This document shows positions 1 to 64,000 of a stretch of 64,000 nt of DNA, piece by piece. The notes beneath the pieces were generated by a model. The model was not told the DNA's origin, did no database searches, and worked only from the letters and a program-made list of their open reading frames with translations. The stretch is from a virus, in IMG/VR virus record IMGVR_UViG_3300029319_000002, positions 1 through 64,000 of that record. One strand, written 5' to 3'. The position numbers were made by a program, and so were the translations under genes. The first letter of the stretch is position 1; each line of letters starts with the position of its first letter.

Positions 1-1
1 T

Positions 2-289
2 GGTATTGCGTTTAGTAATAAGAGGTGGTTGCATTTCTTTATGCTCTTTGTTCCTGTTATGGGTCTTTGGACAAGTTCCATCGGTATTATTGGTCTTGCT
101 CTCAACCTTCGTGCTTATGACTTTGTATCCCAAGAACTCAGAGCAGCAGAAGATCCAGAGTTCGAGACCTTCTACACGAAGAACATTCTCTTGAATGAGG
201 GTCTTCGTAATTGGATGGCAACTGTTGATCAACCACATGAAAACTTTGTGTTCCCTGAGGAAGTTCTTCCTAGAGGTAATGCACTGTGA
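2..289 (+). CDS. psbD: Photosystem II D2 protein, 3' end only
   Basis: This is the C-terminal part of the photosystem II reaction-centre protein D2; the gene is cut by the left edge, so the start is not visible. The open frame runs from base 2 and reads straight into the typical D2 ending: NKRWLHFFM, then the transmembrane segment [20 protein letters not shown], then the lumenal tail with [18 protein letters not shown] and a final [19 protein letters not shown]2 sits in the thylakoid membrane, pairs with D1 and binds the plastoquinone QA. Cyanophages carry psbA and psbD to replace photodamaged host subunits during infection, so psbA probably lies nearby outside the window. The stop overlaps the GTG start of the next small gene. 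Identification is essentially certain from the sequence of the tail. Confidence 0.97.
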
Positions 290-498
290 ATGGATTTGAA
301 GTATTCTTTTATTTCGTTTGCTTTGCTATTATTGCAGGTGGTGCCTTTGCGATGATGTGGGGGAACATTCAATCAATCAATAAGATGATGGATGAACCTC
401 CTAAACCAAAACATCCAGAAGCACCTGATCCTGGTGACGAAGTAATGTATGTGGATTTATCTAGAGAAAGACTTGAGAAACTTTATGAAGATCCATAA
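286..498 (+). CDS. Small single-pass membrane protein after psbD
   Basis: A 70-residue protein that I do not recognise. It begins at a GTG codon overlapping the psbD stop (GTGA), which suggests translational coupling. Residues about 5-27 form one hydrophobic membrane segment, followed by a charged, proline-rich tail with many acidic residues. Its position directly behind psbD makes a thylakoid or photosystem-related role thinkable, but this is inference from position only. Confidence 0.7.
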
Positions 499-527
499 TT
501 GACAAACTAAATATTTTCTGCTATTCT
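499..527 (+). promoter_or_regulatory. Sigma70-type early promoter for thioredoxin gene
   Basis: TTGACA at 499-504 and TATTCT at 522-527 are separated by exactly 17 bases. The spacer also contains CTAAATA (507-513), the T4-like late promoter motif, so the same short region may serve early and late transcription. The predicted start falls inside the terminator hairpin at 528-547, so a new transcript carries only part of the hairpin and escapes termination. Confidence 0.7.
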
Positions 528-553
528 AGGAGTCCAAAAGGACTCCTTTTTTT
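528..553 (+). terminator. Intrinsic terminator before thioredoxin gene
   Basis: Perfect 8-bp stem AGGAGTCC / GGACTCCT (528-535 and 540-547) with loop AAAA, followed by a run of T up to base 553. It would end read-through from the psbD unit. The next gene starts at 554, directly after the T run. Confidence 0.85.
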
Positions 554-856
554 ATGAACAAATTCTATCTCTTTTCTAAAAAATCTTGTGGACCTTGTGC
601 TCTTGTAGACAAGTATTTTAATTCAATCAAGCAAGATACCAGCATCATTGAAAAAGTAGATCTGGAAGACTTTGGTAATGATGCTATTCCTCAAGAGAAT
701 CTAGACCTTGCAAAGCGATATGGTATCACTGCCACACCAGTTCTGGTCATTGTTAAAAGTGACGATGATGACTGCGTGCTTGAGGAACATGTTGGTGGAT
801 TAAATATCACACAGAACATTCGCCGTTGTCTTGAAAAATACACTTATAATGATTAA
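554..856 (+). CDS. Thioredoxin-like protein
   Basis: A 100-residue thioredoxin-fold protein. The active site CGPC lies near residues 12-15 after a short beta strand (FYLFSKKSCGPCALVD), and the cis-proline motif ATPVLVI is near residues 59-65. It would act as a small cytoplasmic dithiol reductant, for instance for ribonucleotide reductase or host enzymes that are under thioredoxin control. Its length is close to that of classical thioredoxins. It is the first gene after a promoter/terminator junction and lies between psbD and petE in the photosynthesis cluster, which fits redox support of phage metabolism. The precise partner cannot be read from the sequence. Confidence 0.88.
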   Translation: MNKFYLFSKKSCGPCALVDKYFNSIKQDTSIIEKVDLEDFGNDAIPQENLDLAKRYGITATPVLVIVKSDDDDCVLEEHVGGLNITQNIRRCLEKYTYND

Positions 857-875
857 TTTCAGAATTAAGTTAGGG

Positions 876-911
876 AATCCAGATATACTTTGATAAAAAT
901 ATGGATTTTTT
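876..911 (+). terminator. Possible weak terminator downstream of thioredoxin
   Basis: AATCCA (876-881) pairs with TGGATT (902-907) across a 20-base loop that can be partly closed by further AT pairs, followed by T residues to 911. The loop is long and the stem weak, so function is uncertain. The rest of 857-960 shows nothing else I can name. Confidence 0.35.
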
Positions 912-960
912 ATATCACTTAAAAAATGAATACCTAGATAGGGTAGTCGAGTAAACTAAT

Positions 961-1284
961 ATGAAGTTTTTCTTTGCACTACTAACTATGTTATTTCTTG
1001 CTACACCTGCTTGGGCTGTAGATGTTATGATGGGTGCAGATGGTAACTTGGTTTTTGAACCAGCAGAGGTTACCATTACTGCAGGAGAGTCAGTTCATTT
1101 TGTAAATAATATGCTTCCACCACATAATGTAATTGTGGAAGATCATCCAGAATTGGGTCATGAAGCTCTAGCAATGTTACCGGGTGAAGACTTTGAAGTT
1201 GCATTTTCTGAAACAGGTGACTATACTTATTGGTGTGGTCCCCATAAAGGAGCAGGAATGATTGGCATAGTTCACGTCGAATGA
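961..1284 (+). CDS. petE: Plastocyanin
   Basis: A 107-residue blue-copper protein. The first about 19 residues are a signal peptide ending in ATPAWA, which would send the protein to the thylakoid lumen. The mature part has the type-1 copper ligands: a histidine in PPHNVIVE and the C-terminal cluster CGPHKGAGM, giving Cys, His and Met. Plastocyanin carries electrons from cytochrome b6f to photosystem I or to cytochrome oxidase. It is a known cyanophage auxiliary gene, and here it sits next to PTOX, which also diverts photosynthetic electrons. The stop overlaps the ATG of the following small gene (ATGA). The ligand set and leader make the call firm. Confidence 0.95.
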   Translation: MKFFFALLTMLFLATPAWAVDVMMGADGNLVFEPAEVTITAGESVHFVNNMLPPHNVIVEDHPELGHEALAMLPGEDFEVAFSETGDYTYWCGPHKGAGMIGIVHVE

Positions 1285-1457
1285 ATCCTAACGAAAAAAG
1301 AGAGTTTTATAAACAACTCCGAGAACGAATTAAGCAACTTAGAATGCAACACTTGTTTGAAGAGCCTTGTCCACTTTATGAACCAGAGTGGGAAGAAGAC
1401 CACTATTGGGACTGTAGACTAACCTACGACTACGAAGAAGATGAAGAAATTCAATGA
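1281..1457 (+). CDS. Small acidic protein between petE and PTOX
   Basis: A 58-residue open frame that starts with an ATGA overlap on the petE stop and ends 17 bases inside the PTOX gene. The N-terminal half is basic and helical (RERIKQLRMQ); the C-terminal half is very acidic and aromatic (WEEDHYWDC, YDYEEDEE). I do not recognise it. The tight overlaps on both sides support it as a real member of the petE-PTOX operon. Confidence 0.65.
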   Translation: MNPNEKREFYKQLRERIKQLRMQHLFEEPCPLYEPEWEEDHYWDCRLTYDYEEDEEIQ

Positions 1458-1947
1458 AATTGTTTTAAACATAACAGTTACGATCATTGATTACCTCTAT
1501 AGAGGCAGACATTTTCAACGATTTTGGGTTCTTGAAGAAATTGCCAGAGCACCTTACTTTGCTTTTTTAAGTGTTCTACATTTAAGAGAGTCTTTAGGTT
1601 TGCGTGGTCCAGAACATCTATACTTGATGAAAGAACACTTCGCACAAACTGTCAATGAAACAGAACACTTAGAATATATGGAAAGTCGAGATGGTAATCG
1701 GTATTGGATTGACCGATTTTTTGCTAGGCATCTCGTACTCATTTATTATTGGGTCAATGTGGTTTATTATTGGGTGGCTCCTAAGTCTGCATATCACTTG
1801 TCTTATGAAGTAGAAATTCATGCCTCTGTGACTTATGCAAAATATCTTGCACTTGAAGATCCAGATAATCAAGACATAGTTAGAATTATGAATGATGAAA
1901 TCCAACACTCTCAAGAATTAAAAGAAGCAATGGAGATGATTCGATGA
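1441..1947 (+). CDS. Plastid terminal oxidase (PTOX, alternative-oxidase family)
   Basis: A 168-residue di-iron quinol oxidase of the alternative-oxidase family. The carboxylate/histidine ligands are visible in order: LEEIARAPYF (about residue 30), ETEHLEYM (about 74), EVEIHASVTY (about 124) and DEIQHS (about 156). Such enzymes oxidise plastoquinol with oxygen and relieve over-reduction of the chain; in cyanophages PTOX is thought to maintain ATP production without carbon fixation. The aromatic stretch YYWVNVVYYWVAP may sit in the membrane surface. The start overlaps the previous gene and the stop overlaps a 27-residue peptide (ATGA). At 168 residues it is compact, as is usual for the phage versions. 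Confidence 0.93.
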   Translation: MKKFNEIVLNITVTIIDYLYRGRHFQRFWVLEEIARAPYFAFLSVLHLRESLGLRGPEHLYLMKEHFAQTVNETEHLEYMESRDGNRYWIDRFFARHLVLIYYWVNVVYYWVAPKSAYHLSYEVEIHASVTYAKYLALEDPDNQDIVRIMNDEIQHSQELKEAMEMIR

Positions 1948-2027
1948 CAACGTTTTTTATAATTCTTCTCGTTTCATTATTAGTTGGTGGTATGCAACTA
2001 ACATGGCCCACTAAGTATCATAAGTAA
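1944..2027 (+). CDS. 27-residue membrane peptide behind PTOX
   Basis: A tiny open frame coupled to PTOX by an ATGA overlap and ending one base before the next ATG at 2028. It consists of one hydrophobic helix (residues about 3-18) and a short basic tail TKYHK. It has the size and shape of small photosystem or cytochrome subunits but matches none that I know. The exact fit between two genes argues that it is translated. Confidence 0.55.
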   Translation: MTTFFIILLVSLLVGGMQLTWPTKYHK

Positions 2028-2261
2028 ATGTCTAAACAAAAAGATTGGATATGGGAAGGAGGTCCAATAGAACCTCCTCATAGAATTACTAAACAAGAAG
2101 TTCAGGAGATGATCGATGATGCCATACGAAAACATAATCGTAATGCTTCAATTATCAGCATGTGTGTTGGTTGGGTTGTTCTTGCACTTTTTGCTGAAGG
2201 TCTCCTTCGACTTATCGGAGTAATTGACCCTATATTCCCATGGCTCAAGATAAACTTATAG
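2028..2261 (+). CDS. Small membrane protein, unknown
   Basis: A 77-residue protein. The N-terminal half is soluble and charged (tryptophans in WIWEGG, then a helix EVQEMIDDAIRKHNRN); residues about 42-66 form one membrane helix, and the C-terminus is PIFPWLKINL. It begins immediately after the preceding stop. Not recognised beyond being the kind of small gene that accompanies cyanophage photosynthesis clusters. Confidence 0.7.
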   Translation: MSKQKDWIWEGGPIEPPHRITKQEVQEMIDDAIRKHNRNASIISMCVGWVVLALFAEGLLRLIGVIDPIFPWLKINL

Positions 2262-2443
2262 AGTGGGTAGGAATTGTTACTGCAATTTTATTTGGATTGA
2301 CTATGATATGTCAAGGCCACTTTATATTCCATCAGAAACATGGATACTCCCGAAAAGAAACAGAAAACCAAGAAGCAAGAGACCGAATTAGACGACAAGT
2401 CGAAAAGGTCATTAGAGATCGAAAAAATGATTCATCCACATGA
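2240..2443 (+). CDS. Small membrane protein, unknown
   Basis: A 67-residue frame overlapping the end of the preceding gene by 22 bases. Residues about 8-29 are a membrane helix (VGIVTAILFGLTMICQGHF); the tail is rich in Arg, Lys and Glu and probably helical. The next frame overlaps it by 17 or 104 bases depending on that gene's start. The membrane helix is a coherent protein feature, so I accept it with moderate confidence. Confidence 0.55.
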   Translation: MAQDKLIEWVGIVTAILFGLTMICQGHFIFHQKHGYSRKETENQEARDRIRRQVEKVIRDRKNDSST

Positions 2444-2609
2444 TGATGAACCAGATCCGACTGCTTATATGGGCAATTATAACTTTCCACAAATGTTATT
2501 TGCATTCTGTCTAGGATTTGTTACCATGTTTGTATTGTTTGCTGATGAACTAAATGATTTTAAGGGATGTCCCTTTCCAGAATATTTTCAAGAAGAGGTA
2601 AAAGGATGA
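2340..2609 (+). CDS. Small membrane protein, unknown
   Basis: An 89-residue frame with a Lys/Glu-rich N-terminus, a His/Asp-rich patch (IHPHDDEPDP), a membrane helix near residues 49-68 (MLFAFCLGFVTMFVLFADEL) and a short tail. The first ATG (2340) gives a 104-base overlap with the previous gene; an internal ATG at 2427 would leave only 17 bases of overlap and a 60-residue product. I prefer the shorter form on overlap grounds but cannot exclude the longer one. Confidence 0.6.
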   Translation: MDTPEKKQKTKKQETELDDKSKRSLEIEKMIHPHDDEPDPTAYMGNYNFPQMLFAFCLGFVTMFVLFADELNDFKGCPFPEYFQEEVKG

Positions 2610-2773
2610 GTAGATTTAAAGACTTTACAGAAGAAGAACATCGAATGCTTGCAGAAGCACTTTGGAAAAAACAGAGATCATTCATCGCAGGTGATAGAAT
2701 GTTTAAATTATACGAAAAACTTCTTAATGAAGTTCTAGATCAAATTGATTATGTTCCTGGGAGGGTACTATGA
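2606..2773 (+). CDS. Small helical protein before gnd
   Basis: A 55-residue protein, highly charged and helical (TEEEHRMLAEALWKKQ). The start at 2606 overlaps the previous stop (ATGA) and has AGAGGTAAAAGG upstream as ribosome binding site; an earlier in-frame ATG at 2567 lacks one. The stop overlaps the ATG of gnd. Function unknown. Confidence 0.65.
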   Translation: MSRFKDFTEEEHRMLAEALWKKQRSFIAGDRMFKLYEKLLNEVLDQIDYVPGRVL

Positions 2774-3816
2774 AAGTAGGATTGATTGGATTAGGTCGTA
2801 TGGGTGAGGGAATGTCTCGCCGCATGATTAAAGCAGGTATCGAAGTACATGGGTATCGTAACAATGTTAAAAAAGCTGAAGAACAATATGAAAAGGGTTA
2901 TATTAGTGGATATACCACTTCTTTGGAAAGCCTTGTTCAAGTAGTACACACTGGTACGGGTGTATTTACTGATACTGTGAGATCTCCTGGAGTCTTTATG
3001 ATGGTAGTACCAGCAGAAACAGTAGAGGACACACTCAATGAGTTATTACAGTTTTGTGTGGAAGGAGATATTATTATTGATCATGGCAATAGCAATTTTA
3101 AGGACTCTCGCAGACGGGCAGACAGGTTATCTAAACTTGGGATGTCGTATCTTGACTGCGGTACTAGTGGTGGTGTTTACGGTTTGGAGCGTGGATACTG
3201 TCTTATGGTTGGTGGTGCAAATTTTGCAGTATCCGCCTGCTCTCCAATCTTTAGGGCACTCGCACCAGGTATCAGTGGAGCTCCAAGAACCGATCCTTTC
3301 GGTTATGAGACCTCTGCTGAGCATGGTTGGCTCCATTGTGGACCTCCAGGTGCTGGTCACTTCGTAAAAATGGTTCATAATGGAATCGAATACGGAATCA
3401 TGCAAGCATACGCAGAGGGATTTAATATCCTACATGAAGCAAATGCTGGATCACAATACGTTAAAGAGGGAGATGCTGAAGTTGCTCCAATGGATAACCC
3501 AGAGGACTATCAGTATGATATTGACTGTTCTGAAGTGGCTGAGTTATGGCGTCGTGGTAGTGTGGTTGGGTCTTGGTTGCTCGATCTTACCGCTAATGTA
3601 TTACGCAGGGATAGAGAGCTTAGCAAGTTCGATGGGGGAGTATCAGACAGTGGTGAGGGTCGTTGGACTGTTCACGCTGCTGTGGATCTTGGCGTACCCT
3701 CTCCTGTTATCAGCAGTGCGTTGTGGTCACGTTTTGAGTCACGCCGTTTGGGTGCTTTCGCAGCCAAGGTTTTAAATGGAATGAGAGCAATGTTTGGGGG
3801 GCATGAAGTACGATGA
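2770..3816 (+). CDS. gnd: 6-phosphogluconate dehydrogenase
   Basis: A 348-residue enzyme of the pentose phosphate pathway that converts 6-phosphogluconate to ribulose 5-phosphate, CO2 and NADPH. The N-terminal Rossmann nucleotide motif GLIGLGRMGEGM is at residues 4-15; the substrate/catalytic signature GTSGGVYGLERG lies near residue 131 and the catalytic lysine motif KMVHNGIEYG near 200-209. It is shorter than the roughly 470-residue enteric enzyme and resembles the short form found in many cyanophages. It overlaps its neighbours by four bases on each side and precedes zwf and talC, giving the oxidative branch plus transaldolase in one cluster. NADPH and pentose for phage nucleotide synthesis is the accepted role. 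Confidence 0.95.
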   Translation: MKVGLIGLGRMGEGMSRRMIKAGIEVHGYRNNVKKAEEQYEKGYISGYTTSLESLVQVVHTGTGVFTDTVRSPGVFMMVVPAETVEDTLNELLQFCVEGDIIIDHGNSNFKDSRRRADRLSKLGMSYLDCGTSGGVYGLERGYCLMVGGANFAVSACSPIFRALAPGISGAPRTDPFGYETSAEHGWLHCGPPGAGHFVKMVHNGIEYGIMQAYAEGFNILHEANAGSQYVKEGDAEVAPMDNPEDYQYDIDCSEVAELWRRGSVVGSWLLDLTANVLRRDRELSKFDGGVSDSGEGRWTVHAAVDLGVPSPVISSALWSRFESRRLGAFAAKVLNGMRAMFGGHEVR

Positions 3817-4025
3817 AGTATCAGTTAACTCTGATATTATGCTTTACACCATTGATGATCATCTACATAGTGATGAAGTTATCCGTATGGATTTCTGCCG
3901 TAAATGCTGAACAGGATTATGTCAGAAAAGAACCATTACGAAAACGAGGACCCTTTGTGGAAAATGCATATGCAGATGTTGACGAAAAGGAAGAAGAATA
4001 TGGAGATCGCACAGACTATAAATGA
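3813..4025 (+). CDS. Small membrane protein between gnd and zwf
   Basis: A 70-residue protein starting with an ATGA overlap on gnd. Residues about 4-30 are a membrane helix (LILCFTPLMIIYIVMKL), followed by a charged acidic tail. It is overlapped by the next frame. Function unknown. Confidence 0.6.
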   Translation: MKYQLTLILCFTPLMIIYIVMKLSVWISAVNAEQDYVRKEPLRKRGPFVENAYADVDEKEEEYGDRTDYK

Positions 4026-4143
4026 AGTGCTTTTTAGGTATTATTCTGATAAAGGTGAACCTGTTCCTAACTGGAGGATTCGTAAAGATCCTGATTGGTG
4101 GATAGAATACTTACAATCTCTAAAAAAAGATGACTTTAGCTAA
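3919..4143 (+). CDS. Small soluble protein before zwf
   Basis: A 74-residue frame with no membrane segment; the C-terminal half is aromatic and charged (VPNWRIRKDPDWWIEYL). I chose the ATG at 3919 because AGGA lies just upstream; ATGs at 3904 and 4000 are alternatives, the last having AAGGA at good spacing and only a 26-base overlap with the previous gene. Function unknown. Confidence 0.55.
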   Translation: MSEKNHYENEDPLWKMHMQMLTKRKKNMEIAQTINEVLFRYYSDKGEPVPNWRIRKDPDWWIEYLQSLKKDDFS

Positions 4144-4261
4144 TGCTCTCGCATGGATTTCGATACCCTTTGTACTATCCACAGTATATTTCGGGATACG
4201 AAAAGGTGAAAATGACTACTACGAAACTGACAAATACAATGGAAACGGAACCGCTCACTAA
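4130..4261 (+). CDS. 43-residue membrane peptide nested at the zwf start
   Basis: An open frame spanning the end of the previous gene and the first bases of zwf. It codes for a coherent small membrane protein: hydrophobic residues about 3-23 (LANALAWISIPFVLSTVYF), then a polar tail with KGENDYYETDKYNGNG. Coding in this frame would explain why zwf lacks a clear start before 4212. There is no strong ribosome binding site, so this is a candidate only. Confidence 0.5.
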   Translation: MTLANALAWISIPFVLSTVYFGIRKGENDYYETDKYNGNGTAH

Positions 4262-5573
4262 AGGTATAGTAATTTTCGGTGCAACCGGAGATCTATGCAA
4301 AAAGAAATTAATTCCCGCATTATATAAACTTTGGGAGAAAAAACTTCTTCCAAGTTCTTTTGTAATTACGGGTGCATCTAGGAGAGATCCTGGTAGAGAT
4401 GTTTGGTTAGAAACTTTGGGTGATTATCCTCAAGATTTTGTTGATCTTCTTGATTATGTTTCATGTGATTTAGATGATATAGAAAGTTTAAATCATCTTC
4501 CAGAAACAGATGATACAACTTATTTCTTATCCGTTCCACCAGAGAGGTATGAAAATGCCATCACCAACCTCAAAGAATCAGGACTCCTCGACAACCCGGA
4601 AACCTCCCGTGTTGTTATTGAAAAACCCTTTGGGTACGATTTTAAATCTGCTAATCATTTACAGTCAGTGGTGGGCAGACATCTACGCGAGAAACAAGTT
4701 TATCGCATTGACCATTATCTTGGTAAAGATACTGTCAATAATATTCTTGCTACCCGTTTTGGTAATATACTTCTTGAACCACTTTGGAACAGGGAGTATA
4801 TAGAAGAAGTTCAGATCTTTGCAACTGAAACTATTGGTTGTGAAGGTCGTTCACAATACTATGAAGGTGCAGGTGTAGTTAGAGACATGTTGCAGAATCA
4901 TATGCTTCAGGTTCTTGCATTGATTGCGATGGAGGCACCTTGTAGAATGGATGCAAAAGAAATTCGTAGAGAAAAAGTTAAAGTTTTATCTGCCACTCGT
5001 TTAGGTGTAAAATTAATCTGTGGACAATATGACACATACAAATCTGAAGAGGGCGTTGATCCTCGGAGTCACACTCCTACCTTCGTTGCTGGTGATCTTT
5101 ATATTGATAACTGGCGTTGGAAGGGAGTTCCTTTTCACTTCATGACAGGAAAGAAAATGCCTTATGGGTGTGTAGAAGTTGTGATTAAACTTAAAGCACC
5201 ACCTCTCGGATTATTTGAGGGAGAGATTCCAGGTCGCATTGTTATGAGACTTCAACCTCATGCACATCTTGATATTCAAATTGATGTGAAGTCTCCTGGA
5301 CTTGGTGATTCTGTTGAATTAGCAACCCTGACTCATCGATATCCTGATTGGCTTGGTGTTGATGGATATGAAAAACTTCTTTATGATGCTATTGAAGATG
5401 ATCAATCTCACTTTGTTCACTCAGAAGAAGTATTAGAATCATGGAGAATTGTTAATGAGTTACTTTGCACCGGAGAATCTTGTCCAATTAGAACTGTCCC
5501 CTATATCTATCTTGGTGGATGGGGTCCGCAACATAAAGTGGATCAGATTACAAAATGGGATTATCCTGCATGA
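4212..5573 (+). CDS. zwf: Glucose-6-phosphate 1-dehydrogenase
   Basis: About 453 residues from this start. The enzyme oxidises glucose 6-phosphate to 6-phosphogluconolactone with NADP+, the first step of the oxidative pentose phosphate pathway. The nucleotide-binding signature VIFGATGDLCKKKLIPAL lies near the N-terminus and the active-site signature RIDHYLGKDTVNN follows in the middle. An upstream ATG at 4143 keeps the frame open but adds 23 residues unlike the family and has no ribosome binding site; the ATG at 4212 has AAAAGGTGA just upstream. An ATG at 4239 is also possible. The length is slightly below the cellular enzymes. It lies between gnd and talC. Confidence 0.93.
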   Translation: MTTTKLTNTMETEPLTKGIVIFGATGDLCKKKLIPALYKLWEKKLLPSSFVITGASRRDPGRDVWLETLGDYPQDFVDLLDYVSCDLDDIESLNHLPETDDTTYFLSVPPERYENAITNLKESGLLDNPETSRVVIEKPFGYDFKSANHLQSVVGRHLREKQVYRIDHYLGKDTVNNILATRFGNILLEPLWNREYIEEVQIFATETIGCEGRSQYYEGAGVVRDMLQNHMLQVLALIAMEAPCRMDAKEIRREKVKVLSATRLGVKLICGQYDTYKSEEGVDPRSHTPTFVAGDLYIDNWRWKGVPFHFMTGKKMPYGCVEVVIKLKAPPLGLFEGEIPGRIVMRLQPHAHLDIQIDVKSPGLGDSVELATLTHRYPDWLGVDGYEKLLYDAIEDDQSHFVHSEEVLESWRIVNELLCTGESCPIRTVPYIYLGGWGPQHKVDQITKWDYPA

Positions 5574-5602
5574 TTGACAAGCACACTTAAAGGTTGTATA
5601 AT
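5574..5602 (+). promoter_or_regulatory. Strong sigma70-type promoter for talC
   Basis: TTGACA (5574-5579) and TATAAT (5597-5602), both perfect consensus, are separated by 17 bases and lie 24 bases before the talC ATG. It begins at the zwf stop, so talC can be transcribed separately from gnd and zwf. Confidence 0.85.
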
Positions 5603-5625
5603 ATAAAAGAGGTTTATTCAAAATA

Positions 5626-6276
5626 ATGAAAATTTTTCTAGATACTGCAGACACTGAAGTTATCACAAAGCATTTTGAAACTGGTCTCATTGATGGAGTA
5701 ACTACTAATCCATCACTTATCATGAAGTCTGGACGCAACCCTGATGATGTATATCAGGAACTGAAAGATCTCGGTGTTCGTGACATCAGTATGGAAGTCA
5801 TGGGAACTGCTGACGATATGATTACTGAAGGTATGCGATTGTTCAAAAAGTTTGAACACTGCAGCACCATTAAGGTTCCTCTTACGCGTGATGGTTTAAT
5901 CGCCTGTCGTCAACTTTACACTAATGGTGCAAATGTTAACGTAACTTTGATCTTCTCTGCCGCACAAGCAATTCTTGCTGCTAATGCAGGTGCTCGGTAC
6001 GTTTCTCCTTTTGTAGGAAGACTTGATGATCAGTCTGTTGCTGGTCTTGAGGTAGTTCGTTCCATTGCTGATATGTATCGTATTCATGGTTGTCCTACTC
6101 AGGTTCTTGCAGCATCAATCCGTAGTGTTCAACGTGCTGTGCGTTCTTGGTATAATGGTGCCAGTATTGTAACAATGCCACCAAAAATCTTTGAACAGAT
6201 GTATGATCATATTCTAACGGACAAAGGTCTCGAAATCTTTGATCGTGATGCTGCCCAAATTAAACCGAACCTATGA
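5626..6276 (+). CDS. talC: Transaldolase (TalC type)
   Basis: A 216-residue small-form transaldolase. MKIFLDTADTEVI at the N-terminus, the TTNPSL motif at about residues 26-31, and the Schiff-base lysine in STIKVPLT (about residue 84-88) are family hallmarks, as are the VSPFVGRLDD loop near 126 and the LAASIRS motif. It moves dihydroxyacetone units between sugar phosphates in the pentose phosphate pathway. Cyanophage TalC is one of the most common auxiliary enzymes and, with Zwf and Gnd, favours NADPH and ribose 5-phosphate production. It has its own consensus promoter and overlaps the next gene by four bases. Confidence 0.96.
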   Translation: MKIFLDTADTEVITKHFETGLIDGVTTNPSLIMKSGRNPDDVYQELKDLGVRDISMEVMGTADDMITEGMRLFKKFEHCSTIKVPLTRDGLIACRQLYTNGANVNVTLIFSAAQAILAANAGARYVSPFVGRLDDQSVAGLEVVRSIADMYRIHGCPTQVLAASIRSVQRAVRSWYNGASIVTMPPKIFEQMYDHILTDKGLEIFDRDAAQIKPNL

Positions 6277-6524
6277 TTCATCCAGAAATAGCAGAAATCG
6301 CACTCCCAACTGGTGCTGAACTAATTGATGAAGTTTTCTATGTATGGGAAACTCGTTTTGGTCTCCACTCCACAATGACTGTAGAAGGTCGTAAAATGCT
6401 TACTGGACTTGATAGAAAAGCTGTCATTGATATGACTCGATGGCATCTTAAGTGCGAGCAAGATGGCACTTTAGATCAGTATACAAGAGTGGTAAATAGT
6501 GGAGTAGTCGGTGGAAAACTGTGA
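6273..6524 (+). CDS. Conserved small protein coupled to talC, unknown
   Basis: An 83-residue soluble protein with an ATGA overlap on talC. Mixed helical composition with ALPTGAELIDEVFYVWETRFG and DMTRWHLKCEQ. I do not recognise a domain. Position suggests co-expression with transaldolase. Confidence 0.7.
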   Translation: MIHPEIAEIALPTGAELIDEVFYVWETRFGLHSTMTVEGRKMLTGLDRKAVIDMTRWHLKCEQDGTLDQYTRVVNSGVVGGKL

Positions 6525-6530
6525 ACTAAG

Positions 6531-6689
6531 ATGAATAACAAGCAACGAGACGCATTGGGACTTTTCATTGAAAGTGTCCACAAACCCGATCATGAATTGA
6601 GACAGTGTGCTCATAATCAAAAATGTTACTACGAACTTCTTGAGTGGAGATCAAAAGTATTAGAATATCTAAAATCTCAATACAACTAA
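6531..6689 (+). CDS. Small protein, unknown
   Basis: A 52-residue frame beginning seven bases after the previous stop. It is charged and probably helical, with two cysteines (LRQCAHNQKCYY) seven residues apart and a C-terminal helix. No family recognised. Confidence 0.55.
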   Translation: MNNKQRDALGLFIESVHKPDHELRQCAHNQKCYYELLEWRSKVLEYLKSQYN

Positions 6690-6695
6690 TAAATA
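6689..6695 (+). promoter_or_regulatory. T4-type late promoter motif
   Basis: ATAAATA ending 21 bases before the ATG at 6717, overlapping the previous stop codon. This matches the late promoter box read by the gp55/gp33-modified polymerase in T4-like phages. Confidence 0.6.
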
Positions 6696-6716
6696 TCCTT
6701 GTGAACATAACATATT

Positions 6717-6911
6717 ATGGACTACAAACCTTACTCACCAGAATGGCATCGTAAAAGATACCTAAAGGAAGCAATTGACAAGTATCTTGACGATTATGTT
6801 GAGAATGATATTATTGTACGAGATATTCTGGACATTGTTTGTGATCGTCAAGAACGAGCACATGCAGAGTATCATAAACTTGAAGATCTAGAATTAAAAT
6901 TGCGGGACTAA
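6717..6911 (+). CDS. Small charged protein, unknown
   Basis: A 64-residue acidic helical protein (IDKYLDDYVENDIIVRDILDIV, then DRQERAHAEYHKLEDLELK). It is the first gene behind a late promoter motif. No family recognised. Confidence 0.65.
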   Translation: MDYKPYSPEWHRKRYLKEAIDKYLDDYVENDIIVRDILDIVCDRQERAHAEYHKLEDLELKLRD

Positions 6912-6912
6912 T

Positions 6913-7227
6913 ATGCTATCAACCCAATACAGACTCCGACTGGAATTCATCTGTAAAAAGATCGCAAACAAAGAAGAGGTAAAACTAGAGGATATGATCT
7001 GGGCAGAAAAACTTGCCAAGGCACATACCACTGCTAGAGACTGGTTAAACAAAGCACGTCGTCAAGCTGCTCAAGATATTCAAGAGGGTAGTGTAGATGA
7101 TTTTATGAACAAGATGGGATTAGGAGATCCTGATCCGTCTAATTATAAAACAGGGTTTGATGGTGCAGAAGATATCAAAGATTGGTTTAAAAGAGATAAA
7201 CCCGATGATTGGAGGCAACGTGATTGA
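6913..7227 (+). CDS. Unknown protein, 104 residues
   Basis: Starts two bases after the previous stop. The first 60 residues are helical and basic (LAKAHTTARDWLNKARRQAAQD); the rest is acidic with Gly/Asp turns (MGLGDPDPSNYKTGFDGAED) and ends in DWRQRD. The next protein ends in the similar DWRQHD, hinting at a small duplication of the junction region. Function unknown. Confidence 0.7.
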   Translation: MLSTQYRLRLEFICKKIANKEEVKLEDMIWAEKLAKAHTTARDWLNKARRQAAQDIQEGSVDDFMNKMGLGDPDPSNYKTGFDGAEDIKDWFKRDKPDDWRQRD

Positions 7228-7463
7228 TGGCCAGAACTAATCGCAATCTACCTTATGACGGATCTCCTATGAGGAAGATTCGTAGTAAGAATGAAAAGTC
7301 TCAACTTGAAGACATTCTTAATAATCCCGAACTCAAAGATTTACCTGTTAGTAAAGTAAATCGAATGATGTCTCGTCGTGGTGAAAGTGGTAGACTACCC
7401 GATGCATGGGATGACCTTACAGTTTCTGCTTATTATGAAATGGATTGGAGGCAACATGATTGA
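7227..7463 (+). CDS. Unknown protein, 78 residues
   Basis: Begins at the ATG of a TGATG overlap with the previous gene. N-terminal basic part, then ILNNPELKDLPVSKVNRMMSRRGE and an ending YEMDWRQHD that resembles the end of the previous protein; the DNA there (GATTGGAGGCAACRTGATTG) is nearly repeated and supplies the GGAGG ribosome binding site to the following gene in both cases. Function unknown. Confidence 0.65.
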   Translation: MARTNRNLPYDGSPMRKIRSKNEKSQLEDILNNPELKDLPVSKVNRMMSRRGESGRLPDAWDDLTVSAYYEMDWRQHD

Positions 7464-7641
7464 AGATCCCCGTGCAGAATACGAAGAAAAATGGAAAGTG
7501 GCAACAAATAAGGTGATTGTTGAAAATCTTATTGAAAAGATTGAAGAACTTTTAAATGGTAAAGCAACCTATCATATTTGTTGTGATAGAACCACTCAAC
7601 ATGAAAAGATAGTAATCGAATATAACCACAAAAAGAAATGA
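7456..7641 (+). CDS. Unknown protein, 61 residues
   Basis: The ATG at 7456 follows GGAGG at good spacing; an earlier in-frame ATG (7378) has none and would overlap much more. The product is charged and helical with a Cys-Cys pair (YHICCDRTTQHE). No family recognised. Confidence 0.65.
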   Translation: MIEDPRAEYEEKWKVATNKVIVENLIEKIEELLNGKATYHICCDRTTQHEKIVIEYNHKKK

Positions 7642-7877
7642 CAGAAACAGTAGTAATTTACAGCAACGGTAGTCAGGAGTGTGAACGAATGGCAATGCTT
7701 CTTAGGTCACTTGAGGGTCAATTTCTAGAATATAAATTAAATAGTCACTTTACACAGAAAGGATTTGAAGCAGAATTTGGTAAAGATGCTGAATATCCAC
7801 AAATTAATATTGGATATACACATGTTGGTGGTATGAAACAAACCTTACAGTTCATGAAAGATAAAGGACTTTTCTAA
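7638..7877 (+). CDS. Glutaredoxin-like protein with altered active site
   Basis: A 79-residue protein with the glutaredoxin plan: first strand ETVVIYSNG, active-site turn, helix, strand FLEYKLN, a YPQINI segment at the cis-proline position, and a GGMKQTLQFMK glycine helix. The active-site turn reads GSQEC, so only one cysteine remains where CPYC is usual. It may bind glutathione without dithiol chemistry, or be a repurposed fold. It overlaps both neighbours by one to four bases. A second, intact glutaredoxin lies at 8615. Confidence 0.75.
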   Translation: MTETVVIYSNGSQECERMAMLLRSLEGQFLEYKLNSHFTQKGFEAEFGKDAEYPQINIGYTHVGGMKQTLQFMKDKGLF

Positions 7878-8341
7878 TGGGAATGTTTGATCAAATTCGC
7901 AACGATTATAAACCTCTTGGTCCAGAGTTTCAAGGAGTTCTGCAAACAAAAGACCTTGATAATTTAATGGATTGGTATTATATTGATCCATCTGGAAAAC
8001 TATCTTTAGTGGAATATTCAGGCACTCAGGACTTTGTTCCTAGAGAGTGCAATGATAGAATGTTCCCACTTATGAATTGGAAACCAAACGGAAACCATGG
8101 AAGAGTGATGGCTTGCACTCTTACTGATACTGTGGTAGTATATCCAGAGAAATGGGATGGGGATTGGACCCAAACACCTGAATGCTGTATCCACTTCGTG
8201 GATGGTAGGATTCAGAACTTTTATCATGGAAAACATTTTCAAATTGGCAGTACAGGTCGCAAAGCAATCTCCTTCAAAAAAGAAGGTGGGTGCTGTTCTA
8301 CTGAAGAAAAACAGGGTGATTGCGACTGCGGTAAATCTTGA
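7877..8341 (+). CDS. Unknown protein with Cys-rich tail
   Basis: A 154-residue protein starting MGMFDQIRNDYKPLGPEFQG, with a mixed beta core (LVEYSGTQDFVPREC, VYPEKWDGDWTQTPECCIHFVDGRIQNFYHG) and a C-terminal tail containing GGCCSTEEKQGDCDCGKS. The tail has five cysteines in about 17 residues and could bind metal. The last 116 bases also encode the start of the deaminase in another frame, so the odd tail may reflect that constraint. Function unknown, though the opening resembles small proteins common in cyanophages. Confidence 0.75.
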   Translation: MGMFDQIRNDYKPLGPEFQGVLQTKDLDNLMDWYYIDPSGKLSLVEYSGTQDFVPRECNDRMFPLMNWKPNGNHGRVMACTLTDTVVVYPEKWDGDWTQTPECCIHFVDGRIQNFYHGKHFQIGSTGRKAISFKKEGGCCSTEEKQGDCDCGKS

Positions 8342-8615
8342 GACTAAGACTCATCCCGTTCAAGCATTTTGGGCAGAAAAAGTAGGTCGTCCTGAAAAAA
8401 TCTTTCTTCATGCTGAATTAAATGCTTTGATTAAAGCAAAAGATAAAGCAGATAAGATTGTAGTCGCAAGACTTGGAGGACTTAATTATACTGAACTAAG
8501 AATGTCTAAACCTTGTCCAGTTTGCTCTGCATATCTTCGTGAGTGTGGGGTTCAGCATATCTACTATAGTGTGACTAACAACAAATTTACTTACGAATAC
8601 TGGGAGAAAGACTAA
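8226..8615 (+). CDS. Cytidine/dCMP deaminase-like protein
   Basis: 129 residues. The zinc site is complete: HAELNAL (His ligand and catalytic Glu) followed by PCPVC (two Cys ligands) about 33 residues later. Such enzymes deaminate cytidine or deoxycytidylate; dUMP made this way would feed ThyX at 12047. I chose the ATG at 8226 since its product starts with a normal family helix (FKLAVQVAKQS) and strand (KKVGAVLLKKNRVIATAVN); an upstream ATG at 8157 would lengthen the overlap further. Even so the gene overlaps the previous one by 116 bases in a different frame. Substrate cannot be decided from sequence alone. Confidence 0.85.
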   Translation: MENIFKLAVQVAKQSPSKKKVGAVLLKKNRVIATAVNLETKTHPVQAFWAEKVGRPEKIFLHAELNALIKAKDKADKIVVARLGGLNYTELRMSKPCPVCSAYLRECGVQHIYYSVTNNKFTYEYWEKD

Positions 8616-8860
8616 TGGAAGACTTTTATGTTTATTCAAAAGACGAGTGTATATTTTGTAGGCAAATAAGACAAGTTTTTCTTTTGAAAGGTATTTCATT
8701 TCAAGAAATGAAACTTGATAAGGACTTTGATTTAGAAACTTTTAAGGAAAAATTTAAAAGTTCAAAGTCTAAATCTTTCCCACAAATTCTCCACGGTGAA
8801 AAATATGTTGGAGGATTTATTGATACAATCAAATATTTAAAAGAAGAAAAAATTATCTAA
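8615..8860 (+). CDS. Glutaredoxin
   Basis: An 81-residue glutaredoxin with active site CIFC (residues 12-15, DECIFCRQ), cis-proline motif SFPQILHG and the glycine pair VGGFIDTIKYL. It would reduce disulfides with glutathione, possibly for phage or host ribonucleotide reductase. The ATG overlaps the deaminase stop by one base (TAATG). The size is standard for the family. Confidence 0.9.
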   Translation: MEDFYVYSKDECIFCRQIRQVFLLKGISFQEMKLDKDFDLETFKEKFKSSKSKSFPQILHGEKYVGGFIDTIKYLKEEKII

Positions 8861-8863
8861 ATA
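8857..8863 (+). promoter_or_regulatory. T4-type late promoter motif
   Basis: CTAAATA overlapping the glutaredoxin stop, 67 bases before the ATG at 8931. The intervening leader carries AAGGAGGTCG, a ribosome-binding-like sequence without a nearby start. Confidence 0.55.
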
Positions 8864-8930
8864 ATTGCAATCATCAAAGGAGGTCGATTCATTATACTTT
8901 TAGGATGAGTAGTTTATAGGAAAGAAAAAA

Positions 8931-9167
8931 ATGATTGCAGCAACGTTAACATTCTCTGCTCTATTCTCTATTGGAGCATTGATAATTGGATTCATGGCAG
9001 GTTGGTTCGTTAACACGTATTACACGGATTATATCGAACAGATAACTACTCCACAACTCCACCCGGAAATGTATGATGAAGAAGGTAATTTGTTACATAC
9101 ACAATTACTTTCGGTTCGTTTTGAAAACGAATCTCTACTTGATTTTTATGAAGATGACGACGACTAA
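8931..9167 (+). CDS. Small membrane protein, unknown
   Basis: A 78-residue protein with one membrane helix at residues about 5-29 (LTFSALFSIGALIIGFMAGWF), then a polar acidic region ending in FYEDDDD. Upstream TAGGAAAGAAAAAA gives a ribosome binding site. Single-pass, likely C-terminus in the cytoplasm. Not recognised. Confidence 0.75.
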   Translation: MIAATLTFSALFSIGALIIGFMAGWFVNTYYTDYIEQITTPQLHPEMYDEEGNLLHTQLLSVRFENESLLDFYEDDDD

Positions 9168-9182
9168 TTAATTCTGTTTACC

Positions 9183-9635
9183 ATGGCTAAAAAATTACCT
9201 AGTAATCCCCTAATCAGTGAAGTGCTACAAGCTGCTTCTAGTGCAAAAACAAAAAAAGAAAAGATCAAAATCCTACAAGAGTACAAAAACGATGCTCTAC
9301 TAGCAATTTTGATTTGGAACTTTGATGAAACTGCAAAGAGTGCTCTACCTGAGGGTGATGTTCCATACACACCTTCAGATGCACCTGCTGGAACAAACTA
9401 TCATACTCGACTTGTAGTTGAGCATAAGAAACTGTTTCACTTTATTCGTGGTGCATCAGATCTAAATCAAAACCGTAAGGAAATGATGTTCATTAATATG
9501 CTAGAGTCACTTCATGCTGACGAAGCAGAAGTTCTAGTTCTTACTAAAGATGGAAAACTCTCTAGTAAGTATAGAATCACTCTACCAACTGTTAAAGAAG
9601 CATTTCCAGAAGTTACTTGGGGGAATAGAGGTTGA
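9183..9635 (+). CDS. Conserved T4-like phage protein (possibly DUF6433)
   Basis: A 150-residue soluble protein. The segments LPSNPLISEVLQAAS, ALLAILIWNFDETAKSALPEG and HKKLFHFIRGASDLNQNRKE recall a family widespread in T4-like cyanophages and pelagiphages that I believe is DUF6433; I cannot verify this here. No catalytic motif is visible. It lies between a late promoter and a small acidic protein gene. Function unknown. Confidence 0.75.
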   Translation: MAKKLPSNPLISEVLQAASSAKTKKEKIKILQEYKNDALLAILIWNFDETAKSALPEGDVPYTPSDAPAGTNYHTRLVVEHKKLFHFIRGASDLNQNRKEMMFINMLESLHADEAEVLVLTKDGKLSSKYRITLPTVKEAFPEVTWGNRG

Positions 9636-9636
9636 T

Positions 9637-9894
9637 ATGGGAAGTTTTTCAGTATTATTTCCAGATTGTGACCCTTCGCAAGCAGATGACACTAGTTTAC
9701 CAACTAATGCATATTTGGTCGAATATATTCAAGGTGAAACTTCACATTACGATATCGTGATGTCCAGTAAAAAAGTAGATATATTTGACCATTACTATGA
9801 TAAGTATAGAAAAGATCTTTTGAATATCACTCAAACAGAGGGTAGGATTCGTCCTAACCTTTATGGAGAGAGCAAAAAGAAAAAGGGAAAGTGA
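9637..9894 (+). CDS. Small conserved protein, unknown
   Basis: 85 residues from the ATG at 9637, which has GAGGTTGAT upstream; an in-frame ATG at 9550 lies inside the previous gene and lacks a binding site. Mixed sequence with PTNAYLVEYIQGETSHYDIV and a Lys-rich end. No family recognised. Confidence 0.7.
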   Translation: MGSFSVLFPDCDPSQADDTSLPTNAYLVEYIQGETSHYDIVMSSKKVDIFDHYYDKYRKDLLNITQTEGRIRPNLYGESKKKKGK

Positions 9895-9962
9895 TTTCCC
9901 AAAAAGGGGGAAAAAAATTCCCCAAAATTTTTGCTCAAAAAGGTCGATTAAAAATTGTATTA

Positions 9963-9989
9963 TATAATACACTAATACTTGACTAAATA
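9963..9989 (+). promoter_or_regulatory. Early -10 and late promoter motifs
   Basis: TATAAT (9963-9968) preceded by AT-rich sequence without a clear -35, and CTAAATA (9983-9989) 36 bases before the ATG at 10026. The region 9895-9962 is a run of G, A and C/T tracts (AAAAAGGGGGAAAAAAATTCCCC) that can form a short GGGG/CCCC hairpin followed by TTTTT, a possible weak terminator. Confidence 0.45.
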
Positions 9990-10025
9990 AGACAGATGGT
10001 CTAATATAGACCTATCGTTCATCCA

Positions 10026-10223
10026 ATGCTATCACTCTTATTGGCATTGACCTTAGCCAACCACGATCCGTCACCCTACGGGTGGCATATGACTTGTGAA
10101 AGGTTCTTACAAAGACGATTAGAGATCCAGGCAGATCCAAACCTTGACTTTAGGTCGAAGTTGAATCTAATAAGGTATCTAAAATCAAAAGTAGAAGGTG
10201 AATGTAAAGGAGTGTATACATAG
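10026..10223 (+). CDS. Small exported two-cysteine peptide
   Basis: A 65-residue protein with a hydrophobic N-terminus (MLSLLLALTLA), which looks like a short signal peptide, and a mature part with two cysteines at residues 24 and 60. The region between is helical and basic (RFLQRRLEIQAD, SKLNLIRYLKSK). Two other small proteins in the window (10259 and 11657) share this plan with almost the same cysteine spacing. Likely a helical hairpin held by a disulfide outside the cytoplasm; role unknown. Confidence 0.7.
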   Translation: MLSLLLALTLANHDPSPYGWHMTCERFLQRRLEIQADPNLDFRSKLNLIRYLKSKVEGECKGVYT

Positions 10224-10258
10224 GACGCAAGTAAGTCGCGGAACGGAGCGTTCATCCC
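10224..10258 (+). repeat. Intergenic GGACGCAA...GGAACGG element, copy 1
   Basis: The intergenic stretch begins GGACGCAA, continues to GGAACGGAGCG and ends CGTTCATCCC just before the next ATG. A related copy lies at 10410-10438 (GGACGCAA ... GGAACGGGGC), and CGTTCATCC also precedes the ATG at 10026. GAACG-GAG-CGTTC can form a small hairpin next to the start codon. Confidence 0.5.
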
Positions 10259-10426
10259 ATGTTTGAATTACTCTTATATTCAACACTTAGTTGTACTCAA
10301 GCCGATGCTATTATGTTTCGGATTACTACAAATAAGCATTTAGATGATGAACTCAAACTTGAGTTAATTGAGACCGTAAAGGACTCAGCACCAGAATGTG
10401 ATTATTACTGGGACGCAAACGACTGA
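10259..10426 (+). CDS. Small two-cysteine peptide
   Basis: A 55-residue protein with a hydrophobic start (MFELLLYSTLSC), cysteines at 12 and 47, a helical middle (DDELKLELIETVKDS) and an acidic aromatic end. It shares the plan and cysteine spacing of the proteins at 10026 and 11657. It starts after the CGTTCATCCC element. Function unknown. Confidence 0.6.
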   Translation: MFELLLYSTLSCTQADAIMFRITTNKHLDDELKLELIETVKDSAPECDYYWDAND

Positions 10427-10468
10427 AGGAACGGGGCCTAAAAATCCAACTACTTCAGGAGTAAACAA

Positions 10469-10636
10469 ATGAACACACTTACTATCATCAAAAAGCAGAT
10501 TGAAAAGCAATCTGCAATTCACGATGCACAAATTTCTCACACTGCCTATCGTGGTGTTAAGTATAATGTAAACTGTGCAGAGCAACAGGATCTTCATGGA
10601 ACCTATTGCTATCGTGGTCGCACCTATACTAAGTGA
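10469..10636 (+). CDS. DUF4278-like YRG-motif protein
   Basis: A 55-residue protein ending in the paired motif YRGVKYN ... YRGRTYTK, characteristic of the small DUF4278 proteins common in cyanobacteria and cyanophages. The N-terminal half is helical with lysines. CAGGAGT lies seven bases before the ATG. Function of the family is unknown. A second related protein is at 10746. Confidence 0.75.
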   Translation: MNTLTIIKKQIEKQSAIHDAQISHTAYRGVKYNVNCAEQQDLHGTYCYRGRTYTK

Positions 10637-10641
10637 TCACA

Positions 10642-10737
10642 ATGGAAGCATTACAAATAGTCGGACTCACGTCTCTAGGTTGTGCAGCATTTATTGGATT
10701 ACTTTACGGTGAACTAATTCTCCTCAATAAAGTCTAG
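10642..10737 (+). CDS. 31-residue membrane peptide
   Basis: One membrane helix (residues about 5-28, LQIVGLTSLGCAAFIGLLYG) and almost nothing else. It fits between two YRG-motif genes, and its last codons contain the TAGGAGG ribosome binding site of the next gene. It resembles small thylakoid subunits in size but matches none I know. Confidence 0.5.
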   Translation: MEALQIVGLTSLGCAAFIGLLYGELILLNKV

Positions 10738-10745
10738 GAGGACAA

Positions 10746-10904
10746 ATGCTGAAGATCAAAATTGAATATGATCTTCCAGTATATGATCCAGAAAAACACG
10801 ATCCGAATAAAACTTTTGCGTTTTTAACTTATCGTGGTGTACATTATGCTAAGTGGGTTTATTTAAAACCTCTTAGCAAGAAAAACTGGAAAATAAGTAA
10901 TTAA
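10746..10904 (+). CDS. YRG-motif (DUF4278-like) small protein
   Basis: A 52-residue protein with one LTYRGVHYAKW motif at residues 27-37, related to the protein at 10469. It has a near-perfect ribosome binding site (TAGGAGG) and is followed by a strong terminator. Function unknown. Confidence 0.7.
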   Translation: MLKIKIEYDLPVYDPEKHDPNKTFAFLTYRGVHYAKWVYLKPLSKKNWKISN

Positions 10905-10930
10905 GAGGGTCTTGACGACCCTCTTTTTTA
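10905..10930 (+). terminator. Intrinsic terminator with embedded -35 box
   Basis: Perfect 7-bp stem GAGGGTC / GACCCTC (10905-10911, 10917-10923), loop TTGAC, then six T. The loop is the -35 element of the next promoter. Confidence 0.9.
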
Positions 10931-10940
10931 TTGCTATAAT
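10912..10940 (+). promoter_or_regulatory. Sigma70-type promoter overlapping the terminator
   Basis: TTGACG (10912-10917), 17-base spacer, TATAAT (10935-10940). It drives the gene at 10963 and starts downstream of the hairpin, so its own transcript is not terminated. Confidence 0.85.
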
Positions 10941-10962
10941 ACCTTTGTAACCAGTCCCTACC

Positions 10963-11145
10963 ATGTACGAAGAACTTAATTGTTTTGAGGAAGCACTCAA
11001 GCATTTTGGCACAAGAGTTGAAGTCATTTGTGCTCTAGAGTTATCAAACCGCATTTCTTCTGAAGATGCTTATAAGATGATTAAAGATGAAATGAAAGAA
11101 GTAAAGAAATGTCGTAAGCAATTTAAAAACGAAAAAGACTGCTGA
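10963..11145 (+). CDS. Small helical protein, unknown
   Basis: A 60-residue charged helical protein (EEALKHFGTRVEVICALELSN, DEMKEVKKCRKQFKNEKDC) with four cysteines. First gene behind a strong early promoter. Small proteins of this type are frequent in cyanophage early regions; no function is known to me. Confidence 0.7.
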   Translation: MYEELNCFEEALKHFGTRVEVICALELSNRISSEDAYKMIKDEMKEVKKCRKQFKNEKDC

Positions 11146-11146
11146 G

Positions 11147-11470
11147 ATGCCTACTAAACAAAATCTGTTTCCCTATGAAACATTTCCTATTCGACTTGAG
11201 CATAAAGAAGGAAAAGATACAAAAATTTGCCGATTTCAGCACTTTGATCATTTCCAAAAATATATGTTGCGATATGGTTTAAACCCTAAGGATTGCAAGA
11301 TTGATTTTGCTCCAGGAACGGATATAGATATTAGCAAGATCTCAAAAGAACAAAAAGGAAAGGACCAAAAGACCAAAAAACTATTTTCTAATTTGGAGAC
11401 ATTTTTTAATGGAAAGGGACAAACTAAAACTAATCGTAAGAAATCTCAAACTTCTCGTCGAAAGTCTTGA
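11147..11470 (+). CDS. Basic protein, unknown
   Basis: A 107-residue protein with an ordered first half (LFPYETFPIRLEHKEGKD, FDHFQKYMLRYGLNPKDCKIDF) and a lysine/arginine-rich C-terminal third (KGKDQKTKK, NRKKSQTSRRKS) that may bind nucleic acid. It overlaps the next gene by 62 bases. Function unknown. Confidence 0.65.
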   Translation: MPTKQNLFPYETFPIRLEHKEGKDTKICRFQHFDHFQKYMLRYGLNPKDCKIDFAPGTDIDISKISKEQKGKDQKTKKLFSNLETFFNGKGQTKTNRKKSQTSRRKS

Positions 11471-11660
11471 ATCAGAAATCTTTTCTGATGTAGATAGTTA
11501 CCTCCCGGATAAATCAGAAAATTTTGATGATGAAGTAACTGGACTTCCAATGGATTCCTCTGAAAACTTTGATGAAATGTATGATGATTGGGAATATGAT
11601 TGGTCTGATAATGAATTAACATATAGAGATACAAATGATGATGATGGTGACGGACTGTGA
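11409..11660 (+). CDS. Acidic protein, unknown
   Basis: An 83-residue protein: a short basic helix (KLKLIVRNLKLLVESLESE), then a long Asp/Glu/Asn-rich tail ending DDDGDGL. GGAGA lies upstream of the ATG. The basic end of the previous gene and the basic start of this one are encoded by the same bases in two frames. It could mimic DNA or bind a basic partner; this is speculation. Confidence 0.65.
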   Translation: MERDKLKLIVRNLKLLVESLESEIFSDVDSYLPDKSENFDDEVTGLPMDSSENFDEMYDDWEYDWSDNELTYRDTNDDDGDGL

Positions 11661-11875
11661 TACTTCCCATTTTATTCGCAGCTGTTGTTGGATTTCCAGC
11701 ATATCCCACTTGCCATCCAGCAACTGCTGCCTGGGACTATGCACAGTTACAACGTCTTGGTGCTAGTGATGAAGTAGCATGGCAGTTAGGAGTTGTTCCA
11801 TATCATGATGGCACTCCAGAGTGTCAAAAGAGGGTGGAGTACAGCATTGACTTCAATAAGAGGACATGGAGATGA
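11657..11875 (+). CDS. Small exported two-cysteine peptide
   Basis: A 72-residue protein starting at a GTG that overlaps the previous stop. The N-terminus MILPILFAAVVGFPAY is a likely signal peptide; cysteines lie at 19 and 56. The middle is helical (AAWDYAQLQRLGASDEVAWQLG). Cysteine spacing matches the proteins at 10026 and 10259. Role unknown. Confidence 0.7.
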   Translation: MILPILFAAVVGFPAYPTCHPATAAWDYAQLQRLGASDEVAWQLGVVPYHDGTPECQKRVEYSIDFNKRTWR

Positions 11876-11900
11876 ACGGATTTAATAGGAGGACTTAAAG

Positions 11901-12050
11901 ATGAGTAAAGAATACAAAAAAATATTAGATTATATTAAACATGCTTTGGCACACCCTCACCTTTATGAGGAAAGTGAGTTAGAATATCTTCGTAAAACGA
12001 AGAAAGAAATGAAATCACAAATGAAGTACAACAAGATTTTTGGAGAATGA
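11901..12050 (+). CDS. Small basic helical protein before thyX
   Basis: A 49-residue lysine-rich helical protein (KKILDYIKHALAHPHLYEE, RKTKKEMKSQMKYNK). It has a strong ribosome binding site (ATAGGAGGAC) and its stop overlaps the thyX start (ATGA). Function unknown. Confidence 0.65.
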   Translation: MSKEYKKILDYIKHALAHPHLYEESELEYLRKTKKEMKSQMKYNKIFGE

Positions 12051-12685
12051 CTGTAAGACTGATTCAAGCAACACCTAATCCTGAAGAGAACATGGCATAT
12101 GTTGCCCGTGTTTCTAATCCTAACAACCAGGAAAATCCTAACTATGCAGGATTGCTAAAATATTGTATTAAGCACAACCACTGGAGTGTGTTTGAGCAAG
12201 CATATATGACTCTTGAGATCGAGACCAATCGTGGAATCGCAGCTCAAATACTGCGCCACCGTTCATTTACATATCAAGAATTTTCACAACGTTATGCTGA
12301 TTCTTCCCTACTCTCGGAGACGATCCCTCTACCTGAACTACGGAGTCAAGACACCAAGAATCGTCAGAATTCTATTGATAATGTTGACCCGTTTGTCAAA
12401 CAAGAACTTGAAATTGCGATGAGAAAGCATTTTGATTCTGCAATGGACATCTATAAGCATATGCTTGAAATGGGAATTGCAAAGGAATGTGCTCGCTTTG
12501 TGCTTCCCCTCGCAACACCTACAAGAATCTACATGACCGGTTCATGTCGATCATGGATCCATTATATCCAGTTGCGTTCTGCTAACGGAACACAGAAGGA
12601 GCATATGGATGTTGCACTTGCTTGTAGAGATATTTTCTGTGAACAATATCCTACGGTTGCAGAAGCACTTGAGTGGACTAAATAA
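12047..12685 (+). CDS. thyX: Flavin-dependent thymidylate synthase
   Basis: A 212-residue ThyX. The signature RHRSFTYQEFSQRY near residues 75-88 is the ThyX motif (RHRxxS), and the C-terminal part has the typical EKEC-like ECARFVLPLATPTRIYMTGSCR and the LRSxNGTQKE segment. ThyX converts dUMP to dTMP using methylene-tetrahydrofolate, FAD and NADPH, so it can use NADPH made by the Zwf/Gnd pathway. Length is standard. It is coupled to the small upstream gene by ATGA and followed by a late promoter motif overlapping its end. Confidence 0.96.
   Translation: MTVRLIQATPNPEENMAYVARVSNPNNQENPNYAGLLKYCIKHNHWSVFEQAYMTLEIETNRGIAAQILRHRSFTYQEFSQRYADSSLLSETIPLPELRSQDTKNRQNSIDNVDPFVKQELEIAMRKHFDSAMDIYKHMLEMGIAKECARFVLPLATPTRIYMTGSCRSWIHYIQLRSANGTQKEHMDVALACRDIFCEQYPTVAEALEWTK
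12678..12684 (+). promoter_or_regulatory. T4-type late promoter motif
   Basis: CTAAATA overlapping the end of thyX, 22 bases before the ATG at 12707. Confidence 0.6.
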
Positions 12686-12706
12686 TTTCATACACTATTT
12701 TTTAAT

Positions 12707-12955
12707 ATGGCAACTTACCCCGTCGTTAATACCAAAACTGGTGAGACAAAAGAAGTGAAAATGAGTGTTCATGAATGGGATCAGTGGAAAGAAGATAATC
12801 CAGACTGGTCCCGAGACTATTCTGACCCATCAACAATGCCCGGTGTGGGTGAGGTTGGTGAGTGGAGGGATAAGCTCGTCGCAAAAAATCCTGGATGGAA
12901 TACTGTCCTGGAGAATGCATCAAAAGTCCGAGGTTCTAAAGTAAGAAAGATTTAA
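12707..12955 (+). CDS. Small conserved protein upstream of phoH
   Basis: An 82-residue protein: beta-like start (TYPVVNTKTGETKEVKMSV), then HEWDQWKEDNPDWSRDYSD and a C-terminal GWNTVLENASKV. The opening recalls the small FmdB-like proteins of cyanophages but without their cysteines; I do not assign it. It lies directly before phoH under a late promoter motif. Confidence 0.7.
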   Translation: MATYPVVNTKTGETKEVKMSVHEWDQWKEDNPDWSRDYSDPSTMPGVGEVGEWRDKLVAKNPGWNTVLENASKVRGSKVRKI

Positions 12956-12958
12956 TCT

Positions 12959-13717
12959 ATGCCAAGAAATAGAAAGAACGGAAACAACTCTCCAATTGGA
13001 GTTGGAATGACTGCTAAGCAAATGAGACGCAGAAAACCTATCAATGCAGATTTGATGGTTGACATTAATCCACTTACGGATAATCAAAAAAAGTTTTTCG
13101 ATTCTTATAAGAAAGGGCAAAATTTATTTGCATACGGATGTGCAGGCACAGGTAAAACATTCATCGCACTATATCTTGCATTGAAAGAAGTTCTTGATGA
13201 TAGAACTCCATATGATAAAATTTACATTGTAAGATCTCTTGTTTCTACCAGAGAAATTGGATTTCTTCCTGGAGACCATGAAGATAAGGCAGCACTCTAT
13301 CAGATTCCTTATAAGAATATGGTAAAATACATGTTTGAAATGCCTACAGATTCTGACTTTGAACTTCTTTATGGCAACTTAAAAGCACAAGAAACTATTA
13401 GTTTCTGGTCTACATCCTTTATTCGTGGTACAACTCTCGATAATGCAATTGTCATTGTTGATGAATGCCAAAACTTGAATTTTCACGAACTTGATAGTAT
13501 AATTACAAGGATAGGTGACGATTCTAAAATCTGTTTTTGTGGTGATGCCACACAGACGGATCTAACCAAAACTTATGAAAAGAATGGTATTCTTGATTTC
13601 AAGAAAATCCTCCACTCTATGAACGAGTTTGACATTGTTGAATTTGGTCTTGATGATATTGTACGTTCTGGTCTAGTTAAATCTTACCTATTTGCTAAAA
13701 ACGAATTACAATTATAA
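12959..13717 (+). CDS. phoH: PhoH-like ATPase
   Basis: A 252-residue P-loop NTPase of the PhoH family. Walker A is GCAGTGKTFIALYLAL (about residues 61-76), a conserved LVSTREIGFLPGD follows near 94-108, and Walker B is IVIVDECQN near 165-173, with a FCGDATQTD sensor near 195. PhoH proteins are very common in marine phages; their biochemical role (proposed RNA or nucleotide-related ATPase) is unsettled. The start follows the previous stop by three bases and the stop overlaps the exonuclease ATG by one base. Confidence 0.93.
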   Translation: MPRNRKNGNNSPIGVGMTAKQMRRRKPINADLMVDINPLTDNQKKFFDSYKKGQNLFAYGCAGTGKTFIALYLALKEVLDDRTPYDKIYIVRSLVSTREIGFLPGDHEDKAALYQIPYKNMVKYMFEMPTDSDFELLYGNLKAQETISFWSTSFIRGTTLDNAIVIVDECQNLNFHELDSIITRIGDDSKICFCGDATQTDLTKTYEKNGILDFKKILHSMNEFDIVEFGLDDIVRSGLVKSYLFAKNELQL

Positions 13718-14406
13718 TGTTTGAACACGTTGAACTAGATCTCAGTCCTCTCGAAAGAGAAACCATTGATGGAGTTCGTTATTACAAAATACCAGATAAT
13801 CATAGTCTCCTCAAATTAGTTTCTATTACTTCGGTGATCAGTCACTACAATAAGGAGACTTTTGCTAAGTGGAGAGAAAAAGTTGGTGATGACAAAGCCA
13901 ATGAAATCACCAGAAAAGCAACTAGTAGGGGCACGGACTTTCATACTCTTGCTGAACATCTTCTTAATAATGATGAACTTCCATCAGGATCAGTTCAACC
14001 ACTTTCTGAATTCTTATATCTTATTGCAAAAGATGAACTAAAGAATATCAATAAAATTTATGGTCTAGAAAAAGCACTTTATAGTAAAGAGTTGGGAATT
14101 GCAGGAACTGTAGATTGTATTGCAGAATATAATAATGAGTTAGCAATCATTGACTTTAAGACAAGTAAAAAACCCAAACCCAGAGAGTGGGTTGAAGGTT
14201 ATTTTGTACAATGTGCAGCATACGCTTGCATGTTATATGAGATGACTGGTATAATTGTAAAGAAATTCGTCATCCTTATGGCTTGTGAAGACGGAGACTG
14301 TGTTGTCTATGAAGAATATGATAAAGCAACATACATCAAAAAATTGTCCCAATACATCACTAAATTTGTAAATGATAAACTTAATTACTATGAAAAAAAC
14401 GTTTGA
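13717..14406 (+). CDS. PD-(D/E)XK (RecB/Cas4-like) exonuclease
   Basis: A 229-residue nuclease. The motif set is visible: HTLAEHLL near residue 77 (metal-ligand His), GIAGTVDCIAEYNNELAIIDFKTSKKP at about 127-153 (Asp, then DxK), and a helix with Q and Y in YFVQCAAYACML. This is the RecB-type order used by phage and Cas4-like exonucleases. It probably helps in DNA degradation or recombination. It starts one base inside phoH and overlaps gp33, so it belongs to the replication/recombination block. Confidence 0.85.
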   Translation: MFEHVELDLSPLERETIDGVRYYKIPDNHSLLKLVSITSVISHYNKETFAKWREKVGDDKANEITRKATSRGTDFHTLAEHLLNNDELPSGSVQPLSEFLYLIAKDELKNINKIYGLEKALYSKELGIAGTVDCIAEYNNELAIIDFKTSKKPKPREWVEGYFVQCAAYACMLYEMTGIIVKKFVILMACEDGDCVVYEEYDKATYIKKLSQYITKFVNDKLNYYEKNV

Positions 14407-14647
14407 AGAAATTTCATCAGAGAAATTTATATCCCCAGCAAAGTTTTCGGAAGAAATCGAAAACATTGTCAAACGAAATCCAGAGTTTAACTATATCGAA
14501 GCAATAGTATCTTTCTGTGAAGAGAAGGGTATTGAAGTTGATGCCATCTCCAAATTAATTACAAAACCTTTGAAAGAAAAGATCAAGAGAGATGCAATCG
14601 AGCTAAATTATATGAAAAAAACATCGAGAGCAAAATTGCCTTTATGA
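14390..14647 (+). CDS. 33: Late transcription coactivator, gp33-like
   Basis: 85 residues from the ATG at 14390 (an in-frame ATG lies at 14372). The core FSEEIENIVKRNPEFNYIEAIVSFCEEKGIEVDAISKLI followed by TKPLKEKIKRDAIELNY is the signature of the cyanophage gp33 family. In T4, gp33 bridges the sliding clamp and RNA polymerase so that the gp55-polymerase reads TATAAATA late promoters. The abundance of CTAAATA/ATAAATA motifs in this window fits this. It overlaps the exonuclease and is coupled to gp59. Confidence 0.85.
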   Translation: MKKTFEEISSEKFISPAKFSEEIENIVKRNPEFNYIEAIVSFCEEKGIEVDAISKLITKPLKEKIKRDAIELNYMKKTSRAKLPL

Positions 14648-15243
14648 AAGTGACACCCTTTGAAGTTTATCAAACATATTTGTCATTCAAAAATCATTTT
14701 ACCAAAGAGAAGTATGATTACTTCAAATATTCTGGTAAAACTAATGCATCTATCACATCATTTAATAAACGTCGTGATAGATATTTCTTTGAAAAGATGT
14801 CACGACAAAAAAGTGATATTGAAATAAAAGAATATTTTCTATCAAACTTTATCACCGAAGATCCATCAAAGATTTGGATTAAAGAAATTATTCAAAACGG
14901 TGAAAATAGATATACTGATTGGAAAAAGAAAAATCAATCATTATCATATATCTTTAGTGAAGAAGTGACTTCAGTTTTTGAAACTAAAAACTTTGATGCC
15001 ATGTTCTCCACTAAAAAAGGACACCCAGTAGTATTCAAAAAATATTTGGGTGGGGAATTATCTATTGAAACAATGGTAATTCTTGATAAAATACTAGGGT
15101 TCAGAAATGATTTTGATTCTAAACTTACAGATCCTGTGTGGATATCCGTAAGTTTAATTTTAAAGAAGTACGAACCCTTTCTAAATATTGATGTATTTCA
15201 CTTTAAAAAAATATTGAAGGAGATTATTAAAAATGGCACTTGA
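14644..15243 (+). CDS. 59: Helicase loader gp59
   Basis: A 199-residue basic, alpha-helical protein with the gp59 layout: MKVTPFEVYQTYLSFKNHF at the start, DYFKYSGKTNAS and RRDRYFFEKMSR following, and a C-terminal helical half. T4 gp59 loads the gp41 replicative helicase on gp32-coated forks. It is coupled to gp33 (ATGA) and lies two genes before the gp32 gene, so the fork-assembly proteins are clustered. Confidence 0.9.
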   Translation: MKVTPFEVYQTYLSFKNHFTKEKYDYFKYSGKTNASITSFNKRRDRYFFEKMSRQKSDIEIKEYFLSNFITEDPSKIWIKEIIQNGENRYTDWKKKNQSLSYIFSEEVTSVFETKNFDAMFSTKKGHPVVFKKYLGGELSIETMVILDKILGFRNDFDSKLTDPVWISVSLILKKYEPFLNIDVFHFKKILKEIIKNGT

Positions 15244-15424
15244 AAACAATGAAGTTTTGCAAAATCTTATCCAACAACGCAAAGATTTGACAGAACAACT
15301 TGATTCTACTCGCATTACTTTAATTAAAGTCGAAGGTGCGATCGATGTTTTACAGCAAATTGAAAAATCTAAAGAAGAACCCTCAGATTCCGTAACACCA
15401 GAAGTAGTAGAAACAGATGAGTAA
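15233..15424 (+). CDS. Small coiled-coil protein
   Basis: A 63-residue protein, mostly one helix (residues about 6-48) with heptad-like leucines and isoleucines (LIQQRKDLTEQLDSTRITL, AIDVLQQIEKS), then an acidic disordered tail. It overlaps gp59 and the following DUF1825 gene. Function unknown. Confidence 0.7.
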   Translation: MALENNEVLQNLIQQRKDLTEQLDSTRITLIKVEGAIDVLQQIEKSKEEPSDSVTPEVVETDE

Positions 15425-15752
15425 TTTCTTTGACTCTGAAATGGTCAGTACAGAAATTGAAAGAATTTCCGAACTACAGGAAGTTCTTTATCATAAACTT
15501 CCAGAATTTCCTGAACTTGATAAGGAAGAAAAACTGGAATTAATTGCTATGTTAGAAGAACTTTTAGATAAGCAAAAAATTCTTTATACAAGATTATCTC
15601 TATCTGATGATCCTGCAGCAATTAAAATGAAAAATCATCTTGATTTACAAAAAACTATGTTAGGTGTTCCGCAAGATGTCTCTCCAAATCAAATTTTCGA
15701 TCAAATGAAAACGGTCATTGATAGATACTTAGATTTTATCGACAGAGAATAA
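15417..15752 (+). CDS. DUF1825 family protein
   Basis: A 111-residue protein closely resembling the cyanobacterial DUF1825 family: FFDSEMVSTEIERISELQE at the start, EEKLELIAMLEELLDKQKI in the middle and the very typical LYTRLSLSDDPAA at about residues 60-72. It is helical and soluble. The family is nearly restricted to cyanobacteria and their phages, so the gene is likely of host origin; function is unknown to me. It sits between gp59 and gp32. Confidence 0.85.
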   Translation: MSNFFDSEMVSTEIERISELQEVLYHKLPEFPELDKEEKLELIAMLEELLDKQKILYTRLSLSDDPAAIKMKNHLDLQKTMLGVPQDVSPNQIFDQMKTVIDRYLDFIDRE

Positions 15753-15803
15753 TAGGGATAGCAACCCCTCTAAAAGTTCTGTTTACCCTATTAGGAGAAA
15801 CAG

Positions 15804-15917
15804 ATGGCAAACTCACCAGTCGATAAGAGTAAAGAATTTATCAAGTCGGGGATGACCCTGATCACTGACCAAGCATCAGATCGACACTTGAAACGGGTTA
15901 AGAAAAAAACCAAATAA
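15804..15917 (+). CDS. 37-residue basic peptide
   Basis: A short basic protein (SKEFIKSGMTLITDQASDRH, then LKRVKKKTK) with an excellent ribosome binding site (TTAGGAGA). The upstream stretch 15751-15792 can form alternative hairpins. Function unknown; translation is likely given the binding site. Confidence 0.6.
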   Translation: MANSPVDKSKEFIKSGMTLITDQASDRHLKRVKKKTK

Positions 15918-15920
15918 ATA
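15914..15920 (+). promoter_or_regulatory. T4-type late promoter motif
   Basis: ATAAATA overlapping the stop of the 37-residue gene, 87 bases before gp32 and just upstream of the gp32 terminator/early promoter module. Confidence 0.45.
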
Positions 15921-15922
15921 TC

Positions 15923-15962
15923 AGGACGGTACTGAAAAACTCTTGACAGTGCCGTCCTTTTT
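15923..15962 (+). terminator. Intrinsic terminator upstream of gp32
   Basis: 10-bp stem AGGACGGTAC / GTGCCGTCCT (one G-U pair) at 15923-15932 and 15949-15958, loop of 16 bases holding TTGACA, then five T. Confidence 0.85.
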
Positions 15963-15971
15963 CGTTATACT
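15943..15971 (+). promoter_or_regulatory. Sigma70-type promoter for gp32
   Basis: TTGACA (15943-15948) in the terminator loop, 17-base spacer containing the right arm and T run, TATACT (15966-15971). Start about 30 bases before the gp32 ATG. Confidence 0.85.
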
Positions 15972-16006
15972 ATCCAAGTAATCCAATTTACACAGGCCAA
16001 ATCCAA

Positions 16007-16951
16007 ATGTCTTTTTCCGATCTAAAGAAACAATCCAAACTCGGTTCCCTCACCCAGAAACTGGTGAAGGAAGTCGAAAAACTAAACAGTAATCCTAACT
16101 CTGATGACCGTCTCTGGAAACCCCAAGTAGACAAGTCCGGTAACGGTTACTCTGTCATTCGTTTCCTCCCTGCCGTCGAAGGTGAAGAACTTCCTTGGGC
16201 AAAGGTATACAACCATGCTTTCCAAGGTTCCGGTGGTTGGTTGATTGAGAACTGCCTCACTTCTGTCGGTGGTAAGTGTCCCGTTTGTGAGTCCAACAGT
16301 GAACTGTGGAACTCTGGTACTGATGCAAACAAAGAACTTGCTCGTACTCGTAAACGTAAACTCTCCTACTACGCAAACATCTATGTCGTAAAGGATCCTG
16401 CCAATCCTGAGAATGAAGGTCGTGTATTCCTTTATAAGTTTGGCAAGAAGATCTTTGACAAGATCATGGGTGCTATGCAACCTGAGTTTGAAGATGAAAC
16501 TCCTATCAACCCCTTCGACTTCTGGGAAGGTGCTGACTTCAAACTGAAGATCAAGAAGGTTGCAGGTTATTGGAACTATGATTCCTCTGAGTTCGCACGT
16601 CAGGCACCTTTGCTGGACGACGATGATGCTATGGAAGCAATCTGGAAGAAGCAGTATGCTCTTGCACCTTTCCTTGATGCAGGTGAGTTCAAGACTTACG
16701 AAGAACTAAAGACTCGTCTAGACTATGTTCTTGGTAACAAGGGCACTCCCCGTTTCCAAGATCAGGAGACTGTAGAGGAGGAAGAGCAGTTCCGTCGTGA
16801 GAACCGTGGAGAGGCAGTACCTATGCCACAGTCGATGCGTAATGAACTAGATTCACTCAGTGATGGACGTGACTTCAATAGTTCTGATATTACCCCCACT
16901 GATGATGAAGATGATACTCTAAGTTATTTCCAAAAACTTGCTGAAAGCTGA
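16007..16951 (+). CDS. 32: Single-stranded DNA-binding protein gp32
   Basis: A 314-residue gp32. Residues 1-25 form the basic self-association segment (DLKKQSKLGSLTQKLVKE). The zinc motif of the OB-fold core is visible: NHAF near 67, ENCLTS near 78, and KCPVCES near 87-90, corresponding to the His/Cys/Cys/Cys ligands of T4 gp32. The C-terminus is acidic (SDITPTDDEDDTLSYFQK) as needed for protein contacts with gp59 and polymerase. It coats single-stranded DNA in replication, recombination and repair. It has its own early promoter and ends on a terminator. Confidence 0.96.
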   Translation: MSFSDLKKQSKLGSLTQKLVKEVEKLNSNPNSDDRLWKPQVDKSGNGYSVIRFLPAVEGEELPWAKVYNHAFQGSGGWLIENCLTSVGGKCPVCESNSELWNSGTDANKELARTRKRKLSYYANIYVVKDPANPENEGRVFLYKFGKKIFDKIMGAMQPEFEDETPINPFDFWEGADFKLKIKKVAGYWNYDSSEFARQAPLLDDDDAMEAIWKKQYALAPFLDAGEFKTYEELKTRLDYVLGNKGTPRFQDQETVEEEEQFRRENRGEAVPMPQSMRNELDSLSDGRDFNSSDITPTDDEDDTLSYFQKLAES

Positions 16952-17034
16952 TGGATGTATTTTTTATCGCACTATACCTTTTTGGCATAGTGCTTTTTTT
17001 TACTTGGGGTCTAGGAGAAGATTCTAAAGATTAG
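16951..17034 (+). CDS. 27-residue membrane peptide over the gp32 terminator
   Basis: An open frame sharing one base with the gp32 stop: one hydrophobic helix (VFFIALYLFGIVLFFTWG) and tail GEDSKD. The gp32 terminator hairpin lies inside it and its last 11 bases overlap the end of gp53 on the other strand. It may be a chance reading of the T-rich terminator, so confidence is low. Confidence 0.3.
   Translation: MDVFFIALYLFGIVLFFTWGLGEDSKD
16969..17001 (+). terminator. Terminator of gp32
   Basis: Stem GCACTAT / ATAGTGC (16969-16975, 16987-16993), loop of 11 bases, followed by eight T. It closes the gp32 unit before the convergent gp53 operon. Confidence 0.85.
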
Positions 17035-17662
17035 GATTAGATACTAATTTAATTCCTCTGTTTATAAATTGGGAAGATCTTCCATATCTTAAGGAATTGA
17101 ATTCTTCTGATAATTTTTCAGCATATTGAGATCGTAAAAGAACGATGTTTCTCTTAGCATCGTTCTTTTTTCTTTCTATATCTAAAAAAAGTACCGGTTT
17201 AATGGGAGATGTAGTGGAGTTTGTTATGGGATTGGTAAAGGTAAAAGTAGAGTCAACTCTCAGTCCTGCAGGTAATAATAGTCTTCCTTGACTATCTCTA
17301 ATTTCTGTTGTTTCATAATATGCAATATCAGTATAACTTTGTTCTTTATATTTGTTATCAAGATATTCATAGAATTTGAAATCTTCTATGGGCCACTCAT
17401 TATAGACATCAATAATATTATTTGATAGTAAAACTATCCAATCAAGTCTAGGATTTCCATAAATTTTATCGGCAACATTATCAGGTCTTTCATTACCTTT
17501 GATTTTGTATTTTGTATTGAAAGATAAGTTCTGAAAAATATCTTCTCTTATTTTCAATCGAACAAAAAAGTTCTTGACATCATCTAAGTCAAATAAAGAA
17601 TTTGACTTAGGATTTAGTGATGGGTATTTTAAATTGGGAAGGGAGCTTAAGTAATTAGCCAT
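17024..17662 (-). CDS. 53: Baseplate wedge protein gp53
   Basis: A 212-residue gp53-like baseplate wedge subunit. Diagnostic segments are YKIKGNERPDNVADKIYGNPRLDWIVLLSNNIIDVYNEWP (residues about 52-91), a LysM-like region that is conserved across T4-like gp53 proteins. In T4, gp53 joins wedges around the hub. It is last in a minus-strand operon gp4-unknown-gp48-gp53; its ATG overlaps the stop of gp48 by one base. Length is close to T4 gp53 (196 residues). Confidence 0.9.
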   Translation of the reverse strand: MANYLSSLPNLKYPSLNPKSNSLFDLDDVKNFFVRLKIREDIFQNLSFNTKYKIKGNERPDNVADKIYGNPRLDWIVLLSNNIIDVYNEWPIEDFKFYEYLDNKYKEQSYTDIAYYETTEIRDSQGRLLLPAGLRVDSTFTFTNPITNSTTSPIKPVLFLDIERKKNDAKRNIVLLRSQYAEKLSEEFNSLRYGRSSQFINRGIKLVSNPNL

Positions 17663-19020
17663 TAGAATCCTACGTCGTCTACATCCATTTTCTCTGGAAC
17701 AGAGAGGAACTCTGGGGGTTCTTCATAATCATCATAGAATATAGGTGTGAGTTCAGTAAATGATAAAGCCATACTCACACTGACTGGTTGAGAGTCATCT
17801 TGATATGTAGCATAACCATTTGGAGCATAGTTGATACCAACACCTTGACATGCACATATCTTAAACTTATTTAATCCTTTAATATGATCCTCTAGACCTT
17901 TTCTATATGACACTCTGAATACATTAGGACTTTTTAAGAAAAAAGCAGAATTACTGCTTCCTAAAACAGATTTCTTTGGTGCAGATCCTTGCTTGAAAAA
18001 TCTGATAATTTTTCTAACCTCTTTTGCTTCAGTATTATTTCTAGGAGCAAATTGAAAAGCAAAACTGAACTGCCTTAGATTTTGTCCACTGAATAATAAT
18101 TCTAGATTTTTATTGGTTACTCTTCCAGATGATCTAGTCAGGATTTCTTCAGGACTAACTCCAAATCCAATTGCATTCGTAGCAGAAGAAATAAGTTGCC
18201 TTCTCAGGATGTCTCCAAATACAGGATTGTTTAATACATTTCCCATTTCTTTTAGTCCACCTGAAGCCACTTCTCCAATTTTTGACATTGCTGCTCCCAC
18301 TCCCTCACTCGCTCCGGTGTTTATGACATCTCCAACAGCATTTGCAACACCCATACTAGCTGCTACTGCTGCAGCTTGTCCTGGTCCAATTCTAGAATCA
18401 TTCCAACTTACTGTGTTTTGATCTCCAATCCCATTAGGTATTGGGAGTCTTACAGATCCAAGTAATACTTCAATGGGTTCAACTTTCTGAATACCAGTAA
18501 ATGTATCTGAAAAACTTTGACTAAAGAGAGCAGATGTTGGTGGTTTATATGAAAATTGTTCGATATAAAGATTATCTTGTCCTTCAGAATATTGAGCATC
18601 AATTGGATAAACTAGAGCACCAAAATTTCTATCCTTAGTTGTTTCGTTATAATCTCCTCCATCACCCTCAAATATTGGAAGAATACCGGGACCATTGCCA
18701 ACATTTGGGGATGAATTACCATTAACATTATTATCAGTTTCAGTATTAGCACTACTTTGCTTAGTATTATTCAAAAACTGATTTGTTTCTTCTGCAGTAG
18801 AAAAATTTAAGTCTGATGTTAGAACATTAGTTGCAAATGGAACATTATTTTGAGTCTTAAAAATTTCGTCTGCTAATCCTTGATTTTGATTATTACTAAA
18901 ATATTCTGATGGAGATATCGTTTCACCATTGCTCGCATTATAAATCGCAGTAAGACCACCACTCTCTTGATTCAGAGCACCAAAATATCCATTTATGGTA
19001 TTTGTATTTTTATAAGCCAT
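17662..19020 (-). CDS. 48: Baseplate tail-tube cap protein gp48
   Basis: A 452-residue protein with a Gln/Asn-rich, probably disordered first 140 residues (NTKQSSANTETDNNVNGN) and a folded C-terminal half containing ELLFSGQNLRQFSFAFQFAPRNNTEAKEVRKIIRFFKQG, the hallmark of gp48-type tail-tube-fold proteins. T4 gp48 sits on the hub and, with gp54, starts polymerisation of the tail tube. A hydrophobic alanine/glycine region lies near residues 215-265. Position between gp53 and gp4 agrees with cyanophage order. Confidence 0.85.
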   Translation of the reverse strand: MAYKNTNTINGYFGALNQESGGLTAIYNASNGETISPSEYFSNNQNQGLADEIFKTQNNVPFATNVLTSDLNFSTAEETNQFLNNTKQSSANTETDNNVNGNSSPNVGNGPGILPIFEGDGGDYNETTKDRNFGALVYPIDAQYSEGQDNLYIEQFSYKPPTSALFSQSFSDTFTGIQKVEPIEVLLGSVRLPIPNGIGDQNTVSWNDSRIGPGQAAAVAASMGVANAVGDVINTGASEGVGAAMSKIGEVASGGLKEMGNVLNNPVFGDILRRQLISSATNAIGFGVSPEEILTRSSGRVTNKNLELLFSGQNLRQFSFAFQFAPRNNTEAKEVRKIIRFFKQGSAPKKSVLGSSNSAFFLKSPNVFRVSYRKGLEDHIKGLNKFKICACQGVGINYAPNGYATYQDDSQPVSVSMALSFTELTPIFYDDYEEPPEFLSVPEKMDVDDVGF

Positions 19021-19024
19021 TCGG

Positions 19025-19561
19025 TTAACTTCTCCAGATTTTTCTGCTTATGATGGTGTCTCCACTTGCATCTACGAACTGTTCAACAGGCAAAACGGAG
19101 ACTCCTTCATAGTTTGTAGGAGTTACTCTATTGAATGACGATTGTATTTGACTGAACAAGTATCTATGTATAGTCTTATTTGGCACAATAATGCCATCTC
19201 CTTTATTTATCAATGATTTTGCATATCCAGGTCGAATAGTTGGGGATAAGTAATGTAAATTTGCACCAAGAAATGAGGATTCCTCTACTTCTATCACATA
19301 TACTAATGGATATAAGTCATGGTAAGGATATTTTTCAGGATATGCAGCAGAATATGAAAAGAAATACATCTCTCCAGGTTCTACTCCACCCCTTTCTTCA
19401 GATTCATCGTCCGGAGTATCATCATCTTCATTAAAAGTTTGTTGTAGATATTCGATCAATTTAGAACGATACCACTCTTTACTTCTATTTTTACCTAATG
19501 CATCTTTTTGTATTTGCTCAAAGACTGGTCCAGATACACTACTAGAAAATCCTTTACTCAT
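19025..19561 (-). CDS. Unknown structural-module protein
   Basis: A 178-residue soluble protein: SKGFSSSVSGPVFEQIQKDALG and NRSKEWYRSKLIEYLQQTF at the start, an acidic insert DDDTPDDESEERGG, then a beta-rich domain PGEMYFFSYSAAYPEKYPYHD with PLVYVIEVEESSFLGANLHYL. The region around PGYAKSLINKGDGIIVPNKTIHRYL is also structured. It overlaps gp4 by four bases and is certainly part of the late structural operon. I do not recognise a T4 counterpart. Confidence 0.75.
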   Translation of the reverse strand: MSKGFSSSVSGPVFEQIQKDALGKNRSKEWYRSKLIEYLQQTFNEDDDTPDDESEERGGVEPGEMYFFSYSAAYPEKYPYHDLYPLVYVIEVEESSFLGANLHYLSPTIRPGYAKSLINKGDGIIVPNKTIHRYLFSQIQSSFNRVTPTNYEGVSVLPVEQFVDASGDTIISRKIWRS

Positions 19562-19995
19562 ATACCTAGTTCCTTTTCTGTGAGAATCTTAAAGTCCCAT
19601 AGACGATCTTCACAAAATTCTTCAGCAGCTCTCCACTTTGCTTGATTGACACCATAAGTAACAACCTCATTCATCCAAGTTTTTGTTTTTCGTTTTGGAC
19701 TCATGTTAGGTTTCTTAGTTTGCTTTAGTGGTTTTATTTCAATCAAACTTTTTTGAATATTTCCTTGTCTATTTCTATACTTAATATAGAAGTCTGGAAA
19801 ATAACGATGAACTCTATTATCCTTTGGTGAGACATAAGGTATCCATAACTCTTCACTACCCCACTCTAAAATATTTTCATTCTTATCACAGTAATTCATG
19901 AACTTAAGTTCCCAGAGAGATCTATAAACAATATTTGATGGATCACCCTTATACTTTAAATAGTTGGATGGTCTAAATTTCCCCGAATAACTCAT
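19558..19995 (-). CDS. 4: Head completion protein gp4
   Basis: A 145-residue protein starting MSYSGKFRPSNYLKYKGDPS, as in T4 gp4 (gp50/65), with YRSLWELKFMNYCD and WGSEELWIPYVSPKDNRVHRYFPDFYIKYRN. The order E...PDFYIK...LIEIKP has the look of a PD-(D/E)XK nuclease-type fold, as noted for gp4 homologues. It completes the DNA-filled head before tail joining. First gene of the minus-strand operon, 29 bases from a late promoter motif. Confidence 0.93.
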   Translation of the reverse strand: MSYSGKFRPSNYLKYKGDPSNIVYRSLWELKFMNYCDKNENILEWGSEELWIPYVSPKDNRVHRYFPDFYIKYRNRQGNIQKSLIEIKPLKQTKKPNMSPKRKTKTWMNEVVTYGVNQAKWRAAEEFCEDRLWDFKILTEKELGI

Positions 19996-20023
19996 ACATA
20001 GTATAGTAGTCTTATGTAAAAAA

Positions 20024-20030
20024 TATTTAG
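20024..20030 (-). promoter_or_regulatory. T4-type late promoter motif, minus strand
   Basis: TATTTAG on the plus strand, which is CTAAATA on the minus strand, 28 bases before the gp4 ATG. It would drive gp4, the unknown gene, gp48 and gp53. Confidence 0.65.
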
Positions 20031-20032
20031 GG

Positions 20033-20761
20033 ATGAGTCAGTACATACCTTTTTTAAATTATAATGTTGCCGATATCCTGACTCTTTTTGGAGAACCCTC
20101 TTTATCTACTTTTTACATGGTATTTCTACCTGTGGGTGAAGTAGGTTCTAATTTAGCTAACGCATTCAAAGAAGCAGAATTATATAATACATCAAAAGAT
20201 GGATATAGACTTGAGGAAAAAATGTCCTTACTATGTTCTGATGCAACTCTTCCAGGATCTACATTTAACACTGTAGAAGTTAGAGGAAATCGTCAAGGAA
20301 TCACTGAGAGAGTTGCAAATTATAAAATATATCCACCAGTAGATTTTTCATTTATGGTAGACGCTGGACACTCAGTAATTCGTCTATTTGAAACTTGGAT
20401 GGGATTCATCTCTCCTTTAAATGGTGATCCAGATGATCCAACATCATATTATAAATTTAGATATCCTGATGAATATATTTTAGATTTTTATATCGTAAAA
20501 TTTGAGAAAAATGAAACCGCATTTGATCCAGGTGCTTCCAATTCACTAGAAATATTTCAGCAGTCTACAAAAACAGCTTATAAGTTTAAACGTGCATATC
20601 CTGCAAATATGGCATCCATTCCGTTGTCATATGATGGATCTTCACTAATCAAGTCTAGTATTACTTTTAACTATGATCGATATTATGCCTTCGATGTCGA
20701 AAAAGATATCACACCAACATTCATTAAAGAGTTTATTGATAACATCGTAAAGGGTGGATAA
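20033..20761 (+). CDS. Tail-tube-fold protein, probably gp54 (tube initiator)
   Basis: A 242-residue protein. The region CSDATLPGSTFNTVEVRGN...TERVANYKIYPPVDFSFMVDAGHSVIRLFETWMGFISP is typical of tail-tube-type proteins (a loop after ATLPG, then beta strands). It ends with YAFDVEKDITPTFIKEFIDNIV. Its place beside gp4/gp48 and before the hub genes suggests gp54, the baseplate tail-tube initiator, rather than the major tube protein gp19, but sequence alone does not separate the two. It is divergent from gp4. Confidence 0.65.
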   Translation: MSQYIPFLNYNVADILTLFGEPSLSTFYMVFLPVGEVGSNLANAFKEAELYNTSKDGYRLEEKMSLLCSDATLPGSTFNTVEVRGNRQGITERVANYKIYPPVDFSFMVDAGHSVIRLFETWMGFISPLNGDPDDPTSYYKFRYPDEYILDFYIVKFEKNETAFDPGASNSLEIFQQSTKTAYKFKRAYPANMASIPLSYDGSSLIKSSITFNYDRYYAFDVEKDITPTFIKEFIDNIVKGG

Positions 20762-20764
20762 ATA
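20758..20764 (+). promoter_or_regulatory. T4-type late promoter motif
   Basis: ATAAATA overlapping the previous stop, 29 bases before the gp26-like ATG at 20794. Confidence 0.6.
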
Positions 20765-20793
20765 AAAACACATAATGTTTATGATGTCATAAC

Positions 20794-21522
20794 ATGCCTT
20801 TACCAAAAATTGCTACTCCCAAGTATGAATTGGAGTTACCTTCAACTGGAGAAACTATTGAATATAGACCATTTTTAGTCAAAGAAGAAAAAATTCTTGT
20901 GCTTGCTCTGGAAAGTGGTAGTCAGAATCAAATTACTAAAGCAGTAAAAGATGTTTTGAAGAATTGCATCTCTACGAAAGGGATCAAAATTGATAAACTT
21001 CCCACCTTTGATATCGAATATCTTTTCTTAAATGTTCGTGCAAAATCCATTGGAGAGAGTGTAGATGTAGAGGTCATCTGTCCTGATGATGGTCGAACTA
21101 CTGTGAAAAAGACTATCTATCTTGATGAAATTGAAGTTAAAAAGAGTGATGATCACAATCCAGTGATTGAAGTTGGAAATGGATATTTTGTAAAGATGAA
21201 ATATCCCTCACTAGATCAATTTATTGAAAATAACTTTGAAGTTGAAGACAATAAAACTGATGAAAATTTTAAGAAATCTTTGAGTTTGATTGCATCTTGT
21301 ATTGATTCTGTATACAATCAGGATGAAGCATGGGATCCCTCTGATTGTACAAAGAAAGAACTAACTGACTTTATCGAGTCACTGAATAGCACACAGTTTA
21401 AGAAAATTGAAAAGTTCTTTGAAACTGTTCCTAAGTTAGCACACACATTTAAGATTACAAATCCCGAAACTAAGGTTGAAAGTGAGGTAACAATTGAGGG
21501 ATTAGCAAGTTTTTTCGCATAA
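20794..21522 (+). CDS. gp26/gp51-type baseplate hub protein, likely tail assembly chaperone
   Basis: A 242-residue protein of the T4 gp26/gp51 baseplate-hub family: beta-rich start (IATPKYELELPSTGETIEYRPFLVKEEKILVLALES), a middle with VRAKSIGESVDVEVICPDDGR, and a helical C-terminal half (IASCIDSVYNQDEAW, FIESLNSTQFKKIEKFFETVP). T4 gp51 acts as an assembly catalyst for the hub and gp26 is needed in hub formation. The gene ends at a T TTT TTC heptamer followed by UAA and a hairpin, in position to add a 63-residue extension by -1 frameshifting. It lies between the tube protein and the tape-measure-like gene, the place of lambda-type tail chaperones. Confidence 0.82.
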   Translation: MPLPKIATPKYELELPSTGETIEYRPFLVKEEKILVLALESGSQNQITKAVKDVLKNCISTKGIKIDKLPTFDIEYLFLNVRAKSIGESVDVEVICPDDGRTTVKKTIYLDEIEVKKSDDHNPVIEVGNGYFVKMKYPSLDQFIENNFEVEDNKTDENFKKSLSLIASCIDSVYNQDEAWDPSDCTKKELTDFIESLNSTQFKKIEKFFETVPKLAHTFKITNPETKVESEVTIEGLASFFA

Positions 21523-21542
21523 CGATAGGTCATAATGACCTA
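21510..21542 (+). promoter_or_regulatory. Programmed -1 frameshift signal (slippery site plus hairpin)
   Basis: T TTT TTC at 21510-21516 is a canonical X XXY YYZ heptamer in the gp26 frame. The zero-frame UAA stop is at 21520-21522. A perfect 7-bp stem TAGGTCA / TGACCTA (21526-21532, 21536-21542) with loop TAA starts 9 bases after the heptamer. Heptamer, stop and hairpin have the spacing of known -1 frameshift sites. Confidence 0.75.
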
Positions 21543-21707
21543 GTTAATTATTATAGAATAAATTTTGCTTTGGTGCAGTTCCATAAATATTCTTTGACAG
21601 AGCTTGAGGACATGATGCCTTGGGAAAGAGAAATTTATATTTCTATGCTTCAACAGCATCTTGAAGAAGAACGATTAAAGCATCAGCATAAACATGGTAT
21701 CACCTAA
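21510..21707 (+). CDS. -1 frame extension of the gp26-like protein
   Basis: The -1 frame is open from 21498 to the TAA at 21705-21707 and has no ATG before 21612. It codes for an organised peptide: NDLVNYYRINFALVQFHKYS, LTELEDMMPWEREIYISML and QQHLEEERLKHQHKHG, with the Leu/Glu plus PWE pattern of a real protein. The segment before the first ATG is as protein-like as the rest, so internal initiation at 21612 would lose half of it. The frame overlaps the next ATG by 14 bases. Made by frameshifting it would yield a gp26 fusion of about 305 residues, analogous to lambda gpGT. Confidence 0.7.
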   Translation, partial: FFRITIGHNDLVNYYRINFALVQFHKYSLTELEDMMPWEREIYISMLQQHLEEERLKHQHKHGIT

Positions 21708-24700
21708 AATTGGACCCAGTTTTTTCGGAAAGAATTACGAAAGATACGTCAGTGAACTAACCACTGAGGGTACAATTGCTGGTGAGAAGTTAACACCAGA
21801 AGAAAGAAAAGAAGGGTTTAAAAAGAAAGGTGATAAAATTAATTTCAAGAATTTCTTAGAAAAAGTTCTTGAAAGGTTACCTCCTGATGCTCAGAAAAAA
21901 ATAACTGAAGGTGAGATTAATCGTGTCAATTTTGACAGATATGGAAAGAAGATATCTGTTGATGATTTAAGGCAAGACTCATCTGTAAATATAGGATCAG
22001 AAAATAGAAACACTGGTTTAGAAACTAGTGGATTAGTTGCCCCAAGATCTCTGCTTATAAATCCAGAACAATTACTTGATCTTGATGAAGTAGTATTAGA
22101 TCCAGAAAAAGTATCTACTGCTATAGTAAAATCAACAGATCCAGAAAAAGTATCTACTGCTATAGTAAAATCAACAGATTCTGATAAACTATCATCAGAA
22201 TTAGTAAAAACTATTGACTATGAAAAGATAGTAAATGAATTAGTAAAGACTAATACGATATCAAATGTAATAGAGTCTAAATCTATAGAACTCTATAAAG
22301 ATAAAAATGGAGAATATAGATCTATAGTAGATCCAGAAATAAAGGAAGTTGTTGTAGAATCCTTAGATGAAAATATTCCAGATGAACTAGATGACTTAAT
22401 AAAAAGTGTTCGTGAAGAAAGAATCAAACCTAAAAAAGATGATAAAATATTTGCAAACATAAAGGAGACCAATAAAAATCTTTTAGAAACAAATAAAGCA
22501 CTTTATGGACTTATCAAATCTCTAGAAAAAGAGATGGTTGAAGATAGAAAGAAAGCATTTAAAGAAAAGGATAGACTTAGAAAGGAACAAAGGAAAGCAA
22601 CACTTGCATCCTCTGGAGTTGTTCGTTCAGGTAGTTCATCCACAATGAGAAGACCTAGAGTCAGTGGCACTGGATTATTTGATAATCCATTATTCAAATT
22701 CTTAGGATTATCAGCACTTGCAGGATTAGTAGAATTTATTCCTAGAATTATTGAATTTGTTGAAACTTTACCAGAAAGAATAAACAAATTCTTTACTGAA
22801 GATATTCCTGAGTTTATAGGAAAGAAGTTTGAAGAATTTAAGAGTTTTGTTGGTGGATTCTTCACAGATAGATTCAACGAAGTCAAACAATTTTTTGAAG
22901 ATATTTACACTGGAATTGACGAATTTACTGGTGGTAGACTCACTGAATTTATAGAGGGAATCAAAGGTCTTGGACCCATGATTGTTGAGAAATCGCAAGA
23001 GTTCTATAAGACAATTGATGACTGGACAGGTGGTAGAATATCTGGTGCTTTTGATTGGATTGGGAAGAATGTAATTGATCCATTAGGTGCGTTCTTCAAA
23101 GAAAAGATAGATTATGTTGGAACAAAGGCAGGAGAACTCTGGTCAAACTTTAGTAGCAGTTTCCTCAATTTCTTTGGTGATATTAAGTTTGAACTTCCAG
23201 AGTTTCCTGACTTAGGTGTAACTGAAGTAATATCTAATACTCTTGGACTAGAACCTGCAGTAGAAGGACCAGATCTAACACAAGATTTAGTTGCTGTTGG
23301 TGGCACAACTGCAGCAAATATTGCTCCTATGTCTGGTGCAACAGGAATGGCAGTAGAAGGAATGGATGCATCACAAGTTGCAAACCAGATTCCGAACATG
23401 AATGTTGGTGGAAAATCAGTCCAGTTAGGAACAGGATTATCCCAGGGTGGAACTGGAGAAGATGTTCAAAAACAAATCAGTGGACTGAAAGAAGGTGGTG
23501 CAAAAGGTGTTCAGGTATTAGGAACTGGTGATGCTGAGAAAGATGCGACATTACAAGAAATCGTTGCTCAGAATAAAGACTTTGCTACATTCTTACCAGC
23601 AGTAAAATCTGACACTGGTGGAATTGATTATAATGCCACTGCAGCTGCAGGCACTCAACAAATTCAAGATAATATTGCGATGCGTACAAGTGGACCTGGA
23701 GATCCAAATTCTGCACAATCTAAAACTGCTAGAGAAGTAGTTGCTTCGATGGGATTTACTCAACCAGATTTTGATACTTTTAAAGGTGTAGTAGCACAAA
23801 TAGAGTCTGGTGGTAAGTATGATATTAAAGGTGGTTCTGGTGATCATTATGATGGAAGATATCAGTTAGGTGCAGAAGCAAAAACAGATGCTGCAAGATA
23901 TCTTGGTGTTCCTGACCCTGGACATACTCCAGAGTCTAGACAAAGATTTAGAGAAGATTCTGAGATGCAGGAGAGATTCTTTGCTGCATTTACAAAAGCA
24001 AATCATACTTACTTGATGGGTAATCCTGAATATCGTGATGCAAGTCCAAGAAGAAAATTACAGATTCTTGGTTATGCACATAATCAAGGTATGGGTGGTG
24101 CTGAGAAATGGATGACCACAGGTGAAGTTGGTGCTGATGGGTTTGGAACAAAAGGAACAAAGTACACTGATGAAATCAGAAAAGCATTTGCAAGTACAGC
24201 ACCTCAGCAGAGACAACCTCAGAGATCTGCACAACCAGTTTCTGCAGCACTTACTGGAACTCTTGATAAGATTGATTCTGGTCAAATGGCACATACCACA
24301 TCTGGAACTAGAAAACCATCTGTAGTATCAACATCAGCAGTTATTCCAAATCGAGATTCTATCTCAGTTACTTCTAGAAGAGGAATGAGAGATCATCCAG
24401 TTGCTGGTGGACAAAAAATGCACCAGGGAACTGATATATCTGCACCATCTGGAACCCCACTATATGCTTTCACTGATGGTGTAATTACTGATCGTGGACA
24501 TGATAATGGATATGGAAATTACATGGCATGGAAAGATTCTTTTGGATCTGAGCATTTCTATGCACACATGACACAAATGTCCGCTAATATAGGTGATAGT
24601 GTGAAAGCAGGAACTATTATCGGAAAATCTGGTGGTGGTGCTAATGACCCTGGAAGAGGCACGTCCACTGGACCACACTTACATTGGGAATATGGTCCTG

Positions 24701-25080
24701 TCGGAGAAACAGGTAGGAATGGTGCTGGACTGGTAGATCCTTTAGATAAGTTTGATTACATGATGCCTTTTGGTGCAAAGAAAATTATTGGGTCACCAGA
24801 ACCAACCCCAACACCTGCTCCTAAACCAACATCAATTACTGCAGTACCTTCACAAACACAAGCAGCAGCAGACGCCGTTTCTAGAACTCCCTCCAGAGCA
24901 TCTAGATCCAGAGTTAGTAATATAAATCTACCTGCAGAAGTGAGAAATAATCCTGTTATCGCAGGATCTACTGGTGGACAAAGTTCATCAACTGAAAACT
25001 ATGTCCCTAGAGTTTCTACTAGGACTAGTAGTGACATTTATCAAATTAACACTAGATCTCTCTTTAATATCGTAGGATAA
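21694..25080 (+). CDS. Large tail protein with lysozyme-like and M23 peptidase domains
   Basis: An 1128-residue structural protein. Residues 1-300 are charged and helical with 13-residue repeats at about 136-185. A hydrophobic/amphipathic section (about 335-500, FLGLSALAGLVEFIPRIIE) resembles tape-measure proteins. A lysozyme/transglycosylase-like domain lies near 688-815, with Glu704 in QIESGGKYD and YDGRYQLG. A zinc peptidase M23 domain lies near 897-1015 with H910xxxD914, H955/H959 and H995-L-H997 (GPHLHWEYG). It would cut peptidoglycan during DNA entry. Position after the chaperone-like gene fits a tape measure or hub protein. Which of this and the next gene sets tail length is open. Confidence 0.82.
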   Translation: MVSPKIGPSFFGKNYERYVSELTTEGTIAGEKLTPEERKEGFKKKGDKINFKNFLEKVLERLPPDAQKKITEGEINRVNFDRYGKKISVDDLRQDSSVNIGSENRNTGLETSGLVAPRSLLINPEQLLDLDEVVLDPEKVSTAIVKSTDPEKVSTAIVKSTDSDKLSSELVKTIDYEKIVNELVKTNTISNVIESKSIELYKDKNGEYRSIVDPEIKEVVVESLDENIPDELDDLIKSVREERIKPKKDDKIFANIKETNKNLLETNKALYGLIKSLEKEMVEDRKKAFKEKDRLRKEQRKATLASSGVVRSGSSSTMRRPRVSGTGLFDNPLFKFLGLSALAGLVEFIPRIIEFVETLPERINKFFTEDIPEFIGKKFEEFKSFVGGFFTDRFNEVKQFFEDIYTGIDEFTGGRLTEFIEGIKGLGPMIVEKSQEFYKTIDDWTGGRISGAFDWIGKNVIDPLGAFFKEKIDYVGTKAGELWSNFSSSFLNFFGDIKFELPEFPDLGVTEVISNTLGLEPAVEGPDLTQDLVAVGGTTAANIAPMSGATGMAVEGMDASQVANQIPNMNVGGKSVQLGTGLSQGGTGEDVQKQISGLKEGGAKGVQVLGTGDAEKDATLQEIVAQNKDFATFLPAVKSDTGGIDYNATAAAGTQQIQDNIAMRTSGPGDPNSAQSKTAREVVASMGFTQPDFDTFKGVVAQIESGGKYDIKGGSGDHYDGRYQLGAEAKTDAARYLGVPDPGHTPESRQRFREDSEMQERFFAAFTKANHTYLMGNPEYRDASPRRKLQILGYAHNQGMGGAEKWMTTGEVGADGFGTKGTKYTDEIRKAFASTAPQQRQPQRSAQPVSAALTGTLDKIDSGQMAHTTSGTRKPSVVSTSAVIPNRDSISVTSRRGMRDHPVAGGQKMHQGTDISAPSGTPLYAFTDGVITDRGHDNGYGNYMAWKDSFGSEHFYAHMTQMSANIGDSVKAGTIIGKSGGGANDPGRGTSTGPHLHWEYGPVGETGRNGAGLVDPLDKFDYMMPFGAKKIIGSPEPTPTPAPKPTSITAVPSQTQAAADAVSRTPSRASRSRVSNINLPAEVRNNPVIAGSTGGQSSSTENYVPRVSTRTSSDIYQINTRSLFNIVG
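22099..22176 (+). repeat. Exact 39-bp tandem repeat
   Basis: Two identical 39-base units (22099-22137 and 22138-22176) code for DPEKVSTAIVKST twice, followed by two diverged units (DSDKLSSELVKT and IDYEKIVNELVKT). The identity at synonymous positions points to a recent duplication. Confidence 0.85.
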
Positions 25081-27395
25081 TGTCATTAGGATCAATTAAA
25101 AGAAAAATAAACGCAAAGACATTATTAGGTCAATCCTCAGTTTTACGAGAGAACAGTGAGGTATTAAAAAAAGGTGTCAAAAAGTTAGCAGTAATATTAA
25201 CTGAAAGAAAGAAGATTAGTCCATCAACATTGATGGCAACAAAAAAACCCGAAGTTGTAGAACAGAAAAGAATTGGTCCAGGTGAATATGATAAACCTGA
25301 GGGTGGTGGATTTCCCCTTGGTCCTTTGTTGGCAGGACTCGGTGCATTAGGTGCTGCAGTAGGACTTGCCGCACTGGATCCAAAAATGTTTTTAAGGAGA
25401 TTTGCAAGAGCATCTCTTAAAGCACTTAAAAATCTTATCGAGAGGTTACTAAAAACATTTAAAGGTGTTATAGAATCTATAGGGAAAGTATTTAAAAAAA
25501 TATTTAATGCAATTGCAGAGAATGTAAAGAAACTAAAGAATCTCATAGACGATAAACTTCTAAAACCATTACGAGAAGCATTTGAGAATGCTATTAATAG
25601 TAAGTGGTTTGCGAAGTTGCGAGGATTTTTTGATGATATTGCAGAATCTGTAAAAACTTTTATTAAGAATTCAGCAGAGAGATTTAAAACATTTGCTGAT
25701 GATATTTTCAAAAGAGTAAAAACTTTTACTGATGATGTTATTGAAGGTGCAATAATAGCATTCAAAAAAATTCTTGATGATATTGCTGACAAGATATTAA
25801 AACCACTCAAATCTGTAGTGCTTGAATTTGTTGAACGCACTAAGAACTTTTTGAAGGATGGTGTAAAAAATATTGGACAAACAATTGCCGAAAGAGCAGG
25901 TAAAGAAAGTTTTGGTGAAGTAATCGAAGTTGTAAGTGATACATTATTAAAGAATTTTGATAATACTGTAGATGGTATTATTGGTTTTGTAAAAAAACCT
26001 GTTGATGCTCTACAAGGATCTCTTAAAGCATTAGGTGATGCTGGAATTGGTATAGTTAAAGTTAGAAGTCTTCCAGGTTTTGAAATAGTAGAAAATACTG
26101 TTGCTAATATATCAAAATCTCTTGACGGTATAGGTAGAAATGTAAAGTCTGCTGTAAGAGATATCCCTAAACAAGTTGGTGAATTAGTTACTGATATAAA
26201 AGCAGGAAATACTCCTGTCCAAAAAGCATTTGGATTTGTTGCACAACAATTCGATCCCGAAGTAATGGTATCGAGATTCGGTAAAGGATTAGATTTTATT
26301 AAGGGAGTAGGATCTCAAATTGGTGGTGCAGTATCTACTATGAAGGAGGGATTATCTCAATTAAACATTGTAGAGCAAGCATCAAAATTTAAAAATGATA
26401 TGGTTGCTAATGTGGGTGGATTCATTGGTGATTTAAAAACTTCCGTAACTAATAATATTCAAAATACCATTTCTGGTGTATTTGGAAAGAGTAATACTCA
26501 ACAACAAATTCTAGGTCAAGCAGAATCTGCTATTCAGCAAATATCTAAAGATGCAAAACCCGGATTAAAGGCAGTTAAGGGTGCTAGTGATCAAGCCACT
26601 AAAGTATTTGATTTATTTGGTCCACTAAAGAGTGGGTGGAGAGAAGCAACAGGTAAGTTTGAGCAACTTTTTGCACTTGCTGAATTTGCAGTTTCATATG
26701 GGTCTGCAATTGATGCTCAAAAGAGAGAAGCAGAAGGAGGACCCCCTGCAAAATTTATGGGAAGTGATATAAAAGGACAGACGATGGGTGATGCTATTCT
26801 AAGTGTATTGGGTGCGTTTGGTGGTTCTGCTATCGGATCTGCATTAGGAACTCAAATTGGTGCTACCATTGGTGCTGCTGTTGGAGCACCGGTTTTTGGT
26901 GTTGGTGCTGCGGTCGGTGCAGGTGTTGGTGGATCATTATTTGGATTTTTAGGATCTGTTCTTGGTGGTATAATTGGTGAAGATATTGGTAAACTAACTT
27001 CTTCAGCAATTGCAGATAGAGTTACTATTCCCGATCCATTCTTAGAAGATAGAAATCTATTTTCTAAAGAAGGTAGAAGTGATTTAACAGTTTTAGGTAT
27101 GTTTGGATTGGGAGAACCTGCTCCTACTGAAGAACAACCTCAAGGTGGATTTGGTAATCTTGCACCTAAACCAGTGAAGATGACCCGTGATTTCCAATCC
27201 ATGGAAGATTACACCGAATACATTACAGATACTGAGGTTGTGATTATTACCAAAGAAAATGTGGTAAATAATGTTGTACAAACACCTATGGTTCAGCAAA
27301 GTAAAGGTGGCATGATTCCTATACCTATTGGTTCTGGTGAATCAGTGTTAGATAATTTTAGATCCAGAGCACTTTCTCAATTAGCATATACCTAA
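25080..27395 (+). CDS. Tape-measure-like tail protein
   Basis: A 771-residue protein overlapping the previous stop by one base. Residues about 105-260 are a long series of amphipathic Lys/Phe/Ile helices (KKIFNAIAENVKKLKNLIDDK, AERFKTFADDIFKRVKTFTDD) typical of tape-measure proteins. A Gly/Ala-rich hydrophobic region at about 575-650 (SAIGSALGTQIGATIGAAVG, GVGAAVGAGVGGSLFGFLGS) could insert in membranes during DNA injection. It is followed by gp27. T4 gp29 occupies the corresponding role, but I see no direct gp29 signature. Confidence 0.72.
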   Translation: MSLGSIKRKINAKTLLGQSSVLRENSEVLKKGVKKLAVILTERKKISPSTLMATKKPEVVEQKRIGPGEYDKPEGGGFPLGPLLAGLGALGAAVGLAALDPKMFLRRFARASLKALKNLIERLLKTFKGVIESIGKVFKKIFNAIAENVKKLKNLIDDKLLKPLREAFENAINSKWFAKLRGFFDDIAESVKTFIKNSAERFKTFADDIFKRVKTFTDDVIEGAIIAFKKILDDIADKILKPLKSVVLEFVERTKNFLKDGVKNIGQTIAERAGKESFGEVIEVVSDTLLKNFDNTVDGIIGFVKKPVDALQGSLKALGDAGIGIVKVRSLPGFEIVENTVANISKSLDGIGRNVKSAVRDIPKQVGELVTDIKAGNTPVQKAFGFVAQQFDPEVMVSRFGKGLDFIKGVGSQIGGAVSTMKEGLSQLNIVEQASKFKNDMVANVGGFIGDLKTSVTNNIQNTISGVFGKSNTQQQILGQAESAIQQISKDAKPGLKAVKGASDQATKVFDLFGPLKSGWREATGKFEQLFALAEFAVSYGSAIDAQKREAEGGPPAKFMGSDIKGQTMGDAILSVLGAFGGSAIGSALGTQIGATIGAAVGAPVFGVGAAVGAGVGGSLFGFLGSVLGGIIGEDIGKLTSSAIADRVTIPDPFLEDRNLFSKEGRSDLTVLGMFGLGEPAPTEEQPQGGFGNLAPKPVKMTRDFQSMEDYTEYITDTEVVIITKENVVNNVVQTPMVQQSKGGMIPIPIGSGESVLDNFRSRALSQLAYT

Positions 27396-28672
27396 TGTCC
27401 GTCAATAATACTTCTTACAATATAAAAAAATTTGATGTTGGTGATTATGATATTTCTCCTAACATTGCTCATATTAAGTACTATGAGAGTGTTCTTTCAC
27501 CTGCAATTATTTTTGAAGTAATTATTGCTGAAAGTGAAGGTCTATTGAGTGGATCTAGAGGTGGTGGTGGATTACTTGGTGGTGAAGAATGTTTGATTGA
27601 TATTTCCACATCTAGCACTGGAAATGAGGAAGCAAGTAAATTTACATTCTTAGAAAAAGAAAAATTATATCTTAGGCAAATTCTTAATGCAGATCCTAGT
27701 TCTCAGAATAATGTTTATACATTAATCATTACAACTGCAGGAGCACTGATTAACGAAACTAGCAGATGTACAATGAGATATGAAGGTAAAATTTCTGATA
27801 TTGTTGCAACAATTGCAGGAAATAGTTTTGCATCTTCAAGTGACGTAAATATTGAAATAGAAGAGACTGAAAATACATATGCATTCATCGGTAATGCAAG
27901 AAAACCTTTCCATACAATTACATGGTTAGCAAAGAAATCTATTCCCTCTGGTAGTTTCGGCAATAAAAATACAGAAGGTTCTGCAGGATTTTTCTTTTAT
28001 GAAGATCGTGATGGATATAAGTTTAGAAGTGTTGATAGTCTTTGTACTCCTCCTGATACAGATGTTATTCCACTATTTGAACAATCAGAATTAAGTGAAC
28101 CAAATAAAGATAATAGATATAGAATTCTAAGTGCTAGTTTTGATTCCAACACTGATCTGCTTGAAAATCTACGACTAGGAATGTACTCCAACGTAAACTA
28201 TTTTTGGAATGCGTTTGATCAAACAACACAATGCTATCAATACAATTTACAGGATAATTACGGCACTAATATAAAAACTTTAGAGAGCACTGCATCTCCA
28301 TATTCAGTTCCTTTGGGACTAGAAGAGTCACCATCGAGAATTATGTTCTCTATTTTAGATACTGGATGTTTGGAAAAAACTGGATTTATTGAAAACCAAG
28401 AATATTATATTCAAAATCAACCTAAATATCAGGCGCAGGCTGTTGTTAGGTATAACTTAATTTTTTCACAAACAGTAACAATTACTATTCCTATCAATAC
28501 AACATTAAGAATTGGAAATGTTATCAAATGCAATTTTTTGCAGACAGGTGCTGATGGAAGAGATAAACTAAGAAGTGGTAATTATTTGATTGCTGAAATA
28601 TCACATCAATTTTCAGATAATGCTGCATATACTGGACTAAAATTAATTAGAGATTCCTATTCGGAGGTATAA
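27395..28672 (+). CDS. 27: Baseplate hub protein gp27-like
   Basis: A 425-residue beta-rich protein. The N-terminal part (FDVGDYDISPNIAHIKYYESV, PAIIFEVIIAE), the KISDIVATIAGN segment and the ENTYAFIGNARKPFHTITWLAKKS region near 165-185 have the layout of gp27, the trimeric hub torus that carries the gp5 spike. The C-terminal domain (VTITIPINTTLRIGNVIKC, GNYLIAEISHQF) matches the tube-like domain seen in gp27/VgrG proteins. It precedes gp5 with only CP12 between. Confidence 0.85.
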   Translation: MSVNNTSYNIKKFDVGDYDISPNIAHIKYYESVLSPAIIFEVIIAESEGLLSGSRGGGGLLGGEECLIDISTSSTGNEEASKFTFLEKEKLYLRQILNADPSSQNNVYTLIITTAGALINETSRCTMRYEGKISDIVATIAGNSFASSSDVNIEIEETENTYAFIGNARKPFHTITWLAKKSIPSGSFGNKNTEGSAGFFFYEDRDGYKFRSVDSLCTPPDTDVIPLFEQSELSEPNKDNRYRILSASFDSNTDLLENLRLGMYSNVNYFWNAFDQTTQCYQYNLQDNYGTNIKTLESTASPYSVPLGLEESPSRIMFSILDTGCLEKTGFIENQEYYIQNQPKYQAQAVVRYNLIFSQTVTITIPINTTLRIGNVIKCNFLQTGADGRDKLRSGNYLIAEISHQFSDNAAYTGLKLIRDSYSEV

Positions 28673-28676
28673 ACCA

Positions 28677-28904
28677 ATGGAAAACATCGAAGCACACATC
28701 AAAAAAGATAAAGAGATCCTACAAGATCCAACAACGTCTCCTCAAGCACGTCGTCACGTAGAGGAAGAATTACATGAATTAGAAGTTTATGTAAAAAATC
28801 ACAAGGAAGAGATTGAAGCAGGAGATCATCATGATCCCTCACCTCTTGAACTTTATTGTGAGGTGGAACCAGGTGCTCCTGAATGTAAGGTACATGACAA
28901 TTGA
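28677..28904 (+). CDS. cp12: CP12-like Calvin cycle regulator
   Basis: A 75-residue protein with the CP12 C-terminal signature LELYCEVEPGAPECKVHDN, giving the C-terminal redox cysteine pair. The N-terminal part is helical (EAHIKKDKEILQDPTTSPQARRHVEEELHELE) as in cyanobacterial CP12. CP12 binds GAPDH and phosphoribulokinase under oxidising conditions and shuts down the Calvin cycle; in phages it is proposed to push carbon into the pentose phosphate pathway, matching zwf, gnd and talC here. TCGGAGG upstream is a good ribosome binding site. It is unusual in standing inside the hub gene cluster. Confidence 0.9.
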   Translation: MENIEAHIKKDKEILQDPTTSPQARRHVEEELHELEVYVKNHKEEIEAGDHHDPSPLELYCEVEPGAPECKVHDN

Positions 28905-28910
28905 TAACAA

Positions 28911-31139
28911 ATGATTTCTAACGATTATCTTCAAAGCAATTACTTAGGAAGAGATGGATTTACGTGGTGGGTTGGTCAAATTGCTGATCCCGACAAATCT
29001 GGGTGGGGTAATGCTAAAGAATCTCAAAATAAGAGAAGATTTGATCCTGACATACAAGACCTCCCTGAGCATGAAGTTTATGAAAGAAGATGTAAGGTTA
29101 GAATTTTTGGATATCACACAATTTCAGATAAAGATGGGTATGTTCTCAAGGATTCTGATCTTCCTTGGGCACATATCCTAGTTCCCTCAGGTATGGGAAG
29201 TGGTATTCATGGTCTTGGAATTACACATGAATACCAGGGTGGGGAAAATGTTTTGGGATTTTTCTTAGATGGGGATGATGCCCAACAACCAGTAATCATT
29301 GGTAGTTTTGCTAGAGGACTACAGACGGGTGATGTAAAAAACACACCACCATCAGAAAAAAAAGATGAGTCTGATTGCACCATAAAACCATTTAAACCAG
29401 TTCTTAACACTGGAGAAATGAGACATCAGCATCTATTTAAGGATCCGAAACTGAAAAATAGTCCTACAGGAAAAGATTACGAGGATGCAAACACTGGACA
29501 GAAGAAAACTGCTAATCAATCTGATGGTCAGTCAACTATGGATGCCATTGCTGGTGGAAATAGTGATGAAACCGGAGACAAAGCAGCTGCTAAATTAGTT
29601 GCCCCTGTTAATGTTACAAGACCCGGAGTTGGAAAGGGTGATGATGATGACGATTCAGTGAGTAGTTTACTGGGAGAAATGGAAGGACACTTGAATTCTG
29701 CTATAAAAACTTTACAAGCTGTTCAAAAATATAAAGAAGTTTATTTTGATTCTACTGTAAATACAATTAATTCTTTAGGAAATCAAATTGGTGGACAGGT
29801 AAAAGCAATTGCAGGATTAATTAGAAAAGTACTTGAAATTGTAAAAGGTGAACTGGTTGATCTGTTTAATATTGCCTTTACTGAGGCACAAGTGCTTTTA
29901 CCAGAAACATTTAAACCTATCTTAGGATTAACTTTTAATGAATTGATAGAGGTTGTTCTTTGTGTATTTGATCAATTCCTTGAATTAGGAGTATTTGATA
30001 AAATTTTTGATATAATTTCTAAAAATATTTTAGGCAATATCCTAGATGCTCTTCTTTGTGCAGTTGAAAATATATTAACAGAAATTTTAAATGAATTCTT
30101 ACAACCAATTTTTGATGCTATTAAAGGAACTTTAAAAGCATTAGGTACTTTGTTAGGCACAGTTGGAAATTTTATGGGTGAAGCAATTAGTAAAGCTTTC
30201 AGTATTTTTGAAAATATTTTATCTTTCTTTAAATGTGCTCCCTCAAGATTTCGAGGTCCTGAATCAGCTGGATGGGAATTATCAGGTCCAAGTAAAATAG
30301 AAAAAAATAATTTTGCTAATATTTTAGGTAATATTAAAATTCCTGAAATCCCACTACCACCTGGATTAGATGAATCAAAGAGAGAATCTTTAAAATGTGA
30401 CGCTAATATCGCATACTTATTCCCACCAAAAGTGGAATTTAGTTTTGGAAATGCGCTAGGTCAAGCTTTTGTTAGTGATGGAAAAGTTATTGGAATTTTC
30501 TTAGTAGAACCCGGAAAAGGATATTCTCCACTTACACCACCAGCAATTTCAATTAAACAACCTGGAAACTATGGAACTGGTGGCGGAGCAAAAGCTATTG
30601 CTATTGTTGGTCCTGATGGAAGTATTGAAAATGTGTGTCTAACGAGTCCAGGAACTGGTTATGTATCAACACCAGAAGTTGCCGCAACTTCTATTTCATC
30701 GTTAGAGGAAGAAGATTTTGGATTATTGCCTTTACCAAAAACTTCCGATCAAGTTGATGCCATTCCATATTTAAAAGACATCTATATTAAGTTTCCCGGT
30801 TCTGGATATAAAGATACCGACACCGTTTTAATTAATAATGAAGATCCCTCAAAATATGGACTTAAGTTGGAAATGGATACTGGACCAACTGGTTTCATTT
30901 CAGAAATAAATATTCAAAACAATAATAATACACCACCCGTATTTAGAAATTTACCACAGATATCCATATTATCTGATACTGGATCTGGTGCTATAGCAGT
31001 AGGATGTTTAGGATTTATGATTGTAGAAACTCAGAAAAAAGATGATTCAGGTAATATTGTAGCAACCACTGCTGATGGACAAACCATAGCAGTGAATGCT
31101 AGTGACATCAAAACTTCAGTCAACTGCTTCTTACAATAA
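28911..31139 (+). CDS. 5: Baseplate central spike gp5 (no lysozyme domain)
   Basis: A 742-residue protein whose N-terminal 130 residues form the gp5 OB domain: FTWWVGQIADPDKSGWGN, RRCKVRIFGYHT, PWAHILVPSGMGSGIHGLG and NVLGFFLDGDDAQQPVIIGSF. After a low-complexity stretch comes a long helical region (about 260-440) and then a beta-rich part with repeated PGKGYSPLTPPAI / PGTGYVSTPEVA / PGSGYKDTDTV units (about 535-650). No T4-type lysozyme domain is visible; wall-degrading domains are found instead in the protein at 21694. It overlaps the next gene by one base. Confidence 0.87.
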   Translation: MISNDYLQSNYLGRDGFTWWVGQIADPDKSGWGNAKESQNKRRFDPDIQDLPEHEVYERRCKVRIFGYHTISDKDGYVLKDSDLPWAHILVPSGMGSGIHGLGITHEYQGGENVLGFFLDGDDAQQPVIIGSFARGLQTGDVKNTPPSEKKDESDCTIKPFKPVLNTGEMRHQHLFKDPKLKNSPTGKDYEDANTGQKKTANQSDGQSTMDAIAGGNSDETGDKAAAKLVAPVNVTRPGVGKGDDDDDSVSSLLGEMEGHLNSAIKTLQAVQKYKEVYFDSTVNTINSLGNQIGGQVKAIAGLIRKVLEIVKGELVDLFNIAFTEAQVLLPETFKPILGLTFNELIEVVLCVFDQFLELGVFDKIFDIISKNILGNILDALLCAVENILTEILNEFLQPIFDAIKGTLKALGTLLGTVGNFMGEAISKAFSIFENILSFFKCAPSRFRGPESAGWELSGPSKIEKNNFANILGNIKIPEIPLPPGLDESKRESLKCDANIAYLFPPKVEFSFGNALGQAFVSDGKVIGIFLVEPGKGYSPLTPPAISIKQPGNYGTGGGAKAIAIVGPDGSIENVCLTSPGTGYVSTPEVAATSISSLEEEDFGLLPLPKTSDQVDAIPYLKDIYIKFPGSGYKDTDTVLINNEDPSKYGLKLEMDTGPTGFISEINIQNNNNTPPVFRNLPQISILSDTGSGAIAVGCLGFMIVETQKKDDSGNIVATTADGQTIAVNASDIKTSVNCFLQ

Positions 31140-31765
31140 TGACAGAGAAAAATATACATACAGAGACTCACGAACTCTATAGAGTTGAAAGTGGAGTCAA
31201 GGCAGATAGTCCAGATTTAGGTGAATGTTATTATAAAGTAACTTGTGGTGATACTAGTGGATTTGCATTTTACCAAGATGGAGAGCATATTCTTAATGCT
31301 AGAAAAGTTTCAATTGAAAAAGTAGGAACCGATGTTGCAGAAGTTGGAAAACGACATAATGATACAAAGACCTTTGCCCCTTCAAAAATAATTCTTGCAG
31401 AAAGTGGTGACATTTATTTTGAAGCAAGGGGTGGTGATATTATTATGAAAGGAAACAATATCATTATGCACGCTAATGGATCTGAAAATGATGAAGGTCA
31501 TGTATTCATCAGTGCCACTAATAGATTAATTGCTGAAGGATCGAATGTAGATATGAGAGCTTTTTCTGGAAGTTTTAAAATTACTTCAAAGACGGGTTTG
31601 GCAGTAAAAGGTGGAACCACTTTAATAGGTGGATCTAGTATTGATATTCAAGAAGGATTGGGAGTTAGTCCTACAGCTTTCGTATCAAGTATTATCACTG
31701 GTAAAATATTTACACCAACAAAGTTTCTGAAAATATTCCAAAATTTCTTAGTAGGTAAAAAGTAA
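31139..31765 (+). CDS. Spike-associated beta protein
   Basis: A 208-residue beta-rich protein. The region KIILAESGDIYFEARGGDIIMKGNNIIMHANG followed by GHVFISATNRLIAEGSNVDMRAF is a regular series of short strands with glycine turns, as in the triple-stranded beta-helix of phage spikes. It directly follows gp5 (TAATG) and could form the needle that gp5 of T4 carries at its own C-terminus. Function inferred from position and composition. Confidence 0.72.
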   Translation: MTEKNIHTETHELYRVESGVKADSPDLGECYYKVTCGDTSGFAFYQDGEHILNARKVSIEKVGTDVAEVGKRHNDTKTFAPSKIILAESGDIYFEARGGDIIMKGNNIIMHANGSENDEGHVFISATNRLIAEGSNVDMRAFSGSFKITSKTGLAVKGGTTLIGGSSIDIQEGLGVSPTAFVSSIITGKIFTPTKFLKIFQNFLVGKK

Positions 31766-31766
31766 A

Positions 31767-32714
31767 ATGGCAAGAGTTAACGAATTACAAACACCAAAAT
31801 TAGTTGTAGGATTAGATGTAATACCTAATATCGCACATTCTGGTCAGGCATACATAAATGGACCTTTGGTTGTAGGAGCACCAATTTTACCTACAGCTGC
31901 ATTAGCAATCAATTTACCAACGGTCCCCTCTTTAGGTGCTTATTCGGCACAGCAAAATGCAATTGGATTGAAAATTATTTCACCAACCACAGGATTTATT
32001 GTCACTGCTCCTGCAAGCATTATCAATGGAATCTTAACAACTAATGGTATAAAAGTTGTCAATGGAACTAAAACAACCAATGGACTAGACACAAAAAATG
32101 GTCTGAGTGTCAAGAACGATGTTGCCATTGGTAATGGTAAGAAGATTGAAAATAGTGGTCAAATCACAAATGGAGGTACAGTTCTCAATGGTGGAGCTGT
32201 TATCAATGGAGGATTAGTTGTAAATGGTATAATTACTGGAACTACAACTGGAAATAAGGTCAGTTTTGATATTCCACACGCAACAAAAAAAGGAAAAAGA
32301 ATTAGACATATTGTCGCAGAAGGTCCAGAAGCAGGAATTTATATTCGTGGAAAGTTGAAAGGAAACGTCATAGATTTGCCAGAATATTGGAATGGACTTG
32401 TAGATCCCGAAACAATTACCGTAACTTTAACTGCTTTTGGAAGACCACAAAATTTATATGTAAAAGACATTCCATATGGAAGACAAATCATTATTGCAAA
32501 TGAAGATGGAACTATGCCAGATTGTCATTATGAAGTGTGGGTTGCTAGATGGTTAGATAAAGATAATCACGAAGATAAATTACATGTTGTTTACGATGGT
32601 GAATGCTATGATGATTATCCGGGAAATAATGATGTATTTTGGAAACTAACCGACACTCCAATACCCACCAAAAGAACTGGCACACCCCCTGTAGACACCG
32701 ACCCCGAAACCTGA
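31767..32714 (+). CDS. Structural protein with NGxxxx hexad helix
   Basis: A 315-residue protein. Residues 87-158 form twelve consecutive six-residue units beginning Asn-Gly (two have Asn with another residue second), the mark of a hexapeptide beta-helix. A folded domain follows (about 170-285) with HIVAEGPEAGIYIRGKLKG, NVIDLPEYWNGLVDPETITVTLTAFG and YEVWVARW, a module seen in marine phage fibres. The C-terminus is proline/threonine-rich. It probably belongs to the tail tip or a fibre; the exact location is not known. It lies between the gp5 cluster and the giant fibres. Confidence 0.72.
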   Translation: MARVNELQTPKLVVGLDVIPNIAHSGQAYINGPLVVGAPILPTAALAINLPTVPSLGAYSAQQNAIGLKIISPTTGFIVTAPASIINGILTTNGIKVVNGTKTTNGLDTKNGLSVKNDVAIGNGKKIENSGQITNGGTVLNGGAVINGGLVVNGIITGTTTGNKVSFDIPHATKKGKRIRHIVAEGPEAGIYIRGKLKGNVIDLPEYWNGLVDPETITVTLTAFGRPQNLYVKDIPYGRQIIIANEDGTMPDCHYEVWVARWLDKDNHEDKLHVVYDGECYDDYPGNNDVFWKLTDTPIPTKRTGTPPVDTDPET

Positions 32715-32720
32715 TATAAT
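32692..32720 (+). promoter_or_regulatory. Sigma70-type promoter
   Basis: TAGACA (32692-32697), 17-base spacer, TATAAT (32715-32720), located at the end of the preceding gene and 24 bases before the ATG at 32745. It makes the small gene at 32745 an early-type gene among late genes. Confidence 0.65.
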
Positions 32721-32744
32721 ACATAGGTACACAACTCCAATTCA

Positions 32745-32960
32745 ATGGAAGACATTTTTCAATCTACTGGTTCTGACGACGAGTATCTGGTTCGTTTTGT
32801 AGTCAACCCCATGCGTAAATGCTTTGATCTTTACGGCAGTGAAGGTAGTCATCAAACTGTTGAGTGTGATACTGAAAAATTCATGGACATTCTGAGATTC
32901 ACCCGTGATATTTTGGAAGAGCAGGGAAGTTGTGAAATGGTTTATGTAAATCCTCTTTGA
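32745..32960 (+). CDS. Small protein with own promoter, unknown
   Basis: A 71-residue acidic soluble protein with three cysteines (RKCFDLYG, VECDTEKF, GSCEMVYV). It stands alone between tail genes with its own promoter upstream and a late promoter motif downstream. No family recognised. Confidence 0.68.
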   Translation: MEDIFQSTGSDDEYLVRFVVNPMRKCFDLYGSEGSHQTVECDTEKFMDILRFTRDILEEQGSCEMVYVNPL

Positions 32961-32987
32961 TGTAATCGGATACTAGATTTCTTCTGT

Positions 32988-32994
32988 CTAAATA
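32988..32994 (+). promoter_or_regulatory. T4-type late promoter motif
   Basis: CTAAATA 30 bases before the ATG of the 3215-residue fibre gene. Confidence 0.65.
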
Positions 32995-33024
32995 CATTAG
33001 AAGAAAAATTTAGTATTCAGATAA

Positions 33025-36000
33025 ATGCCTCTCAGTAGACTAGAGAACTTTATAAAGAACGTCGAAGGTACTATTCTTTATGTAAATCCAACCGATCAAG
33101 ATGCTACTGATAGTATCGAAAATCAGGGTAATTCTTTAACTAGACCCTTCAAGACGATTCAAAGAGCTTTAATAGAAGCTGCTAGGTTTTCTTTTGTCGC
33201 TGGGAAAGATAATGATAAGTTCGACAAGACAACCATTCTGGTTTATCCAGGAACTCATAAGATTGATAATCGTCCTGGATTAAGTATTGATAATAATGGT
33301 GGAACCGCACAATATAAGGATAGATTTGGTAATATAGCATCTTTTGGTGAATTAACTGCATCATCAAACTTTGATATTGAGGACTCTGCTAACGTACTAC
33401 ATTACTTTAACTCTGTTAGTGGTGGTGTAATTATTCCTAGGGGTACATCTCTAGTTGGTATGGATCTTAGAAAAACTAAGATTTCTCCATTATTTGTACC
33501 TGATCCTCAAAATAGTGAGATTGATAGAGCTGCCATCTTTAAAGTAACTGGTGGATGTTATTTTTGGCAGTTTAGTATCTTTGATGGAGATCCAAACGGA
33601 ACTGTATATAAAAATTATTCAAATACAAGATTCACACCCAACTATTCTCACCACAAACTAACTTGTTTTGAGTATGCTGATGGAAATAACACTATTGAGT
33701 TGGGTGCAGTAACTGGAGGTTCTGCAGTCTCAAATAATCAGACAGATTTAGATAGTTACTACTTTAAAGTATCTAATGCTTATGGTTCAAGTTCGGGAAG
33801 AGCAATACCTTCTTGGCCTACAAATGAAGTTCTACAACCAAAATTAGCAGAGAATCAAATCGTTGGTGCTGTACAAGCAGATGCGATTGGTATTACTAGT
33901 GTATTTTCTACTAATAACACTGATTACACATTCAGTGGTGCTGTTGGAAAGAATGTCGTTGTTACAACAACTATCGCCCATAATCTAAATGTCGGAACTC
34001 CTATTATTGTTTCTGGCATTACAACAAATTCTAGCGCCCCTTCAAGTGATCCTACATTTAATGCTGAGGGTGGTACTGTGGTAGCAGAAGTGCTCTCACC
34101 AACTCAGTTTGCTTTTGTAGCATCTGAAGACACTGTAGTCACTAATCCTCATCTATCTGGAGACGAAACCGTACAGGTAGAACCTGATACTGTAACTGGT
34201 GCATCACCATATATCTTTAATCTCAGTCTCAGATCGGTTTATGGTGTCAATGGACTACATGCTGACGGATCTAAAGCAACTGGATTTAAATCCATGGTTC
34301 TCGCTCAGTTTACGGGAATCGGCCTTCAGAAGGATGATAACGCCTTCTTACTTTATAATAGTACCACAGGAACATATAACGATACTACAACAGTTGCTGA
34401 TAGTGAAAAACCATTACATATCAACTCAAAGGCAATTTATAAACCAGAATATGAGACCACTCACGTAAAGGTAAGTAATGGTGCTGTCCTCCAATGTGTT
34501 TCTATTTTCGCAATTGGTTTTGCCAATCACTTCCTTGCTGCTAGTGGCGGAGACCAAAGTATTACCAACTCAAACTCAAATTTTGGCGCAAAAGCTCTAA
34601 TTGCTAGAGGATTTAGAGATGCTGCTTTTGCAAGAGATAATAGTGGTTATATTACTCATATCATTCCACCAAAGAATGTAGTTAAAGAGGAAGAATCTAG
34701 TTTCTGGGTTCCTTTAGATGTTGGTCTAACTACGTCACACACTGTTGGAACTGGTAGTTCTGACAGATTATATACTTTTGGATATAGTGATGAAGATGTT
34801 CCACCAACTCATATTATTGATCAATTCAGAATTGGTTCCAGAGTTGCAGATCAATTAAAATTAGAAGTTAGTAATGTAACTCAAACTGCAAATATTGTGA
34901 TGGAAGGTAGTACTATTGCTACTAGTCAGAAAATTTCATTTGTTGCCAAAAATACTGCAGGAACTGCAAATAGTATTACTGAATCTACAGGATCTATTTT
35001 TGGATTAACGGGATCTCATGAATTTGCAGATGGGGAAACTGTAAGAATTCTATCGGATGATGGCATTATTCCTGATGGTATTGAACTAGATCAGAAGTAT
35101 TTTGTTATCAAGACTGGTCTAAATGCAGATCAAATCAAACTTGCAAAAACTTTCAACGAAGCAGTTTCTAGTAATACAAGTGCTATTGAAAATGTAAATA
35201 CCACTGGTGGATCACTTAGAATTATTAGTGCGGTTTCCGATAAATTCCCAGGGGATCCAGGACATCCAATTCAGTATGATACGACAAAAAATAACTGGTA
35301 CATTAATGTTAAGGGTGATGCTACTAATAAAATTTATAAAGCAATTGAGAATTCAACCACTAAGGTAACAAGTAAATCTTTCATTAGCAGGAAGTCTGAT
35401 AATAGAAACTTAGATGATAGAATTTATAAAATTAGATATGTAATTCCTAAGGAATTCCTAAACGCAAAACCACCTGCTGCAGGATATGTTCTTCAAGAAT
35501 CTAGCAGCACCATTGTAGAAAATACAAGTGAGTATTCTGCAAGTATTGCAAATCTAACTGATTTTAGAAATTTAAAAGTTATTCATGATATTGATTACAG
35601 TTCATCTTTGGGAATTGCGACTGTTACTTCAGAAATTCCTCATAGAATAACTTCCGGTGCAAAGGTTAAACTTAATAAAGTTTCAAGTTCTAATAATACT
35701 ACAGCAGCTGATAAAAAAGGATTCAATGGAATTTTTGATGTTCAGAGTGTTGTAGATAGCAAAACATTTACTATTAATGTTCCTACTGTAAGAGATCCAG
35801 GAAATTTCTTAAGTAATAGACCTGCTGCAATAACAGATAGAGATGAAAACCATCCTAACTTTTCTATTAATCAATATTCGGAAGTTTATTACATCTATAG
35901 GGTAAATGAAATATCTGAATATCAAGAAAATATTCAAGATGGTGTATATCATTTAACTTGTCTATTGGGTAGTGTTAATCCAACTTCAAGTTTCTTTGCT

Positions 36001-39000
36001 GATCGAGGTTTCTCTCAGAATGTAGTTAATCTCTATCCTATGCTTGATAGAGATAATTATACTATGGACCCCTCTGCTTCACTATCAATTGCATCTAATA
36101 AGAGAGTTAGTGAAGTTGAAACTGGTGACTTAACTCAAAGTATTACTAAAGAATTTGTTAACTCACTACTTGTTAACAACAGATATGGTTTCAATATTAC
36201 AGATCTAACTTACGATCAAACCACTGGCATTACGACAGCTACCACTGATGTTCAGCACAACTTAAATAATTTAATTCAAGTTAGTATTGCTAACTCTGGT
36301 AGTGGATTTGGATTCTCTGGTATTTCAACAACGATCTACAATGCAAAACTAACTGGTGGAACTGGTGAAGGTGCTACAATTAGATTTACCACTAACACTG
36401 GTGGAAACTTCAGTTTAACATCCCCAGTCATTGTTGATGGTGGTTCTGGATACTCTGTTGGTGATACACTAACTGTTTCTAATGTTGGCATTCCTACATT
36501 CTCTGGTGGTGGTGTAAATTATTCTACCGCAACTTTAACGGTAACTAGTATAAACCAAGCAACTGAGAACTCAATTCAGATTGAAGACGCTATTGATCAT
36601 GGTGAAAAATCTAATGAGTTTAACGGGGTATTCAGAATTCTTAGTGTTCCTTCATCCAAAAAGGTTTCATTCTTACTCCCCCCTTCAAATAGTGGAATCG
36701 GAACTCATAAGAAGAATGGTAAGTTTATTCTTGCTGGATCACTTTCTACAATTACCAGCATTGAATATACTGATCCATCTACAGGAATTGTAACAGTTAC
36801 TTGTGGCACTGCTCATGGACTTAATATTGGTAATGCTTTCAAGATTGATTATAATGATGAGTCTTCACTAACAAGTTCTATTTACAATGGCAACTTTATT
36901 GTAAATGAAAGAGTTGGAATTAACACTTTCACATTTAAAATTGGAATGGGAGTTGCGACAGCAACACCCCCCACTAACGTAGGACACATTCTTCCTACAG
37001 GATATACTGCTCAAGAAGCAGATAGTGATTCAAGTAGAGAAAACATTGCAAGGAGAATGAACTCCTTCTATGTTGGTATTTCGACTACAATTAATTCTGG
37101 AATAACAACTTCTTCTACAACAGTAACTCTGTCAAATGCTGATGGATTTGAAAAAGGTGATTATGTTGAAATTGGATCTGAAATTGTTCGAGTTAAAAAT
37201 GCATTCTCTAGTAATCAAGCAGATATCTTAAGAGGTTTATTCGGAACTAGAGTCACATCTATTCCCGCAGGAACCCTTGCCAAGAAAATTAGACCAATTC
37301 CAGTTGAGGGAAGAAGATACTCTATTCTTCGTGCTTCTGGTCATACTTTTGAATATGTTGGTTTTGGACCAGGCAACTATTCTAATGCATTACCTCAGAG
37401 ACAAGACAGAATTCTTGATAAAACGGATCAACTTCTATCACAATCTGAAAAAACTGATGGTGGTGTAGTCGTTTACACTGGTATGAATGATAGTGGTGAT
37501 TTCTATGTTGGTAATAGAAGACTCAGTTCTAATACTGGACAAGAAGAAACCATTGGAATTCCAGTACCTAGATTTGTTGGTGATGATGGAGATGACACTA
37601 GACTCAGTGTTGTCTTTGATGACGTAACCGTCAAAGAGTTCATCAAGGTTGAAGGTGGAGCAGGAAACGTTATTACCTCTGAGTTTAATGGTCCTGTTGT
37701 ATTCAACAATAAAGTTAATTTCAATTCTGATCAGGGATCTGACTTCAAATTCATCACTCTAAAAGGAACTGATCCTGATAATACAAGAAGAAAGTATAGT
37801 GTAGGGATGGGAACACCCCTAGCAGATGCTGATAACAGTGTTGGTGATGTTGTATTCAAGAATGACCCCGTTCCTGGTGGATATGCTGGATGGATTTTTG
37901 CAGGAGAGGAAGGAAGTGAGAATAATAAGTGGAGAAAGTTTGGACTGATTGCACCCGAAGATGCTGAGCAAGATACTGATACTGATAGCAATATCAACTC
38001 TCCTCTTGGAAACTTCACTATTCTACCATCAAAAATTGGTATTAACACCAATCAACCACAAAGTGTAATTGAAGTTAAGGACGGACTTACTAGACTTGAC
38101 AGATTATATGTTGCAGGTATTGCTACATTCCAAGATTCAGTAACTCTTACAAATGTAACTCTTGATGATCTAACAATTAATGACAGACTATCAGTTTCTG
38201 GAACGGTTAGTATTGATGCTCCTGGTGGTTACGTTCTATCTGGAAATAGTCAGATCACAGGACTTACTACACATACTGGTGATTATGATTTAGTTGGTGG
38301 ATTACAAGTAGAGAATAGTGCTTCTGTTGGAGGAACTCTAACAGTTTCTGGAAATACTGATCTAAATCGCAATTTACAAGTTTCTGGTAATACAAGTCTT
38401 CTTGGTGCTTTAAGTGTATCTGGAATCACAACACTAGGTGATAAGTTAAATGTATCTGGATCACTATGTGTTAATGGAAGTTCTCTTCTATCTGGTGCAG
38501 TCCAAGCAAAAACTACTCTAAGTGTTGGTCAAAACCTAAATGTTGGTAATAATGCATCTGTTGGTGGAACTCTAAAAGTAACTGGAGACACATCATTAGA
38601 TGGTGGATTGAATGTATCTGCAGCAACTGTTCTCAAAGCAGGTCTAACAGTTTCTGGAAATACAGACCTTAATAAAGATCTCACAGTTAGTGGAAGCACT
38701 TCTCTCAACGGATCTCTAAGAGTTCTTGGAAATACTTCTTTAGATAATTCATTAACAGTTAGTGGTCCTACTACAATCAAGAATACACTAACACTTTCTG
38801 GAAGTGCAGACTTTAATAACAACTTACAAGTTTCTGGTAATGCATCTATTGGTGGAAACTTAAATGTTGATACAAATGCAGAGATTGCCGGAACACTTTG
38901 TGTTGGTGGTCAAACTCAACTCAAAGGTGACGTATGTGTCGGTGAAAGTTTAGTAGTTAATAATGGTGCAGTTATTGGTCAACAATTAACTGTTTCTAGT

Positions 39001-42000
39001 TCTTCTAATTTAATAGGAGAAGTAGTTGCAAGGAGTTACTTAGCTGTTTGTGGAAACTTAAGTGTTGGTGGAGATACAAATCTTAAGGGAGATTTTACAG
39101 TTTCTGGAGAGGCAGACTTTAATGATAACTTACAGGTTGCTGGTAATCTGTCTGTTGGTGGAAACACAAATCTCGATGGAGCTCTATCAGTCTCCGGAAA
39201 TACAACTCTTAGTGGAACGTTAAGTGTTAGACAGAGTTCAGTATTGAAAAACCCTGTAACAGTATGTGGACCTGGAGACTTAAAAATTGTTGGTACTGCC
39301 GCAAATGTACTCATTGAAGATCTTGATTTTAATCAACCAAGAATAGAATTTAAGGGTAAAGTTGTAGAAACTAGAAGAGTCAGAGCATATATTGAACCCT
39401 CAGAAGGTGGTTCTGCTTCTGCTAATGCTCAGGGACTATCAATCTTCACTGGTGGTCAACTTAAGGAAGCATTTACTGTATCTGGAAACCATACAATCAA
39501 AGTACCGGATCCAGATATTGCCAATTATCCAACTCCCGTATTTAGAATTGATGGTCCCAGTGGAGACACTGATATTAATGGATCCTTACAGGTATCTGGA
39601 AACGCAAGTTTTGGTGGTGATATATCTGTAAGTGGTTTACAAGTTTTCAGTAATCTAAGTGTTGGTGGTAACTTAAGTGTTAAAGGAAAAACATATCTCA
39701 GTGGAAGTTTAAGTGTTAAAGGAACAACATACCTTTCTGGTGATGTTACTGCAAAGTCTAATGTAAGTGTTGAAGACAATCTAGCTGTTGGTGGAATCAC
39801 AATCCTCCAGAGCATCTTACAGGTTAGGGGAGATGCAAGTTTTGCTACCAACGTAAGTGTTGGTGGTAATACATTTATTGGTGGAAATGCCTCAGTTGGT
39901 GGAACATTATGTGTTGAAGGTCAAGCATTCTTTAACAGTGATATTAATATTTCTGGAAATAGTTTATTCACCGGAAGAATAGATGTTTCTGGTGATGCAA
40001 TGCTCAACAGAAGTAGTGGTATCACTACAACCAGACAATTAGATGTAAATGGCAATGTACAGGCAAGTGGACTAGTTTGTGCTGGAACATTGAGAGTTAT
40101 TGGCACCACATCTCTCGGTAATCTTGATGTTAATGGCACTGCTTCATTCGCATCATCTGTTCAAATTGCAGGTAATACCTCAGTTGGTGGAGTTCTAAGA
40201 GTTCCTGGAACTGCTTCTATAGGAACGTTAAAGTCAAGTACTTTAAGTGCCCAAGGTCAAGCATTTGTAAATGAAAACTTGACAGTTACTCAAAATACTG
40301 ATCTAAATGGAAATCTAACTGTATCTGGAACAACCACTCTTTCTGGTGCAGTTCAAGCAAAAGGTAATTTAAGTGTTGGTGGAAGCACTTCTCTCAACGG
40401 AACTTTAACAGTTCTTGGAAATACTTCTTTAGATGGTTCATTAACAGTTAGTGGTAATACTCAACTCAAATCTAATGCATCTGTTAGTGGAAACTTATCT
40501 GTTGTTGGTGATACATCTTTAGATGGAGATACTTTCATCTCTGGACAATTGAGAGTTGATCAAACTTTACAGGTTCAAGGTAATACTTCTCTTGATAAAG
40601 ATTTGTATGTTAGTGGAAATGCAACTATTGCAAGAGCAATTGTTACTGGTAACTTAAGTGTTGGTGGAACCTTTAGTGCTGCTGGTAGTGCTAATATTGC
40701 TGGTGATGTAACAGTAAGTAGTTTAAGAACTCAAGGAAGACTGCAATCACAAGGAACTCTGTCTGTTGTAGGACAGACACAAATTCAAGGTCAGATTTCC
40801 GCTGCTGGTCAAATAAGATCTGCTGGCAGTATTATTGCTACACAAACTTTAAGAGCAACTGGCAACTTATGTGCTGATGGTAATGCTTTTATTAGTGGAA
40901 CATTACAAGTTACTGGTGCGTCTGAGTTCCAAGCAAAACTCAGTGCTAATACTATTAGTGCTTCTGGACAAGTAATCGTCGATCAACAGGTTCAGGCAGA
41001 TGGCAGTGGATTATTTGGTCAAACTGTAAGAGCAGGTGGTTCTTTATGTGCCCAAGGTCAAGCATTTGTAAATGAAAACTTGAGAGTTACTCAAAATACT
41101 CAACTCAAAGGCAATGCTTCTGTTGGTGGAACATTAAAAGTTGATGGAACTACATGCTTAAGTGGAGGTGCCACTATTTCTAGTGCATTACAACTAAAAA
41201 GTGAACTAGATTTCATTGGTGCTGTCGATAAGTATATTGACTTTATGTTGGTATCCAGTAATGCTTCTACATTTACTGCCAATTTTAGAAGTATGAATCA
41301 CGGAGGCCAGGGATTTCATAATCATTTAGTTTTTAATCGTGGTGCTGCTGTTGATTTATATCATAACAATAATCTAAAAGCAGCAACTAGAAGCACTGGT
41401 TTCTATGTTTCTGGAACATTATGTGCCCTTGGACTTGATGTTTGTGGAAATGGTAGAGTTACCGGTAATCTATCTGTTGGTGGAATCTTTAGAGTTGCTG
41501 GAGCTACATCTTTACAAGGAAATCTGGATGTTAACGGAACTCTTCAAGTTGCAGATGAATCTAATTTCCAATCAAAAATTAGCACTAATAATATTAGTTC
41601 TTCTGGACAAGTAAGAGTTGATGGTCAAATTAGTGCCGGTGGTTCTATTCTTGCTGGTCAAACTTTAAGAGCAAGTGGTAACTTATGTGCCGATAGTAAT
41701 GCATTTATTGGTGGAGCACTACAAGTTACTCAAGGCACTACACTTCAAGGTAATGCAACTGTTGGTGGAACCCTTAGAGTTGCTGGACTTACATCATTAC
41801 AAGGTGGTGTTGTAATTGATACATCCATGGATGTTCAGACTACAATGAATGCAAATGCCATTAGTATGTCTGGTACATTGACAATAGGTCAACAGGCAAA
41901 TCCAAATATTCAACTAGAGTCAAGCGCCTCTGGAGGACCATTTATTGACTTTGCTCGTTTTAAACAAGGACAATTACAAGATCGTGGTGCAAGAATAAGA

Positions 42001-42672
42001 CTTACTGGTGATAATGAACTTTCAATTCAAGATACCACTTCTGTTAAAATTGATGGTCAAACCTTTATTTCAGGTAAATTAAAATCAACTGGAGAATTAC
42101 AAACGGCAGGTTCTTTATGTGTTGCTCAATCAGCACAGGTTAAGGGTAACTTATCTGTAGGTGGAGCACTAAAAGTTGCTGCTGGTGTGTCATTACAAGG
42201 TGGTCTTGCAGTTACTGGAACATCATCTTTCAAAGGTAAAATACATGCAGATAGTATTAGTACGTCTGGTACATTTACTGTATGTGGTACTGCTCTTATA
42301 AAAAATGCTGCAACTGTATGTGGACCTCTAAAGACTACAACTATTTGTCATAGAGGAGCATCTGCTTTTGATCAATCAGGTAATGCTGATTTCTTCGCAA
42401 TCCGTGCTTTTGGTAGGATTGCTTCTAATGGTACCGTCCTGGCTGGTGCAAACTTCACCGCATCGAAGCAGACGTGTGGTAATTATTCAATAAACTTCCA
42501 GAAAGGTATTGGAAATCAAAAACCAACAGTTGTTCTTACCACCAGTGGTAGTAGCTCAGTTGCAAGAATAATAGCATACAGTAATGTAGGTGGACAAGGA
42601 TTCCAGTGTCACATTATTTCTGGTGATGGTGTTAGAAAGAGCTCTGGATTCTCATTCATGGCATTAGGATAA
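33025..42672 (+). CDS. Giant fibre-like structural protein 1 (3215 residues)
   Basis: One uninterrupted reading frame. Residues 1-200 look like a pectate-lyase-type beta-helix (TILYVNPTDQDATDSIENQG, RPFKTIQRALIEAARFSF, DKTTILVYPGTHKI). Residues about 200-1700 are a mosaic of beta domains. From about 1710 to 3080 the chain is built of 12-residue units of the form SGNTxLxGxLxV, with cysteines recurring at one strand position. The C-terminal 90 residues (GNYSINFQKGIGNQKPTVVLT, GVRKSSGFSFMALG) resemble fibre tip domains of other cyanophages. It would form a very long trimeric fibre or whisker for host contact. Receptor and attachment point cannot be inferred. Late promoter upstream. Confidence 0.85.
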   Translation: MPLSRLENFIKNVEGTILYVNPTDQDATDSIENQGNSLTRPFKTIQRALIEAARFSFVAGKDNDKFDKTTILVYPGTHKIDNRPGLSIDNNGGTAQYKDRFGNIASFGELTASSNFDIEDSANVLHYFNSVSGGVIIPRGTSLVGMDLRKTKISPLFVPDPQNSEIDRAAIFKVTGGCYFWQFSIFDGDPNGTVYKNYSNTRFTPNYSHHKLTCFEYADGNNTIELGAVTGGSAVSNNQTDLDSYYFKVSNAYGSSSGRAIPSWPTNEVLQPKLAENQIVGAVQADAIGITSVFSTNNTDYTFSGAVGKNVVVTTTIAHNLNVGTPIIVSGITTNSSAPSSDPTFNAEGGTVVAEVLSPTQFAFVASEDTVVTNPHLSGDETVQVEPDTVTGASPYIFNLSLRSVYGVNGLHADGSKATGFKSMVLAQFTGIGLQKDDNAFLLYNSTTGTYNDTTTVADSEKPLHINSKAIYKPEYETTHVKVSNGAVLQCVSIFAIGFANHFLAASGGDQSITNSNSNFGAKALIARGFRDAAFARDNSGYITHIIPPKNVVKEEESSFWVPLDVGLTTSHTVGTGSSDRLYTFGYSDEDVPPTHIIDQFRIGSRVADQLKLEVSNVTQTANIVMEGSTIATSQKISFVAKNTAGTANSITESTGSIFGLTGSHEFADGETVRILSDDGIIPDGIELDQKYFVIKTGLNADQIKLAKTFNEAVSSNTSAIENVNTTGGSLRIISAVSDKFPGDPGHPIQYDTTKNNWYINVKGDATNKIYKAIENSTTKVTSKSFISRKSDNRNLDDRIYKIRYVIPKEFLNAKPPAAGYVLQESSSTIVENTSEYSASIANLTDFRNLKVIHDIDYSSSLGIATVTSEIPHRITSGAKVKLNKVSSSNNTTAADKKGFNGIFDVQSVVDSKTFTINVPTVRDPGNFLSNRPAAITDRDENHPNFSINQYSEVYYIYRVNEISEYQENIQDGVYHLTCLLGSVNPTSSFFADRGFSQNVVNLYPMLDRDNYTMDPSASLSIASNKRVSEVETGDLTQSITKEFVNSLLVNNRYGFNITDLTYDQTTGITTATTDVQHNLNNLIQVSIANSGSGFGFSGISTTIYNAKLTGGTGEGATIRFTTNTGGNFSLTSPVIVDGGSGYSVGDTLTVSNVGIPTFSGGGVNYSTATLTVTSINQATENSIQIEDAIDHGEKSNEFNGVFRILSVPSSKKVSFLLPPSNSGIGTHKKNGKFILAGSLSTITSIEYTDPSTGIVTVTCGTAHGLNIGNAFKIDYNDESSLTSSIYNGNFIVNERVGINTFTFKIGMGVATATPPTNVGHILPTGYTAQEADSDSSRENIARRMNSFYVGISTTINSGITTSSTTVTLSNADGFEKGDYVEIGSEIVRVKNAFSSNQADILRGLFGTRVTSIPAGTLAKKIRPIPVEGRRYSILRASGHTFEYVGFGPGNYSNALPQRQDRILDKTDQLLSQSEKTDGGVVVYTGMNDSGDFYVGNRRLSSNTGQEETIGIPVPRFVGDDGDDTRLSVVFDDVTVKEFIKVEGGAGNVITSEFNGPVVFNNKVNFNSDQGSDFKFITLKGTDPDNTRRKYSVGMGTPLADADNSVGDVVFKNDPVPGGYAGWIFAGEEGSENNKWRKFGLIAPEDAEQDTDTDSNINSPLGNFTILPSKIGINTNQPQSVIEVKDGLTRLDRLYVAGIATFQDSVTLTNVTLDDLTINDRLSVSGTVSIDAPGGYVLSGNSQITGLTTHTGDYDLVGGLQVENSASVGGTLTVSGNTDLNRNLQVSGNTSLLGALSVSGITTLGDKLNVSGSLCVNGSSLLSGAVQAKTTLSVGQNLNVGNNASVGGTLKVTGDTSLDGGLNVSAATVLKAGLTVSGNTDLNKDLTVSGSTSLNGSLRVLGNTSLDNSLTVSGPTTIKNTLTLSGSADFNNNLQVSGNASIGGNLNVDTNAEIAGTLCVGGQTQLKGDVCVGESLVVNNGAVIGQQLTVSSSSNLIGEVVARSYLAVCGNLSVGGDTNLKGDFTVSGEADFNDNLQVAGNLSVGGNTNLDGALSVSGNTTLSGTLSVRQSSVLKNPVTVCGPGDLKIVGTAANVLIEDLDFNQPRIEFKGKVVETRRVRAYIEPSEGGSASANAQGLSIFTGGQLKEAFTVSGNHTIKVPDPDIANYPTPVFRIDGPSGDTDINGSLQVSGNASFGGDISVSGLQVFSNLSVGGNLSVKGKTYLSGSLSVKGTTYLSGDVTAKSNVSVEDNLAVGGITILQSILQVRGDASFATNVSVGGNTFIGGNASVGGTLCVEGQAFFNSDINISGNSLFTGRIDVSGDAMLNRSSGITTTRQLDVNGNVQASGLVCAGTLRVIGTTSLGNLDVNGTASFASSVQIAGNTSVGGVLRVPGTASIGTLKSSTLSAQGQAFVNENLTVTQNTDLNGNLTVSGTTTLSGAVQAKGNLSVGGSTSLNGTLTVLGNTSLDGSLTVSGNTQLKSNASVSGNLSVVGDTSLDGDTFISGQLRVDQTLQVQGNTSLDKDLYVSGNATIARAIVTGNLSVGGTFSAAGSANIAGDVTVSSLRTQGRLQSQGTLSVVGQTQIQGQISAAGQIRSAGSIIATQTLRATGNLCADGNAFISGTLQVTGASEFQAKLSANTISASGQVIVDQQVQADGSGLFGQTVRAGGSLCAQGQAFVNENLRVTQNTQLKGNASVGGTLKVDGTTCLSGGATISSALQLKSELDFIGAVDKYIDFMLVSSNASTFTANFRSMNHGGQGFHNHLVFNRGAAVDLYHNNNLKAATRSTGFYVSGTLCALGLDVCGNGRVTGNLSVGGIFRVAGATSLQGNLDVNGTLQVADESNFQSKISTNNISSSGQVRVDGQISAGGSILAGQTLRASGNLCADSNAFIGGALQVTQGTTLQGNATVGGTLRVAGLTSLQGGVVIDTSMDVQTTMNANAISMSGTLTIGQQANPNIQLESSASGGPFIDFARFKQGQLQDRGARIRLTGDNELSIQDTTSVKIDGQTFISGKLKSTGELQTAGSLCVAQSAQVKGNLSVGGALKVAAGVSLQGGLAVTGTSSFKGKIHADSISTSGTFTVCGTALIKNAATVCGPLKTTTICHRGASAFDQSGNADFFAIRAFGRIASNGTVLAGANFTASKQTCGNYSINFQKGIGNQKPTVVLTTSGSSSVARIIAYSNVGGQGFQCHIISGDGVRKSSGFSFMALG
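41201..41422 (+). repeat. 222-bp module shared with fibre gene 3 (copy A)
   Basis: Nearly identical to 56348-56569 in another gene, same length and frame, including long identical runs (for example GACTTTATGTTGGTATCCAG). It codes for a globular insert DFMLVSSNASTFTANF ... LVFNRGAAVDLYHNNNLKAATR. A more diverged relative is at 54350-54560. Confidence 0.85.
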
Positions 42673-42676
42673 ACCC

Positions 42677-42725
42677 TTGACAAACTCTCTGAACTTATGT
42701 AGAATAACTCTGCTAGGGTTCAGAG
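42677..42725 (+). promoter_or_regulatory. Sigma70-type promoter inside inverted repeats
   Basis: TTGACA (42677-42682), 17 bases, TAGAAT (42700-42705). The arms CTCTGAAC (42687-42694) and GTTCAGAG (42718-42725) flank the -10, and AACCCT (42672-42677) can instead pair with AGGGTT (42715-42720). A late-like TTAAATA follows at 42733-42739, 35 bases before the fibre 2 ATG. The rest of 42673-42774 shows nothing else. Confidence 0.6.
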
Positions 42726-42774
42726 AAGTATGTTAAATACTAAAGAGATAATGGTAATTATAAATTATTAAAAG

Positions 42775-45700
42775 ATGTCTAAAGAACAGATTTCATATAA
42801 TTTTTCTTCAACTGAAGTCATTAAAGAAGAAATAGAGGTTCATAATTTAACTATTGAATCTATTGATAAAGAATTACCTAAGTCTCAGGCAAAAGGTGAA
42901 GCTTTCACTAAATTAATTGCAGTTGTTGATCAAGAATTATTTTCAAAAGTATCTAGAGTTAATGAATTAGTAGATGAGATCAAAGGATTTCATGAAGCAA
43001 GATTAGCAGGAACTGGAAGTATAGGTGATTTAAATGCGATTCTTGAGACATATCAAACTAATGTTGTAGGTCTAGGTCTTTTAACTCCTTTTAATGATCC
43101 GTTATTTAACCCGAATACAAGTAATACTGGCAATAATTATTTAAATAGTAATCTTAATAAGGCAGCATGGTTCTCCAATATTGGAATTTCTTCAGTAGTT
43201 GTAGGACATACTACTACTGCAAATAAAAGTACTAGAGGTGTATTTGAACCTGTATATAGTCCAGAATTTGAGTATAGGTATAGAATTCAAGAACCTTGTA
43301 ATATTGAATTAAATGAGGAAGATCATTGGGATGGAGCAACATATGAATTTAAGATTGTAGAAAGAGAACCAGGAACTTATAAACAATCAGCTGATGGAGG
43401 TATTAGGGCAGAATATGTTCCAAAATTAATTTGTCCAATTGATGAAAGACCAAATGGTGCTGGTGAAATAACCATTAACAAAATTAATATTAGAATTTAT
43501 GGATATGATTTAGAAGGAGAAAATCCTGTTGAAATAGTAGAATCAGATCTGAGTGAAGATACCGTAGGAATTGGAACTCTTAATATTATAGAAGATGTTA
43601 AAAATGTCTACGATGTTGGTATTAATACTAATAATAGTATTAGTTTTTCATTTGATGGACAAACATTTAGTGGAAATATTACTGAAGGAAGTTCAAATTA
43701 TAATGCTTATATAAAACCTAGACTGGATGAAATTGATGATCTAAGAAAAGAAATTCAAGACCTCAATATTGACATCAATAAGATGAAGGATATGAGGATT
43801 AAGACGGATTTATATACTTGGTCACTTGCTTTTTCAAAAAACGATACTAACGATCAAAAAAATAAAAAATTTAATACTATAGGAACTTTTAATAAGTTTC
43901 AAGACAAATATAAAGAAGTTTTAAATTTTCCTGAACCAAAGAATGAGGAAATTACGAGAGGAAAAACTTTTGCAGAATTAACTGAAGAAGAAAAGGGTGA
44001 ATTATCTGAAACTTATGGACTTGGTATTCCAAAAAATATTAAACCAAAAGTTGGTGAAGATAATCAACCAATTACAAACCCTGTAACTGGTAAAAAAGTA
44101 TATATTTCAGATGACGGATTTAATACAAATTATGATGAGAAAAAATTAAAGAGATTTCTTAAAAAAAATCCTAGTGCAACTTTATTTAATGATTTTACTA
44201 TCACTGAATCAGGTTCAATTGTTGTAATTGATTCTACTGGAACTGCAACGACTTTTACTGGAATTACTACTCAAATCAATAGAGTGACTTCTGGTGGAAT
44301 GAATTCTGGTAATGTTGGTTCTGGAGTGTCTATTGTTCCTCAGGATTTTAATCTTCCTACAGGCATACCTACAAGTAATGTTTTACCATCTCCAGCATCA
44401 GAAGTAGGACTTGCTGTAACTTTTTCTGGATCTATTGGTGTTGCTACACTTGCATGGCAAGAAGGATATTTTGATGAAGTAACTGCTAACGTATTTGTTG
44501 GTGCTGCCACATCAATTAGAGCTGCTTCTATTGATAATAGTCTTGATGAAGATCTTCCATTGTTAATTACTGTTGGTGCAAGCACCGATACTAGAGCTGA
44601 TATAACACCAGTAGTTAATCATAAACTTACATTTAATCCCTTTTCAGGTGAGTTAAGTGTAGGTATTATCTCTGCAACTGAACTTATTGTTGAAACTGGT
44701 GTCATTGGTATTGCAACCGCTGCTAATGTTGAAGACGGTGGTAGTGATACTGATGGCATCTTACTATTCACTGATTTTATTGGAAATGCTGCAAATGTTC
44801 TTGGTGATTCCGGAATCAGAGTCAACCCATCTCGTAACGAGATTATTGCAAGTCGTTTTACTGGTATTGTTTCTGCAACTGATGTTACTGCAGGTGTTGC
44901 AACACTCAGTGAGTTGGGAGTTGCTGGTATTATAACTGCTGCTGAAAGTGAAATAGCTTTCTTTCAAACTCAATATTTCGCAAGGTCTTGGCCATATCAT
45001 GATTGGACTAATTCTCAGAAAGGAGTTACTCTTCGGACTCCAGGTCAAAATATAATAATTCAAGCCGGTGGTGCTCAGACAACTAGGAGTTATGTTTCTC
45101 TTACTAATGGTGGTGGTGTTTGGATCGGTGGTGGTTATCAAGATCCTGAAGGAGTTAATATCAATGCTGGTTCTGGTGATGTAAAAATAACTGGTGGTGA
45201 TGTCGGTATTGGTTCTACACAACCAACAGCAAAACTTGATGTAGATGGAACATTAAATGTATCCGGTGTTTCTACATTCACAGGTTCTATAAGTCTTCCC
45301 GATAGTTCTGGAGACACAGTTGGTAGAGCATTATTTGGTGATAATGATGACTTAAGAATTTATCATGATGGTAATAACAGTATCATTCAAGAGGTTGGTG
45401 CTGGAGATTTAAGACTTGCTGGTAATGTTGTTAAACTTAATAATTCAAATAATACTGCCACCATGGTTAAGGCTACTGATGGTGGATCAGTAGAACTCAA
45501 TTATAATAATTCTAAGAAACTTGAAACCGATGATTCTGGTATTGATGTAACAGGTCATATTGAGGCTGATACCTTAAATGTATCTGGTGTAACAACAGTT
45601 GGAACTATTGGTGCGGGAACTGGTGATATTACCACACTTAATAGCACTACTATTAGCAACTCAGGTCATCTAGAATCTGGATTTATTGATGTTGGAATTG

Positions 45701-48700
45701 TTACTGCCAACACTGGAATTATAACCAGTGGTTATGTTGAACAACTATCAGTTGAAGAGCAGATATTTACTACTGATGGTAATACTGATATCAACTCAAC
45801 GTTTGATCAAATAACAATTAGTTCTGATGCTCAGGGAAGGTCATTTACTGACTCTGATCAAGTAATTTATGTTGCAGGATCTCCTGGAATTGGTGGATTG
45901 ACTAATGGTCAATTCTATTATGTTCAGACAGTAGGAATCAATACAATTAAGTTGTACTCTGATTCAGCACTTTCTAGTTTAGTAGAGGTAACACCATCTG
46001 GTTCTGATGGTGTTCATACTTTCAGAAAAACTGAAGTTGGTATTGGAACAATCGAGAAGTTTTATTCAACTTCCGCAGAGATTAAAGATGTCAATGTAAC
46101 TGGAGTTGCAACTGTAGCATTCTCTACAACTACTGATGCTTATATTGGATTCTCTACTATCAATAATTTACAGATTAGAGGTCCGGTTGTAGCAGATCTA
46201 TTTGATATTTCTAACTTTGTATATGACAATAATACTGGAATATCTACAATCACAGTTGCTAGTGATATTACTTTCAGTGCAGGAGATAGAGTGACTCTAT
46301 CTGGAATAGCATTTACTTGTCCTGATGGTTCTGGCATAACCACAACTGTTTTTCCAGATGGAACACAAGGATTTGAATATCTAGTCAACACTAAACTTAC
46401 TAATAGAATATTTACTACTAATGTGGGAATATCTACTATCATTCATACTTATGATAGTGGTGGTCAAGTTACTTTTGGTCTCAATAACTCATATCAATTC
46501 CCTAACACTGATGGTGCTGCTGGTCAGATTCTAAAAACGGATGGATCCGGAACATTAACATTTGAAGCACCGGATACATTCGGTGGAAATAGAATTTATG
46601 TATCAGCAAGTCTTGGAAATGATATTAATGATGGTAAGAGTGCTCCTGTAAAAACTATTAAGAAAGCAGCACAACTTGCGGCAGCAGAAAGTTATCTGTA
46701 TCCTGTAACTATTATGGTTGCTGGTGGAAATTATGTAGAAGATAATCCTATTATTCTTGCTGATGATGTTGCTGTTGTTGGTGATAACTTAAGAAGAGTT
46801 GTAGTTAGACCAAAGAACAAACTAAGAGATTGCTTTAGAATTAGAAACGGTTGTTATGTAACAGGTGTTGTATTTAAAGATAATGTTACTTTCCCTGCCG
46901 GTGCCGGTGTAAGACATGATATCTTGGATCAAGCAGGAAATTATGCAAAAATTCTTGTCAACGGTGAAACTGGAACAGCAACAACTTACAGAACCTTTAT
47001 CAATCCAGTTGTTACTCCCGTTGTATCTTCTGCTAGTACTGTTGGTATTTGTAGTAGAATTGACGACTTAATTAAACTTACAAAAGATTCGTTAACTGAT
47101 GAGAAAACTAGTTTACCAACTAGATCTGCAGGTAATACTGATCAAGAGTTTACAGATGCTGGTAATTTAATTATTGCTAATATTGGTGCATCTGCTGGAG
47201 TTGCAAGTGTGGCATATATTCCAGGAAATGCTGTTGGTTGGTCAACTGCTGGTGGTGGTGGAAACTTCACATTATCTGATACTCAGATCACTGAATTTGA
47301 GGAAGAAGTTCATAATATTGTATTTGGTATTGCTGATGACTTAAGATATGGTGGAACTTTTGGAAATGAATATACTCTTAAAAAGATTAGAGATCTTGTA
47401 GTTGGAACTCCCTCTTTTGCGTTTGATTACATCGTATCTTTTGATGATCCTCTTGATACTACTACGAGTAGGGATGGATATGTTGGATTGTCATCAGATA
47501 AACCAAGAATTACACAATCTCCTTACATTCAAAACTGCTCTATTATTTCATTCTTAGGTGCAAATGGATGTAATGTTGACGGTAGTAAAATTATTCAAGA
47601 AAACGAACCTATCGTAGAGGAAGAGGCAGAAGTTCCTTTTGTTGGTGATGTTCCTGATCAAGGAAAATCAATGGTTGCAAATGCCTTCACCGCAGTTACA
47701 TTTGGTGGCATTGGTTGGAAAGTATCCAATGCTGGATATGCACAGATTGTTTCTTGTTTCCAAATCTTCTGTCAAATTGGTTCTTATGCACAATCTGGTG
47801 GATATCTATCAATCACCAACTCTGCAACCAACTTTGGATTATATGCTCTAAGAGCATCTGGATTTAGAGCACAAGCATTTGAGTTTGATAAGGGATTTAT
47901 ATTCTCTGATGGAACAAGTGGTGCAAATCAAACACTAAGAGTTGGTGGATTGAAAAGAGCTGAGCAAGATTTATATGTCTTAAGATTTATTAATGATGAT
48001 ACTGGTGTTGATCAAACAGAAAACTTTAAAACTGCAGGAATTACAACATCATTATCAAGTTCTGGAATTAATACTATAACTGATCGAATTGATATCAGTG
48101 GAGTTTCTGCATCATTATCAGATTCTGATGGATTACTTTACATTGCACCATCCAATGAAAAGCAAATAGGTGGACTTGTAAATGATACTACTTATTACAT
48201 TAAAAAGATTGGTACAGGAACTACTGCAACACTACACTTTGATGATGAATTAAGAAATCAGATTGATTTAACAGAAGTTCCTGCAGGTATTCATACTTTT
48301 ACTAAAGTTGCTGAAGAATTTATTGCGAGTGAAATTATTGAGAGAAGCACCACCTATCAGAATCTTACATTAGCAGATCCCATAGGAGTTGGTGTTACTT
48401 TTGTTCCTGGAACATCTATTTCTCAAGTTAGATCTGATAATGCAGTTGCTGTAGGATTTGCTGTTACTTGGACATCTAGTGTTCTCACTGTAAGTGTAGA
48501 GAACTCGATTGATGCCGATAATGCAACTGCTAGAGTGTTATTCCAAACAACAGCTACAGCTGCCGCAGGTAGTGGTGATGGAAAAGTTAATGATGAAAAT
48601 GACGTAAAAACAAGTATCAATGCTGTAGAAAGTAGAAGTGACTTACATACAATTAACTTTAAAGTAGATTCTACAATCACAGGTAATCCTATCATAGGAA

Positions 48701-51546
48701 TTACTGGACTTCCAAAACTATATCAGTGTCATTTGCATAGACCATCTATTGTTAATTCTTCCGCACACACTTGGGAATATGCAGGATCTGGTATTGATTA
48801 TAATGCTCTTCCTCAAAACGGTGGAATTGCCAATGCTGAATTTGAACAATATAACGAAAATGGTGGACAAGTATTTACTTCTGGAACTAATGAACTTGGT
48901 GACTTTAAGGTTGGTAAGTCAATTACTGCATTCAACAGAACTGGTAACATTGATTTCCAAAATAAAGTCACAATTGGTCAATTAGATTCACTTGAACTAT
49001 CACTATCTGGTGGTGTCAAAATTACAGAAATTTCTATAAGTAGAGAACTTGGGAATGATGAAATCGGTGGACCATCTGATGCTAGATTGGCAACACAAGC
49101 TGCCACTTATGGATATCTAACTGGACATTTAGGACCTTTCATTGATCAAAATAAATCAACTGCACCAATTCCTTCTGCTGTTCCACAATTAAATTCTCAG
49201 GGTCTATTAGATCCTGGAATGATTCCTGCTCAAATCAGATTTAACAATGTATTTGAAACAAATGTTAGTGGTGGTAGAACAGATTTATGTAATGATATTC
49301 CTGCAATCGAAGTATTAAAATCTGATATTGTCACTGAAGAATTTGTTGGTGCTGGTGAGACAACAACCACCACTTCTAACTTTACAATGACTTTCGAGAA
49401 TGAAAGTCAATTCTTAGTTCTTAGTTCAGATACTGATGATTTTGCCTTTGATAATGGAGATATTGTAACTGCATCTCAAAATGGAGCTACCGGAATTGTA
49501 ACTACACCCACACATATCTCTTACGGAAGTACTGGACTGGTTAAAGGTGTTATTAATACAATTAGTGTCAGTGCTGGTGGAACTGGATATAATGTTGCTG
49601 GAATTTATAGTGGTGTAAACTTAATTTCTACAACAGGAATTGGAACATCTGCTATTGCTGATGTTACTGTTAATTCTCTAGGAGAAGTTGAAAATATTAA
49701 TATCAGAAGGGGTGGTAGATTTTATGCATCTGGAGATACATTTATTGTAGATCCTCAAGCGATTGGTGGAGTAGATGTTGGATTTACAACATTTACTGCT
49801 AGTGTTACCAATGTTGATACTAGATTATACGTAGATCTCATTGGAGATAAATCTCAATTCTTCGCAACTCAAAGTGTTCCTGATTTTATCTCTGATGGAA
49901 CTGTATCTGCAGGATCAACTGACTTTTCAACTGTTTATACTGAAACTTTCTTACCAACTTCTGTTGGTGTTGGTGGTAGTATTTTCTTTAGTGAAAATGC
50001 AATTTTAATTGATACAGACACATACGACTTTGATGACGGAGATCCAGTTCTCTATACTGTCACTGGAGGAACTGTATTAGGACAACTTGAGAACAACAAA
50101 ACTTATTTTGTTAAAAAAGTTGGTGTAAATTCTATCAGATTATCTACAACATATGATGGCAATAACATTGTCACTTTAGATGCATCCGGAACCGGAACAC
50201 ATCAACTAAAGAGACTAGGTGTTAGTACTGCTACGGATTTTATTGTATTCAAAGATCATGGATTTACTCTAGGAAAATCTTTAAAATATACCTCAGGTGA
50301 TGGTCCTGCAGGTATTTCTACAGGAAGTTATTATTTTGTTGGATCTGTAGTGACTAATGGATTCACATTACATGATGTGAGACAAGATGCTCTCAATTCT
50401 ATTAATGGATCTACAGTTAATGCTAGAGATTTAACCACTGTTGGTAGTGGAATTGGAACTTTTGATGAGCAAAATGTCACATTTGTAAGCACCATTAACA
50501 CTTCTTCTAATAACAAAAATAATTTCAGTATTCTAGTTTCGTCTGCAGATATTGATGCTTCTAATGTTATTAGTGGTGTACTTGAAGCTGATAGATTGGC
50601 AATAAATGGAACTCCAAGCAATACAACATTTTTAAGGGGTGATAGCACTTGGGCTGGTGCTGTTCAAAGTATTGCTGTTGGTGTAGGAACAACATCTGCA
50701 ATTAATGTCTTCCCTGGCACTCCATCAGTAAGTATTGTTGGAAGTGGAATTAACACATATTATGGTAATTTAAGACTAGATGTTCAGGGTGTTTCAACTG
50801 ATACTGCATTAATTGGAGCAGATGAATATTCTACACTTGGTGTTGTTAGATTGAGATGGAAAGATGGTTCTGATACAGGACCATTTAAAGTGACTAATGA
50901 TGATTTCTTAGTTGATTTACAGAGCACTGTTAGTGGAACAAATGATAATAGCATTGATGCTTACAGATTCCAAGGTCAAACTCTTGCTGATGTTGTTAAT
51001 TTATCAACTCAATCTGTAAACGGTAACAGCAGAGGAACTTTAACTACATTAAATGGTGGAACTGGTGCAGCAAATAATGCTGCAACTACTGGTCAGATGC
51101 TGGTTTGTAATACTGCTGGAGAGTTTAATACATCTTCTGCACCAACATTAAATGGTAAACTCGGTATTGGATTCTTTAGTGCCACTGCTTCCGATATTAA
51201 AGGAACATTAGATATTGATCAATTAGCATCTCATGATACTACATCAACAACTACAACCACAACAACACAAACCTCTATCTTTAGTTTTGATAAATCCGTA
51301 TTCAGAACTGCAAAAGTTTTAATTTCCATAACTGATGCAGATGGATCTAATTATCACTCCACTGAAATGCTTGTAATTCATGATGGAACTGATGCATATA
51401 AGACCGAATATGGTTCTATTTTTACCTCACAATTAGCAACATTTGCTGTTGATGTGAGTGGAACAAATGTAAGAATTCTTGCAACTCCTGCATCTTCAAA
51501 CTCAATCACATTCAAGGTTTATGCCAGTGGTTTAATACGAGTTTGA
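42775..51546 (+). CDS. Giant fibre-like structural protein 2 (2923 residues)
   Basis: Residues 1-400 are helical and soluble, with a coiled-coil stretch (DEIDDLRKEIQDLNIDINKMKD near 320) that may anchor it. Around 800-980 lie beta modules of the kind LDVDGTLNVSGVSTFTGSISLP and DDLRIYHDGNNSIIQEVGAGDLRLAG, common in marine phage fibres. At about 1275-1400 there is a right-handed beta-helix start (NRIYVSASLGNDINDGKSAPVKTIKKA, then AVVGDNLRRVVVRPKNKLRDCFRI). The C-terminal 100 residues after a poly-Thr linker (TTSTTTTTTTQTS) form a separate tip domain. No 12-residue SGNT array is present, unlike fibres 1 and 3. A late-like and an early-type promoter precede it. Confidence 0.85.
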   Translation: MSKEQISYNFSSTEVIKEEIEVHNLTIESIDKELPKSQAKGEAFTKLIAVVDQELFSKVSRVNELVDEIKGFHEARLAGTGSIGDLNAILETYQTNVVGLGLLTPFNDPLFNPNTSNTGNNYLNSNLNKAAWFSNIGISSVVVGHTTTANKSTRGVFEPVYSPEFEYRYRIQEPCNIELNEEDHWDGATYEFKIVEREPGTYKQSADGGIRAEYVPKLICPIDERPNGAGEITINKINIRIYGYDLEGENPVEIVESDLSEDTVGIGTLNIIEDVKNVYDVGINTNNSISFSFDGQTFSGNITEGSSNYNAYIKPRLDEIDDLRKEIQDLNIDINKMKDMRIKTDLYTWSLAFSKNDTNDQKNKKFNTIGTFNKFQDKYKEVLNFPEPKNEEITRGKTFAELTEEEKGELSETYGLGIPKNIKPKVGEDNQPITNPVTGKKVYISDDGFNTNYDEKKLKRFLKKNPSATLFNDFTITESGSIVVIDSTGTATTFTGITTQINRVTSGGMNSGNVGSGVSIVPQDFNLPTGIPTSNVLPSPASEVGLAVTFSGSIGVATLAWQEGYFDEVTANVFVGAATSIRAASIDNSLDEDLPLLITVGASTDTRADITPVVNHKLTFNPFSGELSVGIISATELIVETGVIGIATAANVEDGGSDTDGILLFTDFIGNAANVLGDSGIRVNPSRNEIIASRFTGIVSATDVTAGVATLSELGVAGIITAAESEIAFFQTQYFARSWPYHDWTNSQKGVTLRTPGQNIIIQAGGAQTTRSYVSLTNGGGVWIGGGYQDPEGVNINAGSGDVKITGGDVGIGSTQPTAKLDVDGTLNVSGVSTFTGSISLPDSSGDTVGRALFGDNDDLRIYHDGNNSIIQEVGAGDLRLAGNVVKLNNSNNTATMVKATDGGSVELNYNNSKKLETDDSGIDVTGHIEADTLNVSGVTTVGTIGAGTGDITTLNSTTISNSGHLESGFIDVGIVTANTGIITSGYVEQLSVEEQIFTTDGNTDINSTFDQITISSDAQGRSFTDSDQVIYVAGSPGIGGLTNGQFYYVQTVGINTIKLYSDSALSSLVEVTPSGSDGVHTFRKTEVGIGTIEKFYSTSAEIKDVNVTGVATVAFSTTTDAYIGFSTINNLQIRGPVVADLFDISNFVYDNNTGISTITVASDITFSAGDRVTLSGIAFTCPDGSGITTTVFPDGTQGFEYLVNTKLTNRIFTTNVGISTIIHTYDSGGQVTFGLNNSYQFPNTDGAAGQILKTDGSGTLTFEAPDTFGGNRIYVSASLGNDINDGKSAPVKTIKKAAQLAAAESYLYPVTIMVAGGNYVEDNPIILADDVAVVGDNLRRVVVRPKNKLRDCFRIRNGCYVTGVVFKDNVTFPAGAGVRHDILDQAGNYAKILVNGETGTATTYRTFINPVVTPVVSSASTVGICSRIDDLIKLTKDSLTDEKTSLPTRSAGNTDQEFTDAGNLIIANIGASAGVASVAYIPGNAVGWSTAGGGGNFTLSDTQITEFEEEVHNIVFGIADDLRYGGTFGNEYTLKKIRDLVVGTPSFAFDYIVSFDDPLDTTTSRDGYVGLSSDKPRITQSPYIQNCSIISFLGANGCNVDGSKIIQENEPIVEEEAEVPFVGDVPDQGKSMVANAFTAVTFGGIGWKVSNAGYAQIVSCFQIFCQIGSYAQSGGYLSITNSATNFGLYALRASGFRAQAFEFDKGFIFSDGTSGANQTLRVGGLKRAEQDLYVLRFINDDTGVDQTENFKTAGITTSLSSSGINTITDRIDISGVSASLSDSDGLLYIAPSNEKQIGGLVNDTTYYIKKIGTGTTATLHFDDELRNQIDLTEVPAGIHTFTKVAEEFIASEIIERSTTYQNLTLADPIGVGVTFVPGTSISQVRSDNAVAVGFAVTWTSSVLTVSVENSIDADNATARVLFQTTATAAAGSGDGKVNDENDVKTSINAVESRSDLHTINFKVDSTITGNPIIGITGLPKLYQCHLHRPSIVNSSAHTWEYAGSGIDYNALPQNGGIANAEFEQYNENGGQVFTSGTNELGDFKVGKSITAFNRTGNIDFQNKVTIGQLDSLELSLSGGVKITEISISRELGNDEIGGPSDARLATQAATYGYLTGHLGPFIDQNKSTAPIPSAVPQLNSQGLLDPGMIPAQIRFNNVFETNVSGGRTDLCNDIPAIEVLKSDIVTEEFVGAGETTTTTSNFTMTFENESQFLVLSSDTDDFAFDNGDIVTASQNGATGIVTTPTHISYGSTGLVKGVINTISVSAGGTGYNVAGIYSGVNLISTTGIGTSAIADVTVNSLGEVENINIRRGGRFYASGDTFIVDPQAIGGVDVGFTTFTASVTNVDTRLYVDLIGDKSQFFATQSVPDFISDGTVSAGSTDFSTVYTETFLPTSVGVGGSIFFSENAILIDTDTYDFDDGDPVLYTVTGGTVLGQLENNKTYFVKKVGVNSIRLSTTYDGNNIVTLDASGTGTHQLKRLGVSTATDFIVFKDHGFTLGKSLKYTSGDGPAGISTGSYYFVGSVVTNGFTLHDVRQDALNSINGSTVNARDLTTVGSGIGTFDEQNVTFVSTINTSSNNKNNFSILVSSADIDASNVISGVLEADRLAINGTPSNTTFLRGDSTWAGAVQSIAVGVGTTSAINVFPGTPSVSIVGSGINTYYGNLRLDVQGVSTDTALIGADEYSTLGVVRLRWKDGSDTGPFKVTNDDFLVDLQSTVSGTNDNSIDAYRFQGQTLADVVNLSTQSVNGNSRGTLTTLNGGTGAANNAATTGQMLVCNTAGEFNTSSAPTLNGKLGIGFFSATASDIKGTLDIDQLASHDTTSTTTTTTTQTSIFSFDKSVFRTAKVLISITDADGSNYHSTEMLVIHDGTDAYKTEYGSIFTSQLATFAVDVSGTNVRILATPASSNSITFKVYASGLIRV

Positions 51547-51547
51547 T

Positions 51548-51554
51548 CTAAATA
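51548..51554 (+). promoter_or_regulatory. T4-type late promoter motif
   Basis: CTAAATA just after the fibre 2 stop, 43 bases before the fibre 3 ATG. Confidence 0.6.
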
Positions 51555-51597
51555 GTAATACAATAAAGAAAGACACAAGGGGGGATAGTGAACTCCT

Positions 51598-54500
51598 ATG
51601 GCAAATAGAGATTTTAAGGTACGCCACGGTTTAAATGTTTGTGGGAACTCCAGTTTAGGAGGAGACGTTGCGATATCTGGAAATTTAGATATAGGAGGTA
51701 ATCTATCACTGGAGAGTGCAGATCTCAGTGGTGATTTACAAGTATCTGGTGCTGCATCTTTTGGATCATTAAAGGTTGCTGGAACAACATCACTGCAAGG
51801 TGGTCTTATAGTTGATACATCTCTAGATGTTCAAACTACATTACAAGCAGATGCTATAAGTGCTAGTGGTCAGTTACAAGTTGATGGAACTACATCTCTT
51901 AAGGATACACTAACTGTTAGTGGACTTACATCATTACAAGGTGGTCTTGTAGTTGATACATCTATGGATGTTCAATCCACATTACAGGCAAATACTATTA
52001 GTTCTTCTGGTCAGTTAATAGTACAGCAACAAGCACTTATTGCAGGTCAAACTTCTGTTGGTGGAACTTTAAAAGTTACGGGAGAGTCTCAGGTTGCCAC
52101 TATTAGTTCTTCTGGTCAGTTAATAGTACAGCAACAAGCACTTATTACAGGTCAAACTTCTGTTGGTGGAAATTTAAAAGTTACTGGTGCCACAACATTA
52201 TGTTCAACATTAGAAGTACAGGGTACAACTACTCTTTCCGGTGATGTTCAAGCAAAGGGCAATTTAAGTGTTGGTGGTGATTTAATTGTTTCTGGAGCAC
52301 TTCAAGTTGGTGGTTCCGGAGGATCTGGTTTTAGTGTTGATAGTCCTGCAACTTTTGGAAATACTGTAACGATATCTGGTACAACTACTCTTTGCTCTGA
52401 TTTGAGTATTGGGGGAGGAGGAAAAATCACAATATCTAGTAATACAACTCCTCATATTCAACTAAAAGGTGATGGTCCTCACAAACTTAGATTTCACGAT
52501 GCTGGAACTACATCACAATCAAAAGCATTAGACTTAGTTTATAGGACAAATCCAAATACTTTAGGATTTGAAAAAGCATCTGATGAAACAAAGATATGGG
52601 AAACTGATGTTGATGATTTAAAAACTACTTTTCATGAACAAGTACTTATATCAGGAACTATTTGTGCCGGAACTGCTATCATTGCAGGAGCTTTGCAAGT
52701 ATCTGGAGGTGCAGACTTTCATTCAACTCTTCAAGTCTCTGGAAATGCAAGTGTTGGTGGAAATTTTTCAACTAATACCTTAAGTGTCGGTGGTTCAACT
52801 ATCCTTTCTGGTGCTGTTCAAGCAAAAAGTGATATCAGTGTCGGTGGTTCAACTATCCTTTCTGGTGATGTTCAAGCAAAAAGTGATATCAGTGTTGGTG
52901 GAAAACTTGTAGTCGGTGGAAGTACAATATGTGGATCTGCTATTTTAGCTTCTAATGTTTCAACTCAATTTTTACAAGTTTCTAGCAATACACGTATCGG
53001 TGGAGTATTACAAGTTACTGGATCAATTTCTGCCCCTGGTGGCATTCATGCAGCTGGTGGTGATATTCAAACATCTGGAACTATTTCTGGAACTCAACTT
53101 AAGTTTGTGAGTGCTAGTGGTCAGAGAATGACCGTATCTAATCTAGATTCTGTCTCCGGTAGAGTTGGAACTTTATCTGCCACTAAATTTAATTTTACTA
53201 GTGCTGGTGGTCAGAGAATGACCATATCTTCTGCTACTATAACATCACTAAATGTAAGCACAATTACTGTTAATCAGCAGGGCAACATTGCTCGAAGAAT
53301 TAGTGGAACTGTCGCAAGTAATAATTCATCTTATGTAACTGCATTTACTGTAACTGGTAATAATCTGGCATCATGCATTGAAGTATTCTTTGAAGGATCT
53401 ATTGCTAACGTTGTAGTTGCATGTTATGCAGAAATTGTAGTTAATCATAGTGGTGATATAAGTATTCGCACTCACCAAGGACAGTATGTAACACTAGATG
53501 TTCAAGTTATTAGTAATGGTGATGAAGATTTTGCAGTATTGGTTAAGAGAAATGGTGGAGTAGCAGGAACTGCAAACCTTAACTTTAATGTTTATCCAAA
53601 AGGTGATGAAACTGTTACTGCAACATCAACTAACCCTTATTCAGGAACAACATTTACTCATACTGGTGCAAGAGGAACAAAGATAACTGCAACTGGTGGA
53701 AATCCTCATAAATTTGAAACTGACGGTGCCATTGTTGGTGGAAAGACACTAACAGTTAGTGGACTTACATCACTACAAGGTGGTCTTGTAGTTGATACAT
53801 CTATGGATGTTCAGACCTTATTACAAGCAGATACTATTAGTGCTAGTGGTAATCTTACAGTTAAAGGTAGTAGTGTTCTTTCTGGTAAAGTAACAGCAAA
53901 GTCTAATTTAAGTGTTGCTGGTTCAAGTATCCTTTCTGGTGCAGTTCAAGCAAAGAACACTTTATGTGTTGGTGGAAGTGGAACTATTGCTGGAGTATCA
54001 TTTGATAAAGGTTGGGTGAGAATTGGAACTGCTGATGCTGGAATTGCAATGGATCCCAACGAGATTTACTTTGCTGGTGCTGGTAATCTTGGAACATTAT
54101 CTGGTCACTTAACTCTGAATCCTGCACAAAGTATTGTCACCAGTAAAGTATTTGATTCTACTGCTAATATTCAAACCACTGCTATTATTTCAGGAACGCA
54201 ACTCAGATGCACATCATTTGCAGGAACAACTGTTGATGTTACAGGAACTTTACAAGTATCTGGATCTACATCTTTAGGGTCACTAAAAGTTGCTGGAACC
54301 ACATGCTTACAAAATACTACAGTTGTTAATAGTGCATTACAACTAAAAAGTGAACTAGATTTTATTGGTGGTACTAATGGAAAAATAATTGACTTTACGT
54401 TAAGTTCTAACACTACTGCAACTCTTAGAAGTCATGATGCTAATAATCAAAACTTTCATAATATGCTAATTATGCACCGTGCTGGTGCTGTTGAGTTATT

Positions 54501-57500
54501 CCATAATAATCAATCTAAAGCAGCAACTACAGCAGGTGGACTTGCTATTACCGGAACATTATGTGCTAGTCAAGATGTCAAAGTTGCTGGTCAATTAAGG
54601 GCAACAGGTGCTGTTTCTGTTGATGGGAGTGCTCATGTTGCTCAAGGTTTACAAGTAGGAGGAACTGCATCTATAAATGCACTAAGAGTTGCTGGAGCTA
54701 CATGTGCTCAAGGACAAGCATTTGTAAATGGGTCTTTAAGAGTTACTGAAAATTTGACAGTTTCTGGTGCTACTGCCACAGTGGTTGCTCTTGATGCTAA
54801 TCATGTTCAGGCATCTGGAGTTCTTTCAGGAACTCAACTCAGATGCACCAGTGCTTCTGTTGGTGGAACATTAGTAGTTGGTGGAACAGCATCTTTTAAA
54901 GGTGCTCTAAATGTTTCTGGAACATTAAGTGCTCGTAAGTATAGTTTTGAACCCTATGGTGTTGTTCCTGCCTATAGTAATAATTCCTATCAAACAATCA
55001 CATATAACTCAGCAGAAAGTGCAATAGAACTATTTTCTTCTAGTGATACTGCCATTGGAATGGCATTCCCTGCATGGAAAGTTAATGTAAATCCAGGAAA
55101 CAAGTGGCAGATTACGATGCAAATTCGTGCATCAGCAAATACCACTGGTGGTGTTTACATTAGAGTTTATGAATATGATGCAGAATTACCTAATGGAAAA
55201 ATCGCAGTATCTCATGAAGCAAGTAACTCACTAGTCCAAGAAGATACAAGAGGAAAAGCATTATCACCAATATATGAAAATCAAAATGGAAGCACTACAT
55301 GGCAGACTTTAACATTTGAATACACTCCTACTGGCAGTGCAGTTTGGGCATCTATTGTTGTCTTGAACTGGACAGGATTAGGAACAAATAGATTATATGT
55401 AAGAGAACCTCAGATCAATAGTATTCTTGAGAACGTTAATGTTGGTAGTAATGTTCAAGTTGCTGGACACGTTTCTGCTGGTGGTTATGGACATTTTGGA
55501 CAAGCTTTACAAGTATCTGGATCTGCATCTTTAGGGTCACTAAAAGTTGCTGGCACTACATGTTTACAAGGTCAAGCAATTGCAGAGCAGTTACAAGTTC
55601 ATGGAATAACTAGCACTGTTCAATCAATAAGAACAGCAGCACAATCACAAACTAATGCTAATGGTATTGGTGGACTTGCAATATATTCCTCATCTATATC
55701 TTGGGCTGGAATATCAATTACTGGTCCCGGTGCTACTAAAACTTTGGGTATTCATTATGGTGGACAGAATGATAATACTTTAAGATTTGGAAGATATCAA
55801 AAAGCTGCAAGTATTACTCAAGGTGGTAATTATGAAGCAAATCCAGTCATGTTTGACATGGATAATGGAGCAATTCAGACTATAGGACAGGTAAATGCAC
55901 AAGGTGATTTATTCTGTAATGGACAAGTAAGAACAGCTGCTCAAGTTTCTGCTGCTGGAGATGTAAGAGCAATAGGTCAATTAAGATCAAATGCTCAAGT
56001 TTCTGTTGCAGGTGGTGTTATTGCAAAAGGAGGTTTACAAGTATCTGGAACTGGATCTTTTGGAGCATTAAAAGTTGCTGGAGTTTTATCTGCACAAGGT
56101 GGTTTAGTTATTGATAGTTCATTTAATTGTCAGATCGTAGCACAATTCAATAATATTAGTTGTTCTGATAATATAAGAGTTGATGGACAAATTAGTGCTC
56201 AAGGTTCTATTCTTGCTGGCCAAACTTTAAGAGCAGGTGGTAACTTATGTGGTCAAGGAAACACATTTTGCAATCAACTTTTAAGAGTTGGTGGAACTGC
56301 ATGTTTGCAAGGTGTAGCAGTTGTTAATAGTCACATAGATTTGAAAAGTGAACTGAATTTCGTTGGTGCTACCAATAAGTATATGGACTTTATGTTGGTA
56401 TCCAGTAATCAAGCTACATTTAATGCCAATTTTAGAAGTATGAATCACCAATCCCAGGTATTTCATACTCATTTAGTTTTTAATCGTGGTGCTGCTGTTG
56501 ATTTATATCATAATAATAATTTAAAGGCAGCAACTAGATCCGGTGGATTCTATGTTTCTGGAACATTATCTGTTGTTCAAGATGTAAAAGCAGGAGGACA
56601 AATAAGAGCAGCAGGTGCATTATCTTGTAATGGTAGTGGTCACTTTAGTCAAGGAGTGCAAGTATGTGGAACTGTTTCTTGTAATGGATTACATGCTGCT
56701 GGTGGTAATATTCAAACAACTGGTGCTATTTCTGGTAATACTGTAGTTGGTCAAACACTTCAGTATAACACCCGTGTAAATGGAAATAACCAGGCTCAAT
56801 ATGACAAACTAAGAGTATGGAATAATGGTAATTATGCAATCGGCATGAATAATGCAATGACTGGTGCACATTTGAATGATTATGCGATGACATTTACCAT
56901 GAATAATGAGCAGGATCGTGGTTTTGTGTTTAGACATAGTGGTATGAATAAAGCACAATATGCGATGGCAATGAATGTTTCTGGAAGAACTGCTATTGCT
57001 CACGGATTAAGAGTTGGATATGGCGTTAATTGGCAAGGTGATCCAGGAACTAATCAAATACACTCAGCAGGTGATGTTTATGCTGGTGGACAATTAAGAG
57101 CAGCAGGTGCTGTTTCTGTTAATGGAAGTGCTCATGTTGCTCAAGGTTTACAAGTAGGAGGATCCATTTCTTGTAATGGATTACATGCTGCTGGTAGTAA
57201 TATTCAAACAACTGGTGCTATTTCTGGTGGTCAACTATTAACTGGTGGTCAAGTTCTTGCTGGTGGAAAGGTCAGAGGAACTCAAGTTTGTGCTCAGGCA
57301 CAATGCCTTGTAAACAATCAATTAAGAGTTAGTCAGGGAACTATTCTCAATGGTACTACAAGTATTAAAACTGCAAATGGAACAACACACTGGAATGGAC
57401 AAAACCAAAGAAGAAGTGTAGTATGGAGAAATGATGGTGGACACTATTACTTACTAATTACTGGACAGCAAAATAATGCAAACACATCTTGGAATAGTTG

Positions 57501-58053
57501 GAGACCGTTTTATGTAAGTCTTTCTAATGCATATGTCAATTTTAGAAGATTAATGATAACACAGCAGATAACCGCATGTGGTCAAATTCAATGTAAGGGA
57601 AAGGTTTCTGCTGTGTGTGGTTTTGGTGGTGGTGGTGCCGACTTTGCTGAATATTTTGAATGGGCAGATGGTAATCCAAACGTATCAGATCGTGTTGGAA
57701 GATCTGTTGTAGTTACAGGATCAAGTGGAAAGATTGGTATTGCTACTACCGGACAAACTCCATTTGGAGTTGTAACTGGAAGAGCAGCATTTGTTGGTAA
57801 TACTGCTGGTCGTTGGCACCAAAGATACTTAAAAGATGAATATCTTAGAACTATTAAAGATGAAAATGGAAATGATGTTCCTAATCCTGAATTTAACTCT
57901 GCCTGCACTTATTTTACCAGAGAACAAAGAGCAGAATGGGATCCTATTGGAATGATGGGTAAAATTCCTGTTCGTGTAGGTGAACCTCTCAATCCTAATT
58001 GGATGAAACTAAGAGTTATTTCACCTACGGTTGAAGAATATCTCGTAAGGTGA
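51598..58053 (+). CDS. Giant fibre-like structural protein 3 with Peptidase_G2-like end (2151 residues)
   Basis: Starts MANRDFKVRHGLNVCGNSSLGG and is made almost entirely of 12-residue SGxxxLxGxLxV-type units, with globular inserts near 590-700, 900-990, 1110-1280 and 1580-1660. The last 140 residues contain ADFAEYFEWADGNPNVSDRVGR, GKIGIATTGQTPFGVVTGRAAFVGN, a YLKDEYLRTIKDENG segment and AEWDPIGMMGKIPVRVG, the layout of the Peptidase_G2-type self-cleaving chaperone found at the end of phage fibres. This domain probably trimerises and then cuts itself off. A good ribosome binding site (GGGGGGA region) and late promoter precede it. Confidence 0.87.
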   Translation: MANRDFKVRHGLNVCGNSSLGGDVAISGNLDIGGNLSLESADLSGDLQVSGAASFGSLKVAGTTSLQGGLIVDTSLDVQTTLQADAISASGQLQVDGTTSLKDTLTVSGLTSLQGGLVVDTSMDVQSTLQANTISSSGQLIVQQQALIAGQTSVGGTLKVTGESQVATISSSGQLIVQQQALITGQTSVGGNLKVTGATTLCSTLEVQGTTTLSGDVQAKGNLSVGGDLIVSGALQVGGSGGSGFSVDSPATFGNTVTISGTTTLCSDLSIGGGGKITISSNTTPHIQLKGDGPHKLRFHDAGTTSQSKALDLVYRTNPNTLGFEKASDETKIWETDVDDLKTTFHEQVLISGTICAGTAIIAGALQVSGGADFHSTLQVSGNASVGGNFSTNTLSVGGSTILSGAVQAKSDISVGGSTILSGDVQAKSDISVGGKLVVGGSTICGSAILASNVSTQFLQVSSNTRIGGVLQVTGSISAPGGIHAAGGDIQTSGTISGTQLKFVSASGQRMTVSNLDSVSGRVGTLSATKFNFTSAGGQRMTISSATITSLNVSTITVNQQGNIARRISGTVASNNSSYVTAFTVTGNNLASCIEVFFEGSIANVVVACYAEIVVNHSGDISIRTHQGQYVTLDVQVISNGDEDFAVLVKRNGGVAGTANLNFNVYPKGDETVTATSTNPYSGTTFTHTGARGTKITATGGNPHKFETDGAIVGGKTLTVSGLTSLQGGLVVDTSMDVQTLLQADTISASGNLTVKGSSVLSGKVTAKSNLSVAGSSILSGAVQAKNTLCVGGSGTIAGVSFDKGWVRIGTADAGIAMDPNEIYFAGAGNLGTLSGHLTLNPAQSIVTSKVFDSTANIQTTAIISGTQLRCTSFAGTTVDVTGTLQVSGSTSLGSLKVAGTTCLQNTTVVNSALQLKSELDFIGGTNGKIIDFTLSSNTTATLRSHDANNQNFHNMLIMHRAGAVELFHNNQSKAATTAGGLAITGTLCASQDVKVAGQLRATGAVSVDGSAHVAQGLQVGGTASINALRVAGATCAQGQAFVNGSLRVTENLTVSGATATVVALDANHVQASGVLSGTQLRCTSASVGGTLVVGGTASFKGALNVSGTLSARKYSFEPYGVVPAYSNNSYQTITYNSAESAIELFSSSDTAIGMAFPAWKVNVNPGNKWQITMQIRASANTTGGVYIRVYEYDAELPNGKIAVSHEASNSLVQEDTRGKALSPIYENQNGSTTWQTLTFEYTPTGSAVWASIVVLNWTGLGTNRLYVREPQINSILENVNVGSNVQVAGHVSAGGYGHFGQALQVSGSASLGSLKVAGTTCLQGQAIAEQLQVHGITSTVQSIRTAAQSQTNANGIGGLAIYSSSISWAGISITGPGATKTLGIHYGGQNDNTLRFGRYQKAASITQGGNYEANPVMFDMDNGAIQTIGQVNAQGDLFCNGQVRTAAQVSAAGDVRAIGQLRSNAQVSVAGGVIAKGGLQVSGTGSFGALKVAGVLSAQGGLVIDSSFNCQIVAQFNNISCSDNIRVDGQISAQGSILAGQTLRAGGNLCGQGNTFCNQLLRVGGTACLQGVAVVNSHIDLKSELNFVGATNKYMDFMLVSSNQATFNANFRSMNHQSQVFHTHLVFNRGAAVDLYHNNNLKAATRSGGFYVSGTLSVVQDVKAGGQIRAAGALSCNGSGHFSQGVQVCGTVSCNGLHAAGGNIQTTGAISGNTVVGQTLQYNTRVNGNNQAQYDKLRVWNNGNYAIGMNNAMTGAHLNDYAMTFTMNNEQDRGFVFRHSGMNKAQYAMAMNVSGRTAIAHGLRVGYGVNWQGDPGTNQIHSAGDVYAGGQLRAAGAVSVNGSAHVAQGLQVGGSISCNGLHAAGSNIQTTGAISGGQLLTGGQVLAGGKVRGTQVCAQAQCLVNNQLRVSQGTILNGTTSIKTANGTTHWNGQNQRRSVVWRNDGGHYYLLITGQQNNANTSWNSWRPFYVSLSNAYVNFRRLMITQQITACGQIQCKGKVSAVCGFGGGGADFAEYFEWADGNPNVSDRVGRSVVVTGSSGKIGIATTGQTPFGVVTGRAAFVGNTAGRWHQRYLKDEYLRTIKDENGNDVPNPEFNSACTYFTREQRAEWDPIGMMGKIPVRVGEPLNPNWMKLRVISPTVEEYLVR
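51994..52184 (+). repeat. 86-bp direct repeat, period 105 bp
   Basis: 51994-52079 and 52099-52184 are near-identical (few substitutions) and code for TISSSGQLIVQQQALI plus GQTSVGG twice. In-frame duplication within the fibre array. Confidence 0.8.
52783..52890 (+). repeat. 54-bp tandem repeat
   Basis: Two copies (52783-52836, 52837-52890) differing at one base, coding for SVGGSTILSGAVQAKSDI and the same with D for A. Recent in-frame duplication. Confidence 0.85.
56348..56569 (+). repeat. 222-bp module shared with fibre gene 1 (copy B)
   Basis: Counterpart of 41201-41422, 15 kb away in a different gene, with equal length and no gaps visible. Suggests gene conversion or recombination between fibre genes. 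Confidence 0.85.
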
Positions 58054-58059
58054 TATAAT

Positions 58060-58066
58060 ATAAATA
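58060..58066 (+). promoter_or_regulatory. T4-type late promoter motif
   Basis: ATAAATA within TATAATATAAATATC, 27 bases before the ATG at 58094; a TATAAT box overlaps it. Confidence 0.6.
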
Positions 58067-58093
58067 TCTCAAGTTGATAACTACATTACAACA

Positions 58094-58330
58094 ATGAAAA
58101 AAGCATTAGAAACTGTTTATACATCATTTGAAACTCAATTAAAAGAGCATAAAGAAGCAATCGCAAAATTGGAGGGTGAACTCATGCAAAGACGAGAGCT
58201 TGCTCTAAAACTTGAAGGGGCTTTAGAAGGATTTGCTCTTGTAGATAAAGAATCAAAGAAACCTGAAAATATGCCGATGGTTCAATTAGATGATGAAGAT
58301 GAGGAGGAAGAATCTGAAGAGGAGGATTGA
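58094..58330 (+). CDS. Coiled-coil protein with acidic tail
   Basis: A 78-residue protein: one helix of about 48 residues with heptad character (LKEHKEAIAKLEGELMQRREL), then an acidic tail DDEDEEEESEEED. It follows the last fibre gene under a late promoter motif, so it may be a small structural or assembly protein. Function unknown. Confidence 0.7.
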   Translation: MKKALETVYTSFETQLKEHKEAIAKLEGELMQRRELALKLEGALEGFALVDKESKKPENMPMVQLDDEDEEEESEEED

Positions 58331-58333
58331 TAA

Positions 58334-58480
58334 ATGAGGAGAAGATATCGCATCATATTAGAACTAGAATTGATGGAAGATAAAGAACCAGAGGCTCTTG
58401 ACTGGCAAGAACTTCTACAATTAGAAGAGAATGAATATGTTGATGTGATAGATGTTGAAGAAGAAGATGATGTTTGGTGA
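58334..58480 (+). CDS. Small acidic protein, unknown
   Basis: A 48-residue protein beginning RRRYRIILELEL and continuing as an acidic chain ending DVEEEDDVW. It starts three bases after the previous stop. Function unknown. Confidence 0.55.
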   Translation: MRRRYRIILELELMEDKEPEALDWQELLQLEENEYVDVIDVEEEDDVW

Positions 58481-58498
58481 CAATCTAACTTCTGTCAC

Positions 58499-58525
58499 AA
58501 CCTCCCTTGACGGGGAGGTTTTTTT
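58499..58525 (+). terminator. Intrinsic terminator upstream of the methylase
   Basis: 8-bp stem AACCTCCC / GGGAGGTT (58499-58506, 58513-58520), loop TTGACG, then T to 58525. The loop is the -35 of the methylase promoter. Confidence 0.85.
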
Positions 58526-58535
58526 ATGTTATGTT
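58507..58535 (+). promoter_or_regulatory. Promoter embedded in the terminator
   Basis: TTGACG (58507-58512) in the hairpin loop with TATGTT (58530-58535) at 17 bases; a better TATAAT lies at 58535-58540 but at 22 bases. It would drive the methylase at 58555. Confidence 0.6.
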
Positions 58536-58554
58536 ATAATCAAAACGAGATTGT

Positions 58555-59409
58555 ATGAAACCAGCAAAGTTCAAAACTTGTCTCCGTTATCCTGGTGGAA
58601 AGAGTAAAGCACTCAAAACTTTGGGAGAATGGATTCCATCGGACTTCAAAGAGTTTCGAGATCCATTTTTAGGTGGTGGAAGTATTCCTTTGATGGTATC
58701 ACAAAACTATCCAAATGTTCCTGTTTGGGTGAATGACAAATACTTCTTTTTGTTTAATTTCTGGTTGCAACTGCGTGATCAAGGAGTCCTTTTGTCAAAT
58801 AAAATTAGGGAAATTAAAGAAGAAGTAAATGGTGACGATGAAGCACATCGAGATCTGTTTAATCAGTATGCAAAAGAGATGAAAGATTATGAACCTTTTA
58901 TGCAAGCAGTTGCATTTTTCATCCTAAACAAGTGTTCATACTCTGGACTCACTGAAAACTCTACATTTTCAAAGACAGCATCTAGATCAAATTTTTCGAT
59001 TGTTGGTGCTGAGAAACTAAAAATGTTCTCACATATTATCAAGAACTGGAAAATCACTAATGTTGATTATTCTGAGGTGATGTGTGCTCCTGGTGAAGAT
59101 GTTTTTGTATTTCTAGATCCTCCATATGATATTAAAGATTTTCTTTATGGAACTGATCGCAAACTTCACTCTTCATTTTCTCATGAAAGTTTTGCTGACA
59201 ATGTGGACAAATGTCCGCATCAATTCATGATTACTTACAATAAGAATGAGTGGTTAGAAACTAGATACAAAGATTATACTCTTAAAGACTGGGAACTTCG
59301 TTACTCTATGGTTCATCGTGGAGATAAAGGCACAAAAGAAAATATAAAAACGGAATTGTTAATTTCTAATTATAACGTGGACACTTTAGAAACTGCCACA
59401 CTATTCTAA
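58555..59409 (+). CDS. dam: DNA adenine methylase (D12 class, Dam-like)
   Basis: A 284-residue N6-adenine methyltransferase. The SAM-binding motif LRYPGGKSKALKTLGEWI is at residues 11-28, the FRDPFLGGGSIPL motif at about 37-49, and the catalytic DPPY in VFLDPPYDIKDFLYG at about 186-200. Dam-type enzymes methylate GATC or related sites; in phages this protects against restriction or affects packaging and repair. Length agrees with the family. Nearby are an SF2 helicase and a putative PD-(D/E)XK nuclease. No partner specificity can be read. Confidence 0.92.
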   Translation: MKPAKFKTCLRYPGGKSKALKTLGEWIPSDFKEFRDPFLGGGSIPLMVSQNYPNVPVWVNDKYFFLFNFWLQLRDQGVLLSNKIREIKEEVNGDDEAHRDLFNQYAKEMKDYEPFMQAVAFFILNKCSYSGLTENSTFSKTASRSNFSIVGAEKLKMFSHIIKNWKITNVDYSEVMCAPGEDVFVFLDPPYDIKDFLYGTDRKLHSSFSHESFADNVDKCPHQFMITYNKNEWLETRYKDYTLKDWELRYSMVHRGDKGTKENIKTELLISNYNVDTLETATLF

Positions 59410-59426
59410 CCACTCCCACATTTTTC

Positions 59427-59449
59427 CTGTATATTAAAAGAGTCAAAGA
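59427..59449 (+). promoter_or_regulatory. Repeated promoter/leader element, copy 1
   Basis: TGTATATTAAAAGAGTCAAA with extended -10 TGTATATT (TATATT at 59430-59435) and a leader ending in the ribosome binding region of the gene at 59456. Three further copies are at 61245, 61881 and 63563. Confidence 0.65.
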
Positions 59450-59455
59450 AATCAA

Positions 59456-59623
59456 ATGCAAGGTTCTTCACAAGTTCTCCGTTCACTTCAATCACTTCAG
59501 CAATGCTATCGTGACCAAAATTTTGTTCTTACTAAAGAACAACAGGAACGATATGATGAGTTGCTGATGCTCCGTCGTGCTTTTATTCAGCACTGGAGAG
59601 AAAATAAACAAATCACAAACTGA
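59456..59623 (+). CDS. Small helical protein, unknown
   Basis: A 55-residue protein, helical and Gln/Arg-rich (VLRSLQSLQQCYRDQN, LLMLRRAFIQHWREN). First gene behind copy 1 of the repeated promoter element. Function unknown. Confidence 0.6.
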   Translation: MQGSSQVLRSLQSLQQCYRDQNFVLTKEQQERYDELLMLRRAFIQHWRENKQITN

Positions 59624-59634
59624 GGTAAACTATC

Positions 59635-59772
59635 ATGCAATGGGAAGTTCAACTTATCAAAAACGGTCGTCAATTTTCGGATTATGTTTTTGCATCAGAT
59701 TTTAATGATGCCCGAGATGTTGCAATCCATCGCAATCCTGGTTCTACTTTTATCACCGCAAATGTAGTTTGA
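59635..59772 (+). CDS. Small protein, unknown
   Basis: A 45-residue protein with alpha/beta pattern (MQWEVQLIKNG, FNDARDVAIHRNPGSTFI). GAGGTAAAC lies just before the ATG. Function unknown. Confidence 0.55.
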   Translation: MQWEVQLIKNGRQFSDYVFASDFNDARDVAIHRNPGSTFITANVV

Positions 59773-59789
59773 TTTTTCTCTACTTTTTA

Positions 59790-59933
59790 ATGAAACTAAC
59801 TGTTACTTTTTCAGGGTATGTTCCTGAAGAATGTAATGATAATCACAGACAATATGATACTCAAAGGGGGAATCATATTGAAAGAACTTGCATCATTGAA
59901 AACACGCAAAAAATTGGTGTGCCAGTTCAATAA
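59790..59933 (+). CDS. Small protein, unknown
   Basis: A 47-residue polar protein (TFSGYVPEECNDNHRQYD) with two cysteines. No strong ribosome binding site. Its end encodes GTGCCAGT, which also begins the two later intergenic repeats. Function unknown. Confidence 0.45.
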   Translation: MKLTVTFSGYVPEECNDNHRQYDTQRGNHIERTCIIENTQKIGVPVQ

Positions 59934-59940
59934 CCTGCAC

Positions 59941-59976
59941 AAACCTCTTGACTTTTCGGTCGAGAGGTTTTATATT
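59941..59976 (+). promoter_or_regulatory. Terminator with embedded promoter before the helicase
   Basis: 12-bp stem AAACCTCTTGAC / GTCGAGAGGTTT (one G-U pair; 59941-59952, 59959-59970) followed by T-rich sequence. TTGACT (59948-59953) in the left arm and TATATT (59971-59976), 17 bases apart, form the helicase promoter. Confidence 0.8.
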
Positions 59977-60002
59977 ATATTCATCAATCAAAGATTACTG
60001 AC

Positions 60003-61193
60003 TTGACTATCACTCTTCGTCCGCATCAACAACGTGGCATCAATCGTATGGAAGAGTATGCCAAAGGTCAACTGATTTTCCCCACCGGAGCAGGTAAAAC
60101 TCTCACGGCAATTATGGATGCCAAGAGAGTTTTTGAGACCGCAAATTCTCACAAAACCATTGTGATTGTTGCTCCTCGTATTCTCCTTGCTGAGCAACTT
60201 TGCAGTGAGTTTCTGGAGGTTATTCAACGCAAAGATGTGCATGTGATGCACGTTCACAGTGGTGAAACTTCTTACTTCAGCACCACTAAAGTCAAGGAGA
60301 TTGAACTGCATGATTCTGTCTGCAAAACTGCTGGTGAGCATCAACTTATCTTCACCACTTACAACTCTCTGGGTCGCATTGTAGACGCAAAGGTTGAGGT
60401 CGATACTATCTACTTTGACGAGGCACATAATAGTGTCAAACGTAACTTTTTCCCTGCAACTGAGCACTTCAGTCAAGAGGCAAATCGTTGCTATTTCTTC
60501 ACTGCAACCCGCAAAACTTCTGTCACCATTATGAAACCCGGCATGAATGATCGTGCCGTCTATGGTGATGTGATCTGCCGAGTTTCTGCACCTGAGTTGG
60601 TTGAAGGTGGTTTCATTCTTCCCCCTAAAGTTAAGGTAATTGAAATGGACAAAGTTGATCGCAAGTCCATCACTCCTCACCTTGAAAGTAACAACATTCT
60701 CACCACTATTGATGACATCAACATCAAAAAGATTCTGGTGTGTGCAAAAACTACTAAGCAACTGACTACAATTTTCCAGACAGATTTTGCCGATCAATTG
60801 GAACAACGTGGTTATTCTTATCTGTATATCACTGCCAAAACTGGTGCTGTTATCGACGGTGAGAAAGTTTCCCGTGAGAAGTTCTTTGAAACTTTGAACG
60901 CTTGGGGTAAAGATCCTAGCAAAAAGTTTGTTGTTCTTCATCGTTCAATTCTGTCCGAAGGTATCAACGTCAGTCAACTGGAAGCAGTCATCTTCATGCG
61001 TAACATGGATGTGATTGAAATGACCCAGACTGTGGGTCGTGTGCTTCGTAAAGGTGGTGAAAGTAAGACTTATGGGTTCTGTGTCGTTCCTGTTTATTCT
61101 AAGGTAGGTATCTCCACTCAACGTGGATTGCAGACAGTTATTGATACTGTCTTTGAAAAAGGTGAGATGCTTGATAGTGTTGTTCGTCGTTGA
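60003..61193 (+). CDS. Superfamily 2 DNA helicase (UvsW/restriction type)
   Basis: A 396-residue SF2 helicase. Motifs in order: LRPHQQRGINRM at the N-terminus, Walker A FPTGAGKT (about 26-33), motif Ia IVAPRILLAEQL, DEAH box YFDEAHN (about 138), motif III FTATRK, and motif VI QTVGRVLRKGG near 348. The start is taken at TTG 60003, as the conserved LRPHQ must be included and no upstream ATG is in frame. It is shorter than T4 UvsW (587 residues), lacking the N-terminal part. It may unwind branched DNA or act with the nuclease coded next. Its own promoter lies in the preceding terminator. Confidence 0.87.
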   Translation: MTITLRPHQQRGINRMEEYAKGQLIFPTGAGKTLTAIMDAKRVFETANSHKTIVIVAPRILLAEQLCSEFLEVIQRKDVHVMHVHSGETSYFSTTKVKEIELHDSVCKTAGEHQLIFTTYNSLGRIVDAKVEVDTIYFDEAHNSVKRNFFPATEHFSQEANRCYFFTATRKTSVTIMKPGMNDRAVYGDVICRVSAPELVEGGFILPPKVKVIEMDKVDRKSITPHLESNNILTTIDDINIKKILVCAKTTKQLTTIFQTDFADQLEQRGYSYLYITAKTGAVIDGEKVSREKFFETLNAWGKDPSKKFVVLHRSILSEGINVSQLEAVIFMRNMDVIEMTQTVGRVLRKGGESKTYGFCVVPVYSKVGISTQRGLQTVIDTVFEKGEMLDSVVRR

Positions 61194-61195
61194 TG

Positions 61196-61270
61196 TGCCA
61201 GTGGGGAGAACTGTCCACCATTCTCCCCAAAGCACCATAAAACATGTATATTAAAAGAGTCAAAGGAATT
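61196..61270 (+). promoter_or_regulatory. Repeated promoter/leader element, copy 2, with hairpin
   Basis: GTGCCAGT, then a perfect 8-bp hairpin GGGGAGAA / TTCTCCCC (61203-61210, 61221-61228; loop CTGTCCACCA), then CATAAAAC and TGTATATT (-10 at 61247-61252) with the leader AAAAGAGTCAAAGGAAT. No T run follows the hairpin, so it is more likely regulatory than a terminator. Confidence 0.6.
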
Positions 61271-61276
61271 TAAGTC

Positions 61277-61828
61277 ATGCACCTGATTGATTCTCTGGAA
61301 ACAAAAACTGACTGGGGTAAGATTTTTGGTGTTGTAGATTCTCTCTACAATGATGCAGGATTCTCCTCCAATGCTGATAACTTTGCCCGTGCAACTGCTG
61401 TAGAGAAAGCAATCGCAAAGTTCTCAGATCTTGAACGTGTAGATAAAACTGGATATGATTTTCTCTTCGGTGATAAAAAGATTGAACTGAAAATGGGCAA
61501 GAATTTATTCTACAAACGTAAGGACATTCATGCCACTAAAAAGTTCAAAGTAAAATCTTTTCTGAGTGAGAAGAAAACTGTCGAAGATTTCCGTCAAAAT
61601 AAAACTTTTGACTACATGATGGTGATTGATCTCACGGCACGTCGTGTGGTGATTGTTGAAGATGAGAAAGCACGATCTTTGTATCAAGAAGGTGCTGATG
61701 GGGCAATGATTGAACTGAAGTTGGGTGACTATTATCAGTGTGATTTGGGTGAGTTTGATGTTACTGAACCTCCCACACTTTTGTCTAGAGCTATCAACAA
61801 AGCAATCGAAGGTTATCTGGACTTCTGA
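61277..61828 (+). CDS. Putative PD-(D/E)XK nuclease
   Basis: A 183-residue soluble protein. TGYDFLFGDKKIELKMGKN at about residues 58-76 has the D-x9-ExK arrangement of PD-(D/E)XK endonucleases (Asp in GYDF, ELK), preceded by a helix with Glu (ATAVEKAIAKF). Basic residues follow (YKRKDIHATKKFKVKS). It lies behind the helicase and shares with the following gene the same upstream regulatory repeat. The nuclease call rests on this motif and predicted pattern only; it could be another protein with a chance match. Confidence 0.6.
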   Translation: MHLIDSLETKTDWGKIFGVVDSLYNDAGFSSNADNFARATAVEKAIAKFSDLERVDKTGYDFLFGDKKIELKMGKNLFYKRKDIHATKKFKVKSFLSEKKTVEDFRQNKTFDYMMVIDLTARRVVIVEDEKARSLYQEGADGAMIELKLGDYYQCDLGEFDVTEPPTLLSRAINKAIEGYLDF

Positions 61829-61829
61829 G

Positions 61830-61906
61830 TGTGCCAGTTTATCAAAGTGTCCACCATTCTCCCCAAAGCACTCTAAAACCTGTATATTAAAAGAGTCAAA
61901 GGAACA
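61830..61906 (+). promoter_or_regulatory. Repeated promoter/leader element, copy 3
   Basis: Same order as copy 2 (GTGCCAGT, TGTCCACCATTCTCCCCAAA, TAAAAC, TGTATATT at 61881-61888, AAAAGAGTCAAAGGAA) but the left hairpin arm is replaced by TTTATCAAAG, so the hairpin cannot form. Confidence 0.65.
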
Positions 61907-61911
61907 ACGAC

Positions 61912-62301
61912 ATGACCACTCAAACATTCTCCGAGTTCGTTGCAACTCAAGATGCACGGAACACCATTGAACTTAACGTCCGTAAGTATTCTTTGATGCT
62001 GTGTGATGCACTTGAACTTGATTTCAAGACCAGTCATCCTAACTCTGAACCCTACAAGTTCTACATCGAAAGTGGTCGTAAGTATCACAAAATTATCATG
62101 GAAACTGATGGTGGTTCTAGTCGTCTTGGACCTTCCCGCAGTGTTCATGCCTTTGTTGATAAGAAAACGGGTGATGTTTACAAAGCAGCATCATTCAAAG
62201 CACCTGCAAAGATTGTTCGTTATAATCTTTGCATCATGAGTGACCGTGAATGGTTGTTTGAAAATGCAGATTGGGCAGGTTCTTATCTTTACATCAAGTG
62301 A
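61912..62301 (+). CDS. Conserved protein, unknown
   Basis: A 129-residue soluble alpha/beta protein: KYSLMLCDALELDFKT, PYKFYIESGRKYHKIIME, then VHAFVDKKTGDVYKAASFKAPAKIVRYNL, a phrase I associate with a widespread hypothetical phage family, and a C-terminal NADWAGSYLYIK. No catalytic motif is clear. It follows copy 3 of the repeated promoter element. Confidence 0.75.
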   Translation: MTTQTFSEFVATQDARNTIELNVRKYSLMLCDALELDFKTSHPNSEPYKFYIESGRKYHKIIMETDGGSSRLGPSRSVHAFVDKKTGDVYKAASFKAPAKIVRYNLCIMSDREWLFENADWAGSYLYIK

Positions 62302-62311
62302 GGATCAAAAA

Positions 62312-62479
62312 ATGATTACTTCAAAAAAACAAATGCTCCGCATTATGAAAGGTTGTGAGGGTGCAGATACTCTCACCCGTGAGCAAAAGTTCCAAGTCTT
62401 TGTCAACGTGTGCGACAACATGTTGAAGGAAGGTAGAATGTCCAAAGCAACTCACAAACGGTTCACTCACATTTGGTAA
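62312..62479 (+). CDS. Small basic helical protein, unknown
   Basis: A 55-residue protein (KKQMLRIMKGCEGADTLT, EGRMSKATHKRFTHIW). The ATG at 62312 follows GAGGATC; an upstream in-frame ATG at 62240 lies inside the previous gene. Its stop overlaps the next ATG (TAATG). Function unknown. Confidence 0.65.
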   Translation: MITSKKQMLRIMKGCEGADTLTREQKFQVFVNVCDNMLKEGRMSKATHKRFTHIW

Positions 62480-62763
62480 TGGAACTTCCTCATGATTTCC
62501 CCCATCAACCCCCAGAAGGTTACTCCTATGAAATACAAAATCACAAAAGGAATGTGGTTGCTATTTGGTTACGGGATCACCGCAAGTATTCTTACACTAA
62601 TGATGATGTTAGGACTATTTGGGGATTCTACAATGGAAAAAAAGGAGAATACTATGCCCCAATCAATGCAAAGAAAGCAGGAGATGTAGTGAACATAAAT
62701 GATACGCGGAATTACACCGCAATGCAACTTAATTTCAAAGGATTAGAGGGATTTTTTATATGA
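62479..62763 (+). CDS. Small protein, unknown
   Basis: A 94-residue protein rich in Tyr and Asn with LPHDFPHQPPEGYSYEI and AIWLRDHRKYSYTNDDVRTIWGFY, probably one small beta/alpha domain. It overlaps the previous stop by one base. Function unknown. Confidence 0.65.
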   Translation: MELPHDFPHQPPEGYSYEIQNHKRNVVAIWLRDHRKYSYTNDDVRTIWGFYNGKKGEYYAPINAKKAGDVVNINDTRNYTAMQLNFKGLEGFFI

Positions 62764-62804
62764 AATTCCGCGGCACCGGAAACCAGTTGACAAGGTGGCA
62801 CAGT

Positions 62805-62840
62805 GGGGGTTGAGATCCCCCCAGATCTGTGCAATGATAC
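62805..62840 (+). promoter_or_regulatory. Possible promoter in a GGGGG/CCCCC hairpin
   Basis: GGGGG (62805-62809), loop TTGAGAT, CCCCC (62817-62821). TTGAGA could be a -35 with TGATAC (62835-62840) as a poor -10 at 19 bases. No T run. It echoes the terminator/promoter modules but is much weaker. Confidence 0.3.
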
Positions 62841-62844
62841 CATC

Positions 62845-63105
62845 ATGAACAAAGCAAACGACATGGCAACCAAAATCTTCTCACTGACACCATCCGAACA
62901 ACAGGCAAAGTGGAATGACATTATGGGTCAAATGTGTGCCTATGTTGATGATACAAATGCCGACGTAGATATGGCATATGATTGGGTATGTGAGATGCTC
63001 AACATTTCCTCCTTTGTTGACAATGAAACTGCATGGAATTCTTTCTATGATGTGTGGGAGTCCTGCGATAATCGCAACGACTTGAACACTTTCCAAATCG
63101 TTTGA
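62845..63105 (+). CDS. Small acidic protein, unknown
   Basis: 86 residues from the ATG at 62845; the frame also opens at a GTG at 62803, but that start would lie inside the hairpin. Helical with Asp/Asn/Trp (EQQAKWNDIMGQMCAYVDD, VDMAYDWVCEML, ETAWNSFYDVWESC). Function unknown. Confidence 0.65.
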   Translation: MNKANDMATKIFSLTPSEQQAKWNDIMGQMCAYVDDTNADVDMAYDWVCEMLNISSFVDNETAWNSFYDVWESCDNRNDLNTFQIV

Positions 63106-63116
63106 TAAACTACATC

Positions 63117-63347
63117 ATGACTAAGTTTTATCTTATTCTTTTTATTGCATCATTGTCGGCACTACTAAGCGTTGAAATCATGAATGTAATTGATGCAAAA
63201 AAGATAGAAAAATTAAATGCTGAAATGCGTAAAGAGTTCAATGAAAAGCAAAAGAAAGAAATATCATTGATGAAAAAATTCTGTTTGGAATCAGATCCAT
63301 CAGACTTATATCTAATTGATTTAGAAACTTTGTGTGAAGGATATTGA
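63117..63347 (+). CDS. Small membrane protein, unknown
   Basis: 76 residues: an N-terminal membrane helix (FYLILFIASLSALLSVEIM), a charged helix (KKIEKLNAEMRKEFNEKQKK), and a C-terminal part with two cysteines. The N-terminus may be a signal anchor. Its stop overlaps the next ATG by one base (TGATG). Confidence 0.65.
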   Translation: MTKFYLILFIASLSALLSVEIMNVIDAKKIEKLNAEMRKEFNEKQKKEISLMKKFCLESDPSDLYLIDLETLCEGY

Positions 63348-63517
63348 TGAAAATTATGCAAAACAACTATCTCACTGACTACATCGAATCCAAAGGTTAC
63401 ACTGTTCAAGAGTGTTCCAAACCTGCTAAAAAAGAGATTCCCGCTAACATGCGGGACCGTTATTCTTCCTACGAAGAGTATAAAGAAGCACTGCACGATT
63501 TTCTCAACGGAATGTGA
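63347..63517 (+). CDS. Small protein, unknown
   Basis: A 56-residue soluble protein (NNYLTDYIESKGYTVQECS, RDRYSSYEEYKEALHDFL). It is coupled to the previous gene. Function unknown. Confidence 0.6.
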   Translation: MKIMQNNYLTDYIESKGYTVQECSKPAKKEIPANMRDRYSSYEEYKEALHDFLNGM

Positions 63518-63541
63518 CGGTGAACTAAGTGGCACAGTATT

Positions 63542-63585
63542 TTGGCACTGGGGTCAAAATCGTGTATTCTATAAGAGTCAAAGGA
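63542..63585 (+). promoter_or_regulatory. Repeated promoter/leader element, copy 4
   Basis: TTGGCA (63542-63547), 17-base spacer, TATTCT (63565-63570) in TGTATTCTATAAGAGTCAAAGGAAC, the fourth form of the repeated leader. It precedes the ATG at 63593. Confidence 0.7.
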
Positions 63586-63592
63586 ACACACT

Positions 63593-63757
63593 ATGAACAC
63601 GAAAGTCGCAAAGCACCTCTCAATCCCTGAGAATCGCATCAACTATTCTTTTCACTTTCTTGGTGAGTTTGGTCCTGATTTTGTAGATTACAAAAAATGT
63701 TATGATGCCATTGCAAAATGGTCTGACAAACTTGACACCTCTGAGGCACACTATTGA
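63593..63757 (+). CDS. Small protein, unknown
   Basis: A 54-residue protein (KVAKHLSIPENRINYSFHFLG, DYKKCYDAIAKWSDKL). It follows the repeated leader and overlaps the next ATG by one base. Function unknown. Confidence 0.6.
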   Translation: MNTKVAKHLSIPENRINYSFHFLGEFGPDFVDYKKCYDAIAKWSDKLDTSEAHY

Positions 63758-63945
63758 TGCAAACAACAACAGCAACTTATCAGATTCAAGTTACAACTGA
63801 CGAAGGACATTTGTCATTCTTAAAAGACATGCCCACACGTCCAAAAACACAAAAGGGGATCAAATCACAGAACAATAAGTTATCAAAATGGGTAGAAAAA
63901 CAATATCCTAATTTTACTTCCTACGACATTTCTCTTCTCAACTGA
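63757..63945 (+). CDS. Small protein, unknown
   Basis: 62 residues starting at the ATG of a TGATG overlap; Thr/Gln-rich start (MQTTTATYQIQVTTDEGH), then a basic stretch and KWVEKQYPNFTSYDISLL. Its stop overlaps the next ATG. Function unknown. Confidence 0.6.
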   Translation: MQTTTATYQIQVTTDEGHLSFLKDMPTRPKTQKGIKSQNNKLSKWVEKQYPNFTSYDISLLN

Positions 63946-64000
63946 TGACTTATTCTGAACTTTTAGTGCAGTTGCTTCAACTTAACGCGGAACAGTTGCG
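63945..64000 (+). CDS. Start of a small gene, cut by the window edge
   Basis: ATG at 63945 overlaps the previous stop (TGATG) and opens MTYSELLVQLLQLNAEQL, a helical start; the rest is outside the window. No assignment possible. Confidence 0.5.
   Translation, partial: MTYSELLVQLLQLNAEQL

Follow-up and report, generated by a model that had tools for sequence, protein, structure and literature searches.

Our comparison of related phage loci indicates that the gp26-like gene of the T4-like cyanophage described here is very probably expressed through a programmed -1 ribosomal frameshift close to its 3' end, rendering both a gp26 protein of 242 aa and, at about 304 aa, a fusion of gp26 with gp51, in the manner of the G/GT pair of lambda. 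The window analysed is a stretch of 64,000 nt from the IMG/VR virus record IMGVR_UViG_3300029319_000002 (196,048 bases), and the best reading of its sequence is that the 'gp51' found there would be the frameshifted tail of gp26, with no gene of its own. The features of the locus are as follows.

20033..20761, + strand: tail-tube-like gene (PF23849; PHROG 45, tail tube), directly upstream of the gp26-like gene
20794..21522, + strand: gp26-like gene, putative short form of the chaperone, 242 aa (PF12322 T4_baseplate, E 3.8e-73)
21510..21516, + strand: slippery heptamer T TTT TTC, in the gp26 frame
21516..21707, + strand: -1 frame extension, 63 aa and then TAA at 21705-21707 (PHROG 634, E 1.7e-27)
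21520..21522, + strand: frame-0 stop TAA closing the short form
21526..21542, + strand: stem-loop of 7 bp with a 3-nt loop, candidate stimulator
21520-21523 with 21543-21546, + strand: outer 4-bp stem of the stem-loop
21694..25080, + strand: peptidase M23/lysin-like gene, 1128 aa, downstream of the extension
25080..27395, + strand: tape-measure-like gene (PHROG 1272)

The match to PF12322 spans residues 9-242 of the gp26-like product, which also matches PHROG 150. The extension belongs to PHROG 634, annotated as 'baseplate hub assembly catalyst' (i.e., gp51), also matches the C-terminal part of PHROG 150 (E 1.4e-8), and corresponds to the region that the annotations of other cyanophages call gp51. 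The gene order runs from the tube-like gene through the chaperone and the lysin-like gene, whose ATG (21694) overlaps the end of the extension, to the tape-measure-like gene. The gp26-like gene is the sole PF12322 gene in the 196,048-base record, which is perhaps incomplete, and a second PF12322 gene coding for an in-frame long form, as in the T4 arrangement, was not found in it.

The heptamer at 21510-21516, the UAA at 21520, the 7-bp hairpin 9 nt further on and the -1 frame reported by the initial annotation are all exact in the sequence, and the comparison of relatives lends strong support to its proposal of a -1 shift that links gp26 with a hidden extension. The heptamer is read in frame 0 as the codons TTT (21511-13) and TTC (21514-16), followed by GCA and then the stop at 21520-21522, which places its start 10 nt before the stop. 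The 38 ORFs of the window (17,937 codons) contain 102 in-frame X XXY YYZ motifs. Six of them are no more than 30 nt away from a stop, and just one of the six (21510) enters a 65-codon -1 frame. Heptamers near the ends of the ORFs at 9550-9894 and 13717-14406 lead into short -1 frames and were judged to be chance occurrences. The frame at 9550-9894 has the motif A AAG GGA AAG shortly ahead of its stop (window 9874-9925), followed by A/G-rich inverted repeats; with its short -1 frame, this site is also probably due to chance.

Loci encoding gp26 were collected by searching IMG/VR with six gp26 queries and were supplemented with GenBank phages. The end of gp26 carries T TTT TTC or T TTT TTT in 246/246 usable loci outside the Ackermannviridae, and the GenBank loci added later with T TTT TTC comprise those of the Aeromonas phages Ah1 and CC2, of ACG-2014d and of Bakedbeans. 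All 88 dereplicated loci have T TTT TTY at this site. As a control, the 88 Phe-Phe pairs found elsewhere in these gp26 genes included a single T TTT TTC and four instances of T TTT TTT. Based on gp26 codon usage, and ignoring shared ancestry, finding a T at the end of the preceding codon and TTT for the first Phe in every locus has a probability of ~10^-31. A Phe-Phe pair coded in both frames would itself force T TTT TTY; since this requires translation of the -1 frame upstream of the stop, the conclusion is not weakened. The position of the frame-0 stop varies from 0 to 24 nt past the heptamer (immediately after it in L191 and L202, 3 nt on in most loci, up to 24 nt in L207 and L226), whereas the spacing from heptamer to extension is constant. 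The frame-0 tails of different loci are unrelated to each other, and the -1 peptide aligns from the Phe-Phe pair in every case. The Rhizobium phage RHph_I9 (L275, near 2680) has T TTT TTG at this position, which reads Phe-Leu in frame 0 and still Phe-Phe in the -1 frame.

A change of frame by the RNA polymerase slipping on the T-run, in place of the ribosome, would be compatible with a run of six T, but we regard this as highly improbable, because a C caps the T-run in most loci, the run is not lengthened, the X XXY YYZ phase is kept (including T TTT TTG in RHph_I9), and a conserved RNA hairpin follows the site in cyanophages. Six T is also short for slippage by a bacterial RNA polymerase.

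The evidence for ribosomes arriving in the extension from gp26 comes from loci in which the extension has no start of its own. In the window the -1 frame is open from 21498 to 21704 (TAA at 21705-21707) and its first ATG lies at 21612; three possible non-ATG start codons that the initial annotation did not list precede it (TTG at 21570, GTG at 21573 and TTG at 21594), none of them close to where the conserved peptide begins. Of 245 loci, 148, the window included, lack an in-frame ATG ahead of +55 nt from the heptamer. Over the codons from +9 to +51 of these start-less loci, the -1 frame gave a pN of 0.106 and a pS of 0.655, a ratio of 0.16, compared to a pN/pS of 1.57 in both other frames. The initial annotation had looked to purifying selection on the -1 frame ahead of the ATG as a sign of frameshifting, and this is what the start-less loci display. 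When the analysis was confined to 29 dereplicated sequences devoid of ATG, GTG and TTG, pN/pS was 0.23 in the -1 frame against 1.3-1.6 elsewhere. The extension peptide is thus conserved upstream of every possible start, which implies that it is reached from gp26.

As an alternative, gp51 could be a small gene in its own right, with ribosomes coupling or reinitiating at a start just past the gp26 stop and the T-run being incidental. This view draws on the ATG found 12-18 nt after the start of the heptamer in about a third of loci, and on the many GenBank records that give gp51 its own CDS. Overall, an ATG that could start the extension independently lies within 30 nt of the heptamer in 93/246 loci. 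We nevertheless consider this alternative unlikely, as 148/245 loci, among them the window, have no such ATG and yet keep the peptide under purifying selection, the ATG sits within the conserved hairpin stem where it is found, and the conservation of the slippery site would be left unexplained. Homologues with their own start had been named in the initial annotation as an observation that would count against a frameshift; the ATG is indeed seen in many close relatives, where it had made gp51 look like an independent gene, but the 148/245 loci without it are decisive, and on the strength of these start-less lineages an independent gp51 start was rejected as a general explanation. In most of the loci L001-L080 a -1 frame ATG lies 5 nt after the gp26 stop, inside the hairpin stem, and could possibly allow dual expression of the extension or may simply code for a Met. 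A further alternative, prompted by the T-even gp51 that holds both parts in one frame, is that the extension is a relict or a sequencing artefact, the remnant of a broken gp26-gp51 fusion. This is scarcely credible, as independently assembled loci all have the same frame break (246/246) and selection on the extension is purifying, a conservation that already refutes it. For frameshifting, by comparison, the alignment of relatives demonstrates, at the level of sequence, a slippery site, a fixed spacing and purifying selection on a start-less -1 frame.

The hairpin downstream of the heptamer provides more restricted evidence. In the window its stem (21526-21532 with 21536-21542) is a perfect 7 bp with a 3-nt loop, located 9 nt past the heptamer, with a folding energy of -8.9 kcal/mol and a z-score of -3.0 against dinucleotide shuffles. 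Against peptide-preserving shuffles the z-score is just -1.24, so that the window hairpin is unconvincing as stand-alone evidence. Over 66 dereplicated loci the mean z-score from peptide-preserving shuffles was -1.76 (p 2.5e-15). Among 35 cyanophage-type sequences an 11-bp stem reached 87.8% pairing, compared with 27-46% when the register was slid, and 8 cells carried changes on both sides of the stem; a register scan (55 sequences, 22 registers) gave 77% pairing versus at most 52%. With peptide-preserving shuffles, the hairpin was weak or undetectable in many distant relatives. The window and its nearest relative (L001) have the hairpin in a register that differs from that of most relatives; this, together with loci at greater distance that have no hairpin, rules out one universal hairpin. 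Conservation of both heptamer and hairpin had been named by the initial annotation as a sign that would favour frameshifting, and it holds for the heptamer in 246/246 loci outside the Ackermannviridae and for the hairpin in cyanophages, but not for the hairpin in many distant loci. The hairpin is therefore likely to be a stimulator in cyanophages and no universal element.

We propose that most ribosomes would halt at the UAA at 21520 to release the short form, the 242-aa gp26, while a minority would slip one base back on U UUU UUC, probably aided by the stem-loop 9 nt downstream. Slipped ribosomes would continue translation to 21704, generating the long form, a gp26-gp51 fusion of about 304 aa in which F241 would be followed by 63 residues beginning with CGC at 21516. 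On the model of lambda G/GT, coating of the tape measure protein would fall to the short form, and the extension would serve to bring in tail-tube or hub subunits. Slippage presumably takes place at a useful rate, and these roles of the two products are likewise presumptive.

The lambda gpG/gpGT frameshift has been described together with those of its relatives (Levin 1993; Xu 2004; reviewed in PMC5009743), and conservation of the G-T shift extends widely across the long-tailed phages, T4 excepted (2016 review, PMC5009743). As in lambda, the -1 shift of the window would occur near the end of a gene between the tube and tape measure genes, and would add a C-terminal extension to a short chaperone, low abundance being a property of lambda's. 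The slippery site differs (G GGA AAG in lambda, U UUU UUC in the window), the PF12322 protein is larger and has no significant match to a solved structure, and the 1128-aa lysin-like gene of the window lies between the chaperone and the tape measure gene. The AlphaFold model of gp26 has a pLDDT of 87.5, and in a Foldseek search against 350,542 solved chains the HK97 tail assembly chaperone (2ob9) came first with a non-significant E-value of 0.56 and a TMq of 0.21, a likeness of the model that is suggestive and no evidence of homology. The model of a T4-type gp51 falls into two parts joined by a hinge of lower confidence near residues 201-210, and found no match among solved structures with Foldseek; a sequence search of solved structures also gave no match.

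In T4, gp26 consists of PF12322 alone and ends in GLKEFFELL, and its junction codons GAG TTC TTT are not slippery, as is also the case in most other T-even gp26 genes examined. T4 gp51 consists of PF12322 (residues 1-201) and then the extension in a single frame, with an alignment that is continuous through the junction. T4 and the window thus share the same family (PF12322, with gp51 also PHROG 634), a short form ending at equivalent residues and a long form running into the same extension, but in T4 gp26 and gp51 are two separate, divergently oriented genes with no frameshift. Judged from their sequences, the T4 paralogues gp26 (short) and gp51 (long) look like the two forms of the window split into two genes. 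The suggestion of the initial annotation that the gp26/51 family is a G/GT-like pair is borne out by the assignment of the extension to the gp51 family (PHROG 634) and by the fusion of both parts in one frame in T4 gp51. From the breadth of the distribution, and not from a tree, we infer that the frameshift would be ancestral and the duplication derived.

Kuttervirus-type loci are without X XXY YYZ, but their -1 frame still carries the extension behind a conserved (A/G)ATTTTC, with a pN/pS of 0.12 over ten codons that lie ahead of any GTG or ATG in most loci. A conserved -1 extension was observed in the Ackermannviridae loci (L086, L255-L272, L276) and in the Vibrio phage D532 (L277), with A/G ATT TTC or A CTT TTC in place of X XXY YYZ. 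A weak P-site slip operates in T7 gene 10, and the same, or another mechanism, is possible in the Ackermannviridae. Taken jointly, we see an even chance that frameshifting is near-universal and probably ancestral for the hub/tail chaperone pair of T4-like phages (Kyanoviridae, pelagiphage-like, Vibrio, Aeromonas, Rhizobium/Sinorhizobium, Acidovorax and Stenotrophomonas phages), that the T-evens substituted a gene duplication for it, that the Ackermannviridae keep the shift at a non-canonical x AUU UUC, and that cyanophage 'gp51' is never free-standing.

The PRFect paper (PMC10885494) mentions T4-like phages that have one short gene alongside a long fusion gene, and PMC12846349 mentions poly-T slippery sequences in T4-like TAC-N genes, both citing the work of Vladimirov, Gautam and Davidson on T4-like tail assembly chaperones, TAC-N/TAC-NC (2022, Virology 566:9-15). 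As conveyed by these citing papers, the T4-like TAC-N/TAC-NC resembles the window in having one chaperone in short and long forms, with poly-T sites credited to TAC-N. The TAC locus of Vandenendeviridae and Andersonviridae also has a conserved -1 frame, a poly-T at the end of TAC-N and a downstream piece misannotated as a separate gene, but belongs to other phage families and has the motif GTTTTT (PMC12846349). The initial annotation was aware of no description for T4-like cyanophages; judging from the citing papers, the mechanism has probably been described for T4-like phages (Vladimirov et al. 2022), and a frameshifted T4-like chaperone is probably not new in kind. Cyanophage gp51 was not found named as a frameshift product in the literature searched, in which Vladimirov et al. 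2022 is represented by the papers that cite it. Novelty may lie in the breadth of the phenomenon, in the test on start-less loci, in the hairpin of cyanophages and in the variant seen in the Ackermannviridae.

The comparison indicates that the common rule of chaperone frameshifting extends to cyanophages and to many other T4-like phages. In cyanophage annotations gp51 should be given as a CDS joined with gp26, and several genomes appear to be without gp51 merely through the absence of an ATG. S-CAM1 (L082), ACG-2014j (L090) and ACG-2014d (L279), and likewise Ah1 (L273), CC2 (L274) and ACP17 (L092), have the extension in the -1 frame after gp26 with no annotation for it, apparently because it offers no suitable start codon in these records.
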